Source: Bradyrhizobium arachidis
Lineage (GTDB): Bacteria > Pseudomonadota > Alphaproteobacteria > Rhizobiales > Xanthobacteraceae
NCBI RefSeq assembly: GCF_024758505.1
Contig: NZ_CP077970.1
Location: 4,898,001-4,962,000 of the forward strand
DNA length: 64,000 nt
Reading direction: 5' to 3'
Shown: piece by piece, positions 1-64,000 of the stretch
How the letters are laid out: each line of letters opens with the position of its first letter
Position numbering within the stretch: position 1 is the stretch's first letter
Notes under the pieces: generated by a model
The model's database searches: none
What the model saw: only the letters and a program-made list of their open reading frames with translations
What the model was told of the DNA's origin: nothing
Translations under genes and position numbers: made by a program

Positions 1-95
1 CGCATCCTTCAGTCCGCGGGGCCCTTGATCCAGATCAACGCGCGCATGTCCCAAGATAACCACGTCACCGTTGCGGGCAGCAGCAACGGCCGGAC
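1..95. other. window edge, no gene recognised
   Basis: The first 95 bases lie beyond the stop of the AraC-type gene on the minus strand. Short open frames exist on both strands, but none shows a recognisable motif or a convincing start. I see nothing I can name here. Confidence 0.4.
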
Positions 96-1079
96 CTACG
101 GCCAGTCGGCGAAGTTGAGCATCGGTCGCGACCGCCCGCTCCTTTCCCGTGCGGCGACGCGCTTGCGCCAGGCGCCCGGCGCCTCGCCGGTGTGCTTGCG
201 GAAGAAGCGGCTGAAATAGGCGGTGTCCTTGAAGCCGAGCGCGAAGGCAATCTGCTTCACCGTTGCCGTGCCCGCCTCCAGCCGCGTCGCGGCCTCCTTG
301 ACCACGCGCTGCTGGATCAGCGCGATCGGCGAGCGCTTCAGCTCGCGGCTGCACAGCGCATGCAGGCGGTCCGGCGTCATCCCAAGCAGGCCGGCGTAGT
401 CGGCCACCCGCAATTGCTGGTGATAGCGCTCCTCGAGCAGGCGCCGGAAGCGGCTGAGGATCTCGGCGCTGCTGCCCTCCTCCTCCGGCTCGCTGTCGGC
501 GGCGAACAGACGCCAGAAGCGCAGCACGCAGAGCGTCAACTCGGCCGACATGATCGAGGCCGCGCCGTTGCGCGCCGGCGCCGCGATCTCGCTGGCAATG
601 GCCGCAATCGAACGCGACACCGCGGTGACGAGGTCGGGCTCGACCGGGAGCGCGAGGATGCCGCGCGCGCCGTCGAGGGCCAGATAGGCCGGCTCGGCCG
701 AAGGCGGTAGATAGCGATGCCACGCGCCCGGCCGCAGGCGGAGCAGCGCGGCTGGCGAACCCGCCGCCAGGTCCAGATGCGCGGCACATTCCGGCGGTAG
801 CCAGACGAGCGCTGGACCCGACAGGGCGACGGTCTCGCCCTCGCCCGAGACCTCTGCGGCGCCGCCACGATGCAGGCAGAGCAGGTGGATGAAGGGACGC
901 GCCGCCTTTGAAGCCAGCGACCAGCGTCGCGCCTCGTAGTGTGATGTGATGATTTCGGCACCAATCGCGGCGGGCCCGCCGGTCGGGGCCATAACCGGGA
1001 TCCGGCCCGCCCCCGCGACCCCTCGACGCACTCGGCCCGGTTCGCCGGAATCGTCCAACCAATCGCCAGAATTGTCCAT
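96..1079 (-). CDS. AraC-family transcriptional regulator
   Basis: A 327-residue DNA-binding regulator. The C-terminal ~100 residues hold two helix-turn-helix units: one around LRVADYAGLLGMTPDRLHAL and one around QIAFALGFKDTAYFSRFFR. The second matches the conserved AraC signature and resembles PobR/HpaA-type regulators of aromatic catabolism (family knowledge). The N-terminal half is a probable cupin-like effector domain. The open frame runs on to 1604, but that extension is antisense to the binding-protein gene, so I start at the ATG at 1079; an ATG at 992 (298 aa) is also possible. It is divergent from the ABC importer across ~120 bp and probably controls it (inference). The effector is unknown. 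Confidence 0.85.
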   Translation of the reverse strand: MDNSGDWLDDSGEPGRVRRGVAGAGRIPVMAPTGGPAAIGAEIITSHYEARRWSLASKAARPFIHLLCLHRGGAAEVSGEGETVALSGPALVWLPPECAAHLDLAAGSPAALLRLRPGAWHRYLPPSAEPAYLALDGARGILALPVEPDLVTAVSRSIAAIASEIAAPARNGAASIMSAELTLCVLRFWRLFAADSEPEEEGSSAEILSRFRRLLEERYHQQLRVADYAGLLGMTPDRLHALCSRELKRSPIALIQQRVVKEAATRLEAGTATVKQIAFALGFKDTAYFSRFFRKHTGEAPGAWRKRVAARERSGRSRPMLNFADWP

Positions 1080-1202
1080 TGCGCGAGCAAAGCCGAGGGT
1101 GCTTGCTGGGTCAAGTCCCGACCGCGGCAGTGCGTGAAGCTGCTCAAAGAAGCCGGGACCGGACAGGAAACGGCCTGCGTTCAATTCGGAGGGAGGATCG
1201 AC

Positions 1203-2423
1203 ATGATTTCGGCGAACCGTCGAACGTTGCTGCGCATCACGAGTCTTGCGGCTGCAGCCGCTGCACTCGGGAGCTTCACATCCGCGGCCGAGGCACAGGA
1301 GAAGATCCGCATCGGCTACTCGATTTCGAAGACCGGCCCCTATGCCGGCGGCGCCAGCATCACCACGCTGCCCAATTACGAATTGTGGGTGAAGGACGTG
1401 AATGCGGCTGGCGGCATCAAGGTCGGCGACAAGAAGCTGCCCATCGAGGTCGTCGAATATGACGACCGCAGCAGCTCCGAAGAGGCGGTGAAGGCGATCG
1501 AGCGCCTCGCCAACCAGGACAAGGTCGATTTCATCCTCTCGCCCTGGAGCACCGGTCTCAACCTGGCCGTCGGCCCGACCCTGAACCGGCTCGGCTACCC
1601 TCACCTCGCCGTCACCTCCGTCACCGACAAGGCGCCGGAGCTGGCAAAACGCTGGTCGAACGCGACGTTCTGGCTCGGCACGTCAGCGCAGATCTCTGAA
1701 GGGCTCGCTGAGCTCTTGGGCAAGCTCAAGAGCGAGGGCAAGATCGGCTCCAACATCGCCATGGTGAGCGTTGCCGACCAGTTCGGCATCGAGTTGTCGG
1801 CTGCCGGCCGCGAGGCCTTCAAGAAGGCGGGCTTCACGCTCGCCTATGACAAGACCTATCCGATGGGGTCGCAGGACCTGCAGCCGCTGCTGAAGGACGC
1901 GATCGCCGCGAATCCGGATGCGTTCATCGCCTTCAGCTATCCGCCTGACACGATTGCGCTCACCGAGCAGGCACAGCTCCTCAAGTTCAATCCGAAGGTC
2001 TTCTATGTCGGCGTCGGCACTGCGTTTCCGCTCTACAAGGGCAAGTTCGCCGCCAACAGCGACGGCGTGATGGGGATCGGCGGCTGGAACGCGGACTCAG
2101 CCCAGCTGAAGGACTATCTCGCGCGCCACAAGGCGGCGACCGGCAAGGAGCCGGATCGCTGGGCGAGCTCGATCACCTATGCGAGCCTCCAGGTGCTCCA
2201 GCAGGCGATCGAGAAGGTCGGCAAGCTCGACCGCGCGGCGGTGGCGGCAGAAATCCGCTCCGGCACGTTCGACACCGTCATCGGCAAGGTGAAGCTGAAG
2301 GACGGGCTGCTCCAGGAAGTCTGGAGCGTCGGCCAGTGGCAGAACGGCGAGTTCTATGCGCTTGCGCCGACGTCGCTGCCGGGGGCGCGCGCGCCCGTCG
2401 TGCCGAAGCCGCAGTGGCAGTGA
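1203..2423 (+). CDS. ABC transporter substrate-binding protein (Leu/Ile/Val-type)
   Basis: A 406-residue periplasmic binding protein of the Peripla_BP_6/LivK type. It captures the substrate and delivers it to the permeases encoded next. The ATG at 1203 is preceded by a strong GGAGG-type ribosome site and gives an exported N-terminus. That N-terminus carries a twin-arginine-like NRRTLLR motif, a hydrophobic Ala-rich stretch and a likely cleavage after AEA. The frame is open upstream to 1134, but that adds a non-signal leader. First gene of a five-gene unit with two permease parts, two ATPases and an aldehyde dehydrogenase. Such proteins bind amino acids, amides or aromatic acids; the ligand cannot be read from sequence. 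Confidence 0.9.
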   Translation: MISANRRTLLRITSLAAAAAALGSFTSAAEAQEKIRIGYSISKTGPYAGGASITTLPNYELWVKDVNAAGGIKVGDKKLPIEVVEYDDRSSSEEAVKAIERLANQDKVDFILSPWSTGLNLAVGPTLNRLGYPHLAVTSVTDKAPELAKRWSNATFWLGTSAQISEGLAELLGKLKSEGKIGSNIAMVSVADQFGIELSAAGREAFKKAGFTLAYDKTYPMGSQDLQPLLKDAIAANPDAFIAFSYPPDTIALTEQAQLLKFNPKVFYVGVGTAFPLYKGKFAANSDGVMGIGGWNADSAQLKDYLARHKAATGKEPDRWASSITYASLQVLQQAIEKVGKLDRAAVAAEIRSGTFDTVIGKVKLKDGLLQEVWSVGQWQNGEFYALAPTSLPGARAPVVPKPQWQ

Positions 2424-2479
2424 CGGCCTAAGCCGGCGCGCAAGCTCGTTCTCGTGAACGGCTGCGCGCCGTCTGGTCA

Positions 2480-3370
2480 GTGGGACATCGCCTGATGCTG
2501 CTGCTCGATATTGTCCTGCCGGGCCTCGTGCTGGGGGGCATGTATGCCCTGATCGCCCTTGGGCTGACGCTGCAATACGGCGTCGCGCGGATCATGAACC
2601 TGTCCTATGGCGAGTCCCTCGTTGCGGCTGCCTTTGGCGCGTTGTCGCTCTACACCGGGCTCGGCTTGAGCCCGCTGATGGCGTTGTTGCTCGCCGTACC
2701 CGGGGCGATCCTGATCAACTGGCTGCTCTACCGCTTCCTGCTCGAGCGGCTGATGCGGCGCGGCAAGGATCGGGGCGCGCAGGAGATCGACAGCATCCTC
2801 GTCACCTTCGGTGTGCTGTTCGTGATCCAGGGGATTATGCTGATCGCCTTCGGTGGCCAGTATTACAGCTACTCCTATCTCTCCGTTCCCGTCGTGGTGC
2901 TGGGCTCGACGCTGGCCGTCAATCGGTTGGTTGCGCTGCTGTTCGCGGCCGAAATCGGCATCGCCGTCTATCTGGCGCTGACGCGCACCCGCGTCGGCAC
3001 CGCCGTCCGCGCCATCGCGGTCGATGCCAATGCCGCGCGTCTGGTCGGCATCGACGTTGCGGCGATGTCAGGCCTGACCTTTGCCTTTGGCGGCGGCCTC
3101 GTGGCCATCGGCGGCGTGCTCATCAGCATGTTCCTCACCTTCAACGCCTCGATGGGCGTGATCTTCACCATGAAGGCGCTCGTGGTCGTGATCATGGGCG
3201 GGGTCGGCAACGTCCTGGGCGCACTCGTCGCTGGCTTGTTACTCGGCGTGGTCGAGACCGCGGTCGCGCGGCTCGTCGATCCCGGCCTGACGCTGGCGGC
3301 CACCTACGCGCTGTTCCTGGGCGTGCTGCTCATCAGGCCGACCGGCCTGTTCGGAAGGGCCGCCTCGTGA
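2480..3370 (+). CDS. livH: branched-chain amino-acid-type ABC permease (LivH)
   Basis: A 296-residue inner-membrane permease with about eight hydrophobic helices. It shows the LivH N-terminal pattern LVLGGMYALIALGLTLQYGV and the later conserved block VVIMGGVGNVLGALVAGLLLG. It starts at a GTG at 2480; the in-frame ATG at 2495 would remove only five residues. The stop overlaps the start of the next gene (TGATG), so the two are probably translationally coupled. It forms the channel together with the LivM half of the next protein. The gene symbol denotes the family, not a proven leucine specificity. Confidence 0.9.
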   Translation: MGHRLMLLLDIVLPGLVLGGMYALIALGLTLQYGVARIMNLSYGESLVAAAFGALSLYTGLGLSPLMALLLAVPGAILINWLLYRFLLERLMRRGKDRGAQEIDSILVTFGVLFVIQGIMLIAFGGQYYSYSYLSVPVVVLGSTLAVNRLVALLFAAEIGIAVYLALTRTRVGTAVRAIAVDANAARLVGIDVAAMSGLTFAFGGGLVAIGGVLISMFLTFNASMGVIFTMKALVVVIMGGVGNVLGALVAGLLLGVVETAVARLVDPGLTLAATYALFLGVLLIRPTGLFGRAAS

Positions 3371-5046
3371 TGTCGGGTGCGACCAGGACGGCTTTATGGT
3401 GCGCGGGGCTGCTGCTCGCCGCGGTCGTCGTCGCCTACCCCTATTACGCCAACGGCTATTATCTCGCGCTCGGCATCAGCATCCTCTACTTCACGATCCT
3501 GGCTACGGCCTGGGCGATGTTCTCCGGTCCGACCCGCTACATCTCGCTTGCGACCGTCGCCTTCTTCGGCATCGGCGCCTACACCGCAGCGGCGTTCGGC
3601 GAGACCTGGCCCTGGCCCGCCGTGCTGCTCGCAGCCGCCGCCATCGGCGCAGTCGTTGCCGCAATCACCGGCCTGTCGACGCTGCGGCTATCAGGCATCT
3701 ACTTCGTGATCTTTTCCTTTGGCCTTGCCGAACTGATCCGCCAGCTCGTGATCTGGTACGAGGTCAACATCCACAAATCGGTCGGCCGCTACCTCTTCAG
3801 CGCGGTGACGCAGGACGTTCTCTACTGGCAGCTCCTCGGCCTGACCGCCCTGCTGTTCCTGACCGGTTTCCTGCTCGGCCGCTCGCGCTACGGCCTGGCG
3901 CTCCGCGCGATCGGCGCCGACGAGACCGCCGCCAGCCATTCCGGCATCGACGCGACGCGCGTCAAGCTCGCGGTGTTCGTCATCAGCGCCGTCTTCATGT
4001 CGGTGACGGGCGCGGTGATGGCGCCGCGCTGGACCTATATCGACCCGTCGATTGCGTTCAATCCGATGATCTCGTTCCAGGTCGTCATCATGGCGCTTTT
4101 GGGCGGCGCCGGCTCGCTGTTCGGCCCCGTGCTCGGCGTCGTCCCGCTGGTGCTTCTGTTCGAGGTCTTGACCGCGACGCTGCCGAACCATTTCAGCATC
4201 GTGCTCGGCGCCATCTTCGTGATCATCGTCATGCTGCTGCCGCGCGGCGTGATCGGGCTGATCGGACCGACGAGGCGCAAGGCTCCGGTCAGCGAAATCG
4301 CCACGAACGCGCCAGCGAGGGACCAGAGCGGACCGCTGCTGCGGGTCGACGACGTCGGCAAGTCGTTTGGCGGCCTGCGCGCGGTCGATCAGGTCAGCTT
4401 CGAGGTTACGCGCGGCCAGATCGTCGGGATCATCGGCCCGAACGGCTCCGGCAAGACGACGCTGCTCAACGTGCTCTCCGGCGCGCTGGTGCCGTCGTCG
4501 GGCAAGGTTCGGCTCGGCGGCACCATGATCGGCGGGCTCAAGCCGCATTTGATCGCGCGTCTCGGCATCGCCCGCACCTTCCAATTGGTGCGCGTGATGG
4601 CGGACCTGACGGTTGCGGAGAACGTCGCGGCTGCGGCGCTGTTCAGGGGCGCCGCCACCAGCGGCGGAGAGACGACCGGCGAGCTGCTCGACCTCGTCGG
4701 GCTCGGCAAGATGCAGGACACGCCGGCCGGAGACCTCACCTATATCGACCAGAAGCGCCTGGAGCTTGCGCGCGCGCTGGCGCTCAGCCCCCAACTCGTG
4801 CTGCTCGACGAATGGCTCGCCGGCCTCAACCCCAGCGAACTCGAAACCGGCATTGCCCTGATCGCAAAGCTGCGCGACCGCGGCGTGACCATCATCATGG
4901 TCGAGCACGTCATGGACGCGATCCGCGCGCTATGCGGGCATTGCATCGTGATGAATGCCGGCAGCGTGATCGCGCGCGGCGCGCCGGATGCGGTGCTGTC
5001 CGATCCCACCGTCATCACGGCCTATCTGGGAGAGGCCGATGCTTGA
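3370..5046 (+). CDS. fused ABC permease-ATPase (LivM-LivG)
   Basis: A 558-residue fusion. Residues ~1-300 are a LivM-type membrane permease with about eight to ten hydrophobic helices. From ~320 onward is a LivG-type ATPase: Walker A GPNGSGKTT, a degenerate signature LTYIDQKRLELARALA, and Walker B LVLLDEWLAGLNP. The usual Pro after DE is Trp here, and LSYG/LSGG is replaced by LTYIDQ. In most bacteria LivM and LivG are separate; fused forms are known in this class. The ATG at 3370 shares a base with the livH stop; a GTG at 3367 is also in frame. The 3' end overlaps the next ATPase gene. Confidence 0.9.
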   Translation: MSGATRTALWCAGLLLAAVVVAYPYYANGYYLALGISILYFTILATAWAMFSGPTRYISLATVAFFGIGAYTAAAFGETWPWPAVLLAAAAIGAVVAAITGLSTLRLSGIYFVIFSFGLAELIRQLVIWYEVNIHKSVGRYLFSAVTQDVLYWQLLGLTALLFLTGFLLGRSRYGLALRAIGADETAASHSGIDATRVKLAVFVISAVFMSVTGAVMAPRWTYIDPSIAFNPMISFQVVIMALLGGAGSLFGPVLGVVPLVLLFEVLTATLPNHFSIVLGAIFVIIVMLLPRGVIGLIGPTRRKAPVSEIATNAPARDQSGPLLRVDDVGKSFGGLRAVDQVSFEVTRGQIVGIIGPNGSGKTTLLNVLSGALVPSSGKVRLGGTMIGGLKPHLIARLGIARTFQLVRVMADLTVAENVAAAALFRGAATSGGETTGELLDLVGLGKMQDTPAGDLTYIDQKRLELARALALSPQLVLLDEWLAGLNPSELETGIALIAKLRDRGVTIIMVEHVMDAIRALCGHCIVMNAGSVIARGAPDAVLSDPTVITAYLGEADA

Positions 5047-5776
5047 GATCGCCGCCCTCTCCCATTTCTACGGCAAGCACCAGGCGTTGGCCGATGTCGC
5101 GCTCGACATCAACAGAGGCGAGATCGTTGCAATCCTCGGCGCCAATGGCGCGGGCAAGTCCACATTGCTCAAGGCCATCGCCGGCCTCATCAGGCCCGCG
5201 CCGGGCGCGACGCTGCGGTTCGAGGGCGCAGATATCGCCGCGGTGCCGGCCCACATGATCGTCGAGCGCGGCATCGCGCTGGTGCCGGAGGGGCGCGGCA
5301 TCTTTGGCGAGCTGACCGTCGCTGAAAATCTCCAGCTCGGGGCCTACCCTGCCCGTGCGCGCGCCGGCGAGGCGGAGCGTCTTGCAAAGGTGCTGGCCTT
5401 GTTTCCCCGCCTGACCGAACGGATGACGCAGGCGGTCAGAACCATGAGTGGCGGCGAGCAGCAGATGGTCGCGATCGGCCGCGCGCTGATGTCCAACCCC
5501 ACGCTCCTGCTGCTCGACGAGCCCTCGCTCGGCCTCTCGCCCCTGCTCAGCCGCGAAGTGTTCCGGGCGCTGGCGCAGATCCGCGAGAGCGGCGTCAGCG
5601 TGCTGCTGGTCGAGCAGAACGCCCGCGCCAGCCTCGACATTGCCGACCGCGTCTACCTCATCGAATCCGGCCGGAACGCAGGCCTCGGCTCGGCCAGTGA
5701 GATGAAGAACAACCCCGATATCCAGCGCGCCTATCTCGGCAAGGCACGCGCGCCGTCCAGTCCATCGCAGCCATAA
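5039..5776 (+). CDS. livF: ABC transporter ATPase (LivF)
   Basis: A 245-residue cytoplasmic ATPase that pairs with the LivG half of the preceding fusion to power import. Walker A is GANGAGKSTLL, the signature is TMSGGEQQMVAIGRAL and Walker B is LLLLDEPSLGLSP, followed by the LivF-typical VEQNARASLDIADR. The ATG at 5039 overlaps the end of the upstream gene by eight bases. The longer frame from 4988 would overlap far more and lacks the family N-terminus. Last transporter gene; the aldehyde dehydrogenase follows 23 bases later. Confidence 0.92.
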   Translation: MLEIAALSHFYGKHQALADVALDINRGEIVAILGANGAGKSTLLKAIAGLIRPAPGATLRFEGADIAAVPAHMIVERGIALVPEGRGIFGELTVAENLQLGAYPARARAGEAERLAKVLALFPRLTERMTQAVRTMSGGEQQMVAIGRALMSNPTLLLLDEPSLGLSPLLSREVFRALAQIRESGVSVLLVEQNARASLDIADRVYLIESGRNAGLGSASEMKNNPDIQRAYLGKARAPSSPSQP

Positions 5777-5799
5777 CCGTAAAGCCCAGGGAGAGCCCC

Positions 5800-7251
5800 A
5801 TGAACGCAATCGATCTTCTCATCGGCGGCAAGGATCAGTCGGCCAGCAACCAGCGCACGTTCCAGCGTCACAATCCGATCAGCGGTGAGATCGCCAGCAT
5901 CGTGGCGGCGGCCTCGATCGACGACGCGATGCGCGCGGCTGACGCAGCTGCCGCTGCCTTCCCGGCCTGGTCGCAGCTCGGCCCCTCCGAGCGCCGCAAG
6001 CGTCTCAGCGCGGCGGCCGATGTCCTTGCCAGGCGCGCCCCGGAGTTCACGGCAATGATGGTCGCCGAGACCGGCGCGACCGCGGGCTGGGCCGGCTTCA
6101 ACGTGCATCTGGCTGAGGGCTTGCTGCGTGATGCCGCCGCCATGACGACGCAGATCTCTGGCGAGGTCATCCCGACCGACAAGCCCGACAATCTTGCAAT
6201 GGCGTTCCGGCAGCCGGTCGGCGTCGTGCTGGGAATCGCACCGTGGAATGCGCCGGTGATCTTGGGTGTACGGTCCGTCGCCATGCCGCTCGCCTGCGGC
6301 AACACCGTGGTGCTGAAGGCCTCGGAAATGAGCCCGGGCGTGCATCGGCTGATCGGGAGCTGCTTGGCCGAGGCGGGCCTCGGCGACGGCGTCGTCAATG
6401 TCGTCACCAATGCGCCCGAGGATGCGCAGGCCGTGGTCGAGGCGTTGATCGCCCACCCGGCGGTGCGGCGCGTGAACTTTACCGGCTCGACCCGGGTCGG
6501 CCGCCTGATCGCGCTCGCTTGCGCAAAGCATCTGAAGCGAGCGCTGCTCGAGCTCGGCGGCAAGGCGCCGCTGGTCATCCTCGACGATGCCGATCTCGAT
6601 GCGGCCGTGAATGCCGCCGCGTTCGGCGCCTTCATGAACCAGGGCCAGATCTGCATGTCCACCGAGCGGATCGTCGTCGACGATGCGGTTGCCGACGCCT
6701 TCATCGAAAAGTTCGCGGCGAAAGCGAAGAGCCTGCCCTTCGGTGATCCCCGCAAGGGCAATGTCGTGCTGGGCTCGCTGGTCTCAGGCGCGGCCTGCGA
6801 CCGGGTCGGCGGCCTGATCGACGATGCCGTCGCCAAGGGCGCGGTGCTCGCCGCCGGCGGCAAGGGCACCGGCACGATCATGCCCGCCACGATCGTCGAC
6901 CACGTGACGCCGGCCATGCGCATCTATGGCGAGGAGAGTTTTGGCCCCGTCGTTACCGTGGTCCGGGTCAGCGGCGTCGATGAGGCCGTCCGGGTGGCCA
7001 ACGACACCGAATACGGTCTCTCAGCCGCCGTGTTCGGGCGCGACATCGCCCGCGCGCTCGGCGTTGCCAAACGGATCGAGTCCGGCATCTGCCACGTCAA
7101 TGCGCCGACCGTGCATGACGAGCCTCAGGTGCCGTTCGGCGGCACCAAGGCGTCAGGCTATGGCCGCTTCGGCGGCAGGGCCGCGCTCGACGAGTTCACC
7201 GAGCTGCGCTGGATCACGGTGCAGACTGGGCCGCGGCATTATCCGTTCTGA
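5800..7251 (+). CDS. NAD(P)-dependent aldehyde dehydrogenase
   Basis: A 483-residue soluble enzyme oxidising an aldehyde to the acid. Catalytic features are in place: general-base Glu ~251 in LELGGKAPL, nucleophile Cys ~285 in NQGQICMSTER, and the cofactor-binding NFTGSTRVG. Overall it resembles the vanillin/benzaldehyde/salicylaldehyde dehydrogenase branch (family impression, not tested). A good ribosome site (AGGGAGAG) precedes the ATG. Its position right after a Liv-type importer and near a PobR-like regulator suggests the imported compound is, or becomes, an aldehyde; this is inference. Confidence 0.88.
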   Translation: MNAIDLLIGGKDQSASNQRTFQRHNPISGEIASIVAAASIDDAMRAADAAAAAFPAWSQLGPSERRKRLSAAADVLARRAPEFTAMMVAETGATAGWAGFNVHLAEGLLRDAAAMTTQISGEVIPTDKPDNLAMAFRQPVGVVLGIAPWNAPVILGVRSVAMPLACGNTVVLKASEMSPGVHRLIGSCLAEAGLGDGVVNVVTNAPEDAQAVVEALIAHPAVRRVNFTGSTRVGRLIALACAKHLKRALLELGGKAPLVILDDADLDAAVNAAAFGAFMNQGQICMSTERIVVDDAVADAFIEKFAAKAKSLPFGDPRKGNVVLGSLVSGAACDRVGGLIDDAVAKGAVLAAGGKGTGTIMPATIVDHVTPAMRIYGEESFGPVVTVVRVSGVDEAVRVANDTEYGLSAAVFGRDIARALGVAKRIESGICHVNAPTVHDEPQVPFGGTKASGYGRFGGRAALDEFTELRWITVQTGPRHYPF

Positions 7252-7275
7252 TGGCGCCGCGCCCGCGCTGGCGGT

Positions 7276-8103
7276 TTAACGCAGCGGCAACAGGTCGAGC
7301 TGGCTTTGTGCCTTCTTGACGGCTGCCGCAAACCAGCGCTGCTGCGGCGCCTCCTTGGCAAAGCACTTTGTGTGCGCGGCCATCGCCTCGTCTTCGTGCT
7401 TGAGATCGCCGCGCGGGTCCTTCTTGTTGATGGGCTTTGCCATCATCTGCTTCCAGACCTTTTCGCAAGCCGGGATTAGCCCCGTCTTCAGGGCTTCGCG
7501 GACGTCGACATAAAAGACCTTCTCGCCCTGGATCACAACCACGCCAATTTCGCCCGGCGTACCCTTCAGATCGCCATTGCCGCGCACGCCCAGTACCGCA
7601 ACGGCGGCGGTAGCCCCGGCGGGCTTCGTGATCGGCAGGTCGGCATATTTGGCAAAGGCGGCGTCCTGGATCGCCCAATAGTAGAATTCGCTGGACCTGA
7701 GCGCCGCGTCGATCGCCTGTTGCAGGCCATCCTCGCGACGCGTGCGCAACCACTGCTTGAGCAGCGTGGTCGTCGTCACCACGACGTGGGTCTTGTCGCC
7801 TTCCGACGTGAAGGCGAGCCCGTCGAGATGGCCAAAGCCCGAGTCGCGCTTGTCGAGCGTATCGACGTTGGACGTGCCATCTTTCGGCATCCCCTTGATC
7901 GTCACTGGCCCGGTCACGGCACGCAAGGCGGTTGCGAGCTGTTCGAGCGCTGCCGTGTGCTGCTTGGAGCTCTCCTCATCGGTCTCGGACTTCGAGAATT
8001 TGGCGATGTAGCGGTCGCGCATGTCGAGATAGTGCTGCTCGGGCGAGGCCGCGTTGGCCTTGGCAGTGAAGGCGAGCAGAAAGAGGACGGCGAACCATTT
8101 CAT
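7276..8103 (-). CDS. exported protein of unknown function
   Basis: A 275-residue protein with a clear Sec signal peptide (hydrophobic segment FAVLFLLAFTAKA, probable cut after ANA). The mature part is mixed alpha/beta with no motif I recognise. Two cysteines in the C-terminal third (PACEKVW and TKCFAKE) could form a disulfide. It converges on the aldehyde dehydrogenase gene with a 24-base gap and has no operon partner. Probably periplasmic. Confidence 0.7.
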   Translation of the reverse strand: MKWFAVLFLLAFTAKANAASPEQHYLDMRDRYIAKFSKSETDEESSKQHTAALEQLATALRAVTGPVTIKGMPKDGTSNVDTLDKRDSGFGHLDGLAFTSEGDKTHVVVTTTTLLKQWLRTRREDGLQQAIDAALRSSEFYYWAIQDAAFAKYADLPITKPAGATAAVAVLGVRGNGDLKGTPGEIGVVVIQGEKVFYVDVREALKTGLIPACEKVWKQMMAKPINKKDPRGDLKHEDEAMAAHTKCFAKEAPQQRWFAAAVKKAQSQLDLLPLR

Positions 8104-8281
8104 GGCAATCTTCCGCGCGAAGGGGCGAGCTCACAGGACTTTGTGCGCGGGTTTTGCCGGAAGGTTCATGTCGGCGGGCTGTTCGCGTGGCAGTCCCCTC
8201 CCCGACCGCCCCCGATCCCGCGCTTGGCGCCGAGTTGATCGTCTACGACGCGCTGAACGCAGCAACGGTGTCGGGGAGCCC

Positions 8282-8608
8282 TTAGCCCGTATTCCTGACC
8301 GCCTCAGCCAACATTGCGTAAAGCTGGCGCTTGCTGAGTTCTTTGGGCTGCCGCTTCTCAAGCGGTTTCGACACCTTCTTTCCTACCGGGCGGGCGCAAG
8401 CGGCGGACAACGCCGGCCTTCGCTTTGGTACCGGCCTTATCCTGGGTTTTGCAGTTGATGGCGTGTGACCACGCTTCAGGCCCAAACGCGTCAGCCTCCC
8501 GCAAACTGCGTTACGACTACACCCCAGACGGCGCGCGATCTGCGAGGCGCTGTGTCCTAAGACCCAGAGTTCTTTCAGCAGCGCGACGTCTCTGTCATCC
8601 CAGCTCAT
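8282..8608 (-). CDS. short GcrA-like protein
   Basis: A 108-residue protein whose first ~45 residues match the N-terminal DNA-binding part of the alphaproteobacterial cell-cycle regulator GcrA. It begins MSWDDRDVALLKELW and continues SASQIARRLGCSRNAVCGRL. Family members are usually about 160-175 residues and carry a C-terminal sigma70-interacting region. Here the helix-turn-helix is followed by a basic linker and a short helical tail (SKRQLYAMLAEAVRNTG). It is therefore a short paralogue or derivative rather than the main GcrA. It may bind DNA; regulatory partners are not visible. Confidence 0.7.
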   Translation of the reverse strand: MSWDDRDVALLKELWVLGHSASQIARRLGCSRNAVCGRLTRLGLKRGHTPSTAKPRIRPVPKRRPALSAACARPVGKKVSKPLEKRQPKELSKRQLYAMLAEAVRNTG

Positions 8609-8646
8609 GGCGACATTATAACGCCGGCTCCCGATTGCTGGCTAGT

Positions 8647-8829
8647 CTAGTCCTCATCTGGCTCGCGCACGACCGGCGATTCTTCCTCCTCCTCTTCTTC
8701 GTCCTCTTCGTCCTCGTCGTCTTCTTCCTCCTCATCAGGATCTCGAGGCGGCATCGTGTTGCCCATGATGACCAAGGCACCACAGTCGATCGAGCCGGCG
8801 GCATGTCCTTCGAAGATGCGTTGCTTCAT
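8647..8829 (-). CDS. 60-residue highly acidic protein
   Basis: Starting at the ATG at 8829, after a GGAG ribosome site, this encodes 60 residues. A short ordinary head (MKQRIFEGHAAGSIDCGALV) is followed by ~20 residues made almost only of Asp and Glu, then SPVVREPDED. The open frame continues upstream to 9000, but that part overlaps the divergent gene region and lacks a ribosome site. The acidic run is encoded by a long purine-rich tract on this strand. No family function is known to me; such acidic tails may mimic nucleic acid or bind basic proteins (speculation). Confidence 0.55.
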   Translation of the reverse strand: MKQRIFEGHAAGSIDCGALVIMGNTMPPRDPDEEEEDDEDEEDEEEEEEESPVVREPDED

Positions 8830-8991
8830 GTTGTTGCTCCTCCAAATACTCGTGTCGGATGCCTGATCACGGATGACGTGATGAGCGAATTGAACCGTTA
8901 CCATCCTCAGGAGTTCAATTTCATGGAATGAAGCTCGTTGGAGGCGGGCTTCCTGAGGGAACTCGAGGCCATCTACGATGGGAGTGGCTCC

Positions 8992-9315
8992 ATGACCCAC
9001 ATACGAGCGGGTAATACGATAGTCACGCAGATCACTGTGATCGAGGCGGAGCCGGAAAAGCAGAACGAGGCGCTCTCGCTGATGGCCGATCGAGCACGAT
9101 TCATGGCTCGCCAGCCGGGTTTCGTCTCAATCAGCCTGCATCGAAGTCTCGATGGGCGGCGCATCGTCAACTACATCCAATGGCAAAACCGCGAACTGTT
9201 GAAGTCTGCTCACCAATCGCCGGACTTTCGCAAGGAGTGGGCCAGGTTTGACGACTTGACCGATCAAATCGATCCACACCTCTATGAGGTCGTCGAAGTC
9301 TTGGACGCCGACTGA
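8992..9315 (+). CDS. antibiotic-biosynthesis-monooxygenase-fold protein
   Basis: A 107-residue protein of the ABM/dimeric alpha-beta barrel type. Recognisable elements are the beta strand VTQITVIEAEPEKQNEALSL, the helix with MARQPGFVSISLHRSLDGRR, and the core strand IVNYIQWQNRELLKSA. Family members are small cytoplasmic dimers, including quinol monooxygenases and haem-degrading proteins, and many are uncharacterised. The ATG at 8992 is chosen because GGGAG lies ~7 bases upstream; the frame is open to 8938. It is divergent from the acidic protein gene. The substrate is unknown. Confidence 0.75.
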   Translation: MTHIRAGNTIVTQITVIEAEPEKQNEALSLMADRARFMARQPGFVSISLHRSLDGRRIVNYIQWQNRELLKSAHQSPDFRKEWARFDDLTDQIDPHLYEVVEVLDAD

Positions 9316-9419
9316 GTTTTCGCATTTGGTTCAGATCCTGCACCGATGCCCTGCAGGGCCTGCAGCGCGGCATAGGGGAGACAGCACGATTTGGCGGCCT
9401 GCCTCCCGCCCGGCCCGGC

Positions 9420-10715
9420 TCAGAGCTGCACGAGCGTGTCCCTGAACAAGTCGCTATTGGGCAGCTTGTTGGTCGACAAAAGGTCCGATTGGCTCTTGAG
9501 CTCGGTGACCAGCTTGCCGCGCGGCACTTCGTGCTCCTCGTGGAAGACGCCCTCCAGCGTCGACATCAGGGTTTTCAGCCGCCCCTGCCCTGAAGCCGCC
9601 GATTTCTTCTTGAAGAGACTCCAAAGTTTCTTCGGCGTCGCGTTCCAGCTTCCGTGATGCCCGACCTTGTAGAGATCGACGCTCTGCAGCAGCGCCTTGT
9701 ATTTGTCGTTGGTGCCGTCGAGGGCATAGAGCCAGTTCTCGAGCTGAGCGTCGCCGGGGAACAGGAACTTCTTAGCTCCGGCTTCGAACACCAGGATGAC
9801 GCTGGTGTTGTTCATGACCTTGTCGAGCATGGTGACGATCGAGAGCAGTTGCTCGGCCTGCGCCTGGCGGGCGTGATAGATCAGCCACCGCGCCTCGACC
9901 GGATAGTTCGGCCCCGCACTTGCAACATGACGCGGAAACAGCACCTTGCTCTTGCCTTTGGATGTCGCCAACGAACTGCCCGCGCGCATGGCGCGGGCCT
10001 GAAAATTCCAATACTGGTCCGAGGTCTTGGCGTAGGATTTGATCTTGTCGCTCTGCGCGACGGTGGGAGGTCCGAGGACGTGGACCTTGACGCCGGGCAA
10101 TAGGGAGTCGAGGCCCGATTTCGTACCCGAGAACACGTAGACCGGATCCTCCTGTCCCATCGTCATCAGGTTCTTCACGGCGTCGAGATTCTTGACGTTG
10201 TCTTCGCCGATTAAGGTGAGCCGGTCCCTCGCCTCCCGCGGCAGCCCGCCGCGCTGTGCTGCCTCCACGACATGCGCGGCGATCTCGTGAATATCCGACA
10301 AGGCCGCAACGCGCTTATCCGCCCCGTCGCCAAAGCGCTTCAAGGCCGGCTTGTTCGCCGTCTCCGCCAATCCCGGCTCCTCGGTCCAGGGCTGGACCAC
10401 GACCTTCGGCTTCATGGCGCGGATGACGTCACCGGTGCCCTTGCCGTTGCTGCTGCGTTGAAACCCCGAGATATGGTCCTGGTGCCGGTGGGTCGCGACC
10501 ACCGCGAACGGATCGTCGCCGACGGTGGCTTTGATGTCATTGGCGATCCGAAGCATGTGGCCCTTCGGAGCACCCGGGGGCAAGGCCTTGGTGCCGAAGT
10601 CGATCAGCACATGCCGCTTCTTGCTGCCGTCGTAGGTAAAGCTCAGCAGGAAGCAGTCGCCGAAGCCGACCTGGTAGGTCCGGATGTTCAGGCTGTTCGG
10701 AGCCGATGCTGCCAT
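9420..10715 (-). CDS. metallo-beta-lactamase-fold hydrolase (ComEC/Rec2-like)
   Basis: A 431-residue protein of the metallo-beta-lactamase superfamily. The metal-binding motif THRHQDHISG is at ~residues 75-84, and the conserved strands VGFGDCFLLSF and HVLIDFG precede it. Late elements KKFLFPGDAQ and VGHHGSWNATP supply further metal ligands. The pattern is closest to the hydrolase domain attached to ComEC/Rec2, which acts on nucleic acid or phosphodiesters (family knowledge). There is no signal peptide. Its start lies one base after the stop of the upstream metallopeptidase (TGACATG), indicating translational coupling. The frame extends to 10793, but only inside that neighbour. Confidence 0.82.
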   Translation of the reverse strand: MAASAPNSLNIRTYQVGFGDCFLLSFTYDGSKKRHVLIDFGTKALPPGAPKGHMLRIANDIKATVGDDPFAVVATHRHQDHISGFQRSSNGKGTGDVIRAMKPKVVVQPWTEEPGLAETANKPALKRFGDGADKRVAALSDIHEIAAHVVEAAQRGGLPREARDRLTLIGEDNVKNLDAVKNLMTMGQEDPVYVFSGTKSGLDSLLPGVKVHVLGPPTVAQSDKIKSYAKTSDQYWNFQARAMRAGSSLATSKGKSKVLFPRHVASAGPNYPVEARWLIYHARQAQAEQLLSIVTMLDKVMNNTSVILVFEAGAKKFLFPGDAQLENWLYALDGTNDKYKALLQSVDLYKVGHHGSWNATPKKLWSLFKKKSAASGQGRLKTLMSTLEGVFHEEHEVPRGKLVTELKSQSDLLSTNKLPNSDLFRDTLVQL

Positions 10716-10716
10716 G

Positions 10717-12465
10717 TCACTCACTCCGCTCCGCTCTCGCCATGCGCGCGCGGTGGAGGCGCGCAAGACGCAACCCGTCCTGCTGGTCGCCATCGAGAGC
10801 GCCGCTTTCCCAAAGATATTTCAATCGCGCCGTCTGGCGCTTGGCGTCCTCGATGCGGTTTGCGATCTTGTATTTGAGCTGGCCGTACTCGTTGAAGATC
10901 AGCGCCCCGCCGCCAAAGATGCGGATGCGCATCGTCGGCGGAAGATCGGGCGGCGGCGTGATCTTCAGGGCCGCCTTGAGCTCCTTCGCCTGCAAGGTCA
11001 TGATCTGCACGTACTCGGCAACGGTCTCGCGCAGCGTAAAACCGTCCGGCCCGATCCGGATGCTCGGACGCACCGACTGGACTTCGACATAACCCCTGTC
11101 GTCGATGTCGAGCGCCTTGCGGTTCTCCCAGATGAAGCGGAAGACCTCCTCCTTGTCACGGAGCATGGAATCGAAGTGGGTCCGCGCGTAGACGAGCTCG
11201 CGGCCGTCGAACTGCTTCCAGAGGCCGTCGACGTCGGCACCGGTCGCGTGCCTGATGTCGAAATTGTTGAAGTGCCTCAGCAACGCGGCGCGATAGCGGT
11301 ATTTGTCGTCGGGCACCACCTCCCGGTCGACGGTGAGCAGCGCCGACAAATAGTCCGCAAATGTGATGTCGGTCGGCGGACAATAGTCGAGGGCGCGAAT
11401 GGACATGGTCAGAAGATGGCCGGCGGCGCGCGCCCCCTCCTCCACCACCAGGCTGCGGTCCCGCTTGCCCGGCGAGACGAAACCGATCTTGGCGAGGCGC
11501 GACATCCAGATTTCGAGGAAAGCGTTCATCATCGCGGCAACCAGCAGCTCGCCGCGATCGTGCTCCTCGCTGAACTCCGGCATCGACATGTAGGGACGGC
11601 CGGCCCTGAGCTTCACCGATCGCCGCAGCGCGCTTTCACGTCCTTTCGACAGGCCCACCCCCATCTCCTCGGCGAGACCGAGCAGGACGGACTGCTTCAG
11701 TGCATCGGCAGTGAGATGCGCCTTGGAGATCATCCGTCCGCGCGGCGTGCTGCGATCCAGCAATTGCCCGACGAGATCGGGAAGCGAAAAGATCGACAGC
11801 AGCGCGATGATGTCGGCAAACCCTTCGTGGAAGGCCGCCTGATCGGGCGAGGACGGCTCCAGATATCGGGAGCGGATTCCGTCGAGGATCGCATGCGTGG
11901 TCTCATGGGCAACGATATCGTGCGAAAGGCAGGTAAAGATCGGCCGGTTCGACGGCCCCGTGAAATAGCCGAAGAAGATGCCGCGATGCTCGCGGGAATA
12001 GAACGCGTTGGCATCGGCGAAGGCGTGCGGGGCGACGTGGATCTGATGGCCCTGGCTGCCCCAGGGCACCCGGCGTCCCAGGGCGAATTCGAACTGCGCG
12101 AGCGTTCGCATCACGATGGCATAGACGTTCTGGGCGTGAAACGTGGGGTCGGACACGAGCTTGTGGTCGTACCGCTTCGGGCGCTTGCGCGGCGTACCGT
12201 CTGCCTTCTTCAAGGCGAACGCATCCTCGTACTGCCCGTTCTTGGCGCGCTTGAGCACGGCCGGTCTGTAAAGCGTGCTGGTCGCCGTGTCGAAATCGAT
12301 GACGTTGACGCGGTAGCCCCGCGGTCCGGCCAGGAGCTCCTCGGCGGGCACGTCGACCTCGGACATGAGGATCTTGCCGCCGATCCTGACCGACGGGTCC
12401 TGCGCGATGATCGTCAGCTTTTGCGTATTGACCAGGCTGTGTCGCGAACCACGCGTGTTGCGCAT
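10717..12465 (-). CDS. HExxH zinc metallopeptidase (gluzincin-like)
   Basis: A 582-residue protein with a zinc-peptidase core. AHETTHAILDG places HExxH at ~187-191, and a second motif HEGFADIIALL, 23 residues later, provides a probable third ligand Glu ~214, as in thermolysin-like M4/gluzincin enzymes. There is no signal peptide, so it is probably cytoplasmic, unlike secreted thermolysins. The ATG at 12465 follows an AGGGGGA ribosome site; the frame is open to 12570 without better support. First gene of a two-gene unit with the metallo-beta-lactamase-fold protein. The substrate and biological role are unknown. Confidence 0.8.
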   Translation of the reverse strand: MRNTRGSRHSLVNTQKLTIIAQDPSVRIGGKILMSEVDVPAEELLAGPRGYRVNVIDFDTATSTLYRPAVLKRAKNGQYEDAFALKKADGTPRKRPKRYDHKLVSDPTFHAQNVYAIVMRTLAQFEFALGRRVPWGSQGHQIHVAPHAFADANAFYSREHRGIFFGYFTGPSNRPIFTCLSHDIVAHETTHAILDGIRSRYLEPSSPDQAAFHEGFADIIALLSIFSLPDLVGQLLDRSTPRGRMISKAHLTADALKQSVLLGLAEEMGVGLSKGRESALRRSVKLRAGRPYMSMPEFSEEHDRGELLVAAMMNAFLEIWMSRLAKIGFVSPGKRDRSLVVEEGARAAGHLLTMSIRALDYCPPTDITFADYLSALLTVDREVVPDDKYRYRAALLRHFNNFDIRHATGADVDGLWKQFDGRELVYARTHFDSMLRDKEEVFRFIWENRKALDIDDRGYVEVQSVRPSIRIGPDGFTLRETVAEYVQIMTLQAKELKAALKITPPPDLPPTMRIRIFGGGALIFNEYGQLKYKIANRIEDAKRQTARLKYLWESGALDGDQQDGLRLARLHRARMARAERSE

Positions 12466-12605
12466 GCTTCCCCCTGAGAGGTCATGGGGAAGGCGCATCC
12501 GCTTCCGAGCGGACAAATGACCGCTACCCTCGCCCTGCCCGAGCTTGGATGAACTCAGGCAGGACGGCAACTAGGACTAGAAGCCGCACCCGGCTCCGCC
12601 GGCGC

Positions 12606-14048
12606 TCAGCGCCACATCAGCCAGGGCAGCACGATGAACAGCAGTCCGGCGAAGTAAATCAGCCCGAACAGCAGCCCGAAGCCCCAAAACTGTCCTTTAC
12701 CGATGTAGCCGCTGCCGAAATACATCGGCGCGGGTCCAGTGGCGTAGGGCGAGATCACGCCCATCAGGCCCAGCGAATACATGCACAGGAGCGCCAGCGT
12801 TGCGACCGGCATGTCGGGAATGCCCGATCCCACCGCGAGCACGACCGGCAGCACGGCCGCCGCATGCGAGGTGATGCTGGAGAAGAAGTAGTGGATCCAG
12901 AAGAACAGCGCGACCAGCAGCACCATCACAGTCGGCGGCGACAGCCCGATCAGGGGTTTTGCGTATTCGTTCGCCACCCATTTGATGAAGCCGATCTCGT
13001 TCAGGCCCGAGGCGAGCGTGAGCAGCGAGGTGAAGTAGAAGAACACCTCCCAGGCGCTCTTTTCACTGACGATGTCGTGGAAGGTGATGACCCCGGTGAC
13101 CAGCATCAGCGAGATCACGATGAACACGACCATCGTGGCGTTGATGAAGTTGGAGCCGAGGAACGGCACGCGAATGTCCGGCGACGAGCCGGTGATCCAC
13201 AGGAACATCGCGAGCAGGATCAAGGCGAACATGATCCACTCGTTGCGCGACATCGGCCCCATTGCCGCGAGCTCCTTGCTCGCCCATTCGGAGATCTCCG
13301 GGCTTCGCTTCACCTCGGGCCGGCACACGACGTAGCTGATGAGGGGAACGAGGATCATGAGCAAAATGCCGAGCGGCGCAAAACCGATGAACCACTGCGC
13401 CCAGCTCACGTCAATGCCGACCGTCTTCTTGGCGATCGCAAGCGCGGCGGCATTGGGCGCAAGTGCGGTGAAGAACAGCGAGCTCGTGACCGCGGTCGCG
13501 GCAAAGGCGGTCCACATCACATAGGTGCCGATCTTGCCGGCGGTCGGACCGGGCTCGGAGCCGTAGATGCGGGGAATGTTGGAGATGATGGGATAGACAA
13601 TGCCGCCGCTGCGCGCCGTGTTCGAGGGCGTTGCGGGTGCGAGCAGGAAGTCGGACATCGCGACCGCATAGCCGAGGCCGAGCGTGTTGGTTCCGAGGCT
13701 GCGCACCAGCAGCAGCGCGATGCGCCGGCCGAGCTGGCTCTTGCGATAACCGATCGAGAACACGAAGGCGCCGACGATGAGCCACACCGTGCTTTCGGAA
13801 AAGCCTGCCAGCATCCAGCGCAGCGATTTGCCGGGGTCGGACTCGATGTAGCCGCCGACGCCGGCGACCGTCAGCCCGATCAGGCCGACCGCGCCGACCG
13901 GCATGGATTCAAGGATGAGCCCAGTGATGACGGCGGCGAAGATCGCAAAATAGTGCCACTGGTTGGCGTTGAGCCCCGGAGGCACTGGCCACAGATAGAT
14001 CGCGAGCCAGACCACGAGCGGCGCGAACAACTTCCAACGAAACGTCAT
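12606..14048 (-). CDS. DASS-family anion/sodium symporter or antiporter
   Basis: A 480-residue inner-membrane transporter with about 11-12 hydrophobic segments. It belongs to the divalent anion:Na+ symporter (SLC13/CitT-TtdT) family. The diagnostic segments FLLAPATPSNTARSGGIVYP and the later SSITSHAAAVLPV correspond to the two substrate-binding hairpins. Typical substrates are succinate, tartrate, citrate or similar dicarboxylates. The start at 14048 gives a normal N-terminus (MTFRWKLFAP); the frame is open to 14120. It stands alone on the minus strand. Confidence 0.88.
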   Translation of the reverse strand: MTFRWKLFAPLVVWLAIYLWPVPPGLNANQWHYFAIFAAVITGLILESMPVGAVGLIGLTVAGVGGYIESDPGKSLRWMLAGFSESTVWLIVGAFVFSIGYRKSQLGRRIALLLVRSLGTNTLGLGYAVAMSDFLLAPATPSNTARSGGIVYPIISNIPRIYGSEPGPTAGKIGTYVMWTAFAATAVTSSLFFTALAPNAAALAIAKKTVGIDVSWAQWFIGFAPLGILLMILVPLISYVVCRPEVKRSPEISEWASKELAAMGPMSRNEWIMFALILLAMFLWITGSSPDIRVPFLGSNFINATMVVFIVISLMLVTGVITFHDIVSEKSAWEVFFYFTSLLTLASGLNEIGFIKWVANEYAKPLIGLSPPTVMVLLVALFFWIHYFFSSITSHAAAVLPVVLAVGSGIPDMPVATLALLCMYSLGLMGVISPYATGPAPMYFGSGYIGKGQFWGFGLLFGLIYFAGLLFIVLPWLMWR

Positions 14049-14186
14049 GGGCACTCCCCCCTCAACAGACAGCTTGCCGGTTCGTTGACCGGCCGCTGCC
14101 GCCTCAAGCGTATACGACACAGTCTGGGGTGCGACACAATGGCCAGGGACCGCGGCCGCCGGATTTCCTTGTGCGATGCAAAAGAC

Positions 14187-14993
14187 CTATCGTCCCCTGA
14201 ACCGCGGCTTGCGGCGGCCCAAAAACGCCTCCACGCCCTCCTTGTGGTCCTCGCTGAGGCTCGCCAGCGCGAACTGGTCGAGGTCCATGTGGCTGGCGAG
14301 ATCGTCGAGGGCATGTGCGAGGCGGTTGACAGTGAGCTTTGTCATGGCGACTGAGAGTGGCGGTTGGCTTGCCACTTTCCACGCAAGGTCCATGGCGGCG
14401 TCAAAGGCCTTGCCGGGATCGACGACGTGCTCGACCAGCCCCCATTCATAGGCCTCGTCCGCCGTGATGCGCTGGTCGGCGAGGATCACGGCCTGCTTGG
14501 TGCGGGCAGGTCCAATCAGATGCAGCAGGCGCGGGATGCTCTGCCAGCTCATGTTCATGCCGAGCCCGATCTCGGGCACGCGCAGATGCGCATCGCTCCC
14601 CATGACACGGAAGTCCAATGCGACTGCCAATGCCACGCCGCCGCCGACGCAAAAGCCCTCGATGGCGGCAATCGTGACCTGCTCCATCTCCTGCCAGGCG
14701 TGGGTGAGGCGCGGCCCGAGCTTGAGGTGCCGGCGCAAGCTCCCGAGGTCCATCGTCTTGCGCGAGCGCCCCTCGGCATCCTTCAGGTCGAAGCCGGCGC
14801 TGAACGCATCATTGCTGCCGGTCAGCACCACAACGGAGGTTGCGGCATCATCCTCAAAACTGCGGGCGGCCGCGGTAAGCTGGCGCAATGCCTCCGGCGA
14901 CAGCGCGTTGATGCCGTCGCCGCGGTCGAACCGCACCACGGCGATCCGCCCCTCGGGTCCGAGGCCCTTCTCGATTGTCACGTACTCCACCAC
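14187..14993 (-). CDS. enoyl-CoA hydratase/isomerase family protein
   Basis: A 268-residue crotonase-fold enzyme. The oxyanion-hole element AAIEGFCVGGGVALAVALD is present, and an acidic residue in RVPEIGLGMNM sits where crotonases place a catalytic Glu. The first CoA-binding segment is FSAGFDLKD. Likely reaction: hydration or isomerisation of a 2-enoyl-CoA in fatty or aromatic acid breakdown; the exact substrate cannot be read. The C-terminus ends in a basic RRKPRFRGR typical of this family. It lies between the DASS transporter and an exported protein on the same strand, with >25-base gaps. Confidence 0.87.
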   Translation of the reverse strand: MVEYVTIEKGLGPEGRIAVVRFDRGDGINALSPEALRQLTAAARSFEDDAATSVVVLTGSNDAFSAGFDLKDAEGRSRKTMDLGSLRRHLKLGPRLTHAWQEMEQVTIAAIEGFCVGGGVALAVALDFRVMGSDAHLRVPEIGLGMNMSWQSIPRLLHLIGPARTKQAVILADQRITADEAYEWGLVEHVVDPGKAFDAAMDLAWKVASQPPLSVAMTKLTVNRLAHALDDLASHMDLDQFALASLSEDHKEGVEAFLGRRKPRFRGR

Positions 14994-15021
14994 CGCAACC
15001 TCCCTGTTCTTGTTCTTGCCG

Positions 15022-15783
15022 TTACAGATGGCCGGTACGGCGATGCTCGGGCTGCGCGCCTTCCACCGGAAAGCGGATCGTAGTGCCGAGCGTGATCCAG
15101 TTGGCGTTCTCGCCGGTGATGTTGCGGCCGTAGATCACGTCGACGGAAAAGATCTCGTTCGGCCGGTAGCGCACGCCGGTCTGGAATCGCGGCTGCACGA
15201 CGCTTGGCGTATCCGATGCCCCGGCCTGCCCGAACGCCTCGATCGTCCATTGCAGGGTGTCGGTGAACTTCCAGTCAAAGCCGATGCCGTAGGTCAAATA
15301 GTGACGGTCGACCGTCCGGTCCCATAGCCAGCCGCCGTTGAGATTGATGCGCATCGTCTCGGACAGCCGGTAGGTCGCCGGGATGACGGCGAATGCGGAC
15401 AGGTTTTCGCCGGTCGCCGCATCGAAGGAGCCGCCGGCATAGGCCGAGAAACCCCAACGGCCGATGCCGGTCGGCACGAAGTTCGTCTTGGCCTTGGGGC
15501 TGAGCGTCGTGCTCCACTCGCCGTCGCTGCGCGCGCGATTGGTGTTGAGGCTCAACTCGATCGGCGTGAAGGGATTGACGACGCAGGACGGATTGGCGAC
15601 CGCCGAAAAGTCCGTGTTGGTGGCCACCGACATCCAGCTTTCGACTTTGCAGGAGCCGACCTCGGAAATGTCGGCCGCGTCGACCGCATAGGCGCCATTC
15701 GCGGCGTACGCATCCGGTGCGGCGAGCGCGGCAAATAGCGCGATTGCGAAAGCAATTCCGGTTCGTTTTTCGGCCCATCCCAT
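15022..15783 (-). CDS. exported, possible outer-membrane beta-barrel protein
   Basis: A 253-residue protein with a Sec signal peptide ([16 protein letters not shown]). The mature chain is rich in alternating hydrophobic/polar strands with aromatic residues ([26 protein letters not shown]), as in small outer-membrane barrels. The last clear strand is [11 protein letters not shown], followed by a short polar tail. I do not recognise a specific family. The gene is divergent from the nitrile hydratase operon with only 63 bases between starts, so they may share a control region; a transport role for nitriles or amides is speculation. Confidence 0.6.
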
Positions 15784-15846
15784 GGCGGGATGTTAGCAGA
15801 GTCTTCGCCTCGACAACGCCCGGATTCTGGGACTAATCTTCGGGCC

Positions 15847-16473
15847 ATGAGTGAGCATCATCACCACCACGATCACGATCATTCCGAACTCTCGGAGACC
15901 GAGCTGCGCGTGCGCGCGCTCGAGACGATTTTGACTGAAAAAGGCTATGTCGAGCCGGCCGCGCTCGATGCCATCATCCAGGCCTATGAGACCAAGATCG
16001 GCCCCCACAACGGCGCGCGCGTCGTCGCCAAGGCCTGGGTCGATCCGGCGTTCAAAAAAGCGCTGCTGGAGGATGGCTCGAAGGCCATCGGCACGCTCGG
16101 CCATGTCAGCCGCGTCGGCGACCATCTCGTCGTGGTTGAGAACACGGCACAGCGGCACAACATGGTCGTGTGCACGCTTTGCTCCTGCTACCCCTGGGAG
16201 ATGCTTGGGCTGCCGCCGGTCTGGTACAAGGCCTCGCCCTACCGCTCGCGCGCGGTGAAGGATCCACGTGGCGTGCTCGCCGATTTCGACGTCACGCTGC
16301 CGAAGGACATGGAAATCCGCGTCTGGGATTCGACTGCCGAGACGCGCTTCCTGGTGCTGCCGATGCGGCCCGACGGCACGGAAGGCTGGAGCGAGGAGCA
16401 ACTCGCCGAGCTCGTCACGCGCGATTCCATGATCGGTACCGGCTTTCCCAAGACGCCCGGAGCGCCTTCATGA
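15847..16473 (+). CDS. nthA: nitrile hydratase alpha subunit, cobalt-type
   Basis: A 208-residue alpha subunit that with beta converts nitriles to amides. The metal-binding loop reads [10 protein letters not shown], with Cys 109, 112 and 114 and Ser 113. Thr in CTLCSC and Tyr after it are the cobalt-type signature, whereas iron enzymes have CSLCSC-T. The same loop also occurs in thiocyanate hydrolase, but separate beta and activator genes here favour nitrile hydratase. The N-terminus begins [12 protein letters not shown], a natural histidine-rich head that may bind metal. The stop overlaps the beta start (ATGA). Confidence 0.93.
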
Positions 16474-17129
16474 ACGGCGTGCACGACATGGGCGGCATGG
16501 ACGGGTTCGGCAAGGTCGAGCCCGAACCAAACGAGCCGATGTTCCACGCGGACTGGGAGTCGCGCGTGCTGGCGATGGTGCGCGCGATGGGTGCGGCCGG
16601 CGCCTTCAACATCGACACCTCTCGGTTCTATCGCGAGACGCTGCCGCCGCACGTGTATCTCTCGAGCTCCTACTACAAGAAGTGGTTCCTCGGTCTCGAG
16701 GAGATGCTGATCGAGAAGGGCTACCTCACCCGCGAGGAGGTCGCCGCAGGGCACGCTATGCAGCCCGCAAAGGCGCTCAAGCACGGCAAGTTCGACCTCG
16801 CCAATATCGAGCGCGTGATGGTGCGCGGCAAGTTCGCCCGCCCTGCCCCGGCACCCGCCAAATTCAACATCGGCGACAAGGTGCGCGCGAAGAACATCCA
16901 TCCCACGACGCACACGCGCCTCCCGCGCTATGTGCGCGGACATGTCGGCGTCGTCGAGCTCAACCACGGCTGTCACGTGTTTCCGGATTCGGCGGCGATG
17001 GAGCTCGGCGAGAATCCGCAATGGCTCTACACGGTCGTGTTCGAGGGCAGCGATCTCTGGGGCGCGGATGGTGATCCGACATTGAAGGTCTCGATCGACG
17101 CGTTCGAGCCCTATCTGGACCCGGCGTGA
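16470..17129 (+). CDS. nthB: nitrile hydratase beta subunit
   Basis: A 219-residue beta subunit. It starts with the classical [16 protein letters not shown] and contains the [13 protein letters not shown] helix. The C-terminal SH3-like domain has [20 protein letters not shown] and [12 protein letters not shown]. It forms the alpha-beta heterodimer around the cobalt centre. The ATG overlaps the alpha stop by four bases and its own stop overlaps the activator start, so the three are one transcript. Gene order alpha-beta-activator is more usual for iron-type operons; many cobalt-type operons are beta-alpha-activator (general knowledge). Confidence 0.93.
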
Positions 17130-17506
17130 TGAGCAGCAATGCTGCTGCCGCTGCGACGGAGGCCATCCCGAGCATTCCGCGCGATGATGAGGGCCCGGTC
17201 TTCCGTGCGCCCTGGGAGGCCCATGCCTTTGCGATGGCGCTGACACTGCACGACCGCGGCGTGTTCACCTGGCCCGAATGGGCCGCAGCGCTCGCCGACG
17301 AGATCAAGCGCGCGCAGGCCGCAGGCGACCCTGATACGGGCGAGACCTACTATCTGCACTGGCTCGCCACGCTGGAAGGCCTCGTCGCCAGCAAGGGCGT
17401 TGCATCGACGGAAACCCTGCATCGCTACCGCGACGCCTGGGACCACGCCGCCGACCGCACGCCGCACGGCAAGCCGATCGAGCTGCAGGCTGAAGACTTC
17501 CGCTAG
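17129..17506 (+). CDS. nitrile hydratase accessory protein (P14K-like)
   Basis: A 125-residue homologue of the N-terminal part of the beta subunit. It contains FRAPWEAHAFAMALTLHDRGVFTWPEWA followed by a Tyr/Trp-rich helix (GETYYLHWLATLEGLV). Proteins of this type (P14K, NhlE) deliver cobalt to the alpha subunit by subunit exchange (family knowledge). The ATG at 17129 shares a base with the beta stop; a GTG at 17126 is in frame. Last gene of the operon, followed at once by a palindromic repeat that may act as a transcription end. Confidence 0.88.
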   Translation: MSSNAAAAATEAIPSIPRDDEGPVFRAPWEAHAFAMALTLHDRGVFTWPEWAAALADEIKRAQAAGDPDTGETYYLHWLATLEGLVASKGVASTETLHRYRDAWDHAADRTPHGKPIELQAEDFR

Positions 17507-17511
17507 CAACC

Positions 17512-17593
17512 CTGTCATTGCGAGCGAAGCGAAGCAATCCAGAGTCTGTCCGCGGCGGCAATCTGGATTGCTTCGCTTCGCTCGCAATGACAG
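17512..17593. repeat. perfect 32-bp inverted repeat, intergenic palindromic element
   Basis: Two 32-base arms (17512-17543 and 17562-17593) are exact reverse complements separated by 18 bases. The arms contain GCGAGCGAAGCGAAGCAATC and its complement. The same type of element is, to my knowledge, scattered through Bradyrhizobium genomes between genes. It sits right after the nitrile hydratase operon and before the convergent queC stop, so its transcript would form a strong hairpin for both strands. Confidence 0.85.
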
Positions 17594-17607
17594 TAGAGGA
17601 AGCGGCG

Positions 17608-18321
17608 CTATTTCCCCGCCACGTACTCCCGCCATCCCTTCGCCCGCAGGCTGCACGCGGGGCACTCGCCGCAACCAAAGCCCCAATCATGCTGCGCACC
17701 GCGTTCGCCGAGATAGCAGGTGTGCGACTGCTCGCGGATGAGATCGACGAGCCCTGCTCCGCCAAGGTCGCGCGCAAGCTTCCAGGTCGCGGCCTTGTCG
17801 ATCCACATCAACGGCGTATGCAGCTCGAATTTTCGCGCCATGCCGAGTGACAACGCGGCCTGCATGGCGCGGATGGTGTCGTCGCGACAGTCAGGATAGC
17901 CGGAATAATCCGTCTCGCACATGCCGCCGACGATGTCGGAGATGCCGCGCCGGTAGGCCAGCGCCGCGGCGAAGGTCAGGAACACGAGATTGCGGCCGGG
18001 CACAAAGGTGTTGGGCAGACCGTCGGCGCCCATGGCGATCTCGACATCGCGGGTCAGCGCGGTATCGGAGACGGCAGCCAATGTCGGGATGGACAACGTG
18101 TGGCTCTCGCCGAGCCGCGTAGCCCAATCCGCATTCAGCGCCCTGATCCCCGCGAACAGCCGCGCGCGGCAGTCGAGCTCGATAGCGTGGCGCTGGCCGT
18201 AGTCGAAGCCGAGCGTTTCAACGTGCGCAAAGCGGCTCAAGGCCCAGGCAAGGCAGGTGGTGGAGTCCTGCCCGCCGGAAAACAGCACCAAGGCGGTGTC
18301 TGATGACAATGATTTGCTCAT
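17608..18321 (-). CDS. queC: 7-cyano-7-deazaguanine synthase
   Basis: A 237-residue enzyme of queuosine biosynthesis, converting 7-carboxy-7-deazaguanine to preQ0 with ATP and ammonia. The PP-loop [19 protein letters not shown] is at the N-terminus. The [11 protein letters not shown] motif follows, and the C-terminal zinc site is built from CGECPAC plus an upstream Cys. The start at 18321 gives the normal family N-terminus; the frame is open to 18450 but would add a long Arg/Pro-rich leader. No queD/queE gene is adjacent in the window. Confidence 0.93.
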
Positions 18322-18449
18322 GGTGCCGCGCTTTAGCATCGCCCGCGATGGCCGCCAATCGGTGGAAATCGAAGGGTTCCGGCGTGGGAGGCTGGGAACG
18401 GCAGGCCGCTTGCGGCATAAGGTGCGGCAGACAGGAGAATTGGCCCGCA

Positions 18450-19301
18450 ATGACCCCTTCCCGCGACGTTTCCCGCCTGATCGAGATCATGGCGGCACTG
18501 CGCACGCCGGTGACCGGCTGCCCCTGGGACCTCGAGCAAAGTTTTGCGACGATCGCGCCTTATACCATCGAGGAGGCTTATGAAGTCGCCGATGCGATCA
18601 CGCGCGGCGATTTCGACGACCTCCGCGAGGAGCTGGGCGATCTCCTGCTCCAGGTCGTCTATCACGCGCAGATGGCCGAAGAGCAAAATGCCTTCGCCTT
18701 CGGCGACGTCGTCGAGGCGATCACGAAGAAGATGATCCGCCGCCATCCGCACGTCTTTGCCGACAAGGACGGCAACATCAAGCCCGCGGGCGTCAAGAGC
18801 GCGTGGGAGCGCATCAAGGCCGAGGAGAAGGCCGAACGCGCCGCACGGCGTCCGCCGGACGAGGCGAACCACAAATCGCTTCTGGCGAGCGTCAAGGCTG
18901 GCCTTCCGGCGCTCACCCGCGCGATGGAGCTGCAGCGCAAGGCTTCCACCGTCGGCTTCGACTGGAACGACCCGCGCGCAGTGCTCAAAAAAATCCGCGA
19001 GGAAGCCGACGAGATCGAAGCCGCGCTCGACCGTAACGACAAGCAGGAGCTGGCCGAGGAAACCGGCGACCTTCTGTTTGCGCTCGTCAACCTCGCCCGC
19101 CACGTCGATGCCGACCCGGAGTCCGCCTTGCGGGCGACCAACGCAAAGTTCGAGCGGCGCTTTGCGTATATCGAGCGCGCGCTTGAGGCCAAGGGGCGGA
19201 CGCTGGAGCAAGCGTCGCTGGAGGAAATGGACGGGCTTTGGAACGCGGCGAAGGGCGAGGAGAAGCCGACGTCAGAGATGCGCAAGGAAGCGCGCCGCTA
19301 G
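18450..19301 (+). CDS. mazG: nucleoside triphosphate pyrophosphohydrolase
   Basis: A 283-residue MazG, an all-alpha NTP pyrophosphatase that clears non-canonical or stress nucleotides. Two MazG domains are visible. The N-terminal one has [19 protein letters not shown] and [17 protein letters not shown]. The C-terminal one has [26 protein letters not shown] and NAKFERRF. The ExxE-type metal ligands are intact in both. The ATG at 18450 follows AGGAGAAT; a longer frame to 18303 overlaps queC and is rejected. It is divergent from queC. Confidence 0.94.
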
Positions 19302-19306
19302 TTCAG

Positions 19307-19456
19307 TGTCGTCCCGGCGCAGGCCGGGACCCATACCGCGGAATCTATCAATTGCGGGTGGTAACAGTACCGAACGACTAATCTTCGCCAAACCACTCCC
19401 TGTGGTTATGGGTCCCGGATCTGCGCGCGCTTGAGGCGCGCTTGTCCGGGACGACA
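19307..19456. repeat. palindromic intergenic repeat
   Basis: The two ends of this ~150-base gap are inverted copies: TGTCGTCCCGGCGCAGGCCG at the left and a GTCCGGGACGACA end at the right, with GGGACCCATA and its complement inside. It fills the space between the convergent mazG and hflX genes. I know this type as a common repeat in Bradyrhizobium. It differs from the repeat at 17512 in sequence. Confidence 0.7.
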
Positions 19457-19461
19457 GTGGT

Positions 19462-20844
19462 CTATGCGGACAGACGCGGCACGGCGTCAAACCGGTTCAC
19501 CACGATGTCCCGTTTGGTCTCGTCGACCCGCACGGTCATATCGAAGCGGCCGTCGTGCAGCTGCTTTGCCAGCACCTCCGAATTGCGGTGCAGCCAGGAG
19601 ATGCCGGCGCCGTCGGCGGCGTCGATCGACAGGTCGAGTGTGGTGCGCTTGGCGGCGAGGCGTTCCTCGATCGCGCTGAGCAGCGCGTCGATCCCCTCGC
19701 CCGACACGGCTGAGACCAGCATTGCGGGATGATCGGCGGGCCTGCGCGCAGCGATGTTCTGCAACTCGTCGCGCTGTTCGGCGTCAAAACGATCGATCTT
19801 GTTCCAGACCTCGATGATGCGGCCGCTGTCATCAGGGTTGATGCCGAGCTGGCGCAAGACCGCATCGACGTCGCTCTGCTGCGCCTCGGCGTCTTCATGC
19901 GCGATGTCGCGGACATGGAGGATGACGTCGGCCTCGAGCACCTCCTCCAGCGTGGCGCGGAAGGCGGCGACGAGCTGCGTCGGCAGGTTGGAGATGAAGC
20001 CGACGGTGTCCGACAGCATCGCCTTGCCGCCATGCGGCAGGTTGAGCGCGCGCAAGGTCGGATCGAGCGTCGCAAACAGCATGTCGGCGGCCTGCACGTC
20101 GGCGCGGGTCAGGCGGTTGAACAGCGTCGACTTGCCGGCATTGGTGTAGCCGACCAGCGCGACGACGCGATACGGCACGCGCTGGCGGCCAGCGCGATGC
20201 AGACGGCGCGTGGCCTGCACCTTCCTGAGTTCGCCCTCGAGCTTGGTGATACGCTCCTGGATCAGCCGCCGGTCGGCCTCGATTTGCGTCTCGCCGGGAC
20301 CGCCCATGAAACCGAAACCACCACGCTGGCGTTCGAGGTGGGTCCAGGACCGCACCAGGCGCGAGCGCTGGTAGTTGAGATGCGCGAGCTCGACCTGGAG
20401 CGCGCCTTCCTTGGTCTTGGCGCGGCGGCCGAAGATTTCCAGGATCAGCCCGGTGCGATCGAGCACCTTGGCGTGCCATTCCTTCTCGAGATTGCGCTGC
20501 TGGATCGGCGACAACGCGCAATCCATCACGACGAGCTCGACGTCGAGGGTCTTGATGAGGGTGGCGATCTCCTCGACCTTGCCCTTGCCGAGATAGGTCG
20601 CGGGGCGGATCTGGCTGATCGGCGCGATCAGGCTGTCGGCGATGACGAGGTCGATGGCGCGCGCAAGGCCCGCGGCCTCTTCCAGCCGCGCGTCGGCGTC
20701 GCGCACGACATGAGCTTCCGATTGCGCGTCGGCCCCGCCAGCGCGCATTCGCAAATAGGGGCCGATGACGATCACCCGCCCCGTCTGCCCTGCCCCTGCC
20801 GACCGCGGACGGTCGGCACCCCCGTCAAAGTTCCGGGGTTCCAA
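19462..20844 (-). CDS. hflX: ribosome-associated GTPase HflX
   Basis: A 460-residue GTPase that binds the 50S subunit and rescues or splits stalled ribosomes. The N-terminal HflX domain has PATYLGKGKVEEI and SPIQQRNLEKEW. Next comes the glycine-rich linker GGFGFMGGPGETQIEADRR, then the G domain with Walker A VGYTNAGKSTLFN, DTVGFI and NKID. The only start covering the full N-terminus is a TTG at 20844, 11 bases after the hfq stop; an internal ATG would shorten it by ~32 residues. Forms the usual hfq-hflX operon. Confidence 0.94.
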   Translation of the reverse strand: MEPRNFDGGADRPRSAGAGQTGRVIVIGPYLRMRAGGADAQSEAHVVRDADARLEEAAGLARAIDLVIADSLIAPISQIRPATYLGKGKVEEIATLIKTLDVELVVMDCALSPIQQRNLEKEWHAKVLDRTGLILEIFGRRAKTKEGALQVELAHLNYQRSRLVRSWTHLERQRGGFGFMGGPGETQIEADRRLIQERITKLEGELRKVQATRRLHRAGRQRVPYRVVALVGYTNAGKSTLFNRLTRADVQAADMLFATLDPTLRALNLPHGGKAMLSDTVGFISNLPTQLVAAFRATLEEVLEADVILHVRDIAHEDAEAQQSDVDAVLRQLGINPDDSGRIIEVWNKIDRFDAEQRDELQNIAARRPADHPAMLVSAVSGEGIDALLSAIEERLAAKRTTLDLSIDAADGAGISWLHRNSEVLAKQLHDGRFDMTVRVDETKRDIVVNRFDAVPRLSA

Positions 20845-20855
20845 TCAGATCACTC

Positions 20856-21104
20856 TCAAGCCGGCTGGTCCTCGCCGCCTTCGAATAGCTGGATCGGAGC
20901 GCCGGGCATGATGGTCGAGATCGCATGCTTGTAGACAAGCTGCGAATGACCGTCGCGCCGAAGCAGCAAGCAGAAATTGTCGAACCAGGTCACAATTCCC
21001 TGCAGCTTCACTCCGTTGACCAGAAAGATCGTCAGTGGCGTCTTGGTTTTGCGAACGTGATTTAGGAAGGTGTCTTGTAGGTTTTGTGCGCGGTCTGCCG
21101 CCAT
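20856..21104 (-). CDS. hfq: RNA chaperone Hfq
   Basis: An 82-residue Sm-like protein that forms a hexamer and pairs small RNAs with mRNAs. Sm1 is visible as [20 protein letters not shown] and Sm2 as [10 protein letters not shown]. The proximal-face residues around [13 protein letters not shown] are conserved. Length is normal for alphaproteobacteria. In these bacteria Hfq also supports nifA and small-RNA control (family knowledge). It lies downstream of ntrX with a ~250-base gap that probably holds its promoter. Confidence 0.96.
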
Positions 21105-21361
21105 TGTTGTTATCTCGCTTTGAGTTTCTTTTTTTATTTGGACTTTCGTCCGGACCGGTTGTGCCCCTCTTGTGTGGGCCTTCCCGGCTGCCTTCCCTCA
21201 TGAGATCCCCCTCCGGAGGGTCGGCGGCTCGATTAGAGGACAGGAGGAGATATTAGGCAAGCCGCTTGAGGCGGCAGCCCTCCCCCTGATCCTCCGGAAA
21301 ACTACGGAATTCGATGATTTTCCTCTGATAATGTAAATCTGTGGCCGCGATGACGCGGCCC
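21105..21361. other. ntrX-hfq intergenic region with hairpin
   Basis: This 257-base gap separates hfq from ntrX, both on the minus strand. A perfect 7-bp stem with a 4-base loop (21343-21360) directly follows the ntrX stop and can end ntrX transcription. It lacks a proper T-run, so this is a weak terminator call. The rest probably holds the hfq promoter; I see no gene, and no trkA gene, which some relatives have here. Confidence 0.4.
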
Positions 21362-22732
21362 TCAACCGACGCCCAGCGCCTTCAACTTCCGGTGCAGCGC
21401 GCTCCGCTCCATGCCGACGAACTCCGCCGTGCGCGAAATATTGCCGGAAAAGCGACTGATCTGGGCGATCAGGTAATCGCGCTCGAACACCTCGCGCGCC
21501 TCCCGAAGCGGCAGGCCCATGATGTGCTCGCCATTGTTGCTGGTCGGCATCGCCGGCACCATCGAGCCGACGTCCTGCGGCAGCATGTCGGCGGTGATGA
21601 TCACCTCAGGGCCGCCGGCCGCAAGAATCATGACCCTCTCAACGTTGTTGCGGAGCTGGCGTACGTTACCCGGCCAGACATGCGATTGCAGCACCGCCAT
21701 CGCGTCCTGGCCGATCTGGCGCTTGGGCAGGCCGCTGCCGGCTGAAATCTGCTCCATGAAATAGTCGATCAATTCCGGAATGTCCTCGCGACGCTCCGAC
21801 AGGGCGGGCACGCGGATCGGAACTACCGACAGGCGATGGTAGAGATCCTCGCGGAAATGACCGGCCGCGATCTCCTCTTCGAGGTTGCGCGCGGTGGACG
21901 AGATGATGCGCACGTCGACCTGCACTTTGGCGGTGCCGCCGACGCGCTGGAACGATTGCTCGACCAGCACGCGCAAAATCTTGTTCTGGGTCTCGCGCGG
22001 CATGTCCGCGATCTCGTCGATGAACAGCGTGCCGCCATGGGCCTCTTCCAGCGCGCCGGGCTTGCGCGGCTGCTCGCCATTGGACTGCTCGACGCCGAAC
22101 AGCTCGTGCTCCATGCGCTCCGGCGTGATCGCCGCGGCGTTGATCACCACGAACGGCCCATCGGCGCGGCCCGAAGCCGCATGCAGCGTGCGCGCGGTCA
22201 ATTCCTTGCCGGCGCCCGCGGGCCCGACGATCAGGATGCGGCTGTTGGCTTTGGCGGCGCGCTCGATGGTCTGGCGGAGCTGGTTCATGCTGGGCGAGCG
22301 GCCCATCAGGCTGCTCGCGGTCGGCGCGAGCTGCTTAAGCTCCTTCACCTCGCGCTTCAGGCGCGAGTTCTCGAGCGCCCGCGTCGCCACCAAGATCAAG
22401 CGGTCGGCCTTGAACGGCTTTTCGATGAAGTCATAGGCGCCGCGCTTGATCGCGGCGACCGCGGTCTCGATGTTGCCGTGGCCGGAGATCATGACGACCG
22501 GCAGGTCGACATTATCCTTCTTTACCTGCTCCAGCAGTTGCAGGCCGTCGAGTTTCGATCCCTGCAGCCAGATGTCGAGGAACACCAGATGCGGCCGGCG
22601 GTTGGCGATCTCGGCGAGCGCCGAGTCGCTGTCGCGCGCGGTCCTGGTGACAAATCCCTCGTCTTCGAGAATGCCCGCAACGAGGTCCCGAATATCGGCC
22701 TCATCATCGACAATCAGAATTTCACTTGCCAT
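21362..22732 (-). CDS. ntrX: nitrogen assimilation response regulator NtrX
   Basis: A 456-residue response regulator paired with NtrY. The receiver domain (~1-120) has phospho-acceptor Asp ~53 in LVFLDIWLQG and Lys in EKPF. The AAA+ domain has Walker A GPAGAGKE and Walker B GTLFIDEIADMP. The Fis-type helix-turn-helix SRTAEFVGMERSALHRKLK is at the C-terminus. The sigma54-contact loop GAFTGA is absent: the segment after HELFG reads VEQSNGEQPRKPGALEEA. It is therefore unlikely to be a standard sigma54 activator. It begins 17 bases after the ntrY stop. Confidence 0.95.
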   Translation of the reverse strand: MASEILIVDDEADIRDLVAGILEDEGFVTRTARDSDSALAEIANRRPHLVFLDIWLQGSKLDGLQLLEQVKKDNVDLPVVMISGHGNIETAVAAIKRGAYDFIEKPFKADRLILVATRALENSRLKREVKELKQLAPTASSLMGRSPSMNQLRQTIERAAKANSRILIVGPAGAGKELTARTLHAASGRADGPFVVINAAAITPERMEHELFGVEQSNGEQPRKPGALEEAHGGTLFIDEIADMPRETQNKILRVLVEQSFQRVGGTAKVQVDVRIISSTARNLEEEIAAGHFREDLYHRLSVVPIRVPALSERREDIPELIDYFMEQISAGSGLPKRQIGQDAMAVLQSHVWPGNVRQLRNNVERVMILAAGGPEVIITADMLPQDVGSMVPAMPTSNNGEHIMGLPLREAREVFERDYLIAQISRFSGNISRTAEFVGMERSALHRKLKALGVG

Positions 22733-22749
22733 GGGTCGTGCCCGCCTTG

Positions 22750-25110
22750 TCAGTTGCCTGTTGAGGCTTCGATTCTTGCCGCATCATTAGTCTTTTCTGC
22801 CGGCTCCTTGGTTTCGGCGGCCGGCTGTTTTGTTTCCTGTTCCTTGGTGTCGGAATTCTGGTCCTTGACTTCGACCTTCGAGGGGTGGCCGGAGATCGCG
22901 AACCGCATCCGCATCCAGGCACCGCGCTGCCCCTCCCGGAAATCGGAGGCGTCCTTCAACTCGATTCGCCCGCCATGGTCTTCGAGCACGCGACCGACGA
23001 TCGCAAGCCCGAGGCCGGTGCCCTTGGCGCGCGTCGTGACGTAGGGCTCGAGCAGCCGCGACCGCGCCGTCTTGGGCAGGCCGATGCCGTTGTCGATGAC
23101 GTCGATCAGGACATCCTCACCCTCGCGCGAAACCACGACGTCAATGCGGCCCTTTCCATGATCCTTGCCGAGTTCTTCCGGCGGAACCTGCTCGATCGCC
23201 TCGGTGGCATTCTTGACGATGTTGGTGACGGCCTGGGAGATCAGCCGGCGGTCGAACTGCGCCCGGAGCGGATCCTCCTTGAACACGGTCTCGATATCGA
23301 GCTCGGGATGGGCGACCTTCATCAGGAACACCGCCTGCCGCACGGTGTCGGCGACGTCCTCGCCTTCCATGACCGGCTTCGGCATCCGCGCAAAGCGCGA
23401 GAACTCGTCGACCATGCGCCTGATGTCGTCGACCTGGCGCACGATGGTGTCGGTGCACTGGTCGAAGATCGACTTGTCCTTCTCTTCCGTGATGGTCTTG
23501 CCGAACTTGCGGCGGATGCGCTCGGCCGAGAGCTGGATCGGCGTCAGCGGATTCTTGATCTCGTGCGCGATGCGCCGCGCCACGTCGCCCCAGGCCGAGG
23601 TGCGCTGCGCCGAGACGAGCTGGGTGATGTCGTCGAGCGTGATGATGTAGCTGTCGCGCGGCTGGCTGGTCTTTTCCGCGCTGACGCGGACCGACAAATT
23701 GCGCTCTTGGCCGTCGCGCGTGATCGTGATCTCGCCCTGCACCAGGCGCTGGGTCCCTTCCCGCGCCGTCTTCATCATGTCGTCGAGTTCGGGCAGCACG
23801 TCCGACAGGGGATGGCCGAGCGTCTCGGACTCGGCGTGCCCGATCAGCTTCTCGGCGGAGCGGTTGAGAATGCCGACGCTGCCGGAGGAATCGACGCCGA
23901 TGATGCCGGCGGAGGCCGAGGACAGCACTGCCTCGATGAATCGGCGGCGGCTGTCGATCAACTCGCTGGCATTGACGAGCTCGTCGCGCTGGCTGCGCAA
24001 CTCCTGCGTCATCTTGTTGAAGGTCTCGCCCAGTTGCGCGAGGTCGCCTTCGGACTTGTGCACGGGCACCTGGACGTGGAGGTCCCCGGTCGAAACCGTG
24101 TGCGCCGCATTCATCAGGAGCCGTATCGGCGCCACCAGCCAGTTGGCGAAGTTCAATCCGATCAGCACCGATGCCATCAGGATGGTGAGCGCGATCACCG
24201 CAAACATCAGCGCAAAGGCGACCTGGATGCCGAGCCGGCGCGATTCAATCTGGGCGTATTCGGCGACGCTCAGCTCAGTCTGCTTGAGCTGGGCGACGAC
24301 CCGGGGGTCAAGGAGCCGCGCGACGTAAAGGAAGGTGTCGTTGAAGGCCCGCAGGCGGACCACGGAGGCGACGTAGCTCTCAGGGAAGACCGAGATTCGT
24401 GGCTCGGTGTCATTGACGTCAGCGAGAAGGGCGGGCGGCGGCGGTTCGTAGTTCAGACGAACACCGGTCTCGGCGTTTGCGATGACGGTGCCGTCCTTGT
24501 CCATCAGCACCGCAATGGGCAGGTTGTGCGCCGCGGCGCTTGCCGTCAGGACCTGCATGAACGACATGCGATCCTGATCGTAGAGTGGCCTCGCATAGGC
24601 GAGCTCTTTGGCCATCGCCAGGATGTCGCCGTTGATCAGCTGCGCGTGATCCTGCATGTAGGCGCGCGCGATGATCAGGGAGTTTTGGATGACCTCTTTG
24701 GTCGGCCCGGAGAACAACCGGTCGAGACCGCGCTCGATGGTGACGTTGGCGACCACGGCCACCAGCACCGCCGGCAGCACCGCGATGATCGAGAACAGGC
24801 CGACGATCTGGACGTGCAGGCGCGCCGCCGCCCGGCCCCTCCGCCGGGCCTGGATCACATGCCAGACCTCGCGAACGATGATCCCGACCAGCAGCAGGAT
24901 GGTGCCGGCGTTGATCAGCAGGAACGAGGAGACCACCTCCCGGGTCGGCTCGATCCGGGTCAGGCCGGTCAGGACGACGAAGGTCAGGAAGGCCGACAGC
25001 AGCGCCAGGCCCACCGCAAACGGCGCCAGCCAGCGGCGCAGCGACCCGCGCTGCGGCTCGTCGGCAGGGGACGTATCGAAAGATGCGGCCGATGTCTCTG
25101 CGCTGGTCAT
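22750..25110 (-). CDS. ntrY: sensor histidine kinase NtrY
   Basis: A 786-residue membrane kinase that phosphorylates NtrX. Two or three hydrophobic segments at the N-terminus precede a periplasmic domain, then another membrane helix (MFAVIALTILMASVLIGLNF). A HAMP linker and a PAS domain (SASAGIIGVDSSGSV) follow. The phospho-acceptor box is [19 protein letters not shown], and the ATP-binding domain has NIVKNATEAI, DNGIGLP and GTGLGLAIV. Length and order match NtrY. The C-terminus has a Lys/Glu/Thr-rich tail (~35 residues), likely disordered. Confidence 0.95.
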   Translation of the reverse strand: MTSAETSAASFDTSPADEPQRGSLRRWLAPFAVGLALLSAFLTFVVLTGLTRIEPTREVVSSFLLINAGTILLLVGIIVREVWHVIQARRRGRAAARLHVQIVGLFSIIAVLPAVLVAVVANVTIERGLDRLFSGPTKEVIQNSLIIARAYMQDHAQLINGDILAMAKELAYARPLYDQDRMSFMQVLTASAAAHNLPIAVLMDKDGTVIANAETGVRLNYEPPPPALLADVNDTEPRISVFPESYVASVVRLRAFNDTFLYVARLLDPRVVAQLKQTELSVAEYAQIESRRLGIQVAFALMFAVIALTILMASVLIGLNFANWLVAPIRLLMNAAHTVSTGDLHVQVPVHKSEGDLAQLGETFNKMTQELRSQRDELVNASELIDSRRRFIEAVLSSASAGIIGVDSSGSVGILNRSAEKLIGHAESETLGHPLSDVLPELDDMMKTAREGTQRLVQGEITITRDGQERNLSVRVSAEKTSQPRDSYIITLDDITQLVSAQRTSAWGDVARRIAHEIKNPLTPIQLSAERIRRKFGKTITEEKDKSIFDQCTDTIVRQVDDIRRMVDEFSRFARMPKPVMEGEDVADTVRQAVFLMKVAHPELDIETVFKEDPLRAQFDRRLISQAVTNIVKNATEAIEQVPPEELGKDHGKGRIDVVVSREGEDVLIDVIDNGIGLPKTARSRLLEPYVTTRAKGTGLGLAIVGRVLEDHGGRIELKDASDFREGQRGAWMRMRFAISGHPSKVEVKDQNSDTKEQETKQPAAETKEPAEKTNDAARIEASTGN

Positions 25111-25303
25111 TCTGGCAATGGTGATGATGAAAAACTGGGCCCGCCCCCGGCGGGCACTGATGCATTCATATCACATTGTTGCCGGAATGTGACTATTCCG
25201 CGGCGGCCCGGCTGACGCATCCACAGGACTGGCCCGGTTGACGCAGGTCAACAGGTCGGAAGCTACGGGGACTATTAAGAAAAAAACCTCTCAGTCCCGC
25301 CTT

Positions 25304-27862
25304 ATGAAAGTTCCCTCAAGCACTCCGGCCCTGACGGGCCTGACCGACCAGGAAGCCCAGGCCCGGCTCAAGGCCGAGGGTACCAACGAGCTGCCCCGGC
25401 ACGACCGGCGGACACCGCTGCGTATCGTGCTGGAAGTCCTGCGCGAGCCGATGCTGGCGCTGCTGCTGGGCGCCGGGTTCATCTACCTCCTGCTCGGCGA
25501 TCTCAAGGAAGCGCTGATCCTGCTGGCCTTCGGCGCCATGTCGGTCGTCATCACCGTGATTCAGGAGACCCGCACCGAGCGTGTGCTGGAGGCGCTGCGC
25601 GACCTGACCAGTCCGCGGGCGCTGGTGATCCGCGCCGGCGAGCGCCGGCGCATCGCGGGGCGCGACGTCGTCCGCGGCGACCTGATCGTCCTGGCCGAAG
25701 GCGACCGCGTCCCCGCGGACGCATTGCTTCTCGATGCCCAGGACCTCGAGATCGACGAGTCGTTGCTGACGGGCGAATCCGTGCCCGTGCGCAAACGGGC
25801 CGTCGACGAGACGACGGCGGACGATCCGCATGCCGGCGGCGACGACCGGCCTTTCGTCTATTCGGGTTCGCTGGTGGTCCGCGGCGCCGGCATCGCGGAG
25901 GTGATCGCGACCGGGCCACACAGCGAAATCGGCAAGATAGGTCAGTCGCTGCAAGGCCTCGATGCCGAGCCGCCGCGGCTGCAGCGTCAGACCGCCGCCC
26001 TCGTCCGCCTCTGCGCGCTCGGCGGTGCTGCCGTCAGCGTGCTGGCGGTCCTGCTCTACGGGACGCTGCGCGGCGGCTGGCTCGACGCGCTGCTCGCCGG
26101 CATCGCCATCGGCATGTCGATGCTGCCGGAAGAATTTCCGGTCGTGCTCACCGTCTTCATGGCGATGGGCGCCTGGCGCATCTCCAAGGCGCGCGTGCTG
26201 ACGCGCCGCGCCGCATCAATCGAAACGCTGGGCTCGGCGACCGTGCTGTGCACCGACAAGACAGGTACGCTCACCGAAAACCGGATGACGGTCGCGGAAC
26301 TGCGGACATCGGACGGAGCCGCACTGCGCAGCGCCGACACCACATACGGCGGAACTGCGGCCGCCTTCCGCGACATCGCCGTGCACGGCGTGCTGGCGAG
26401 CGCGGCAGAACCGTTCGATCCGATGGAGAAGGCATTTCATGCCTTAGCGCGCGAGATGCCTGATGCGCGCGACCGCCTGCCCGATTCGAGCTGGCGCCTC
26501 GTACGGGGCTACGGCTTGCGACCCGACCTTCTGGCGATGACGCAGGTCTGGCAAAGGCCTGATGCCGCCGGGCTCGTGGTGGCGAGCAAGGGCGCGCCTG
26601 AAGCCATCGCCCTGCTCTGCCGGCTTTCCGAGCCAGAGCTGATCGCCTTGCGCCGGACGGTCGATACGATGGCTGCGAGCGGCCTGCGCGTGCTGGGCGT
26701 GGCCGGAGCGGTCCACAGCGATGGCCCGCTTCCGCACGCCCAGACGGGATTTGCCTTCCGCTTCCTCGGACTCGTCGGTCTTGCCGATCCGCTGCGCCAC
26801 AGCGTGCCCGCGGCGATCGCCGACTGCCGTTCGGCCGGTATCCGCGTGATCATGATCACGGGCGATTATCCGGCAACGGCGCAGGCGATCGCGCGGGCTG
26901 CCGGGCTCGACATGTCCGGCGTGCTGACGGGCGACGACTTGCGGAAAATCGACGATGCCGCGCTGGCGGAAGCGGTCAAAACCGTGAACGTGTTCGCGCG
27001 CATTGTGCCGGAGCAGAAGCTACGCATCGTGCAAGCGCTGAAGGCCAACGGCGAGATCGTCGCCATGACCGGCGATGGGGTCAATGACGCGCCATCCCTG
27101 AAAGCGGCGCATATCGGCGTTGCCATGGGCGGTCGCGGCACCGACGTGGCGCGCGAGGCCTCTTCGATCGTGCTGCTCGACGATGATTTCGGCTCTGTTG
27201 TCACCGCGGTCAGGCTCGGCCGGCGCATCTACGACAATCTGCGCAAAGCCATGGGATTCATCTTCGCCGTGCACGTGCCGATCGCCGGCATGGCGCTCAT
27301 GCCGCTGGTTCTCGGCCTGCCGATCTTCTTCAGCCCGGTCCACATCGCATTCCTCGAGATGGTGATCGACCCGGTCTGCTCGCTGGTGTTCGAGGCGGAG
27401 ACCGACGAGCGTGACGTCATGAGCCGGCCGCCGCGCGCGCCCGATGCGCCGCTGTTCTCATGGCCGCTGATCGGCTGGAGCGTGCTCCAGGGCGCGACTG
27501 CCTTCGGCGTCATCGCGCTGATCTACATCGCCGCGCTGTGGCGCGGCCTGCCTGAGGACGAGGCTCGTGCGCTGGGTTTCTTCTCGCTCGTCCTGACGAT
27601 CGTCAGCCTCGTACTCGTCAACCGCTCCTTCAGCGCCTCGCTGGTTTCGGCGTTCCGTCGGCGGAACGTGACGCTGGTCTGGATCCTGCTCGTGATCGCC
27701 TTGGTGCTCGCGAGCATCATGCTGTGGCCAGCGGCGGCCAGCCTGTTCCGGTTCGGGCCGCTGCATGGCGACGATCTGCTCGTCACGGTTGCCGCGGCCG
27801 CCGCCGTTCTGCTCGGCCTCGAAGCGCTGAAACCGATCTGGCGCGCGCGCCTCAGTCGCTAG
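25304..27862 (+). CDS. P-type cation-transporting ATPase
   Basis: An 852-residue P-type pump. Visible parts are the actuator motif LLTGESVPV, the membrane motif SMLPEEFPVVLTV, the phosphorylation site CTDKTGTLTENRM (Asp ~318), KGAPEAI, MITGDYPATA and the hinge AMTGDGVNDAPSL. The layout is that of P2A/Ca2+-type pumps, but the TM4 motif is PEEFP rather than PEGLP, so the ion is uncertain. The ATG at 25304 is preferred over a TTG at 25238 because the family N-terminus (LTDQEAQARLKAEGTNELP) follows it. It lies on the opposite strand between ntrC and ntrY. Confidence 0.9.
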   Translation: MKVPSSTPALTGLTDQEAQARLKAEGTNELPRHDRRTPLRIVLEVLREPMLALLLGAGFIYLLLGDLKEALILLAFGAMSVVITVIQETRTERVLEALRDLTSPRALVIRAGERRRIAGRDVVRGDLIVLAEGDRVPADALLLDAQDLEIDESLLTGESVPVRKRAVDETTADDPHAGGDDRPFVYSGSLVVRGAGIAEVIATGPHSEIGKIGQSLQGLDAEPPRLQRQTAALVRLCALGGAAVSVLAVLLYGTLRGGWLDALLAGIAIGMSMLPEEFPVVLTVFMAMGAWRISKARVLTRRAASIETLGSATVLCTDKTGTLTENRMTVAELRTSDGAALRSADTTYGGTAAAFRDIAVHGVLASAAEPFDPMEKAFHALAREMPDARDRLPDSSWRLVRGYGLRPDLLAMTQVWQRPDAAGLVVASKGAPEAIALLCRLSEPELIALRRTVDTMAASGLRVLGVAGAVHSDGPLPHAQTGFAFRFLGLVGLADPLRHSVPAAIADCRSAGIRVIMITGDYPATAQAIARAAGLDMSGVLTGDDLRKIDDAALAEAVKTVNVFARIVPEQKLRIVQALKANGEIVAMTGDGVNDAPSLKAAHIGVAMGGRGTDVAREASSIVLLDDDFGSVVTAVRLGRRIYDNLRKAMGFIFAVHVPIAGMALMPLVLGLPIFFSPVHIAFLEMVIDPVCSLVFEAETDERDVMSRPPRAPDAPLFSWPLIGWSVLQGATAFGVIALIYIAALWRGLPEDEARALGFFSLVLTIVSLVLVNRSFSASLVSAFRRRNVTLVWILLVIALVLASIMLWPAAASLFRFGPLHGDDLLVTVAAAAAVLLGLEALKPIWRARLSR

Positions 27863-27911
27863 TCCCCGCAGGTTACGGGGAACGGATGTCGGGTGTCCTG
27901 GATTGACCGGG

Positions 27912-28058
27912 ATGGACAGAGTCTTTCTCGCGATGATGGTCTGGGCCCTTCTGCTGCTGATCGTGGCATCGGACCTTTTGGTCAACGGACCCGGGCTCCA
28001 GCAGCCGCCGTCGAACGTCGCATTCGTGGTGCCGGCATCAAGCCGGCTGGTCCGATAA
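27912..28058 (+). CDS. possible 48-residue membrane peptide
   Basis: A small frame from the ATG at 27912 to the TAA at 28058 encodes 48 residues with one strong hydrophobic helix (FLAMMVWALLLLIVASDLLV) followed by a Pro-rich tail. The ribosome site is weak. It lies 49 bases downstream of the P-type ATPase on the same strand, so it could be a small partner of the pump. This is based only on hydrophobicity and position. Confidence 0.3.
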   Translation: MDRVFLAMMVWALLLLIVASDLLVNGPGLQQPPSNVAFVVPASSRLVR

Positions 28059-28147
28059 GCGGTCTCCGCGCGCGACCGCGGAACATTTCGCGCTGGTTCC
28101 GACTTGTGCAATCCGCGCCGACTATTCAGGTGGGCGCGATCCGGACA

Positions 28148-28181
28148 GGCTCAGCTCCGCTTTGGTAGGGGGAGCTGAGCC
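28148..28181 (-). terminator. hairpin downstream of ntrC
   Basis: A perfect 11-bp stem (GGCTCAGCTCC with its complement) and a 12-base loop, 26 bases past the ntrC stop. There is no strong T-run, so it may stop transcription with help or protect the mRNA end. The rest of the 27863-28206 gap holds only the possible small membrane peptide. Confidence 0.45.
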
Positions 28182-28206
28182 ACCGCCCAAGGAACTAGCA
28201 AGTGGA

Positions 28207-29655
<1,449 letters not shown>

Positions 29656-29658
29656 TCC

Positions 29659-30837
29659 TCATTTTGCCCCCTGTGGAGCAGGCGACGATTTCCCGGCAGA
29701 ATCGTCACGGCTGCTGTGATCGGCGTGTTTGATCGACGTCGAGTACATCGGCATCAGCACGCGAAAGGTGGTTTTGCGCGGCTGAGACTCGCATTCGATG
29801 ATGCCCCCGTGATCGCCGACGATTTTTGCGACCAACGCCAGGCCGAGACCGCTGCCGGTCTGCTTGGTGGTCACGAAGGGATCGAACAGGTTTGGCAAAA
29901 GGTCCTCCGGCACGCCCGGTCCGTTGTCCTTGACGCAGAACTCGAGCGGCAGGGATACCCGGGATTTTTGACCGGGGACTGACAGGCGCACGCCGGGGCG
30001 GAATGCGGTGGTGAGCTGGATCTCGGCGTCGGTGCCGAGATCGACCACGGCTTCGGCGGCGTTCTTCACGAGATTGAGGAACACCTGGATGAGCTGGTCC
30101 TGGTTCGCCAGCACCGGCGGCAGCGAGGGATCGTAATCCTCGATGAAGCGGATGTTGCGGGCAAAGCCGGACTGCGCGAGCCGCTTCACATGGTCGAGCA
30201 CGGAATGGATGTTGACGGGGCCGCGCGCCACCGGGCGGTCGTCGCCGAACACCTCCATGCGGTCGACCAGCGTGACGATGCGGTCGGCCTCGTCGCAGAT
30301 CAGCCGCGTCAGCATGCGGTCCTCGGAGGACGCCTGCTGCTCCAGCAGTTGTGCCGCGCCGCGGATGCCGGAAAGCGGGTTCTTGATCTCGTGCGCCAGC
30401 ATCGCGGCAAGCGCGATCACCGAGCGTGCGGCGCTGCGATGGGTGAGCTGCCGGTCCATCTTGTCGGCGATGGTCCGCTCCTGGAGCATCACCACGATGT
30501 GGCCGGGCCGCTCGGTCAGCGGCGCGACGTGGAGATCGACCTGGCGGTCGCCGCCCATGCGCGGCGTACCCAAATCAACCTTGTATTCGTTGACCGGCGA
30601 ATTCGACGAACGGACCTGGTCGATCAGCGCCAGCAGGGGGCTGCCGAACGGCACCAGTTCCTTCAGCGACTGTCGCTTCAGGAATTGCGTCGAGATCTCG
30701 AAGAAGGCTTCGGTTGCGATGTTGGCGGCGACGATCTTGCCATCGGGCCCGATCATGAGGACGGGATTGGGCAGCGCGTCCAGGATCGCATCGCTGTCGG
30801 ACGAAAGCGGCCGACGATGTTCAGCGGCTGAGCTCAT
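29659..30837 (-). CDS. ntrB: nitrogen sensor kinase/phosphatase NtrB (NR-II)
   Basis: A 392-residue soluble histidine kinase. An N-terminal PAS domain ([20 protein letters not shown]) is followed by the phospho-acceptor box [10 protein letters not shown]. The ATPase motifs are [19 protein letters not shown], and [11 protein letters not shown]. Its activity is set by PII protein, not by a membrane input. The ATG at 30837 overlaps the dusB stop (ATGA), so translation is coupled; the longer frame to 30852 lies inside dusB. The C-terminal tail is Ser/Asp-rich. Confidence 0.96.
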
Positions 30838-31910
30838 GCAGCAGCGCTCCATGCGAAGTCGTCGAAGGCATCTTGGAGGGAGCGGTGCACGGCGCGCGGA
30901 TCCTCCGACGTGAGGATGCTCTGGCGCCAGGCTTTCAGCTTCTCGGCCGGCGCGCGGCTGAAATCGGCAGCGACGTCGAGCGCCCAGCCGAGATGTTTTC
31001 GCGCATGGCGCAGACCGATGCGCAGGCCGTAGAGATCGCAGACGCCTTCGTAGAGCGTGCGGACATAATGGAGCTGCTCGCCGAGCGTTGGCGCGGCCTC
31101 TGCCGCCCCGCCCTGCAGGCGCCGGCCGATCTGGCCGGGCAGCCAGGGCTGGCCGTAAGCGCCGCGCCCGATCATCACGGCGTCGGCGCCGGACGCTTCG
31201 AGCGCCTCCAGGGCCTTGTCGTAGGACGTGATGTCGCCATTGACGACGAGCGGCAGGGTGGTTGCCTCACGCACCGCGCGGATGGCGTCCCAATCCGCCT
31301 CGCCCTTGTAGAACTGGCAGCGGGTGCGGCCATGGACGGTGACGAGCTGCACGCCGGCCGCTTCCGCCCGCCGCGCCAGCTCCGGCGCATTGCGAGTGCG
31401 ATCGTCCCAGCCGAGCCGCATCTTCAAGGTGACCGGCACCTGCACGGCGGCAATGGTCGCATCGATCAGGCTGACGGCATGGTCGAGGTCGCGCATCAGC
31501 GCGGAGCCGGACTGGCCACCAGTGACGTGGCGGGCCGGGCAGCCCATGTTGATGTCGATGACGTCGGCGCCGGCGCCTTCCGCGATCCGGGCGCCCTCCG
31601 CCATCCAGTGCGCCTCGCAGCCGGCAAGCTGCACCACATGCGGACCGAGCCCGGTCGCCTCGCAGCGCAAACGCGACATCCAATGGCCGTTGGCGAGCTC
31701 GTCGCTGGCGGTCATTTCTGACACAACCAGGCCCGCCCCGAGCTCCGCAGCCAGGCGACGGAAGGGTGAATCGGTCACCCCCGACATTGGCGCCAGGAAA
31801 ACCGGATTGGCGACATCAATATCGCCTATTTTCAACGGCTTAGCGCCTGAGGTTGCCGAACCGGTCACGGACGTTCCGTTCACAAGACGGCGCCTCATCG
31901 CGCCTGCCAT
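30834..31910 (-). CDS. dusB: tRNA-dihydrouridine synthase (NifR3)
   Basis: A 358-residue FMN enzyme that reduces uridine to dihydrouridine in tRNA. The TIM barrel starts at [20 protein letters not shown]; the catalytic Cys lies in [14 protein letters not shown]-binding segments include LPLVVNGDI and [16 protein letters not shown]. This gene was first called nifR3 and heads the ntrBC operon across rhizobia. The N-terminal ~22 residues before the barrel are not conserved, and an ATG at 31898 is an alternative start. It is divergent from ispDF. Confidence 0.95.
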
Positions 31911-32108
31911 GACCTATCTTGCGCACAATTCTTGTGCAGTCAAGCGTCATGCCTACAGTTTAGACAGTTCTATAAATCTTGCAAGTGCAGTGCAACAAAA
32001 TGCGTTGGCCTGCAATCGGGGAAACCCTCTGGTCTTGCGCGCCTACCGTGCTAGAGGCATGCCACAAATCATTCCTGTCCCAGACAATCACCATCAATTG
32101 AGTTTGTA

Positions 32109-33290
32109 ATGGCGAAATCAGAGCGGACCGCAGCGGTCCTCGTCGCAGCCGGGCGCGGCTTGCGCGCCGGTGCTGGCGGCCCGAAGCAATATCGCTCGAT
32201 CGGCGGCCTGCCCGTGATCTATCGCGCCATGGAATCGTTCAGCCGCCACGCCGACGTGTTCGCGGTGCAGCCTGTGGTCAATCCCGACGACGGCGCGATG
32301 TTCACCGCCGCCGTCTCGGGCCTGCGCCACGAGCCGCCAACCAGCGGCGGCGCGACCCGGCAGGCCTCGGTGCTCGCGGGCCTCGAGGCGCTCGCCAAGC
32401 ACAATCCGGACATCGTGCTGATCCATGACGCGGCGCGTCCGTTCGTCTCGCAGGCCCTGATCTCGCGCGCGATCGAGGCCGCCAGCCGCACCGGCGCCGC
32501 GATCCCGGCCGTTCCAGTCACCGACACCATCAAGTTGACCGGTGACGGCGGCAATGTCGAGGGAACGCCGGACCGCGCGCGGTTGCGAATCGCACAGACG
32601 CCGCAATCCTTTCGTTTCGACGTCATCCTCGAGGCGCATCGTCGCGCGGCCAAGGAAGGACGCAGCGATTTCACTGACGATGCGGCGATTGCCGAATGGG
32701 CGGGATTGACGGTGGCGACCTTTGAAGGCGATGTTGCGAACATGAAGCTCACCACACCCGAAGACTTCGTGCGCGAGGAAGCGCGCCTTGCGGCTCAGCT
32801 CGGCGACATCAGGACCGGGACCGGCTACGACGTGCACGCCTTCGGCGAGGGCGACCACGTCATGATCTGCGGCGTACGCGTGCCGCATACGAAGGGGTTC
32901 CTCGCTCACTCCGACGGCGACGTCGGCCTGCACGCGCTGGTCGACGCCATTCTCGGCGCGCTGGCCGACGGCGATATCGGTTCGCACTTCCCGCCGAGCG
33001 ATCCGAAGTGGAAGGGTGCCTCCTCCGACCAGTTCTTGAAATACGCCATCGAGCGCGTCGCGCAGCGCGGCGGCCGCGTCGCCAATCTCGAGGTGACGAT
33101 GATCTGCGAGCGGCCGAAGATCGGCCCCTTGCGCGACACCATGCGCGCGCGCATCGCCGAAATCTCCGGCGTCGACATTTCGCGTGTTGCCGTCAAGGCG
33201 ACGACCAGCGAACGGCTCGGCTTCACCGGCCGCGAGGAAGGCATCGCGGCGACCGCGAGCGCCACCATCCGCCTGCCCTGGAGCCTGTAG
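32109..33290 (+). CDS. ispDF: bifunctional IspD-IspF isoprenoid enzyme
   Basis: A 393-residue fusion catalysing two steps of the MEP pathway. IspD (~1-225) makes CDP-methylerythritol; its nucleotide-binding motif reads [19 protein letters not shown], with the later HDAARPFV. IspF (~235-393) forms the cyclodiphosphate and is marked by [13 protein letters not shown], the metal ligands in [19 protein letters not shown], and [17 protein letters not shown]. The fusion is typical of alphaproteobacteria. It is followed three bases later by cinA and is divergent from dusB across ~200 bases. Confidence 0.96.
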
Positions 33291-33293
33291 GCA

Positions 33294-33896
33294 ATGGGCG
33301 GCAGCGACGCACGCGCCCTCTCCCGCTCGCTGCTCGACCTGTGCCGGATGCGCAAGCTGACGATTGCGACGGCGGAATCCTGCACCGGAGGCTTGGTCGC
33401 CGGCGCGCTCACCGACATCCCCGGCTCGTCCGACGTGATCGACCGCGGCTTTGTCACCTATTCCAATGACGCCAAGCGCGCGATGCTTGGGGTCGAGGCG
33501 AGCACGCTTCTCAATTTCGGCGCCGTCAGCAAGGAAACCGCGACCGCAATGGCGGTCGGCGCGCTGGAACGTGCCGGCGTCGACCTGGCCGTGGCCATCA
33601 CCGGCATTGCCGGTCCAGGCGGCGCCACGCCGGGCAAGCCGGTCGGGCTCGTGCACTTTGCCGTCGCGGCGCGCGACGGCCGCATCGTCCATCGCGAGCA
33701 TCGCTTTGGCGCGATCGGCCGCAGCGCGGTGCGCGCCCGCTCCGTGGTCGAGGCGCTCCGCATGTTGATGGATCTCGCCCGTGGGCCGCAGGCGGCGACA
33801 AAACCGCGCCGCGAAGCCGCCAGCCGCCTGCGCCCGCGCGTCACCCGCTCGCCGCGACGCCACGTCGTGAAGCGGCGCCGGCCGCCGCGGGGCTGA
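33294..33896 (+). CDS. cinA: CinA C-terminal-type nicotinamide-nucleotide amidohydrolase
   Basis: A 200-residue stand-alone CinA C-terminal/PncC domain that deamidates nicotinamide mononucleotide. Conserved segments are [36 protein letters not shown] and [20 protein letters not shown]. After ~165 residues a strongly basic tail begins ([13 protein letters not shown] at the end), longer than usual and possibly nucleic-acid binding or simply disordered. It lies in one transcript with ispDF. Confidence 0.92.
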
Positions 33897-34236
33897 GCTC
33901 CAACTACCCAGGATCTGGATAGCTCTCCTATGGGTCGCGCCTCGCGGCCAAGGTCGCATGCCAATTCAGCCGAGCAGGAAATATCTAGGGGGCGCCGCCA
34001 TACAAGCCAAGGCGGCGGCATTAGCCTACCTCACCTGCGGTTCACCTCTTCGAATTTTCGACGCACACCCCTTTGGCGCACTTGCTGCGCACATTCAGTC
34101 AAATCCTATCGAAACCAAACGACGTGAGCGCGATTGAACAACCTGCGACGCTTGCGCGGACATGTATTGCCGCAATAATGCTGATCTAGGTTGTGGGCGG
34201 GAATCAACCCGACGCGGCATTCGGGAGGGCGTCAGA
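33897..34236. other. intergenic region upstream of oxidase operon
   Basis: A 340-base gap on the plus strand. A 7-bp stem (33993-33999 with 34011-34017) lies ~100 bases past cinA and may help end its transcript. I looked for a FixK/FNR box (TTGAT-N4-ATCAA) and do not see one. An AGGG ribosome site lies just before the GTG start at 34237. Otherwise nothing recognisable. Confidence 0.4.
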
Positions 34237-34947
34237 GTGCTCGCTCGTTACTGGGTACCGGCGGCTGTTGCCGCACTTCACTTGACCGCCTCCAATGTTG
34301 CGGCTGCGCAGGATCTCAACCAGGCGCCGGATACGATGGCGGCGCGTGTCGAGGCGTGCACGCCCTGCCACGGCAACAAGGGCGAAGGCACCAACGACGT
34401 CTATTTCCCGCGCCTTGCCGGCAAGCCGTCCGGCTACCTCTACAACCAGCTCCTCGCATTCCGGAACGGCCGGCGAAAATATCCGCCGATGAACTATCTG
34501 CTGGAATTCCTGCCCGATCCGTATCTCCAGGCGATGGCCGATTATTTCGCGGAGCAGCGTCCGCCGCTTCCGCCACCCGGGGCGACCGACGCCAGCCAGC
34601 AGACGCTTCAGCATGGGCAGAGTCTGGTGACGCGGGGCGATCCCGTGCGCCAGATCCCGGCCTGCGGGAGCTGCCATGGGCCGGCGCTCACAGGCATGGA
34701 ACCCGGCATCCCGGGCCTGCTCGGATTGCGCCCGAACTACATCAGCGCACAATTAGGTGGTTGGCGCTATGGCACCCGGACTGCGAAGTCACCGGATTGC
34801 ATGCAGATGGTGGCTGCCCGGCTGACAGAGGAGGACGTCACCGCCGTCGCAGCCTATCTGGCGACGCGACCGGCGCCAGTCAATTCGGCTCCGGCTCCGA
34901 AGGGCACTTACGTGCTGCCCTTCGCGTGCGGCAGCGAACCCGATTGA
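34237..34947 (+). CDS. dihaem cytochrome c (c4-like)
   Basis: A 236-residue exported cytochrome with two haem sites, CTPCH and CGSCH, each in a class I cytochrome domain as in cytochrome c4. An N-terminal signal segment (VPAAVAALHLTASNVAAAQ) directs it to the periplasm. A GTG start at 34237 is chosen because GGGAGGG lies ~10 bases upstream and the signal peptide begins there; the ATG at 34162 adds a non-signal leader. First gene of the oxidase operon, likely an electron donor to it. It ends 11 bases before the next gene. Confidence 0.88.
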   Translation: MLARYWVPAAVAALHLTASNVAAAQDLNQAPDTMAARVEACTPCHGNKGEGTNDVYFPRLAGKPSGYLYNQLLAFRNGRRKYPPMNYLLEFLPDPYLQAMADYFAEQRPPLPPPGATDASQQTLQHGQSLVTRGDPVRQIPACGSCHGPALTGMEPGIPGLLGLRPNYISAQLGGWRYGTRTAKSPDCMQMVAARLTEEDVTAVAAYLATRPAPVNSAPAPKGTYVLPFACGSEPD

Positions 34948-34958
34948 GGAGCAGGCTC

Positions 34959-36239
34959 ATGGACTTGCGATTAAGCCTCGCTGCGCTTCTCCTGTTCGTC
35001 TCGGTCACGACGCAGCACGCGCAAGCCCAGGAAAAGGCGAGTGAGAAGGCGAGTGAGAAGGCCGGTGCCAGCCGCAGCGAAATCGTTGTCCGTGGAGAGT
35101 ATCTGGCCCGTGCCGGTGACTGCATCGCCTGCCACACCGCGCCGGAAGGCCGCCTGTTCGCCGGCGGCCGCGCCATGCCGACCCCGTTCGGCACGCTCTA
35201 CACCTCAAACATCACGCCAGATCGGGAGACCGGAATCGGCAAATGGACCGCGGAGGACTTTTACAAGACGATGCACAACGGCCGCTTCCCGGATGGCGGA
35301 CTGATCTATCCGGCGATGCCGTTCGCCTCCTACACCAAGGTCACGCGCGCCGACAGCGACGCGATCTTCGCCTATCTGCGCTCGATCCCGCCGGTCAGCC
35401 AGAAAAACCGGCCGCACGATCTGCGCTTTCCCTATGACAACCGGCAGCTCATCCTGGGCTGGCGCACGCTGTTTTTCACCGAGGGCGAGTACAAGCCCAA
35501 TCCGGACAAATCGGTCGAATGGAATCGCGGCGCCTACCTCGTCGAGGGCCTCGGCCATTGCGGCATGTGCCATTCGCCGATCAACGCGCTCGGCGGCACG
35601 TCGCAATCGGACGCTTTCAAGGGCGGCCTGATCCCGATGCAGAACTGGTACGCGCCCTCCCTCACCTCCAATCGCGAGGCCGGCCTTGGCGACTGGAGCA
35701 TCAAGGACATCACCGATCTGCTCCAGACCGGCGTCTCCATGCGCGGCGTGGTCTACGGCCCGATGGCCGAGGTCGTGCACAACAGCCTGCAATATCTGTC
35801 CGACGAAGACACCAAGGCGATGGCGGTCTACCTGAAGAGCATTTCGGAGCCCACGCCTCCGCCGCCGCCGAGCTCAACCCTGCCGACGACCGAGGGCAGC
35901 CTGCTGATCAGCCTCGGCAAGACCGTCTATGACGCGCGCTGCGCGAGCTGTCACGGCGCGCAGGGTGAAGGCAAGCCGCCGCACTGGCCGCCGCTCGCCA
36001 ACAACCAGTCGATCGAGATGCAGTCAGCGGTCAATCCGATCCGGATGGTGCTCAACGGCGGCTACCCGCCGGGGACAAAAGGCAATCCGATGCCCTACGG
36101 CATGCCGCCCTTTGCCGGGTTGCTGTCGGACAACGAGGTCGCGGCCGTCGTCTCCTACATTCGCACGGCGTGGGGCAATCGCGGCACGCCGGTCTCGGGC
36201 CGCGAGGCCAACGAGCTGCGTTCCGCACCGCTGAATTGA
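34959..36239 (+). CDS. trihaem cytochrome c (alcohol-dehydrogenase subunit type)
   Basis: A 426-residue exported protein with three haem motifs: CIACH, CGMCH and CASCH. Domain order and surroundings (RGEYLARAGDCIACH, RGAYLVEGLGHCGMCHSP) match the cytochrome subunit of membrane alcohol/gluconate dehydrogenases (AdhB type). Here no dehydrogenase subunit accompanies it; instead an oxidase follows, so it probably relays electrons to that oxidase. A signal peptide (SLAALLLFVSVTTQHAQA) and a short repeated EKASEKASEKA stretch precede haem 1. The start at 34959 follows GGAGCAGG. Confidence 0.9.
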   Translation: MDLRLSLAALLLFVSVTTQHAQAQEKASEKASEKAGASRSEIVVRGEYLARAGDCIACHTAPEGRLFAGGRAMPTPFGTLYTSNITPDRETGIGKWTAEDFYKTMHNGRFPDGGLIYPAMPFASYTKVTRADSDAIFAYLRSIPPVSQKNRPHDLRFPYDNRQLILGWRTLFFTEGEYKPNPDKSVEWNRGAYLVEGLGHCGMCHSPINALGGTSQSDAFKGGLIPMQNWYAPSLTSNREAGLGDWSIKDITDLLQTGVSMRGVVYGPMAEVVHNSLQYLSDEDTKAMAVYLKSISEPTPPPPPSSTLPTTEGSLLISLGKTVYDARCASCHGAQGEGKPPHWPPLANNQSIEMQSAVNPIRMVLNGGYPPGTKGNPMPYGMPPFAGLLSDNEVAAVVSYIRTAWGNRGTPVSGREANELRSAPLN

Positions 36240-36248
36240 GGGCTGCCA

Positions 36249-36425
36249 ATGATCAACTCCGATCCTCCGACGAGTGCCGCATCGGCCGACCGGGCGGTTG
36301 ACGAGATCGTCGCCCAAGGCCCGAGCGGCGCGCTGGCACTGGCGGGCATTGCGACGGCATGCGTCGTTGCGATGTGGTTCGCCTTCTATCTGTTCGTCTT
36401 CCTCCCGCGCGGGTCGCTGCAATGA
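36249..36425 (+). CDS. 58-residue single-helix oxidase-associated peptide
   Basis: A small gene of 58 residues with a polar N-terminus and one C-terminal membrane helix (ALAGIATACVVAMWFAFYLF). It lies between the trihaem cytochrome and subunit II, and its stop overlaps the subunit II start (ATGA), so it is almost certainly translated. Small one-helix subunits accompany ba3- and cbb3-type oxidases (subunit IIa, CcoQ); this is probably the counterpart. No sequence homology is claimed. Confidence 0.7.
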   Translation: MINSDPPTSAASADRAVDEIVAQGPSGALALAGIATACVVAMWFAFYLFVFLPRGSLQ

Positions 36426-36985
36426 CAGCAGAAGACAGCCATCACGGCGCCGACATCGCGGCGCGGGTCGAGCGGCGCTGGGCAACTGTCGCCGTCATCA
36501 TCATCGTGATGATGGCCGTGCTGGCGGCGTTCGCCGGAATCCATCGCGCGACCATGCCGCAGCCGCGCGTCGAGACCACCGATCCCTCGCGGCTGCACCT
36601 GTCGGGCGAGTTCGTCGAGAGCAATCTCGGCAGCGTGCTGGAGGCCAACGGCGCTGTCACCGTACGCGCGATCGGCCAGCAATATTCCTTCACGCCGGCC
36701 TGCATCGTGGTGCCTTCAGACACGCCGATCACGTTGCGCGCCACCAGCGCCGACGTCGTGCATGGCATCCTGATCCAGGGCACCAACGTCAACACCATGT
36801 TGGTGCCGGGCTATATCTCAGAACAGCTCATGCGTTTTACGAGGACCGGCGACTATCTGATGCCCTGCCAGGAGTTTTGCAGTTTTGGCCACGAGGGCAT
36901 GTGGGGCAAGGTCAGGGTGATCGACAAGGCCGAATTCGCAAACCGCGCGAAGGCGGGCGGGAGGTTGAGCTGTGTTGGTCAATAG
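36422..36985 (+). CDS. cytochrome c oxidase subunit II (CuA)
   Basis: A 187-residue subunit II with one N-terminal membrane helix (VAVIIIVMMAVLAAFAGI) and a periplasmic cupredoxin domain. The binuclear CuA site is complete: DVVHG supplies one His, and CQEFCSFGHEGM supplies two Cys, the second His and the Met. It accepts electrons from cytochrome c. The single helix and short length match the ba3 class rather than aa3 (two helices). The ATG at 36422 overlaps the preceding peptide; the 3' end overlaps subunit I by 14 bases. Confidence 0.92.
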   Translation: MTAEDSHHGADIAARVERRWATVAVIIIVMMAVLAAFAGIHRATMPQPRVETTDPSRLHLSGEFVESNLGSVLEANGAVTVRAIGQQYSFTPACIVVPSDTPITLRATSADVVHGILIQGTNVNTMLVPGYISEQLMRFTRTGDYLMPCQEFCSFGHEGMWGKVRVIDKAEFANRAKAGGRLSCVGQ

Positions 36986-38594
36986 GAAGCTCATCCTCGC
37001 GCATTTCTGGCTGGCCTTTGCAGCGTTCGGCGTCGCGCTCGCGCTCGGCGCCTGGCAGATGTTCATTCGCAGCCCGCTCGGCGTCTGGCTCGCCAATCCC
37101 GAGCTGTACTACCGTTCGCTGACCGCCCACGGCACGGTGATGGGTTATGTCTTCCCGACCCTGGTGGCGATGGGCTTCGGCTATGCCATCAGCGAGTCCG
37201 CCCTTCAACAACGCCTCGTCGGCGCCCGCTGGGCCTGGACGGGCTTCTGGATGATCGTGGTCGGCGCCGTCATGGCGATGATCCCGGTCGCGCTCGGCCG
37301 CGCCTCCGTGCTCTACACCTTCTACCCGCCGCTGATCGGCAATGTCTTCTACTATATCGGCGTCGTGCTGGTCGTGGTCGGCTCGTGGATCTGGGTCGCG
37401 CTGATGTCGATCAATCTGCGCGTCTGGAAGAAGGCGAACCCGGGCGCGCCGGTGCCGCTCGCGATGTTCGCCAATGTCGCCGGCTCCTATCTCTGGGCCT
37501 GGACGGCGGTGGGTGCGGCGCTCGAACTGCTCTTGCAGATCATTCCCGTTTCCGTCGGCCTGAAGGCCACGATCGATGCCGGCCTGGCGCGCGTGTTCTT
37601 CTCCTGGACGCTGCACGCCATCGTCTATTTCTGGCTGATGCCGACCTACATCGCCTATTACACCATCGTGCCGCGGGCGATCGGCGGCCGGATCTACAGC
37701 GACACCATGGCGCGGATCTCGTTCATCCTTTTCCTGGTGGTCGCGATGCCGATCGGCATGCACCACACCTTTGCCGATCCGCAGGTCGGCGCCGGATTCA
37801 AGTTCATCCATTCGGCCTTCACGGCGCTGGTCGCACTGCCGACGCTGCTCACGGTGTTCACGATCTGCGCTTCCGTCGAGATCGCGGCGCGCCTGCGCGG
37901 CGGCCGTGGCCTGTTCGGCTGGATCACGGCGCTGCCGTGGGACAATCCGATGCTGCTGGCGCTCGCCTTTTCCTTCGTCATGCTCGGTTTTGGCGGCGCC
38001 GGCGGGCTCATCAACATGAGCTATCAACTCGATGCTTCCATCCACAACACGCAGTGGATCACCGGTCATTTCCACCTGATCTTCGGCGGCGCGATCGTGA
38101 TCATGTACTTTGCGATCGCCTATGATTTGTGGCCGCATCTGACGGGCCGCGCGCTTGCCGACCTCGGCATGGTCCGCACGCAGCTCTGGCTGTGGTTCAT
38201 CGGCATGATGGTCACGACCTTCCCGTGGCACTGGGTCGGCATTTTGGGCATGCCGCGCCGCATGGCCTATTTCGATTTCGGCGATCCCGCCATTGCGCCG
38301 CAGGCGCTCTCGGTCACGTTCTCGGCCATCGGAGGCTTCATTCTCCTCACCTCGGGCATTCTGTTCCTGGTCATCCTGGCACGCGGCATGCGGTCGCCTG
38401 TCACCGATGCGGGCGACTACCAGTTCAGCCTTGCCGTCCATCAGCCCGCCACTATGCCGATCGCGCTCAATAGCCACGCGCTGTGGGTCGCGCTGATGAT
38501 CGGACTGACCATCACCAATTACGGCTATCCGATCATGACGCTGGCCCTCACGGAGGGGACCTCGGTGCCCGCAGTTTATGTGGGAGCACAGTGA
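36972..38594 (+). CDS. cytochrome c oxidase subunit I, b(o/a)3-type
   Basis: A 540-residue haem-copper oxidase subunit with ~13 hydrophobic segments. Haem and CuB ligands are visible: the low-spin haem His in LTAHGTVMGYVFPT, the CuB/cross-link region WTLHAIVYFWLMPTYIAYY, the two CuB His in GMHHTFADP, and the haem His in WITGHFHLIFGG. These contexts match the B-type (ba3) family. It starts with a GTG inside the 3' end of subunit II. It reduces oxygen to water and pumps protons at the cytoplasmic membrane. Confidence 0.92.
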   Translation: MLVNRKLILAHFWLAFAAFGVALALGAWQMFIRSPLGVWLANPELYYRSLTAHGTVMGYVFPTLVAMGFGYAISESALQQRLVGARWAWTGFWMIVVGAVMAMIPVALGRASVLYTFYPPLIGNVFYYIGVVLVVVGSWIWVALMSINLRVWKKANPGAPVPLAMFANVAGSYLWAWTAVGAALELLLQIIPVSVGLKATIDAGLARVFFSWTLHAIVYFWLMPTYIAYYTIVPRAIGGRIYSDTMARISFILFLVVAMPIGMHHTFADPQVGAGFKFIHSAFTALVALPTLLTVFTICASVEIAARLRGGRGLFGWITALPWDNPMLLALAFSFVMLGFGGAGGLINMSYQLDASIHNTQWITGHFHLIFGGAIVIMYFAIAYDLWPHLTGRALADLGMVRTQLWLWFIGMMVTTFPWHWVGILGMPRRMAYFDFGDPAIAPQALSVTFSAIGGFILLTSGILFLVILARGMRSPVTDAGDYQFSLAVHQPATMPIALNSHALWVALMIGLTITNYGYPIMTLALTEGTSVPAVYVGAQ

Positions 38595-39406
38595 TGAGTG
38601 CACACGAGCTGTTCTCGTTCCGCAATCCGCATTTCAAGGCCGGTGTCGGCATCACGGTGGCGCTGTTCATCCTGACCGCACTCGTTGGCTTCATCGTGCT
38701 GCCTTTCGCCCAGCCGTGGATCGAGTTTTCGAGCGTCTGGGAGGCGATTTGCAGCGCTGCAGGCGTGCCCCAGCGCGCGGCGACGACGGCGCCCGCCTCC
38801 ACCCATCGTCTGTCCAACGTGGTCCTCACCTCCTCCACGCTGACGCGGCCGAGCCAGGAATCGATCGGTCGTGGCGCGACGCTGGCGCAGCGCTGCGCCA
38901 TCTGCCACGGCCCGACCGGCATCAGCCGCGCCGACTCGCCCAATCTCGCCGGCCAGTATGCCGCCGTGATCTACAAGCAGCTCCTGGACTTCCGCTCGGG
39001 TGCACGCACCAACGCGGTGATGTCGCCGTTCGCTGTCAACCTGACCGATCAGGAGATCGCCGACATCTCCGCCTACTACGCCTATCTGCCGCGGCTGCCG
39101 GCCTATCATCCGACGCCGCAATTGCCCAAGCCGAACATCGTGATCTACGGCGCGCCGATCCGCGGCATCGCTCCCTGCGGCTCCTGCCATGGCAGCCTCG
39201 ACAACAAGACCGGCAGCCCGTGGCTCGAGGGGCAGTCGGAGGTCTATCTGAAGGCCCAGCTCATCGCCTTCGCCACGGGTGAGCGGCGCAACGACATCAG
39301 CCAGCAGATGCGCAACATCGCGCGCGCGATGACGCCGCAGGAGATCGATGCGGCTGCTGCATATTATGCCTCGCAGCCGCCTGACATTGTGAAGGCGGTG
39401 GACTGA
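38594..39406 (+). CDS. membrane-anchored dihaem cytochrome c
   Basis: A 270-residue protein with one N-terminal membrane helix (VGITVALFILTALVGFIVLP) and two haem motifs, CAICH and CGSCH, in a c4-like double domain facing the periplasm. The ATG shares a base with the subunit I stop (TGATG). It is the last gene of the operon and probably the direct electron donor to CuA. Its stop at 39406 abuts the stop of the convergent coq10-like gene with no intervening bases, so any terminator lies within coding DNA. Confidence 0.9.
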   Translation: MSAHELFSFRNPHFKAGVGITVALFILTALVGFIVLPFAQPWIEFSSVWEAICSAAGVPQRAATTAPASTHRLSNVVLTSSTLTRPSQESIGRGATLAQRCAICHGPTGISRADSPNLAGQYAAVIYKQLLDFRSGARTNAVMSPFAVNLTDQEIADISAYYAYLPRLPAYHPTPQLPKPNIVIYGAPIRGIAPCGSCHGSLDNKTGSPWLEGQSEVYLKAQLIAFATGERRNDISQQMRNIARAMTPQEIDAAAAYYASQPPDIVKAVD

Positions 39407-39877
39407 TCAGGACGGCGCGAGCTTCGGCCGGCCGTAAATGACGTCGGCCCGTTTCTCGAAGGCAGCCGAGAAGCGCGCGAAGGCGGCGTCGAACATCGAG
39501 CCCATCAGCATCGCGAGCATGCGGCTCTTGAACTCGTAGGACAGGAAGAAGCCGACGTCGCAGGCGGCTTCGCCCTTGGGCTCGAACGTCCAGCGGTTTT
39601 CCAGATTGCTGAAGGGGCCCCGCAGATATTCCACGAGGATCTTCAGGTTGGCGCGGTCGAGGGTGACGCGGCTGGTGAAGGATTCCTTGACCAGCTTGAA
39701 CGACACCGTCATGTCGGCGACCAGCACCTCGGTGCCGTCGGGTTTTGCCATGCGCTGGCGAACCTTCAAGGCGCTGCACAGCGGCACGAACTCGGGATAA
39801 CGCTCGACGTCGGCGACCAGATCGAACATCTCGGGCGCGCTGTGATTGACGCGGTGCTTGCTGGAAACTCGGTGCAT
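39407..39877 (-). CDS. coenzyme Q-binding COQ10/RatA-type START protein
   Basis: A 156-residue SRPBCC (START-like) protein. The N-terminal MHRVSSKHRVNHSAPEMFDL and the block VERYPEFVPLCSALKVR are the Polyketide_cyc2/COQ10 signature. Eukaryotic COQ10 binds ubiquinone and helps respiration; the E. coli relative RatA is annotated as a ribosome-targeting toxin. In rhizobia this gene accompanies lipA, and a respiratory-lipid role is the better guess. It starts six bases after the lipA stop. Confidence 0.88.
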   Translation of the reverse strand: MHRVSSKHRVNHSAPEMFDLVADVERYPEFVPLCSALKVRQRMAKPDGTEVLVADMTVSFKLVKESFTSRVTLDRANLKILVEYLRGPFSNLENRWTFEPKGEAACDVGFFLSYEFKSRMLAMLMGSMFDAAFARFSAAFEKRADVIYGRPKLAPS

Positions 39878-39883
39878 GTGCGT

Positions 39884-40840
39884 TCAGCGGGCGTGAGCTG
39901 CCCGCGCCGCCTTCAGTCGCGCGAAATCATCGCCGGCATGATGCGACGAACGGGTCAAGGGGCTCGCCGACACCATCAGAAAACCCTTGGTGTAGGCCAC
40001 CTTCTCGTAGGAGCCGAACTCATCCGGCGGCACATAGCGCATCACCGCATGGTGCTTGCGGGTCGGTTGCAGGTACTGACCAATGGTGAGGAAGTCGACG
40101 TCGGCCGAGCGCAGATCGTCCATGACCTGGAGCACCTCGTGGCGCTCTTCGCCGAGGCCGACCATGATGCCCGACTTGGTGAAGATCGTGGGATCGATCT
40201 CCTTCACCCGCTGCAACAGCCGGATGGAATGGAAGTAGCGGGCGCCGGGGCGAACCGTCAGGTAACGCGAGGGCACGGTCTCCAGATTGTGGTTGAAGAC
40301 GTCGGGCTTGGCCTTGGCCACGACCTCGAGCGCTCCGTCCTTGCGCAAAAAGTCCGGCGTCAGGATCTCGATGGTGGTCGAGGGCGTCCGTTCGCGGATG
40401 GCGCGAATGGTTTTGGCAAAATGCTCGGCGCCGCCATCGGCAAGGTCGTCGCGATCGACGGAGGTGATGACAACATGGGCAAGGCCCAGCTTGGCCGTGG
40501 CCTCGGCGACGTGCTCCGGTTCGCTCATGTCGAGCGCGTTCGGCAGGCCGGTCTTGACGTTGCAGAAGGCGCAGGCACGGGTGCAGGTGTCACCCATGAT
40601 CATGAAGGTCGCGTGCTTCTTGTCCCAGCACTCGCCGATATTCGGGCAGCCCGCTTCCTCGCACACCGTGTGCAGCCCATTGGCGCGCACGATGTTGCGG
40701 GTGTCGGCATAGCCGCGGGTGTTCGGCGCGCGCACGCGGATCCAGTCCGGCTTTGCGGGCGAGACGGCATCGGGCCGGTTCGCCTTTTCCGGGTGGCGCG
40801 GGCGCGGCGGGTTCGAAATGGTGTCGACGATAACGACCAT
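39884..40840 (-). CDS. lipA: lipoyl synthase
   Basis: A 318-residue radical-SAM enzyme that inserts two sulfurs into octanoyl groups on E2/GcvH proteins. Both iron-sulfur sites are intact: the auxiliary cluster [12 protein letters not shown] and the radical-[11 protein letters not shown]. The C-terminal SSHHAGDD supplies the conserved Ser ligand region. It forms an operon with the downstream COQ10-like gene. Length is normal for the family. Confidence 0.96.
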
Positions 40841-40970
40841 GGGGTATCCGGTCTGTTCAGGTCCTACCTAGTCGGTCTCGCCACAAGCCGCAACCCGGCT
40901 CGCCCCGGCTCGGGGAACATGGCAGATATGGGCAATATCCTGCTCAGTTCTCAGGCGATTCTCACCTCGA

Positions 40971-41573
40971 ATGGCTCCAAAATCGAACCCCTCCACACCG
41001 CGTCTGGGCAAGACCCTGAAGCGCGCCTTCTTTGCGCGCAACGTGCATGAGGTCGCCCCCGACCTGATCGGCGCGACCATGCTGGTGGACGGCGTTGGCG
41101 GGATCATCGTCGAGGTCGAGGCCTATCATCATACCGAGCCGGCGGCGCACTCCTACAATGGCCCGACGCCCCGGAACCAGGTGATGTTCGGCCCGCCCGG
41201 CTTTGCCTATGTCTACCGCTCCTATGGCATCCATTGGTGCGTGAATTTCGTCTGCGAGGAAGAAGGCTCGGCGAGCGCAGTCCTGATCCGCGCGCTGGAG
41301 CCGACGCACGGGATATCAGCCATGCGCCGCCGCCGTCATCTCGACGATGTGCACGCGCTCTGCTCCGGCCCGGGCAAGCTGACGGAGGCGCTCGGCATCA
41401 CGATCGCGCATAACGCGCTGCCGCTCGACCGGCCGCCGATCGCGCTCCATGCGCGCACCGCCGAGGTGGAGGTCGCAGCCGGCATCCGCATCGGCATCAC
41501 CAAGGCGGTCGAGCTGCCCTGGCGCTACGGTGTGAAGGGTTCGAAATTCCTCAGCAAGCCCTTCCCCAAATAG
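40971..41573 (+). CDS. 3-methyladenine DNA glycosylase (AAG/MPG type)
   Basis: A 200-residue base-excision repair enzyme that removes alkylated purines. Family hallmarks are [21 protein letters not shown], the catalytic region [21 protein letters not shown], the DNA-intercalating [12 protein letters not shown] and [12 protein letters not shown]. The short basic N-terminus ([18 protein letters not shown]) is typical. The ribosome site is weak. It ends three bases before the convergent valS stop. Confidence 0.92.
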
Positions 41574-41575
41574 CG

Positions 41576-44443
41576 CTAGGACGCCTGCTTCAGCCGTTCC
41601 ATCGCCTCCAGCAGCTTGGCCTTGCGCGCCAGCGCTGCCTCGCGCTTCTCACGCTCCTCCTCGACGACCTCTTCGGCCGCATTGGCCACGAACTTCTCGT
41701 TCGCCAGCTTGGATTCGGCGCGCTTGATGTCGGCGTCGGCCTTCGCGATCTCCTTGTCAAGACGCGTGCGTTCGGCGCCCACGTCGATCACGCCCTTGAG
41801 CGGCAACGCGGCCACTTCGCCGCGCACCAGGAGCTGCACGGCGCCGTCGGGCGCGCGGTCGGCGAAGGAAATGTCCGATAGCCGCGACATGCGCTTGATG
41901 ACGTCGATCCAGCGCGGCGCGCGTTCCCTGGTCTCGGCCGAGGCGCCGGCCAGCACAAGCGCCGTCAGCGTCGCCGGCGGGATGTTCATCTCGGCGCGCA
42001 CCGACCGGATCGCGGTGACGAGGTCGATCACCCAGCCGATCTCGGCTTCGGCCGCCGGGTCTGTGAAGTCGGCATGGTCGAAGACCGGCAGGATCACCGG
42101 TGTCATGAACGTATCGGCCGGCATCGACGCGGCCAGGATCGCGAGCTGCTCGGAAGAAAGCTCCGGCTTGAGCGGCCATGGCGCCAGAGCCAAAAGGCCC
42201 TCGCGCTTCGCAGTCACTTCCCACAGCTCCTCGGTGATGAAGGGCATGAACGGGTGCAACAGCTTCAAGATCTCGTCGCGCGCCCAGGCGACCATGGCGC
42301 GGGTCTCGGCCTTGGCCGGTCCGTCCTCGCCGAGCAGCACGGGCTTTGCGAGCTCGACATACCAATCGCAATAAACGTTCCAGACGAAGCGGTAGATCGC
42401 GCCGGCCGCATCGTTGAAGCGGTAGGCTTCGATCGCCTCCGTCACCTCGCGCGTGGTGTGCGCGGTCTCGTGCGCGATCCAGCGGTTCAGCGTCGCCTTG
42501 GCCTTCGCCGGCTCGAAACCGTCGGGCACCGCGCAGTTGTTCATCTCCGCGAAACGGCATGCGTTCCAGAGTTTTGTCGCGAAGTTGCGGTAGCCTTCGA
42601 CGCGGCTGGTGGCGAGCTTGATGTCGCGTCCCTGGGCTGCCATCGCCGCCAGCGTGAAGCGCAACGCGTCGGCGCCGTATTCGTCGATCAGGTGCAAGGG
42701 ATCGATGACGTTGCCCTTCGACTTCGACATCTTGGCGCCCTTCTCGTCGCGGACGAGGGCGTGGATGTAGATGGTCGAGAACGGGATCTCCTTCATGAAG
42801 TGCAGACCCATCATCATCATCCGGGCGACCCAGAAGAAGATGATGTCGAAACCGGTGACCAGCGCATTGGTCGGATAATAGCGCTTCACCTCCGGCGTAT
42901 CGTCGGGCCAGCCGAGCGTCGAGAACGGCCACAGCGCGGAGGAGAACCAGGTGTCGAGCACGTCCTCGTCGCGGGTGATGAAGCCCTCACGCTTGTCGCG
43001 GTCGAGCGCCATCTCGCGCCCCTGCTCCTCGCTGATGACTTCCTGCTCGACGTAATAGCCGAGCGCGTGGCTGACGGCCTCCTCCTCGGTCTCGGCGACG
43101 AACACCTTGCCGTCGGGGCCGTACCAGGCCGGGATCTGGTGTCCCCACCAGAGCTGGCGCGAGATGCACCAGGGCTGGATGTTCTCCATCCACTCGAAAT
43201 AGGTCTTTTCCCAATTCTTCGGGACGAAGACGGTCTCGCCAGAGCGCACTGCCGCGATCGCGGGCTTGGCCAGCGTCTTGGCGTCGACGTACCACTGGTC
43301 GGTCAGGTACGGCTCGATCACGCTGTTCGAGCGATCGCCGTGCGGCACCATATGGGTGTGCGGCTCGATCCGCTCGATGAAGCCAAAGCTCTCCAGGCGC
43401 TCGACGATGCGTTTTCGCGCGGCAAAGCGATCGACGGCGTGGAATTCCTCGGCGAACTGCGAGGCGCCCTCGGGCAGGTCGCGCAGGTAATCCTCGTTGC
43501 CGACGAGGTCGAGGCAGCCTTCCTTGTCCAGCACGCTGATCTGGCGCAGGCCGTGGCGCTTGCCGACCTCGAAATCGTTGAAGTCGTGCGCCGGCGTCAC
43601 CTTCACCGCACCGGAGCCCTTCTCGGGATCGGAATATTCGTCGGCGACGATCGCAACCTTGCGGCCGACCAGCGGCAGGATCACATGCTTGCCGACGAGC
43701 TTGTGATAGCGCTCGTCGTCCGGATGCACGGCAACGCCGGTGTCGCCCAGCATGGTCTCGGGCCGCGTCGTGGCGACGACGATGAAGGTCGAGGGATCGT
43801 CGGGGCTGAAATTCTTGCCTTCGATCGGATAGCGCAGATACCAGAGGCTGCCCTTGACCTCGACCTGCTGCACTTCGAGATCGGAGATCGCGGTGAGCAG
43901 CTTGGTGTCCCAGTTCACCAGCCGCTTGTCCTTGTAGATCAGGCCGTCGCGGTGCAGCTCGACGAACACCTTGATGACGGCCTTCGACAGGCCCTCGTCC
44001 ATGGTGAAGCGCTCGCGCGACCAGTCGCAGGAGGCGCCGAGCCGCTTGAGCTGGTTGATGATGGTGTCGCCGCTCTCGGCCTTCCACTCCCAGACCCGCT
44101 CCAGAAACTTCTCGCGGCCCATCTCGCGGCGCCCAGGCTGCTGGCGCTCCATCAACTGGCGCTCGACCACCATCTGGGTGGCGATGCCGGCGTGGTCGGT
44201 CCCGGGCTGCCACAGCACGTCGCGGCCGCGCATCCGCTCGAACCGGCACAGGATGTCCTGCAGCGTGTTGTTGAGCGCGTGGCCCATGTGCAGCGAGCCC
44301 GTCACGTTCGGCGGCGGGATCACGATGGTGAAGGGGCTGGCGTCCCGCCGGTCGGGACGGCCGGCCTTGAACGCAAGGCTGTCCTCCCAGACGACGGACA
44401 TGCGGGTTTCGATATCGGCGGGCTGGTAGTTTTTCTCGATCAT
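41576..44443 (-). CDS. valS: valyl-tRNA synthetase
   Basis: A 955-residue class I synthetase that charges tRNA-Val. The HIGH-type motif is [18 protein letters not shown] and the KMSKS motif is [13 protein letters not shown]. The editing domain ([14 protein letters not shown], with THDFNDF-like [15 protein letters not shown]) is present. A C-terminal coiled coil ([20 protein letters not shown]) is typical of ValS. The start at 44443 gives the normal [12 protein letters not shown] beginning. Confidence 0.97.
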
Positions 44444-44610
44444 GGGCAGCTAAAAAGCCTTGCGCGGGGCTCAAGTCAACCAGCCACAGGTCAGGCGACC
44501 TGGTCAGGGGCGGCGGCAAAACGTCAATGGGTCAAACGGGATCGGTGAGGTCCTGCCCGCCGGACGGGACGCAAGAGCACGGCCTTGTGAGGGCTGTCGA
44601 GCCGGCGGGA

Positions 44611-45387
44611 TTACCGGCCGCGGGAAACCCGCTCGATCTCCGCCTTCACGATGCGTTCGACCAGGCCCGGCAAATTGTCGTCCAGCCAGGATTTCAGCAT
44701 CGGCCGCAGCATTTCCTTGACCAGATCCTCCAGCGTCCGCGCGTTGTTGCTGAGGACGGTGTGGGCGAGCGTGTTGAAGGCGGATTCGACCGCCGAAACC
44801 GTCGTTTGCGCCAGGATCGGCTGCTGGGGCGGCAGCGGCGGCGCATCCCAATCGACCTGCGAAAACGAGGGCGGCGGCGGTGCAGGCCGGGGCGGTGGTG
44901 CCGCAGCCGCCTCCGCGAATTCGAGATCATCCTTCGGCTCGACCTTGCGGAAGCTCGGCGGTGGCGGTGCCGGCGTCTCGACCGCCATCTCGTCGGTCAG
45001 TTCGAGCACATCGGGCTCGGCCGGTTCGGGTTCGGGCTCCGGCTCGGGGGCGCGCACCTCCGGCGCCGTCGTCGCGTCGTCGAGGCCGGCGAGCAGCGCG
45101 TCGATGTCGTCCTGGCTGTTGCTCGCGGCAGCTTCCGGCGCGGGTGCAGGCGCAGGTTTTGCAGCCGGCGGTGGCGCGGGTTTTTCGGCGGCGGGTTTTG
45201 GCGCGATCTTGGACGGCGGAATGTCGTTCATCGCCACAGGCCTTGGCGCCGGCGCGGCGGCGGCTGGCTTCTCCGGCTTTGCGGCTTCGGCTGCCGGCGG
45301 CTTGGCCTCATCGTCGGCAATGATGCGCCGGATCGAGGCCAGAATCTCCTCCATGGAGGGTTCTGTGACCTTTGCAGGCTGCGTCAT
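44611..45387 (-). CDS. popZ: polar organising protein PopZ-like (DUF2497)
   Basis: A 258-residue protein with the PopZ plan. A short N-terminal helix (MEEILASIRRIIADDE) is followed by a long Pro/Ala/Glu-rich disordered linker (~residues 30-185). The C-terminal helices VKEMLRPMLKSWLDDNLP and IVKAEIERVSRGR drive assembly. PopZ forms polar condensates that anchor the centromere and recruit cell-cycle factors (family knowledge). The ATG at 45387 has a GGAG-type ribosome site; a GTG at 45399 is in frame. It lies next to valS, as is usual in the order. Confidence 0.88.
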   Translation of the reverse strand: MTQPAKVTEPSMEEILASIRRIIADDEAKPPAAEAAKPEKPAAAAPAPRPVAMNDIPPSKIAPKPAAEKPAPPPAAKPAPAPAPEAAASNSQDDIDALLAGLDDATTAPEVRAPEPEPEPEPAEPDVLELTDEMAVETPAPPPPSFRKVEPKDDLEFAEAAAAPPPRPAPPPPSFSQVDWDAPPLPPQQPILAQTTVSAVESAFNTLAHTVLSNNARTLEDLVKEMLRPMLKSWLDDNLPGLVERIVKAEIERVSRGR

Positions 45388-45506
45388 CTCCGACTCCACA
45401 TCATCAACGCCCTCGCACGCGTTGTTTTAACACCAAGCACGACAGGAATGGCCGGTTCCGGACCGGCGGCCCGGCATTTTCATCGCAACAGCCTGACTTG
45501 TCCCCA

Positions 45507-45536
45507 AGTCCTAGTCCGAGTCCTAGTCCGAGTCCT
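45507..45536. repeat. short 12-bp tandem repeat (2.5 copies)
   Basis: The 12-base unit AGTCCTAGTCCG occurs twice in full and half again, at 45507, 45519 and 45531. It lies about 120 bases upstream of the popZ start. Such short repeats can vary in copy number between strains. Confidence 0.8.
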
Positions 45537-45677
45537 GACCAAGCCGAGGCATTTGCGACTCATCGCGTGCGGCGCGCCCTGCCCCGCGGTCCTACGCAAA
45601 CAACATGACGTGCAGCGCGAATCGCCCCGTTCCTCGCGGAAAGGCTATGTCAGGGCCTTTGACGAATGCAAGCAAAC

Positions 45678-45707
45678 AGCCGGCTTCGCGTGTTTGCGAA
45701 GCCGGCT
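45678..45707 (-). terminator. intrinsic-terminator-like hairpin after tolC
   Basis: A perfect 12-bp stem (AGCCGGCTTCGC and its complement) with a 6-base loop, 26 bases past the tolC stop. The T-run is poor, but stem strength and position make it the likely end of the tolC transcript. Confidence 0.55.
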
Positions 45708-45733
45708 GGCTGTTCAAGCGTTGGCGTGGACGA

Positions 45734-47119
45734 TCAGCGTCCGTCGGGCGTACGCACGCCGACCCAGCTATCGCGGACCTGATGGTAGTGCACGCTCGCA
45801 TCGTAGGTGACGGTCGACAGACCGAGCACCTGCGGCGACAGGCGGCCGACGGCGCTCAATACGGAGTAGGACGCAACGACGCGATCGTGTTGCGCGGTCA
45901 CCAGGGCGACGCGCGCATTGACCAGCGCCTGCTGCGCGTTGAGGACGTCGAGCGTCGTGCGCTGTCCGGCCTTGGCCTCTTCACGGACACCGTTCAGCGC
46001 GATCTCGGACGCTGTGACCTGCGCCTGCGCGGACTGCACCTGCGCCTTGCCGGCCTGCAATTGCCCCCACGCCTGCACGACCGTGGCACGGGCCTGGTCG
46101 CGCGTCGTCTCGAGGTTGAGGCGCTGCTGCGCCAGGTTTTCCTTGGACTGCCGGATCAGCGCGTATTCGGCACCGCCCTGAAAGATCGGCACGGAGGCCG
46201 TCGCGATGGCAGACGCGGTATTCGTTCGATAGATATTCAGGGTCTGCTGATAGGACGTACTGACACCAGCCTGCACCGTGACCGTCGGCAGCAATGCGCC
46301 CTCGTTGACCTTGACCTGGAGATAGTTGACGTCAATGCCGTACATGCTGGCCGTGACGTTGGGGTTCTCGATGAGCGCGAGCTCGACAGCGGAGGTAAGC
46401 GTCGACGGCAGGAAACGATCGACCGGCGAACCCGGCGCGAGATTGACCGGGTCGTTGCCGATGATGCGGCGGAAGTTCGCGCGCGTGGTGGTGAGATTCG
46501 ATTCGGCGGTCAACGCTTGCGTCTTGCCGGCCGCCAACTGCGCCTCGGACTGGGCGACGTCGGTGCGAGTCACCTCGCCGACATTGAAGCGATCGCGGGT
46601 CTGCTTCAGCGTCTGCTCGAGCACGCGCACGTTGCTCTTCTGGACTTCGAGCGTCGCCGAGTCGCGCAGATAGTCCATGTAGGTCGTGGCGGCCTGAAGC
46701 AGCACGCTCTGATCCAAGCTGCGCAGCGCCTCGCGGGCGCCGGAGACCTGGCTCTCGGCGGCACGCGTCCTGTTGGCGGTCTGGTTGCCGTTGTAGAGCG
46801 TCTGGTTGACGGTCAGGCTGGCGCTGTTGGGCTGAAGGGTACCGTTGACAATCGCGCCCCTCTGCAGCGCCTGGATATCCTGATACTGATACCCGGTGCT
46901 GAGGGACAGATTGACCTTCGGGCGATAGCCCGACAAAGCCTGCGGAACGTTCTCGTCGGTGGAACGCACCTGCGCGCGCTGCGCGTTGAGCTGCGGATTG
47001 TTTTGATAGGCACGTACCAGCGCAGCCTCGATGGTGTCGGCCAGCGCTGGCGTCGGCCCCGCCAGCGTCATGAGCAGGACCGAAACCGCAGCTCCGGTGA
47101 AGAGCTTCACCCCATGCAT
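45734..47119 (-). CDS. tolC: TolC-family outer-membrane efflux protein
   Basis: A 461-residue outer-membrane channel that serves type I secretion and RND pumps. It has a signal peptide (GAAVSVLLMTLAGPTPALA) and two repeats of the OEP domain. The first begins TIEAALVRAYQNNPQLNAQR and the second SAVELALIENPNVTASMY. The coiled-coil tunnel helices carry conserved VGEVTRTDVAQSEAQLAAGK and AGQRTTLDVLNAQQALVNAR. It trimerises across the periplasm. The pcm-like gene precedes it on the same strand; it could serve the RND pair at 57-64 kb (inference). Confidence 0.94.
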   Translation of the reverse strand: MHGVKLFTGAAVSVLLMTLAGPTPALADTIEAALVRAYQNNPQLNAQRAQVRSTDENVPQALSGYRPKVNLSLSTGYQYQDIQALQRGAIVNGTLQPNSASLTVNQTLYNGNQTANRTRAAESQVSGAREALRSLDQSVLLQAATTYMDYLRDSATLEVQKSNVRVLEQTLKQTRDRFNVGEVTRTDVAQSEAQLAAGKTQALTAESNLTTTRANFRRIIGNDPVNLAPGSPVDRFLPSTLTSAVELALIENPNVTASMYGIDVNYLQVKVNEGALLPTVTVQAGVSTSYQQTLNIYRTNTASAIATASVPIFQGGAEYALIRQSKENLAQQRLNLETTRDQARATVVQAWGQLQAGKAQVQSAQAQVTASEIALNGVREEAKAGQRTTLDVLNAQQALVNARVALVTAQHDRVVASYSVLSAVGRLSPQVLGLSTVTYDASVHYHQVRDSWVGVRTPDGR

Positions 47120-47305
47120 CCGTTATTTCCGTTCATTCTTCTGCCGGCTCGTGCCCGCGAGCCGGGTACCATGTTCGACTGGAGTCGTTGCCCCTGCGCA
47201 GCATAGGCCGCCATCAAGCGCGACGGAACTACCCGCCGGTTGTTGGAGGTGGAAACTCTTCACGTGCAGCATCCCTGCCACACTTCTGATTCAGAACGGG
47301 ATTTT

Positions 47306-47326
47306 AACGGCTTGAAGCCGTCAAAA
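47306..47326 (-). terminator. hairpin at the end of the pcm-like gene
   Basis: A near-perfect palindrome centred at 47314 (ACGGCTT and its complement, flanked by A/T runs) overlaps the stop codon of the pcm-like gene. Flanking TTTT and AAAA make it a plausible two-way terminator between that gene and tolC. Confidence 0.4.
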
Positions 47327-47986
47327 GACGAACTCGGCGGCCCGTTCCAGGCCAGGCAGGACGGGCGCCGCAGCGTCGAAAAGCGTCCGATGGCCGAATT
47401 CGCCATGGAACCGGGTCACGATCATGGCCCGTTGCGGCCGGGATTCGGCGCTCACGCCAACCAGCCGGCCGCCTTCGGCGAGTTGTTCCAGCAGCGCCTT
47501 CGGCGTGATTTCGGTGGCCCCGTTGAGGACGATGATGTCATAGGGCGCACCGGCCGGGTCGCCCTCGGCGCAGGCGGCGGCTTTACAGGTCACATTCCCC
47601 AAGCCGAGCGCTGCGAGCGTCTCCCCGGCTTTTGCCGCCAGCGCCGAATCGGTCTCGGTCGCGGTTACCGCTGCGGCAAGCTTGGCTGCGAGCGCGGCCA
47701 CGTAGCCGGTCGCACATCCAACCACCAGGACGCGGTCGCCCGCGCCGATCTCGGCCGCGTGCAACAGCTTGGCGGTCAGGGCCGGCTTGATCAGGTATCG
47801 CTTGGCGGCGCCGCTATCGGCGACGTCGAGGTCGAGGTCGAGATAGGCCAGCGCCTGCCGGCTCGCCGGCACGAAGGCCTCGCGCGGCACGGCGAGCATC
47901 GCGTCGAGGATTCTGCGATCGGTGACGTCGCTGGTGCGCACCTGGCCATCGACCATTTTCTGGCGCGCGGTCGAAAAACCGGACAT
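47321..47986 (-). CDS. protein-L-isoaspartate O-methyltransferase-like protein
   Basis: A 221-residue SAM-dependent methyltransferase of the PCMT type. The N-terminal ARQKMVDGQVRTSDVTDRRI and AMLAVPREAFVP match the family. The SAM-binding motif I reads VLVVGCATGYVAALAAKL, with Cys in place of the usual Gly/Glu context. Later motifs IIVLNGAT and LLEQLAEGGRLVG follow. It repairs isoaspartyl damage or is a paralogue with another substrate; the divergent motif I makes full repair activity uncertain. In rhizobia it sits upstream of tolC, as here. Confidence 0.85.
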   Translation of the reverse strand: MSGFSTARQKMVDGQVRTSDVTDRRILDAMLAVPREAFVPASRQALAYLDLDLDVADSGAAKRYLIKPALTAKLLHAAEIGAGDRVLVVGCATGYVAALAAKLAAAVTATETDSALAAKAGETLAALGLGNVTCKAAACAEGDPAGAPYDIIVLNGATEITPKALLEQLAEGGRLVGVSAESRPQRAMIVTRFHGEFGHRTLFDAAAPVLPGLERAAEFVF

Positions 47987-48101
47987 TTACGGACCCTGGA
48001 ATGCGGACGCTGCCGCGGAAAACGTTACGGCATCTTTGGAACATGGCCCGCAAAAACGCAACATGGCGATTGGGCTGTCAGCGCAGGGTTCCGCTAATCG
48101 C

Positions 48102-48281
48102 CTACTCGATTGCGACCGCCAGCCGTCCGATCAGCGCGGCCACCTCGTCGAGGCGGGTCCAATCGTGTCTCTCGATGGCGCGTGCGAGCCGTGCGACGCA
48201 CTCGTCGTCGGTGAGATCAGGAATGTCGGCAGGCTGGATCGAGGGGGCGAGCTTCGAACGATCGTCAGCGACGTCTAGCAT
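48102..48281 (-). CDS. small protein of unknown function
   Basis: A 59-residue acidic protein (start MLDVADDRSKLAPSIQPAD, end LIGRLAVAIE), mostly helical in appearance (CVARLARAIERHDW). The ATG at 48281 is chosen because GGAG lies nine bases upstream; the longer frame to 48374 lacks this. It lies just downstream of tRNA-Asn on the same strand. No family recognised. Confidence 0.5.
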   Translation of the reverse strand: MLDVADDRSKLAPSIQPADIPDLTDDECVARLARAIERHDWTRLDEVAALIGRLAVAIE

Positions 48282-48444
48282 CAGAATCAGCTCCGCGTTG
48301 ACCGGCGGACGGAACCTCGATTTGAATTGAGTCGATTTGGCGTCTGCTGCGTGGCGGCTGCGGGGAGTTGCCACACGTCCACGTGAGGCAGCTCGACCGT
48401 CGACTCAGAAGTCGATCGCAATTCATTGATAGAATTGAGAAAAC

Positions 48445-48519
48445 TGGCTCCCCGGGCTGGATTCGAACCAGCGACCATCCGATTAACAGTCGGATGCTCT
48501 ACCGCTGAGCTACCGAGGA
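48445..48519 (-). tRNA. tRNA-Asn (anticodon GTT)
   Basis: Read on the minus strand, the 75 bases start TCCTCGGTAGCTCAGCGGTA and fold into a full cloverleaf. The acceptor stem TCCTCGG pairs with CCGGGGA, the anticodon loop CTGTTAA gives GTT, and the T arm is GGTTCGAATCC. The CCA end is encoded. It decodes Asn codons AAC and AAT. Confidence 0.96.
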
Positions 48520-48647
48520 AAAGGGCGAACCGACGTTCGCGCGCGGCTGCGTATAACAAAGCCTCTTGCGCTTGCAAAGGACGAATTCGTCATATCCTCG
48601 CCATCGGAAGGATGGGACTGGAGCCCCTCCTCTCCGCCGGCCGCCAG

Positions 48648-48775
48648 AGCATGATCCGGAAAAGTGCGCAGCGGTTTTCCCTCGCGACAAACGCGGAACG
48701 CGTTTGCGCGGAGATCATGCTCAAACCAGGACCCAAAGCGCGATGACGATTCGACCTAACGCCATCGCGCTTTGG
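48648..48775. repeat. composite palindromic intergenic repeat
   Basis: Two nested palindromes lie between tRNA-Asn and an exported protein gene. AGCATGATC at 48648-48656 is inverted at 48713-48721, and CCAAAGCGCGATG at 48733-48745 is inverted at 48763-48775. The first half (GAGCATGATCCGGAAAAGTG) is familiar to me as a dispersed rhizobial repeat. The second hairpin ends five bases before the stop of the next gene and may end its transcript. Confidence 0.7.
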
Positions 48776-48779
48776 CGCG

Positions 48780-49148
48780 TTATTCCGCCACGAACGAGGT
48801 GGTCTTGGTGCCGTGGTCGTAGCGCAGCCTCAGCGCCGTGAACTTGCAGAGGTTGACGTTCTTCCAGAGCACGGATTCGTTGTAGTCCTGCCAGTCGACA
48901 CGGATGTTCCAGACGCAGCCATCGTCATCGTCGTCGAACTCGACGTAGGTCGAGGCCGTGTTCTGCAGGACCTTTTCGAGCTCGTTATCCCATTCGTCCA
49001 GACCGTCGTCCGGCGCATTGAAGCCCAGGAACTTGATGGCGTAGCCGGTCTCGTTGACGACCGTGACGTTGCGGGCATCGGCGGCGATGGACGGCGCAGC
49101 AAACATCGCAAGACCCACTGCGACCAAGGCAGAGTAGAGATATTTCAT
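48780..49148 (-). CDS. small exported acidic protein of unknown function
   Basis: A 122-residue protein with a Sec signal peptide (YSALVAVGLAMFAAPSIAA). The mature ~99 residues start with a beta strand (RNVTVVNETGYAIKFLGF) and hold an Asp run (EFDDDDDGCVWNIRVDW) with two cysteines that may pair. The fold looks like a small beta-sandwich; a metal or ligand role for the Asp run is speculation. It is flanked by a palindromic repeat and has no partner. No function assigned. Confidence 0.65.
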   Translation of the reverse strand: MKYLYSALVAVGLAMFAAPSIAADARNVTVVNETGYAIKFLGFNAPDDGLDEWDNELEKVLQNTASTYVEFDDDDDGCVWNIRVDWQDYNESVLWKNVNLCKFTALRLRYDHGTKTTSFVAE

Positions 49149-49370
49149 GAGGGAGCCCCATTCAAAAATGAATATCCGGCACCAAGATCACCATCGGGGG
49201 GAGCGGATTTCCCGCACAACCGAAGGCGGTGCCTTGAGGATACGTCCGGACGGCGATTGAAAGGTTCAGCCGAACCGCACTTGTTTCCGAACATGTACGC
49301 CGCTTGCGCGGCGTACCGTTCGTCTTATCGAGTCCTCAATTGATCTCGCAATGAACGGGCATTCACACGC

Positions 49371-51068
49371 CTACTCTGCGGCGTCTGTTTTTGCTGTCGC
49401 CGGCGCGCTCGCAGCAACGGCCGAGCCGTTCGGCTTGCCGGTGACCGCACCGACCAGCGCCTTCACCGGATCCTCGCCCGGCGCAAAACCGCTCTGACGC
49501 AGGATCTCGTCGATCATCGGACGCAGCGCGTGCACCTTGAGGAGCTCGCCGGCAAGCCCCTCGCCGAACCCGACATTGCCGCCGCCCGCACCGTTGCCGC
49601 CGAAGGCACCGCCGGTGTGGAGAATGCGCACGTCCTTGAGGTTCGCGATCGGCTTGACCATCTCGGCCAGCGCCGACGGCATCGTCTCGATCCGCTTCTT
49701 GGCGATCTCGAAATCGATCACGTTGCTGCCGAGCTTGTTCTGCGCCTCGTTCTTCATGGTGATAACGGCGGCCTCGGCCTCGCCGATGTTCTTGACGCCG
49801 ACGGCCTTGATCTTGTTGGCCTCGGCTTCGGCCGTCGCCAGCGTCTTGACGGCCTCGGCGCGATCGAGCGACGCCTTCTTCTCGGCCTCGGCAGCGACGA
49901 TCAGCTCGGTCGATTTCCGCTCCGCCTCGGTTCGCGCGGCCAGAACCTGGGTGAGACGGGAGCGGTCTGCGACCTCGACGGCGCGCGCGGTGACGACCTT
50001 TTCCTCGGCCGAGACGGCGATCGCTTCGGCCGTCTTGGCTTCGGCGACGGCTTCCGACGTCTGCTTGCTCTTGGAGGCGATCTGGATCTCGTTCTCCTGG
50101 GTGGCGATCTGGATCTCGCGCTGCGCGTCGGTCTTGCGCTTGTTGATGGCGAGATCGGATTCGATCACCGCCGTCTCCTTGACCTGCTTGGCGCCCGCCT
50201 CCTTCTCTGCGACCGCGCGGTCGGTATCGATGCGCGCGTTCTCCTCGGTCAGGCGCGCCGTTTGCGTGGCGGTCGCGACTTCCGCGCGCGTGCTCGCGGT
50301 CTTGTTGGCGATGTCGCGCTCCTGCGAGAGCTCGGCCTCCTTCTTGGTGCGTTCGATGGCCAGGGTCTGCTGCCGCGCCTCGAGGTCCTTTTGCGCGATC
50401 GCTACCTCATTATCGCGGACGATCGAGTTGCGGTCGCGGCGGCGGGTCTCGGTGACCGTCTTCAACTGGGTCAGACCTTCGGCGTCGAAGAAGTTCTCGG
50501 GATTGAAGAATTTGACGTCGGTCTGGTCGAGTTTTGTGAGCGACACGGATTCAAGCTCGAGACCGTTGGATTTCACGTCGGACTCGACGGTCGCTTGCAC
50601 GTGCTTGACGAAATCGCTGCGCTTTTCCTGCAGCTCCAAAATGGACATGGTCGCTGCCACCGAACGCAGGCCGTCGACGAACTTTGCTTCGACCTGGTTG
50701 CGCAGGGCTTCGGCATCATTGGTCAGCGCGCCCAGCGTCTGGCTCGCCAGCGCGATGCTCTCATCGTCAGGACGAACGCGGACATAGAACTCGGCGACGA
50801 TATCGACGCGCAGCCGGTCCTTGGTGATGAGCGACTCCCGCTCCTTGCGCTCGACCGTGAGCCGCAGCGTCTTCAGATTGACGCTGGCATAGGAGTGGAA
50901 GATCGGCAGGATCATCGCGCCGCCGTCGAGCACGACCTTCTTGCCGCCGAGCCCGGTGCGGACGAAGGCCTCATCCCGCGTGGCGCGTTTGTAGAGGATA
51001 GTGAAGACGATGCCGAGAACGACGATCAGCGCGACGCCGATCATGGCCGGAACTGCGATGTCGAACAT
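49371..51068 (-). CDS. flotillin-like SPFH membrane protein (YqiK/FloT type)
   Basis: A 565-residue scaffold of membrane microdomains. An N-terminal membrane helix (MIGVALIVVLGIVFTILY) is followed by the SPFH/band 7 domain (GGAMILPIFHSYASVNLKTL, LRVDIVAEFYVRVRPDD). A long Ala/Glu/Lys coiled coil (~230-450) and a Gly-rich C-terminal part come next. The ATG at 51068 has GGAGAT upstream; the frame to 51089 begins only with TTG. Third gene of an operon with a PspA-like and a YqiJ-like protein, a set known for membrane-stress handling. Confidence 0.92.
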   Translation of the reverse strand: MFDIAVPAMIGVALIVVLGIVFTILYKRATRDEAFVRTGLGGKKVVLDGGAMILPIFHSYASVNLKTLRLTVERKERESLITKDRLRVDIVAEFYVRVRPDDESIALASQTLGALTNDAEALRNQVEAKFVDGLRSVAATMSILELQEKRSDFVKHVQATVESDVKSNGLELESVSLTKLDQTDVKFFNPENFFDAEGLTQLKTVTETRRRDRNSIVRDNEVAIAQKDLEARQQTLAIERTKKEAELSQERDIANKTASTRAEVATATQTARLTEENARIDTDRAVAEKEAGAKQVKETAVIESDLAINKRKTDAQREIQIATQENEIQIASKSKQTSEAVAEAKTAEAIAVSAEEKVVTARAVEVADRSRLTQVLAARTEAERKSTELIVAAEAEKKASLDRAEAVKTLATAEAEANKIKAVGVKNIGEAEAAVITMKNEAQNKLGSNVIDFEIAKKRIETMPSALAEMVKPIANLKDVRILHTGGAFGGNGAGGGNVGFGEGLAGELLKVHALRPMIDEILRQSGFAPGEDPVKALVGAVTGKPNGSAVAASAPATAKTDAAE

Positions 51069-51085
51069 GAAGATCTCCGATTGAT

Positions 51086-51745
51086 TCAATCCTTGAGTGC
51101 AGGTTTGGGCGGCTTGAGTTCATCGCTGGCAGCGACCGCGACGAAACGCGTGCCGATGCGGTCGACCAGCAGGACAATGGTTCCCTGCGCCAGCGGAGCC
51201 GACGACGGGGCTGCGACCGCCCAGACGAAATGCCGGTTGCCGTGGACGTCGGCGACGCTGACCCGGCCCGGCGGGCCCTGATCGAGCGGGCCGATCACGA
51301 CCTCGCCGACGCGGCCGACGAGATCGCCGAGCCCGACCGCGTAGCTTTCGTCCTTGGGAATGATCCTGGCGATGAAGCCACTGGAGATCCGCACCAGCGG
51401 GATGGAGGCGGCCAGCGCCCCGAGCGAGGCGATGGTCACCGGCAAGGGCCCGGCAACCATCCGCGCGAGATCCTGGATCAGGAAGCCCGTGATCGAGAAG
51501 GCGCCGAGCAGCAGCAGGATGAAGATCAGCAGCGGCACGCCGCCGAGATTGATCCAGGAGATGGCGTTGACCACGCCGCTATCGCTGGGGTGGCTGAAAT
51601 CGACGGCGATCCCTAGCATTTCGCTTATCGACGCGCCCACCAGCATCGCGACCACCTCGACGGAGCCGACGATGACGATCATGGCCGCCGCAATCGCGAA
51701 CGGCCTGACCTCCGGCGCCATTACATGTTCGAGCAAAGCGCTCAT
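51086..51745 (-). CDS. YqiJ/NfeD-like OB-fold membrane protein
   Basis: A 219-residue protein with four hydrophobic segments in the first ~130 residues (AAAMIVIVGSVEVVAMLVG, GVPLLIFILLLLGAFSITGF, LPVTIASLGALAASIPLVRI). A C-terminal OB-fold follows (VGRVGEVVIGPLDQGPPGRVSV). Such NfeD/YqiJ proteins are encoded beside flotillins and form membrane complexes with them (family knowledge). It lies between the PspA-like gene (10-base gap) and the flotillin gene (17-base gap). Confidence 0.85.
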   Translation of the reverse strand: MSALLEHVMAPEVRPFAIAAAMIVIVGSVEVVAMLVGASISEMLGIAVDFSHPSDSGVVNAISWINLGGVPLLIFILLLLGAFSITGFLIQDLARMVAGPLPVTIASLGALAASIPLVRISSGFIARIIPKDESYAVGLGDLVGRVGEVVIGPLDQGPPGRVSVADVHGNRHFVWAVAAPSSAPLAQGTIVLLVDRIGTRFVAVAASDELKPPKPALKD

Positions 51746-51755
51746 GACTATTGAC

Positions 51756-52910
51756 TCAGGAGCGCGACTTCAACCGCGCGAGCCTCGCCGCAATCTCCTT
51801 GTCGCGATGCAACGCGCTGAGCTCATCGATATCGCTCGAAAACGGAATCGCTGAAGGCACGCCGGTCGCCCGTGCCACGGCCCGCCCGGCACGCAAGGCC
51901 TTTGCGGCCGCAGCACTGCCGCCCTGCTTCCGGGTCGAACTTGTGGACTGGACGTTGGCCGCCGCCTCGCTTTGCTCCAGATCGGCGCGCCGCTGCTCGG
52001 CGTCCTGCAACGCGGACATCACCGCGCGCAGCGAGGTGACGCAATTCTCGATCTTCTCGTTGTTCTCGTCGATCGCGCGCGTCAGCACCTCGAATTGCGC
52101 CTCGAGGTCCATCTGCCGCGCGATGCCGGCGCGAGCGAGATCGTCACGGCTGTCGTCGACCGCGCCCTGGATCTTGGCGTTGAGGTCCGCCGTCTCGCGC
52201 TCGATCTCGCTGCGCCGCGCGTTAAGCCGATATTCCTCGGCACGTGCGGCGCCCAGCGCTTCGCGCGCTTCCGCTTCCGCGCGCTCGATCTCGCGAATGG
52301 CCTGGCTCACGACCTTCAGCTTGTTCTTGCCTTCCGCCTGCTCGATCGCGTCATACGCGATGCCGGCGATCAGGCGCCCGACCCGGGACAGGAAGTTCTC
52401 GGGGGCGGCAGCGATGGTATCCATGGCGTTCTCCTCCTCTGGCAAAATGTTCGGCGTGACGCCGTAGTGAATCTCAAAGCCGTCGTCGGTGCGGATCAGG
52501 CGGGCGGGCACGCTCTGCCCCCAGCCTTCGGCATAGCCGGCGTAGTCGAAGGGCACGCTGAAGCGTCCCTCTACGGTCGCGATCGATATGGTGGCCGGGC
52601 CCTTGATCTTGGCGAGCTTGTCGTCGAGCGGCAGACGCTTGCCGCTGGAAGCGCGGTACTCGGCGCGGTCGCGCAGGCCCAGCGTCACCAGGCGGGACGG
52701 CAGCGCGGTCTCTTTTCGGATCGCGTCATAGGCATGGGCGTGCAGCAGCACGACGTTGGAGCCCACATTGTGGGTGCGGCCCACCTCGTCGAGGATCTCC
52801 ATCATGCGGTCATAGGCCCTGAAGGTCGCCTCGATCGCGGCTGTGACGGCCGGGTCAGGAGCGAGCCTGTAGCGAAGCGCAGACGGGGCATTTCGGGGCG
52901 ACGGGCTCAT
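51756..52910 (-). CDS. TnpB-N-terminus-like domain fused to PspA/IM30-like coiled coil
   Basis: A 384-residue protein in one frame. Residues ~10-155 resemble the N-terminal part of TnpB/IS605 OrfB: RLAPDPAVTAAIEATFRAYD, the helix LHAHAYDAIRKETALPSRLV, and the strand block ATISIATVEGRFSVPFDYAG. No RuvC DED region follows. From residue 163 the chain is a PspA/IM30-like helix bundle (VSQAIREIERAEAEAREALG to ALHRDKEIAARLARLKSRS). The ATG at 52910 has a poor ribosome site. An internal ATG at 52424 has AGAGGAGGAG six bases upstream and would give a 222-residue PspA-like protein alone, so both forms may be made. First gene of the flotillin operon. Confidence 0.75.
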   Translation of the reverse strand: MSPSPRNAPSALRYRLAPDPAVTAAIEATFRAYDRMMEILDEVGRTHNVGSNVVLLHAHAYDAIRKETALPSRLVTLGLRDRAEYRASSGKRLPLDDKLAKIKGPATISIATVEGRFSVPFDYAGYAEGWGQSVPARLIRTDDGFEIHYGVTPNILPEEENAMDTIAAAPENFLSRVGRLIAGIAYDAIEQAEGKNKLKVVSQAIREIERAEAEAREALGAARAEEYRLNARRSEIERETADLNAKIQGAVDDSRDDLARAGIARQMDLEAQFEVLTRAIDENNEKIENCVTSLRAVMSALQDAEQRRADLEQSEAAANVQSTSSTRKQGGSAAAAKALRAGRAVARATGVPSAIPFSSDIDELSALHRDKEIAARLARLKSRS

Positions 52911-52918
52911 GGAAAGCA

Positions 52919-52943
52919 CTAAAGCACCATTTTGGTGCTTTAG
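52919..52943. promoter_or_regulatory. 25-bp palindrome upstream of the TnpB-like/PspA gene
   Basis: CTAAAGCACCA and its reverse complement form an 11-bp perfect stem around a 3-base centre, 9 bases upstream of the ATG at 52910. It lies where an operator or a translation-controlling hairpin would be. The gap 52911-53232 otherwise holds two DnaA-box-like 9-mers (53144-53163) and no gene I can support. Confidence 0.5.
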
Positions 52944-53232
52944 GAAGGGAATGATCAATCACGTTCCGCTGATCCCTGTGCACTCTATCGATTAGTCGCG
53001 GCAGCTCAGACCGCGTTCAAGATGGGCCGGTCACCTCTAGATCACCGGCTTTCAAGACTTCTTGCACGCGCGGGTTGCAATATTCATCAAATCGCGAGCT
53101 GTCGTCGCGGCTCAGCGGCGGATTCCCCGGGCCGCTCCACAGCTTATCCGCAGCATATCCACAGGCCTGCCCTGACGGATTTGCGAGATGTCACCTGCAG
53201 CTTGCTGCGCACTCGCCCACAGGCCGTCCGGT

Positions 53233-53499
53233 TCAGCCGCCGGCCTGGTCGAACACGGCGCGGCAGGCGTCGCTGAGGCTGGTCCGGTTGCGCCTGAGGC
53301 AGGCGGTGATGGCGCGGACGTTGGGGATTTCGCCGGCGCAGAGACGGTAGACGTCGGGGCTGCAGGCGCGGCGCTGTTCGGGCGTCCCTTGCTGGGCGCC
53401 GGCCGAAACCGAGGCGAATAGCGTGAGGAAGAGGCCAACCGTCGAGGCCCGACGGGCCCGGCTCTTGACGCCTGCAAACCGTAGGAACCGCGCCTTCAT
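53233..53499 (-). CDS. small exported cysteine-rich protein
   Basis: An 88-residue protein with a signal peptide (STVGLFLTLFASVSAGA) and a ~50-residue mature domain with four cysteines: CSPDVYRLCAG, then ACLRRNRTSLSDAC. The spacing suggests two disulfides. Similar four-Cys periplasmic proteins are frequent in Bradyrhizobium, often in several copies (general impression). Function unknown. It stands alone, divergent from the next small gene. Confidence 0.75.
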   Translation of the reverse strand: MKARFLRFAGVKSRARRASTVGLFLTLFASVSAGAQQGTPEQRRACSPDVYRLCAGEIPNVRAITACLRRNRTSLSDACRAVFDQAGG

Positions 53500-53755
53500 G
53501 ACTCCGCCTCCTGTGTTGCGCCCGTGCCTGGATGGGCCGGTGTCGCGGGGGAGCTTGCGAGAAATAAATCGCGGAGAATGTGATCTCTTTCACACTGGAG
53601 TCGGCCCGGGCCCGCCTACCCTGCGCCCCGGGGATTTTATGAAATCGCTAACCAGTCGGGCCCGCATCGTCGGATGCGTAAAATTCGATCGATCGGCTCA
53701 ACTGGACAACAAGCCGGTTTTGCGAAGTTGCGTCGTCCCGAGTGGGGAGGATGCG

Positions 53756-53935
53756 ATGAGCGAAGCCGAATTCGATTTGCTGCTGGATGCCGTGCGGGCC
53801 GCCGTTGAGCCCGTACCGGAGGAGGAATTCGTGCCCCGCTCTTGGAAGTTCAATGCGACGCTCAAGGCCGCCAACGACAATGACGGAGCCTGGCCGCTTC
53901 TGCCGTTCCCCGAGGGCTGGTACGCCGTCTGCTGA
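53756..53935 (+). CDS. small protein of unknown function
   Basis: A 59-residue protein starting MSEAEFDLLLDAVRAAVEPV and ending PEGWYAVC. A GGGGAGG ribosome site lies just before the ATG at 53756. The frame is open upstream to 53423, but that part has Arg/Pro-rich composition and overlaps the divergent gene; an in-frame ATG at 53639 is a less likely start. No family recognised. The 53500-53755 gap otherwise holds nothing I can name. Confidence 0.5.
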   Translation: MSEAEFDLLLDAVRAAVEPVPEEEFVPRSWKFNATLKAANDNDGAWPLLPFPEGWYAVC

Positions 53936-53995
53936 GACAACCGCTTTTCACCCAGCGATGCTGCCGCCGGTTTGATCAGGCGGCCGAACCCGACA

Positions 53996-54208
53996 TCAAG
54001 CTTCGACACCTTGCGATTCGTCCGGCTTCTGCGGCTCCCTGACGGGATCTGCGGGCGGGAATATGCTGTCGTAGATCGCGCGTGCCTCGCGAATGAGACG
54101 CGCCCGCTCCAGCTCGGATTTTGGAACAAATCGGACGATGTCGCCCACGTGCTCTCCAGCCTGTTGGGAATTGCATCGGTTCGCGATGCGAACTCCATGC
54201 CAAGGCAT
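53996..54208 (-). CDS. small protein of unknown function
   Basis: A 70-residue, mostly charged protein. Its core VRFVPKSELERARLIREARA followed by YDSIFPPADP is a pattern I have met in several small Bradyrhizobium proteins. The ATG at 54208 is chosen because GGGAG precedes it; the longer frame runs backward through tRNA-Cys and cannot be coding there. Function unknown. Confidence 0.5.
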   Translation of the reverse strand: MPWHGVRIANRCNSQQAGEHVGDIVRFVPKSELERARLIREARAIYDSIFPPADPVREPQKPDESQGVEA

Positions 54209-54404
54209 CCGACTCCCACGGGTCCGGCAAGCCCGGACGAAACCGGCGCAAACAGGCAAATCGTGATGCTGAATCCGTGAAGCCTCCGTGAGGTCCCGCA
54301 TCCGGGCGTTCACGGGTGCAGCCGGCGCCGATCGGCTGCCGGTCGCGGGGCCCCCGGCGGGCCGCGTCAAAATCAAATTGGAGTGGAAATTCAGAAGCTT
54401 GCGA

Positions 54405-54478
54405 TGGAGGCCACGACCAGAATTGAACTGGTGTACACGGTTTTGCAGACCGTTGCGTAACCACTCCGCCACGTGGCC
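54405..54478 (-). tRNA. tRNA-Cys (anticodon GCA)
   Basis: On the minus strand, 74 bases start GGCCACGTGGCGGAGTGGTT. The acceptor stem GGCCACG pairs with CGTGGCC, the anticodon loop CTGCAAA gives GCA, and the T arm is GGTTCAATTCT-like with a full stem. The CCA end is encoded. It decodes Cys codons. Confidence 0.95.
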
Positions 54479-54629
54479 CCAACGAGGGCGGATCAATATA
54501 GGGGATCAAGGGCTTAAGCAACCGCCTTCGTCTGCGATTTCCGCAACGATGTCGCCCTCAAGCGAGCGCGCACGCGGCTCACCTTGCACGCTTGGTGCTG
54601 TCTTCGCGCGGGCCGCTCGTGCAGAGCGG

Positions 54630-54713
54630 TTATCCGATCACCTCAACAAGCTTGATGCTTGCGCAGATGATCATTCCCCACAGCGCTAAATTGATCTCGA
54701 TCGCGGCGAGCAT
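54630..54713 (-). CDS. possible 27-residue membrane peptide
   Basis: A 27-codon frame from the ATG at 54713 with a GGGGA ribosome site nine bases upstream. It encodes one hydrophobic helix (AIEINLALWGMIICASIKLV). Peptides this short are often missed; the ribosome site and clean helix are the only support. Confidence 0.35.
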   Translation of the reverse strand: MLAAIEINLALWGMIICASIKLVEVIG

Positions 54714-54825
54714 GGGCGTTCTTCCCCAGTGGCACCACTTCTGACTGTAGTGCTCACGTTCTGCAATTCAGCAGTTCCGCAAATGTTTCCCGGAAAATCC
54801 AGCAATTTTTCGGCAGGATTGTGCC

Positions 54826-54850
54826 GGTTGCGTCATAAGTCAACGCAACC
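54826..54850 (-). terminator. hairpin downstream of the ABC-2 exporter
   Basis: GGTTGCGT (54826-54833) and its complement (54843-54850) form an 8-bp stem with a 9-base loop, 35 bases past the exporter ATPase stop. There is no clear T-run. Likely end of that transcript. Confidence 0.35.
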
Positions 54851-54885
54851 TCTTGTTGACACTCGCGAATCCGGACTGGAACCGC

Positions 54886-55653
54886 TCAGGTCCCTGCCCC
54901 GCCGGTGCCAGCGAGATATCTGTCGATGATTTCATCGACGGTTCCCGTCGTGACGATTCGTCCCTGCTGCAACAGAACCGCGCGATTGCAGGTGTTCTTG
55001 AGCAGATCGATGTCGTGCGAGGCGAGCACGAGAATGCCGGCGCGCGCGACGATGTCATCGAGACGCTGCCGCGCCTTGCGGCGGAACTGCTGGTCGCCGA
55101 CGCCGATCCACTCGTCGAGCAGCACGATCTCGCCTTCAACGGCGGTCGCAACCGCAAAGATCAGACGCAGCAGCATGCCGCTGGAATAGGTGCGCAGCGG
55201 CAGGTCGAGCTTGTCGCCGAGCTCGGTGAAATCGGCGATCTCCGCACGGCGCGCCTCGATCTCGGCGCGGCGCGCGCCGACCACGAGCCCGCGCCGCATG
55301 ATGTTCTCGTATCCGGTGGCTTCCTCGTCGAACCCCGCGGCGAGATCGAACAGCGACAGGCAGCGGCCTGATACGTCCGCGCTGCCCGACGTCGGATGGT
55401 AGATGCCGGCGAGCACGCGCAGCAGCGTGGTCTTGCCGGCGCCATTGGCGCCGACCAGCGCGACACGATCGCCGGCGCGAATGTCGAGCGAGACGTCGTT
55501 CAGCGCGCTGACGATATGCGTCGGCGCCTGCGGACGCGCCTTGAACGGCGTCACGGCGCGCATGAAACGGCGGCGCAGCGAACGCTCGCGGAACGACAGG
55601 ATCGGAAACTCGACCGAGACCTTCTGAAGCAGGATATGGGCAGATGCACTCAT
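54886..55653 (-). CDS. ABC-2 polysaccharide/lipid exporter ATPase (Wzt/KpsT type)
   Basis: A 255-residue ATPase with Walker A LVGANGAGKTTLL, signature YSSGMLLRLIFAVATA and Walker B IVLLDEWIGVGD. The N-terminus (VEFPILSFRERSLRRRFM) and lack of the C-terminal sugar-binding domain make it KpsT/RfbE-like. It powers export of a capsule, O-antigen or similar polymer through the permease encoded 10 bases upstream. The ATG at 55653 is used; the frame to 55767 lies in the permease gene. No glycosyltransferase genes are nearby. Confidence 0.87.
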   Translation of the reverse strand: MSASAHILLQKVSVEFPILSFRERSLRRRFMRAVTPFKARPQAPTHIVSALNDVSLDIRAGDRVALVGANGAGKTTLLRVLAGIYHPTSGSADVSGRCLSLFDLAAGFDEEATGYENIMRRGLVVGARRAEIEARRAEIADFTELGDKLDLPLRTYSSGMLLRLIFAVATAVEGEIVLLDEWIGVGDQQFRRKARQRLDDIVARAGILVLASHDIDLLKNTCNRAVLLQQGRIVTTGTVDEIIDRYLAGTGGAGT

Positions 55654-55663
55654 CGCGTCGTGC

Positions 55664-56485
55664 TCAAAGCCAATACGCCACGCGGCTGCGATATTTTGCG
55701 TAGCAGCCGAGCGCGAGGAGTGCGGAGCCCACGGCGTAGGCGAGCCCAAGCAGCCATTGATCGACATCGACCGGCTGCGACAGCAGGGGTTTGCGCACGA
55801 GCTCGAGCAGCGTCGTGAACGGGTTCGCCGCGATCAGCCATTGGAACGCGGTGCCGCGCACGGCGTCGGCGGTCCAGATGATCGGTGTGAGGAAGAAGAT
55901 GAACTGCAATCCGCTTGTTATCGCCGAGCCGATGTCGCGGTAGCGTGCGCAGAGCATGCCAAGCGCCGTCGCGCCGCCGAACAGCGCGACCAGCAGGATC
56001 AGGAATCCCGGGATCGCGAGCACCATGGTCGGGTGCAGTGGCCACGGCATCACCAGATAGAGCACGATAACGAGCAGCAGATGGTGCAGGAAGATGATGA
56101 CGTTACGCGCCAGCATCTGCAGCACATGGACGATCAGCGGTGCAGGCACCGCCTTGATGAGATGGCCCGAGAGCACGAAGACGTTGGAGCCCTCCTGCAG
56201 CGTGCTCGCCATCAGCGTCCAGACGATCAGGCCGACCGCAAAGGACGGCAGGAAGCTCGAGACGTCCTGCTTGAACAGTGCCGCATAGACCGTGCCGACG
56301 CTGCCGATCGTGGCCGCAAGCGTCAGCGTGATCCAGAGCGGACCGATCACGGTGCGACGGTAGCGCAGCGAAATGTCCATCAGGGCCAGCGTGCCCCAAC
56401 GATCGAACTGCGCGCCCTGCGCGAGGAGCTCCTGGGCCGCGGCCTTGGTCGGGCTGTCCGTAGATTTCGTCAACTGGCTGTCCAT
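55664..56485 (-). CDS. ABC-2 type exporter permease (Wzm/KpsM type)
   Basis: A 273-residue inner-membrane permease with six hydrophobic segments. The N-terminal cytoplasmic part has WGTLALMDISLRYRRTVIGP, typical of ABC-2 polysaccharide exporters, and the last segment ends YAKYRSRVAYWL. It is followed by its ATPase gene. The ATG at 56485 is chosen over 56572 because upstream residues are Arg/Gly-rich and unlike the family. The cargo is unknown. Confidence 0.87.
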   Translation of the reverse strand: MDSQLTKSTDSPTKAAAQELLAQGAQFDRWGTLALMDISLRYRRTVIGPLWITLTLAATIGSVGTVYAALFKQDVSSFLPSFAVGLIVWTLMASTLQEGSNVFVLSGHLIKAVPAPLIVHVLQMLARNVIIFLHHLLLVIVLYLVMPWPLHPTMVLAIPGFLILLVALFGGATALGMLCARYRDIGSAITSGLQFIFFLTPIIWTADAVRGTAFQWLIAANPFTTLLELVRKPLLSQPVDVDQWLLGLAYAVGSALLALGCYAKYRSRVAYWL

Positions 56486-56584
56486 CCGGGCAATGACCTT
56501 GGAGGCGGCCGTGCCGCACGGTCTGTAACTGCCCCCTCCCCGGCGGGCAAGTGCCGCACCGGGCTTGCGCAAACTCTGGAACCT

Positions 56585-57340
56585 TTACACGGACTTGCGA
56601 CGCCGCTGCGGCCGGCGGCGGCCCTTGGATGCCCTCTTGGACGCAGGTATTGGCGCAAGCTCCGGCATGCTCGCCTGCACCTCGCGGTACCGTGTTAACA
56701 GCCGTTCAAAACTCGCATGAAGCGTGGCGGCGATGTCAGGACGCTTTTCCAGGCTCGCAACCATCATCGCGGCAGCCTCGATGGTCGAGAGCCCGTCGCG
56801 ACGCGGCTCGCGGCGCAGCCGTCCGTAACGCGATGGCTGCGCGGGATTGAGGATGACGCGCTGGCACTTCAGCATCCAGGCATTGCGCCACCACAGCGCC
56901 TTGGCCTGGCTCCAGGTGCCGTCGAGCAGCACCACACCCTCGATGCGGTTCAAGATCGCGCGCTGATTGTCGGCCACCTCGCCCTTGCGGGTCAGCGCGA
57001 CGATGTCGCTGTCGGTATCCAGATCAGCCGCGCGCGCCGAGCCGAGATAGAGCACTGCCCAGCGCGAAGGGTCTGCGACGGGTTTGCCCAGCGCCTTCGC
57101 AAGGCTCGGCCAGGACAGCCCGACGCGAACCGTGGCGTTGGCAAAATGCTGCGCCGTCAGCCGCGCAGTGCCGAGCGCCCTGTCCTGTTCCTGCGGATGT
57201 TGCAGGATCAGGAGCGCAATGCGGTTCTCGAGCGGCTCGACGCTGTCGCAGATGCACAGCGGCATCGGCTTGAGGCAATGCGGGCACTCGGGGATCGGCT
57301 CCGGCGGCGCGGCGGCCACGGCGTCTGACGTATCTGACAT
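56585..57340 (-). CDS. tRNA-uridine aminocarboxypropyltransferase (DTW domain)
   Basis: A 251-residue enzyme of the DTW/TapT family, which transfers the aminocarboxypropyl group of SAM to uridine 47 of tRNA. Zinc-type cysteines CPHCLKPMPLCICD are at the N-terminus, and the family motif reads LLDGTWSQAKAL. A basic tail of ~20 residues (RASKGRRRPQRRRKSV) probably binds RNA. Single gene, no partner. Confidence 0.88.
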   Translation of the reverse strand: MSDTSDAVAAAPPEPIPECPHCLKPMPLCICDSVEPLENRIALLILQHPQEQDRALGTARLTAQHFANATVRVGLSWPSLAKALGKPVADPSRWAVLYLGSARAADLDTDSDIVALTRKGEVADNQRAILNRIEGVVLLDGTWSQAKALWWRNAWMLKCQRVILNPAQPSRYGRLRREPRRDGLSTIEAAAMMVASLEKRPDIAATLHASFERLLTRYREVQASMPELAPIPASKRASKGRRRPQRRRKSV

Positions 57341-57382
57341 CCGGCCGCTATACGCTGGCGGCGCGGCGACAACAACCCGCGA

Positions 57383-60300
57383 TTACTCCGCCGGGGCCTC
57401 GACCGCCCGCGACCCGGAGCGCCGGCGCAACCGGTCGATCAGGAGATAGATCACCGGCGTCGTGTACAGCGTCAGGATCTGTGAGACGAACAGGCCGCCG
57501 ATGATGGTGATCCCCAGCGGACGGCGCAGCTCCGTGCCCGGTCCCGTCGCGACCACCAGCGGAATGCCGGCGAACAGCGCCGCCATGGTCGTCATCAGGA
57601 TCGGCCGGAAGCGTGCCCGGCACGCCTCGAAGATCGCGTCTGCCGAGGACAGGCCGCGCTGGCGCTCGGCGTCGAGCGCGAAGTCGACCATCATGATGCC
57701 GTTCTTCTTGACGATGCCGATCAAGAGGATGATGCCGACAAAGGCGATCACCGTGAGCGGCGTGTTGGTGATCTGGAGCGCGAGCAGCGCGCCGAGCCCC
57801 GCCGACGGCAGCGTCGAGATGATCGTCAGGGGATGCGCCAGACTCTCGTAGAGCACGCCGAGCACGATATACATCGCGACCAGCGCACCGAGGATCAAAA
57901 GCGGCTGCCGGCCGCTGGTCTTGGCGAAATCGCCGGCATTGCCGTCAAAGCTGCCGCGGATGCCCTCGGGCATGTGCAGCTCCTCGACCGCGCGCTGGAT
58001 GTTGGCGGTCGCGACCTGGAGCGGCACGTCCGGCAGCAGGTTGAACGACACGGTGGTCGAGGGGAACGATTGCGAGTGGAATACCGCGAGCGCTGCAAGC
58101 CCGCGCTGGGCGCGCACCACGGCCGACAGCGGCACCTGCACGTCGTTGGCGCCTGCGACGTAGACACGGTCGAGATTGGTCGGATCGACCTGGAATTTGG
58201 GATCGGTCTCCAGCACGATCATGTACTGATTGCGCTGGGTGTAGATGATCGATATCTGCCGCTGCGAGAACGCGTTGTTGAGCGCGTTGTCGATGTCCTG
58301 GACACGCACGCCGAGCCGTGAGGCCGCCTGGCGGTCGATGGTGAGATTGAGCTGCAGCCCGCCAGGATCGCGGTCGGCGGAGATGTCGGTGATGCCCTCC
58401 ACCGTCTCCATCCGCTTTGAGACGATCGGCGCCCATTTCTGCAGGAGGTCGAGATCGGTGCTCGACAGCGTGTACTGGTAGTCGGAATCGCTCTGCCGCC
58501 CGCCGGCGCGGACGTCTTGCGCTGCGAACATGAAAAGGCGAATTCCGGCGACGCGATAGAGATTGCGGCGCAGGCGGTCGATCACGAGCTGGGTCGAAAT
58601 ATATTCCCGCTCCTCCGGCGGCTTCAGGCTGATGAACATGGTGCCGCGGTTGGAGGTCGCTCCGCCCGGCCCGCCGCCGCCGAGCACTGAGCCGATGCCG
58701 GCAACCGCCGGATCAGCCATCACGATGTCGGCGAGCTGCTGCTGCAGGCCGAGCATGGACTGGAACGAGATGTCGGCCGAGGCGCGGGTCGCGCCGATGA
58801 TGAAGCCGGAATCGTCGGTTGGGAAATAGCCTTTTGGGGTCTTGACGTAGAGCGTGACCGTCAGGGCGATGGTGGCGAAGAATACGATCAGGGTCAGCAG
58901 CGGAAATTCCAGCGCTGTGCGCAGCGTACGCGTATAGAAATTGACGATCCGCCTCAGCGATCCCTCGATCACACGGTCGAACAGCGTGGCAGTTTCGGAC
59001 GTCGTCTGCTTGATGTAATGCGCGCAGATCATCGGCGTGACCGTCAGCGAGACCAGCGTCGAGACCAGGATCGCAAAGGTCAGGGTCAGCGAGAACTCGC
59101 GCAACAGGCGGCCGACGATGCCGTCCATGAAGATCAGCGGCGTGAAAGCCGCGATCAGCGACAGCGAGATCGACACGACGGTGAAACCGATCTGCTTGGC
59201 GCCCTCCTGTGCCGCCCGAAGCGGCCGCATGCCGTGCTCGAGATTGCGGTACATGTTCTCGATCATGACGATGGCGTCGTCGACCACGAAGCCGACGGAG
59301 ATCGCGAGCGCCATCAGCGACAGATTATCGATGGAGAATCCGGCGACCCACATGCCGGCGCAGGTGCCGGCGAGCACCAGCGGCACCGAGATTCCGGCGG
59401 CAATCGTCGGCGTGATCCTGCGCAGGAACACGAACACCACGACCATGACGAGCACGGCGGTCGCGAGCAGCGTCCATTGCATATCCAGCACGCTGGCGCG
59501 GATCGTGCCGGTGCGGTCGACCAGCGTGGAAATCTCGACGCCGGCCGGAATCCACTGCTTCAGTTCGGGGATCAGCGCCTTGACCCGGTCCACGGTCTCG
59601 ATGACGTTGGCATCGCCCTGCTTGGTGATCTGGAGGATCACCGCCGGCTGCTTGTTGAACCAGGCAAAGGAGCGCGCGTTGCGGACGGAGTCCTCGATGT
59701 CGGCAACATCGGACAGCCGAACGAAATTGCCGTTCGAGCTCTTGATCAGGATGTCCTTGAACTCCTGCGCCGTGCGCATCTGCCGGTTCAGCCCGAGCGT
59801 TTCGCTCTGTCGCTCGCCATTGAAGATGCCGACCGGGCCGAGCGGATTGGCGTTGATGATGGCCGTGCGCACGTCGTCGGTGGCAATCCCCGCATTGGCC
59901 AGCGCCACCGGGTTGAGCGCGACGCGCACCGCCGGCTGGTCGGCGCCGGAGACCGTCACGTCGCCCACGCCCGGCACCTGCGAAATGCGCTGCGCCAGCA
60001 CGGTATCGGCGACATCGTAGATCGCGCTGGACGAGATGGTCTTCGAGGTCAACGCCAGCACATAGACCGGCGCGCCGGCAGTATTGGCCTTGCGGAAGCG
60101 CGGCAGCGCCGGCAGATCGCTCGGCAGGTCCGAGAGCGAGGCGTTGATCGCCGCCTGCACGTCGCGCGCGGCCCGGTCGATGTTGCGGCCGATGTCGAAC
60201 TGGAGCTGGATGACGGCCGTGCCGAGCGTGCTCGTCGAGGTGATCTGGTTGAGGCCGGCGATCTCGCCGAGCCTCCTTTCAAGCGGCGCCGCGACGGTCG

Positions 60301-60484
60301 CCGCCATCACGGACGGGTCCGCGCCGGGACGCGTCGCCGAGACGAAGATCGAGGGAAAGTCGACGTTCGGAACGGAAGCGACCGGCAGGAAGCGGTAGGC
60401 CACGATGCCCAGCAAAAACAGTCCGATCGACAGCAGCGTGGTCGCAACGGGCCTGCGGATGAAGGGCTCGGAGATCGAGACCAT
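57383..60484 (-). CDS. RND efflux transporter, second of tandem pair
   Basis: A 1033-residue inner-membrane pump of the HAE1 RND family, 12 membrane helices. The proton-relay residues lie in SVGFVVDDAIVMIENMYRNL. The N-terminus has FIRRPVATTLLSIGL. It follows the first RND gene by three bases. Two adjacent RND genes with one fusion protein match the MdtABC plan, where B and C form a mixed trimer (family knowledge). Likely substrates are drugs, bile-like or plant compounds; unknown here. The outer channel may be the TolC at 45.7 kb. Confidence 0.93.
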   Translation of the reverse strand: MVSISEPFIRRPVATTLLSIGLFLLGIVAYRFLPVASVPNVDFPSIFVSATRPGADPSVMAATVAAPLERRLGEIAGLNQITSTSTLGTAVIQLQFDIGRNIDRAARDVQAAINASLSDLPSDLPALPRFRKANTAGAPVYVLALTSKTISSSAIYDVADTVLAQRISQVPGVGDVTVSGADQPAVRVALNPVALANAGIATDDVRTAIINANPLGPVGIFNGERQSETLGLNRQMRTAQEFKDILIKSSNGNFVRLSDVADIEDSVRNARSFAWFNKQPAVILQITKQGDANVIETVDRVKALIPELKQWIPAGVEISTLVDRTGTIRASVLDMQWTLLATAVLVMVVVFVFLRRITPTIAAGISVPLVLAGTCAGMWVAGFSIDNLSLMALAISVGFVVDDAIVMIENMYRNLEHGMRPLRAAQEGAKQIGFTVVSISLSLIAAFTPLIFMDGIVGRLLREFSLTLTFAILVSTLVSLTVTPMICAHYIKQTTSETATLFDRVIEGSLRRIVNFYTRTLRTALEFPLLTLIVFFATIALTVTLYVKTPKGYFPTDDSGFIIGATRASADISFQSMLGLQQQLADIVMADPAVAGIGSVLGGGGPGGATSNRGTMFISLKPPEEREYISTQLVIDRLRRNLYRVAGIRLFMFAAQDVRAGGRQSDSDYQYTLSSTDLDLLQKWAPIVSKRMETVEGITDISADRDPGGLQLNLTIDRQAASRLGVRVQDIDNALNNAFSQRQISIIYTQRNQYMIVLETDPKFQVDPTNLDRVYVAGANDVQVPLSAVVRAQRGLAALAVFHSQSFPSTTVSFNLLPDVPLQVATANIQRAVEELHMPEGIRGSFDGNAGDFAKTSGRQPLLILGALVAMYIVLGVLYESLAHPLTIISTLPSAGLGALLALQITNTPLTVIAFVGIILLIGIVKKNGIMMVDFALDAERQRGLSSADAIFEACRARFRPILMTTMAALFAGIPLVVATGPGTELRRPLGITIIGGLFVSQILTLYTTPVIYLLIDRLRRRSGSRAVEAPAE

Positions 60485-60487
60485 CGC

Positions 60488-63400
60488 TCACATCCCCTCG
60501 GTCGCCCCGGCCGCCGGCGGGGTGTCGGGCTCCGGCGGCGGCAGCGCGGTTTCCAGGCGCCGGTTGATGCGGTCGAGCGCGAGATAGATCACCGGCGTGG
60601 TGTACAGCGTCAGCAACTGGCTGAGCAGCAGGCCACCGATGATGGAGATGCCGAGCGGAAAGCGCATCTCCGAGCCGGTGCCGCTCTCGATCGCGAGCGG
60701 CAGCGCGCCGAACAACGCGGCCAGCGTCGTCATCATGATCGGGCGGAAGCGCAAGAGACAAGCCTGCACGATCGCTTCGGTCGCCGGCAGCCCCTGCCCG
60801 CGCTCGGCCTCGAGCGCGAAGTCGATCATCATGATCGCGTTCTTCTTGACGATGCCCATCAACAGGATGATGCCGATCAGGCCGATTACGGAAAGATCCT
60901 GCCCGAACAGCACCAGCGCCAAAATGGCGCCGACGCCGGCCGAGGGCAGCGTCGAGAGGATGGTGATCGGGTGGATGTAGCTCTCATAGAGCACGCCGAG
61001 CACGATATAGATGGTGATCACGGCGGCGAGCAGCAGCCAGGGCTGTCCCGCCAGCGACTTCGCGAATTCCGCGGCATCGCCGGCGTAGACGCCGACGATG
61101 CTGCCGGGCATACCGATATTGGTCTCGATCGTCTTCAGCGCCGCGACCGCGTCGCCGAGCGCAGCACCTGGCGCGAGGTTGAAGCTGAGCGAGACCGAGG
61201 GGAATTGCGCCTGGTGCGAGATCGCCAGTGGCGCCGTGGTGCGCGTCAGGGTTCCGACCGCCGACAGCGGCACCTGCGCGCCGGCCGCGCCCGGCAGATA
61301 GAGTTTTGACAGGATCGACGGGTCGCGCTGATACATCGGCAAGGCTTCCAGCACCACGCGATACTGGTTGGCTTGCCCGTAGATGGTCGATATCTGCCGC
61401 TGCGCGAAGGCGTCGTTGAGCGTGTCGGTGATGCCTTGCAGGCTGACGCCGAGCTGGCCGGCGCGGGTGCGGTCGACGTCGATCTGCGCCCGCAGTCCGC
61501 CCTCCTGCGCCTCCGACGAGACGTCGCGGAACAAGGGATCGCGCCGCATTTCGGCAACCAGTTTACGCGACCACTCTGCGACCAGCGTCGTGTCCGTGCC
61601 GGTCAGCGTGTACTGGTAGAGCGAGCGGCTCGACTGGGTCGATATCTGCACGTCCTGTACCGGCTGGAAGTACACGGTCATGCCGGGAATGCCGGCGACG
61701 TGCTGCTTCAATCGATCAACCACCACGCTGACGTCGTCCTTGCGCTCGCCGCGCGGCTTCAGCGTCATCACGAGCTTGCCGACATTCGTGGTCGGATTGA
61801 CGGAGCCCGCGCCGATCACCGAGACGACACCGACAACGTCAGGATCGGCCTTGATGGCGTCAGCGGCCTCCGTCTGCCGCTTCTGCATCTCGGCAAAGGA
61901 CACGTCGGGGCCGGCTTCGGTCACGGCCGTGATCGAGGCCGTATCCTGAAGCGGCAAAAAGCCCTTCGGCGCGATGACGTAGAGGACGAGCGTGGCGGCG
62001 AGCGTGGCAAAGGTCACAATCAGCGTCGCGCGCTGGTGCTCCAGCACCCACAGCAGCGTACGGTGATAGAAACCGACCATCCAGTCGATGAAGCGATTGA
62101 CCGCTGCCAGCCCAGGCACGGTCCATTCCTCATGCGCGTGCTTGAGCAGCCGCGAGCACATCATCGGCGTCAGCGTCAGCGAGACCACGGCCGAGGTCAC
62201 GACCGCGATCGTCAGCGTCAGCGCGAACTCGCGGAACATACGGCCCACCAGGCCGGACATGAACAGAAGCGGGATGAAGACGGCGATCAGCGACACCGTC
62301 AGCGAGATCACGGTGAAGCCGATCTCGCTGGCGCCGCGCAGCGAAGCCTGCATCGCATTCTCGCCGTTCTCCATGTGGCGAACGATGTTCTCGATCATCA
62401 CGATGGCGTCGTCGACCACGAAGCCCGTGCCGATCGTCAGCGCCATCAGCGACAGATTGTCGAGGCTGAAGCCGGCGAAATACATGATGCCGAAGCTCGT
62501 GATCAGCGACAGCGGCAGCGCGACGCCCGCGATCAGCGTGGCGCGCAGCGAGCGCAGGAACAGGAGCACCACCAGCGTCACCAGCACGACGCTGAGCACC
62601 AGCGTGAACTGCACGTCATGCACGGAGGCGCGGATCGTGACGGTGCGGTCGGAGACCACGGTCAGGTTGACGCCGGCCGGAATGGCGCGCTGGACCTTTG
62701 GGATCTCCTCGCGGATCTGCTTGACGACGTCGATCACGTTGGCGCCGGGTTGGCGCTGGATGTCGATGATCACCGCCGGCGTGCCCTGGTACCAGCCGCC
62801 GGTGCGGTCGTTCTCCAGTCCGTCGACGATCTGGGCGACGTCGCCGATCGTGACGGGATTGCCGTTGCGGTAGGCAATGATGATGGGCCGGTAGGCGTCC
62901 GCCGCGGCGATCTGATCGTTGGCGGCGATGGTGTAGGATTGCTGCGCGCCGTGCAGCGCGCCCTTCGGGCCGGACACGTTGGCGCCGGCGATCGCATTGC
63001 GCAGATCCTCCATGGCGATGCCATAGGCCGCAAGCCGCGCCAGATCGGCCTGGACACGCACGGCTGGCTTCAGCCCACCCAGCACCGAGACGCGGCCGAC
63101 GCCGGAGAGCTGCGCCAGCCGCTGCGCCAAAATCGTGTCGGCGATGTCGCTCATGACCCGCAGCGAGATGGTCTCCGATCGCAGCGCCAGCGTCAGCACC
63201 GGCGCGTCCGCGGGGTTCACCTTCGCGTAGGTCGGCGGGTAAGGCAGCGTCCGGGGCAGGACGCCCGCGGCCGCGTTGATTGCGGCCTGCACGTCCTGCG
63301 TCGCGCCGTCGATGTCGCGGTTGAGGTCGAACTGCAGCGATATCTGGCTGACGCCGAACGAGCTCGTCGAATTCATCGAGGTCAGCGACGGGATCTGCCC

Positions 63401-63613
63401 GAGCTGCCGCTCCAGGGGCGCTGTGATCAGCGAGGCAATCACGTCGGGGCTCGCGCCCGGCAATTGCGTCGTCACCTGCACGGTCGGGAAGTCGACCTGC
63501 GGCAGCGCCGAGACCGGCAGTGCGAAGTAGCCGAGCGCGCCGCCGATCAACAGCGCAATGCCCAGCAGCGAAGTCGCGATCGGCCGACGGATGAATGGTT
63601 CGGAGACGCTCAT
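60488..63613 (-). CDS. RND efflux transporter, first of tandem pair
   Basis: A 1041-residue pump of the HAE1 RND family. The N-terminus has FIRRPIATSLLGIALLIGGA, and the relay Asp pair lies in GTGFVVDDAIVMIENIVRHM. The pore and docking loops are of normal length, with conserved LVVLLFLRSLRATLI. It forms the tandem with the next RND gene and lies 30 bases after the membrane-fusion gene. Likely the MdtB-like member, though B and C cannot be told apart with confidence. Confidence 0.93.
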   Translation of the reverse strand: MSVSEPFIRRPIATSLLGIALLIGGALGYFALPVSALPQVDFPTVQVTTQLPGASPDVIASLITAPLERQLGQIPSLTSMNSTSSFGVSQISLQFDLNRDIDGATQDVQAAINAAAGVLPRTLPYPPTYAKVNPADAPVLTLALRSETISLRVMSDIADTILAQRLAQLSGVGRVSVLGGLKPAVRVQADLARLAAYGIAMEDLRNAIAGANVSGPKGALHGAQQSYTIAANDQIAAADAYRPIIIAYRNGNPVTIGDVAQIVDGLENDRTGGWYQGTPAVIIDIQRQPGANVIDVVKQIREEIPKVQRAIPAGVNLTVVSDRTVTIRASVHDVQFTLVLSVVLVTLVVLLFLRSLRATLIAGVALPLSLITSFGIMYFAGFSLDNLSLMALTIGTGFVVDDAIVMIENIVRHMENGENAMQASLRGASEIGFTVISLTVSLIAVFIPLLFMSGLVGRMFREFALTLTIAVVTSAVVSLTLTPMMCSRLLKHAHEEWTVPGLAAVNRFIDWMVGFYHRTLLWVLEHQRATLIVTFATLAATLVLYVIAPKGFLPLQDTASITAVTEAGPDVSFAEMQKRQTEAADAIKADPDVVGVVSVIGAGSVNPTTNVGKLVMTLKPRGERKDDVSVVVDRLKQHVAGIPGMTVYFQPVQDVQISTQSSRSLYQYTLTGTDTTLVAEWSRKLVAEMRRDPLFRDVSSEAQEGGLRAQIDVDRTRAGQLGVSLQGITDTLNDAFAQRQISTIYGQANQYRVVLEALPMYQRDPSILSKLYLPGAAGAQVPLSAVGTLTRTTAPLAISHQAQFPSVSLSFNLAPGAALGDAVAALKTIETNIGMPGSIVGVYAGDAAEFAKSLAGQPWLLLAAVITIYIVLGVLYESYIHPITILSTLPSAGVGAILALVLFGQDLSVIGLIGIILLMGIVKKNAIMMIDFALEAERGQGLPATEAIVQACLLRFRPIMMTTLAALFGALPLAIESGTGSEMRFPLGISIIGGLLLSQLLTLYTTPVIYLALDRINRRLETALPPPEPDTPPAAGATEGM

Positions 63614-63643
63614 GAGGCGGCCGTCAGCTGGGCGCTATCGGGG

Positions 63644-64000
63644 TCATGGCTGCTTTGCTCCACTGCCCGATGGTTGAGCCCCTTGTGCAGGTCCGGTCTG
63701 GCCTTTCTGGTCGCCCTCGACGTTCATTTTCTTGGCGCGGCGTTCGCCGTCCTTGCCTTGATTGTCTTTGCCTTGGCTGTCCTTGGCCTCACCGTCCTTC
63801 TGCCCATCCTTCTGACCATCTTTGGCCTGACCGCCCTTGGCGTCCGGCGCGCGGGTGCGCTTGCGCGGGGCGAGATCGGCTGACGGGGTCTGCTCGGCCC
63901 GGCCCACGATGACCTTCGAGCCGTCGGAGAGATTGGCGAAGCCGGTCGTCACGACGCGGTCGGTCGGCGACAGGCCGCTGGCGATGACGGCGTCGTGCTC
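63644..64000 (-). CDS. RND membrane-fusion protein, C-terminal part (runs off the window)
   Basis: Only the last ~118 residues lie in the window. The end of the membrane-proximal domain (EHDAVIASGLSPTDRVVTTG then FANLSDGSKVIVG) matches HlyD/MdtA/AcrA-type periplasmic adaptors, which link the RND pump to the outer channel. A ~70-residue low-complexity tail made of Lys-Asp-Gly repeats (AKDGQKDGQKDGEAKD) follows, longer than in typical MdtA. The 5' end is beyond 64000. Confidence 0.82.
   Translation of the reverse strand, partial: EHDAVIASGLSPTDRVVTTGFANLSDGSKVIVGRAEQTPSADLAPRKRTRAPDAKGGQAKDGQKDGQKDGEAKDSQGKDNQGKDGERRAKKMNVEGDQKGQTGPAQGAQPSGSGAKQP

Follow-up and report, generated by a model that had tools for sequence, protein, structure and literature searches.

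TnpB is a nuclease of transposons and a relative of CRISPR Cas12, and both TnpB and Cas12 are regarded as RNA-guided machines. In E. coli, transcription under PspA-PspF control is freed when PspA is recruited to the membrane. Among the PspA systems described, PspA has been found next to YqiJ and flotillin, accompanied there by a CesT/Tir-like partner; fewer than 2% of the PspA homologues are given as fusions or tandem repeats (PMC11237479). Partner proteins recruit PspA to the membrane both in B. subtilis pspA-ydjGHI (PMC8581546) and in E. coli PspA-PspF. In these systems the regulator is a separate protein or a sigma factor. As regards TnpB, the TldR proteins are presented as domesticated TnpBs in which RuvC has been inactivated and the guide RNA kept (PMC13418256).

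The gene described here lies in the window, that is, the whole stretch of 64,000 nucleotides of Bradyrhizobium arachidis DNA that was analysed, and joins the REC+WED lobe of a TnpB to a PspA. It has the PspA helical hairpin and the YqiJ and flotillin partners in common with the known PspA/IM30/VIPP1 systems; however, the fusions named in the relevant parts of PMC11237479 are NlpC/P60, PspAA and tandem PspA, with no TnpB lobe among them. Like the TldRs, it would be a TnpB relative that was domesticated, became linked to a host gene and has a proposed role in transcription, but whereas TldRs are described as keeping a mutated RuvC and a guide RNA (PMC13418256), here the whole nuclease lobe is missing and no guide is apparent. 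Moreover, unlike in E. coli and B. subtilis, the sensor and the putative repressor would be one chain. An earlier note on this DNA had stated that no system with this fusion was known; no description of a TnpB-PspA fusion or of a RuvC-less TnpB lobe was found among the matches listed from the titles and abstract openings of the open-licence PMC literature. The best reading of the sequence data, towards which the balance of probability tips slightly, would be an RNA-free, TnpB-derived autoregulator fused to its own stress effector.

The fusion gene and its operon

The fusion gene runs on the minus strand from an ATG at 52910 to a stop ending at 51756 (384 residues), and is followed on the same strand by yqiJ and then by the flotillin gene (Table 1). 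An alternative in-frame start, the TTG at 52958, would give 400 residues; the ATG was taken as the start because of the promoter and dyad pattern upstream of it. A plus-strand reading of 51756-52910 was ruled out, since it is interrupted by a stop. Using Pfam, PspA_IM30 was detected at residues 174-335 with 39.8 bits (cut-off 33.9), no family exceeded its cut-off within residues 1-162, and none of the RuvC, zinc finger or OrfB families was present in the 384-residue frame. Thus, the single open frame joining a TnpB-like N-terminus to PspA, as well as its location in a flotillin operon, had been correctly recognized in the earlier note. The PspA part contains the PspA/VIPP1 helical hairpin and, since the top Foldseek matches of the full-length model were VIPP1/PspA, the N-terminal domain was modelled alone. 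Upstream of the operon, a minus-strand frame of 88 residues (53233-53499) has a signal-peptide-like start and several Cys.

Table 1. Coordinates within the window of the fusion gene's parts, its putative control sites and the downstream genes
Feature	Position	Strand	Evidence
Dyad AAAGCACC-N5-GGTGCTTT upstream of the start, putative operator	52921..52941	-	Sequence
Third half-site GTGCTTT, between dyad and ATG	52913..52919	-	Sequence
TnpB-derived REC+WED domain, residues 10-151	52458..52883	-	AF2 model, VIA-align, family profile, hhalign
Codon of residue 73 (Arg in the window), column covarying with the dyad	52692..52694	-	Alignment of loci
Internal Shine-Dalgarno AGAGGAGGAG	52431..52440	-	Sequence; pairing energy in 80 genes
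Putative internal start codon, Met163, of a PspA-only product	52422..52424	-	Met in 25/26 representatives
PspA/IM30 part, residues 163-384 and stop	51756..52424	-	
YqiJ-type membrane protein (YqiJ_N + YqiJ_OB)	51086..51745	-	Pfam; downstream in 65/65 loci
Flotillin (SPFH + Flot)	49371..51089	-	Pfam; downstream in 64/65 loci

Descent of the N-terminal domain

On the evidence of both fold and sequence profile, the N-terminal domain derives from a TnpB, of which it represents the REC+WED lobe truncated immediately before RuvC, so that the pattern which had earlier been seen by eye reflects homology. The AF2 model of residues 1-162 (pLDDT 88) has a TnpB-like fold: all 50 rows listed in its structural comparison with VIA-align were TnpB, Cas12 or Fanzor, and the model matched residues 2-173 of ISDra2 TnpB. 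Sequence searches of the PDB, single-sequence or with the A2 profile, gave nothing convincing, and therefore a TnpB clade, that of P0140 (Mariprofundus ferrinatatus), was required as a bridge. The family profile matched 120 of 120 TnpBs of one clade (E < 1e-3) and none of 240 reversed or shuffled controls, and hhalign aligned the domain family with the TnpB clade over 137 columns (probability 98.2, E 4.4e-14), with 21 conserved positions identical between the family and the P0140 clade. Single-family libraries miss this relationship; in 14 members of A4, the Pfam family HTH_OrfB_IS605 was found in 2, with a best E of 0.097, below threshold, and it was not used.

Compared with the TnpBs of the P0140 clade and ISDra2, the REC+WED fold and order are the same, but the domain has neither RuvC nor zinc finger and sits in a host operon, with no adjoining transposase. 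The match to TnpB stops just ahead of RuvC-I, where the frame continues into PspA, and, no RuvC family being present in the frame, the nuclease-free character that had been claimed for the protein holds. Elsewhere in the same genome lie L018 (approximately 1.157 Mb) and L019 (approximately 1.753 Mb), TnpB-like genes that belong to a different TnpB group; each is split over frames, a TnpA-like frame adjoins them, and they resemble decayed IS605-type copies.

Two probable translation starts

At the junction, Met was found in 25 of 26 representatives (Val once, in P0038), while the surrounding linker varies. The energy of pairing with the anti-Shine-Dalgarno sequence before this internal ATG averaged -9.0 kcal/mol, as against -2.2 for other codons and -1.8 for other internal Met, in 80 of 82 genes (L013 and L052 were dropped, the junction pattern not being found); in genes offering more than one Met the best one was taken, which slightly biases the comparison towards the internal start. 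In 71 of the 80 genes the site was among the best 5% of the gene's own codons, and seven of the nine remaining genes belong to a Pleomorphomonas-like group with weak values. The in-frame ATG ahead of the lobe, with a pairing energy of +1.3, has no Shine-Dalgarno. Since a strong Shine-Dalgarno is retained before the internal ATG but is lacking at the first, these sequences strongly suggest two products, namely the fusion, from a start with little or no leader, and PspA alone, translated from a ribosome-binding site within the gene. The earlier note had named this ATG as a possible true start of the homologues; these keep the N-terminal part, yet the ATG is conserved with its Shine-Dalgarno, and a short form is probably also made.

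Conservation and distribution of the fusion

In a species-wide scan selecting on the lobe, lobe and PspA were found in one frame in all 65 loci, with yqiJ downstream in 65 and flotillin in 64 of them, the exception (L093) lying on a short contig. These loci span Rhizobium, Bradyrhizobium, Shinella, Labrys, Agrobacterium, Bosea, Pleomorphomonas and Ciceribacter, and further include a Methylobacterium MAG and some unplaced ones. When plasmids were searched with the PspA part alone, which reaches those PspA relatives close enough for such a search, 11 records were obtained and 11 of 11 carried both parts; the lobe query and the Gln-type domain (see below) returned the same 11. In the annotation of plasmid pSK03 of R. 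leguminosarum, the order given is PspA/IM30, OB-fold protein, flotillin. Acid-induced PspA has been reported in Rhizobium tropici CIAT 899 (PMC5936775); the plasmid record of this strain was matched by neither the lobe nor the PspA part, and the case was therefore left aside. Comparison of these sequences has shown that the fusion is kept in the pspA-yqiJ-flotillin operon of many Alphaproteobacteria, and, judged in the same way, it is old and maintained. The junction is accordingly conserved in other genomes, and homologues always starting after the N-terminal part, which the earlier note had considered as an objection, are not what was found.

The genome of origin (9.43 Mb, one contig) has a single copy of the domain. 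Among the sampled genomes, the domain is present in 6 of 10 of the window's genus, 13 of 249 of the order, 6 of 385 of the class and 10 of 398 of the phylum, the order and phylum counts each including one weak, chance-like match; in groups chosen around positive genomes it was present in 8/76, 4/17, 4/5, 1/10 and 26/338. This patchy presence counts against the autoregulator. The weak matches L014 (E 0.009) and L017 (E 0.006) were excluded from comparisons, L050 and L131-L134 are repeats of loci already counted, and L003, L005, L006 and L013 fall outside one parsed locus set.

In one genome (G1035, L130/L160), the lobe is encoded separately, by a 185-codon frame that immediately precedes yqiJ and flotillin and retains the dyad, and no PspA was detectable within 19 kb of it. 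A regulator of the operon would be expected to stay in such a case, whereas a mere servant of PspA should have been lost.

That the lobe might be a passive remnant, by chance in frame with pspA, is hardly credible. The internal start could indeed yield PspA free of it, but 14 lobe positions are invariant by entropy across 77 representative loci, the frame is kept throughout the scanned loci and the lobe persists next to no PspA in L130, so that conservation, as read from the alignments, already contradicts this explanation.

The promoter and its dyad

The first start is immediately preceded by CTTGAAAGCAC-N7-GTGCTTTATATTT or by a variant of it, comprising a -35-like and a -10-like box with the dyad overlapping. 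In the loci inspected the start, GTG in some of them, follows approximately 10-12 bases past the dyad (2 in L122), and the fusion mRNA may be leaderless. Of 65 upstream regions, 58 had a dyad score of at least 12, as against none of 1244 windows drawn at random from these loci, and in 51 of 65 loci the left arm overlaps the TTGAAA box. Moreover, both arms shift together between lineages, giving GCAC, ACAC, GGAC/GGAT, GTAT and TGAC types. In the genome of origin, the 21-base pattern gave one perfect copy and two with two mismatches, as against one for a control pattern. An autoregulator should have an operon-specific operator at its own promoter, and the dyad counts point to one. Counting against it, the copy in the window has a perfect dyad but no clear -10, and L053, with a Gln-type domain, has only a weak dyad (AAAGGAC ... 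TTACTTT), placed about 90 bases before the domain and further upstream than elsewhere.

Around 18 representative loci no regulator gene stands out, the widely shared frames being the three operon genes, frames overlapping them and a few scattered others. The third half-site recurs, fully or partly, in L002-L004 and L015. The CTTGAA of the promoter presumably resembles a sigma-32-like promoter. An NtrC box was also considered as the identity of the dyad, and was dropped, as the arms vary to GGAC, GTAT, ACAC and TGAC types.

The joint change of both arms would also be expected of an RNA hairpin which, situated in a longer leader, controlled translation and was no protein site, and some of the mismatches would then form G-U pairs (e.g. 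GTAC opposite GTGC). Nevertheless, C stands opposite A, or A opposite G, in L073, L085 and L010, the left arm lies over the TTGAAA box in most loci with the start too near for a leader, and a residue of the lobe covaries with the dyad, as described below; such a hairpin is considered very improbable.

Residue 73 and the putative operator

A C at position 5 of the half-site was found with Arg73 in 98 of 98 loci, and a G or T with Gln73 in 18 of 18. The rule was derived from 91 loci (79 Arg and 12 Gln), in three of which (L100, L013 and L053) the half-sites were assigned by eye, the automatic values making L100 and L013 exceptions (2/91), and it was fixed before 25 hold-out loci were compared. 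In these, with no hand edits and the spacer of the finder fixed at 7, 19 of 19 Arg loci had C and 6 of 6 Gln loci had G or T. Eight automatically found relatives of L013 are of the ACAC type that had been set by hand for L013, seven of them in both arms. Over the 116 loci, residue 73 was the sole column of 153 with no misassigned locus, and two residues of the neighbouring helix, 52 and 58, were within the six best columns. An equally clean column was found for 1 of 216 in PspA, where there are many letters and L130 is missing, and for 0 of 202 in YqiJ.

On a tree built without column 73, and with near-identical rows thinned to 77, two independent Arg/Gln switches were counted (2-3 in the bootstrap, 3 on a smaller tree), both matched by the operator; a paired tree test gave p 0.5 and cannot reach significance with so few switches, which limits the weight of the covariation. 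Furthermore, L122 and L130 show a nested reversion to Arg, accompanied by the return of GCAC in both arms.

With hhalign, residue 73 aligns with a Gln in 119 of 119 TnpBs of the P0140 clade. Its correspondence with F77 of ISDra2 was set by eye, anchored on the motif S-[QF]-x-L and A-[YF]-K, because MAFFT misplaced the REC part of ISDra2 and hhalign, used there for other TnpBs against the P0140 clade, aligned the lobe end only. F77 and the adjoining K76 of ISDra2 are reported as TAM contacts (PMC10097598).

The nucleic-acid surface

In the lobes of the P0140-clade TnpBs, 21 columns are basic in at least 80% of the sequences; in the family described here 4 of these are kept, 12 are changed and 5 have no counterpart, this comparison being a sequence proxy of the surface. 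The mean net charge is -2.2 for the lobe family (range -8 to +4; n=80, cut at 146 residues), against +10.8 for the TnpB lobes (range 4 to 20; n=119), which were taken up to RuvC-I and are longer. The RNA sensing proposed in the earlier note is not borne out by these values. A slightly acidic lobe is, at the same time, unusual for a DNA binder and counts against the autoregulator.

Descent from TnpB would also suit an RNA-guided repressor of the TldR kind, in which the lobe still bound a guide RNA, maybe encoded elsewhere, that selected the target, and the TldRs do represent a known route of TnpB domestication (PMC13418256). However, in ISDra2 TnpB much of the omegaRNA is held by RuvC (PMC10097598), a part that is gone here; the basic residues of the lobe have been lost, and within 48900-54000 Rfam yielded just two matches, both sub-threshold, although such RNAs may be absent from Rfam; guidance of this kind is judged very unlikely.

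A further explanation, possible although rather unlikely, takes the lobe as a module for protein binding or assembly control, capping or nucleating PspA polymers or anchoring them to YqiJ and flotillin, while an unlinked factor binds the dyad. It would account for the loss of 17 of the 21 conserved basic columns, for the acidic lobe and for its constant fusion, in 65 of 65 loci, to a polymer-forming protein. Against it, L130 retains lobe and dyad in the absence of PspA, residue 73 tracks the dyad, and the genome of origin lacks the further copies of the dyad pattern that a wider regulon would have.

A proposed model for the control of the operon

The dyad, the covariation of residue 73 and L130 are the reasons for proposing a protein-only repressor with the fused PspA as its stress sensor. 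The lobe would have dropped RNA guidance to act as a protein-only DNA reader, and paired lobes would bind the promoter dyad through the former TAM-reading helix, repressing the operon. Under membrane stress the PspA part, with YqiJ and flotillin, would be pulled to the membrane and the repressor would leave the DNA; the derepressed operon would make more PspA effector, and the internal start would supply extra effector. One gene would in this way be both repressor-sensor and effector of a phage-shock-like response.

The steps of this model differ in strength. From the sequence comparisons we infer DNA binding by the lobe, which probably reads a DNA switch ahead of its own genes, while analogy with the known PspA systems (PMC8581546) suggests that the lobe represses and that recruitment to the membrane would release it. 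The full proposal, in which a TAM-reading lobe became an RNA-independent transcription factor, the dyad is read by the former TAM helix with a specificity residing largely in one residue, and the PspA-fused, two-start gene serves as repressor-sensor and effector of an envelope-stress response, is regarded as evenly balanced between true and false. Of the link from nucleic acid to membrane suggested earlier, a reading of DNA at the own promoter is indicated, RNA sensing is not, and the direction appears reversed, with membrane stress more likely signalling to transcription than nucleic acid to the membrane.

Should the proposal be true, a TAM-reading module would need neither guide RNA nor nuclease to act as an ordinary sequence-specific regulator, and the rhizobia and their relatives would have a phage-shock system whose regulator is of a new kind. 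The idea can be tested with one purified domain and one 21-bp site, for which the 116 loci compared, with their natural Arg/Gln switches, constitute a ready-made specificity series. In L149, L152, L153, L156 and L157, of genus g587, both half-sites are AAGTGAC and occur with Gln73 and Leu76, the position of the latter being perhaps a second specificity position.
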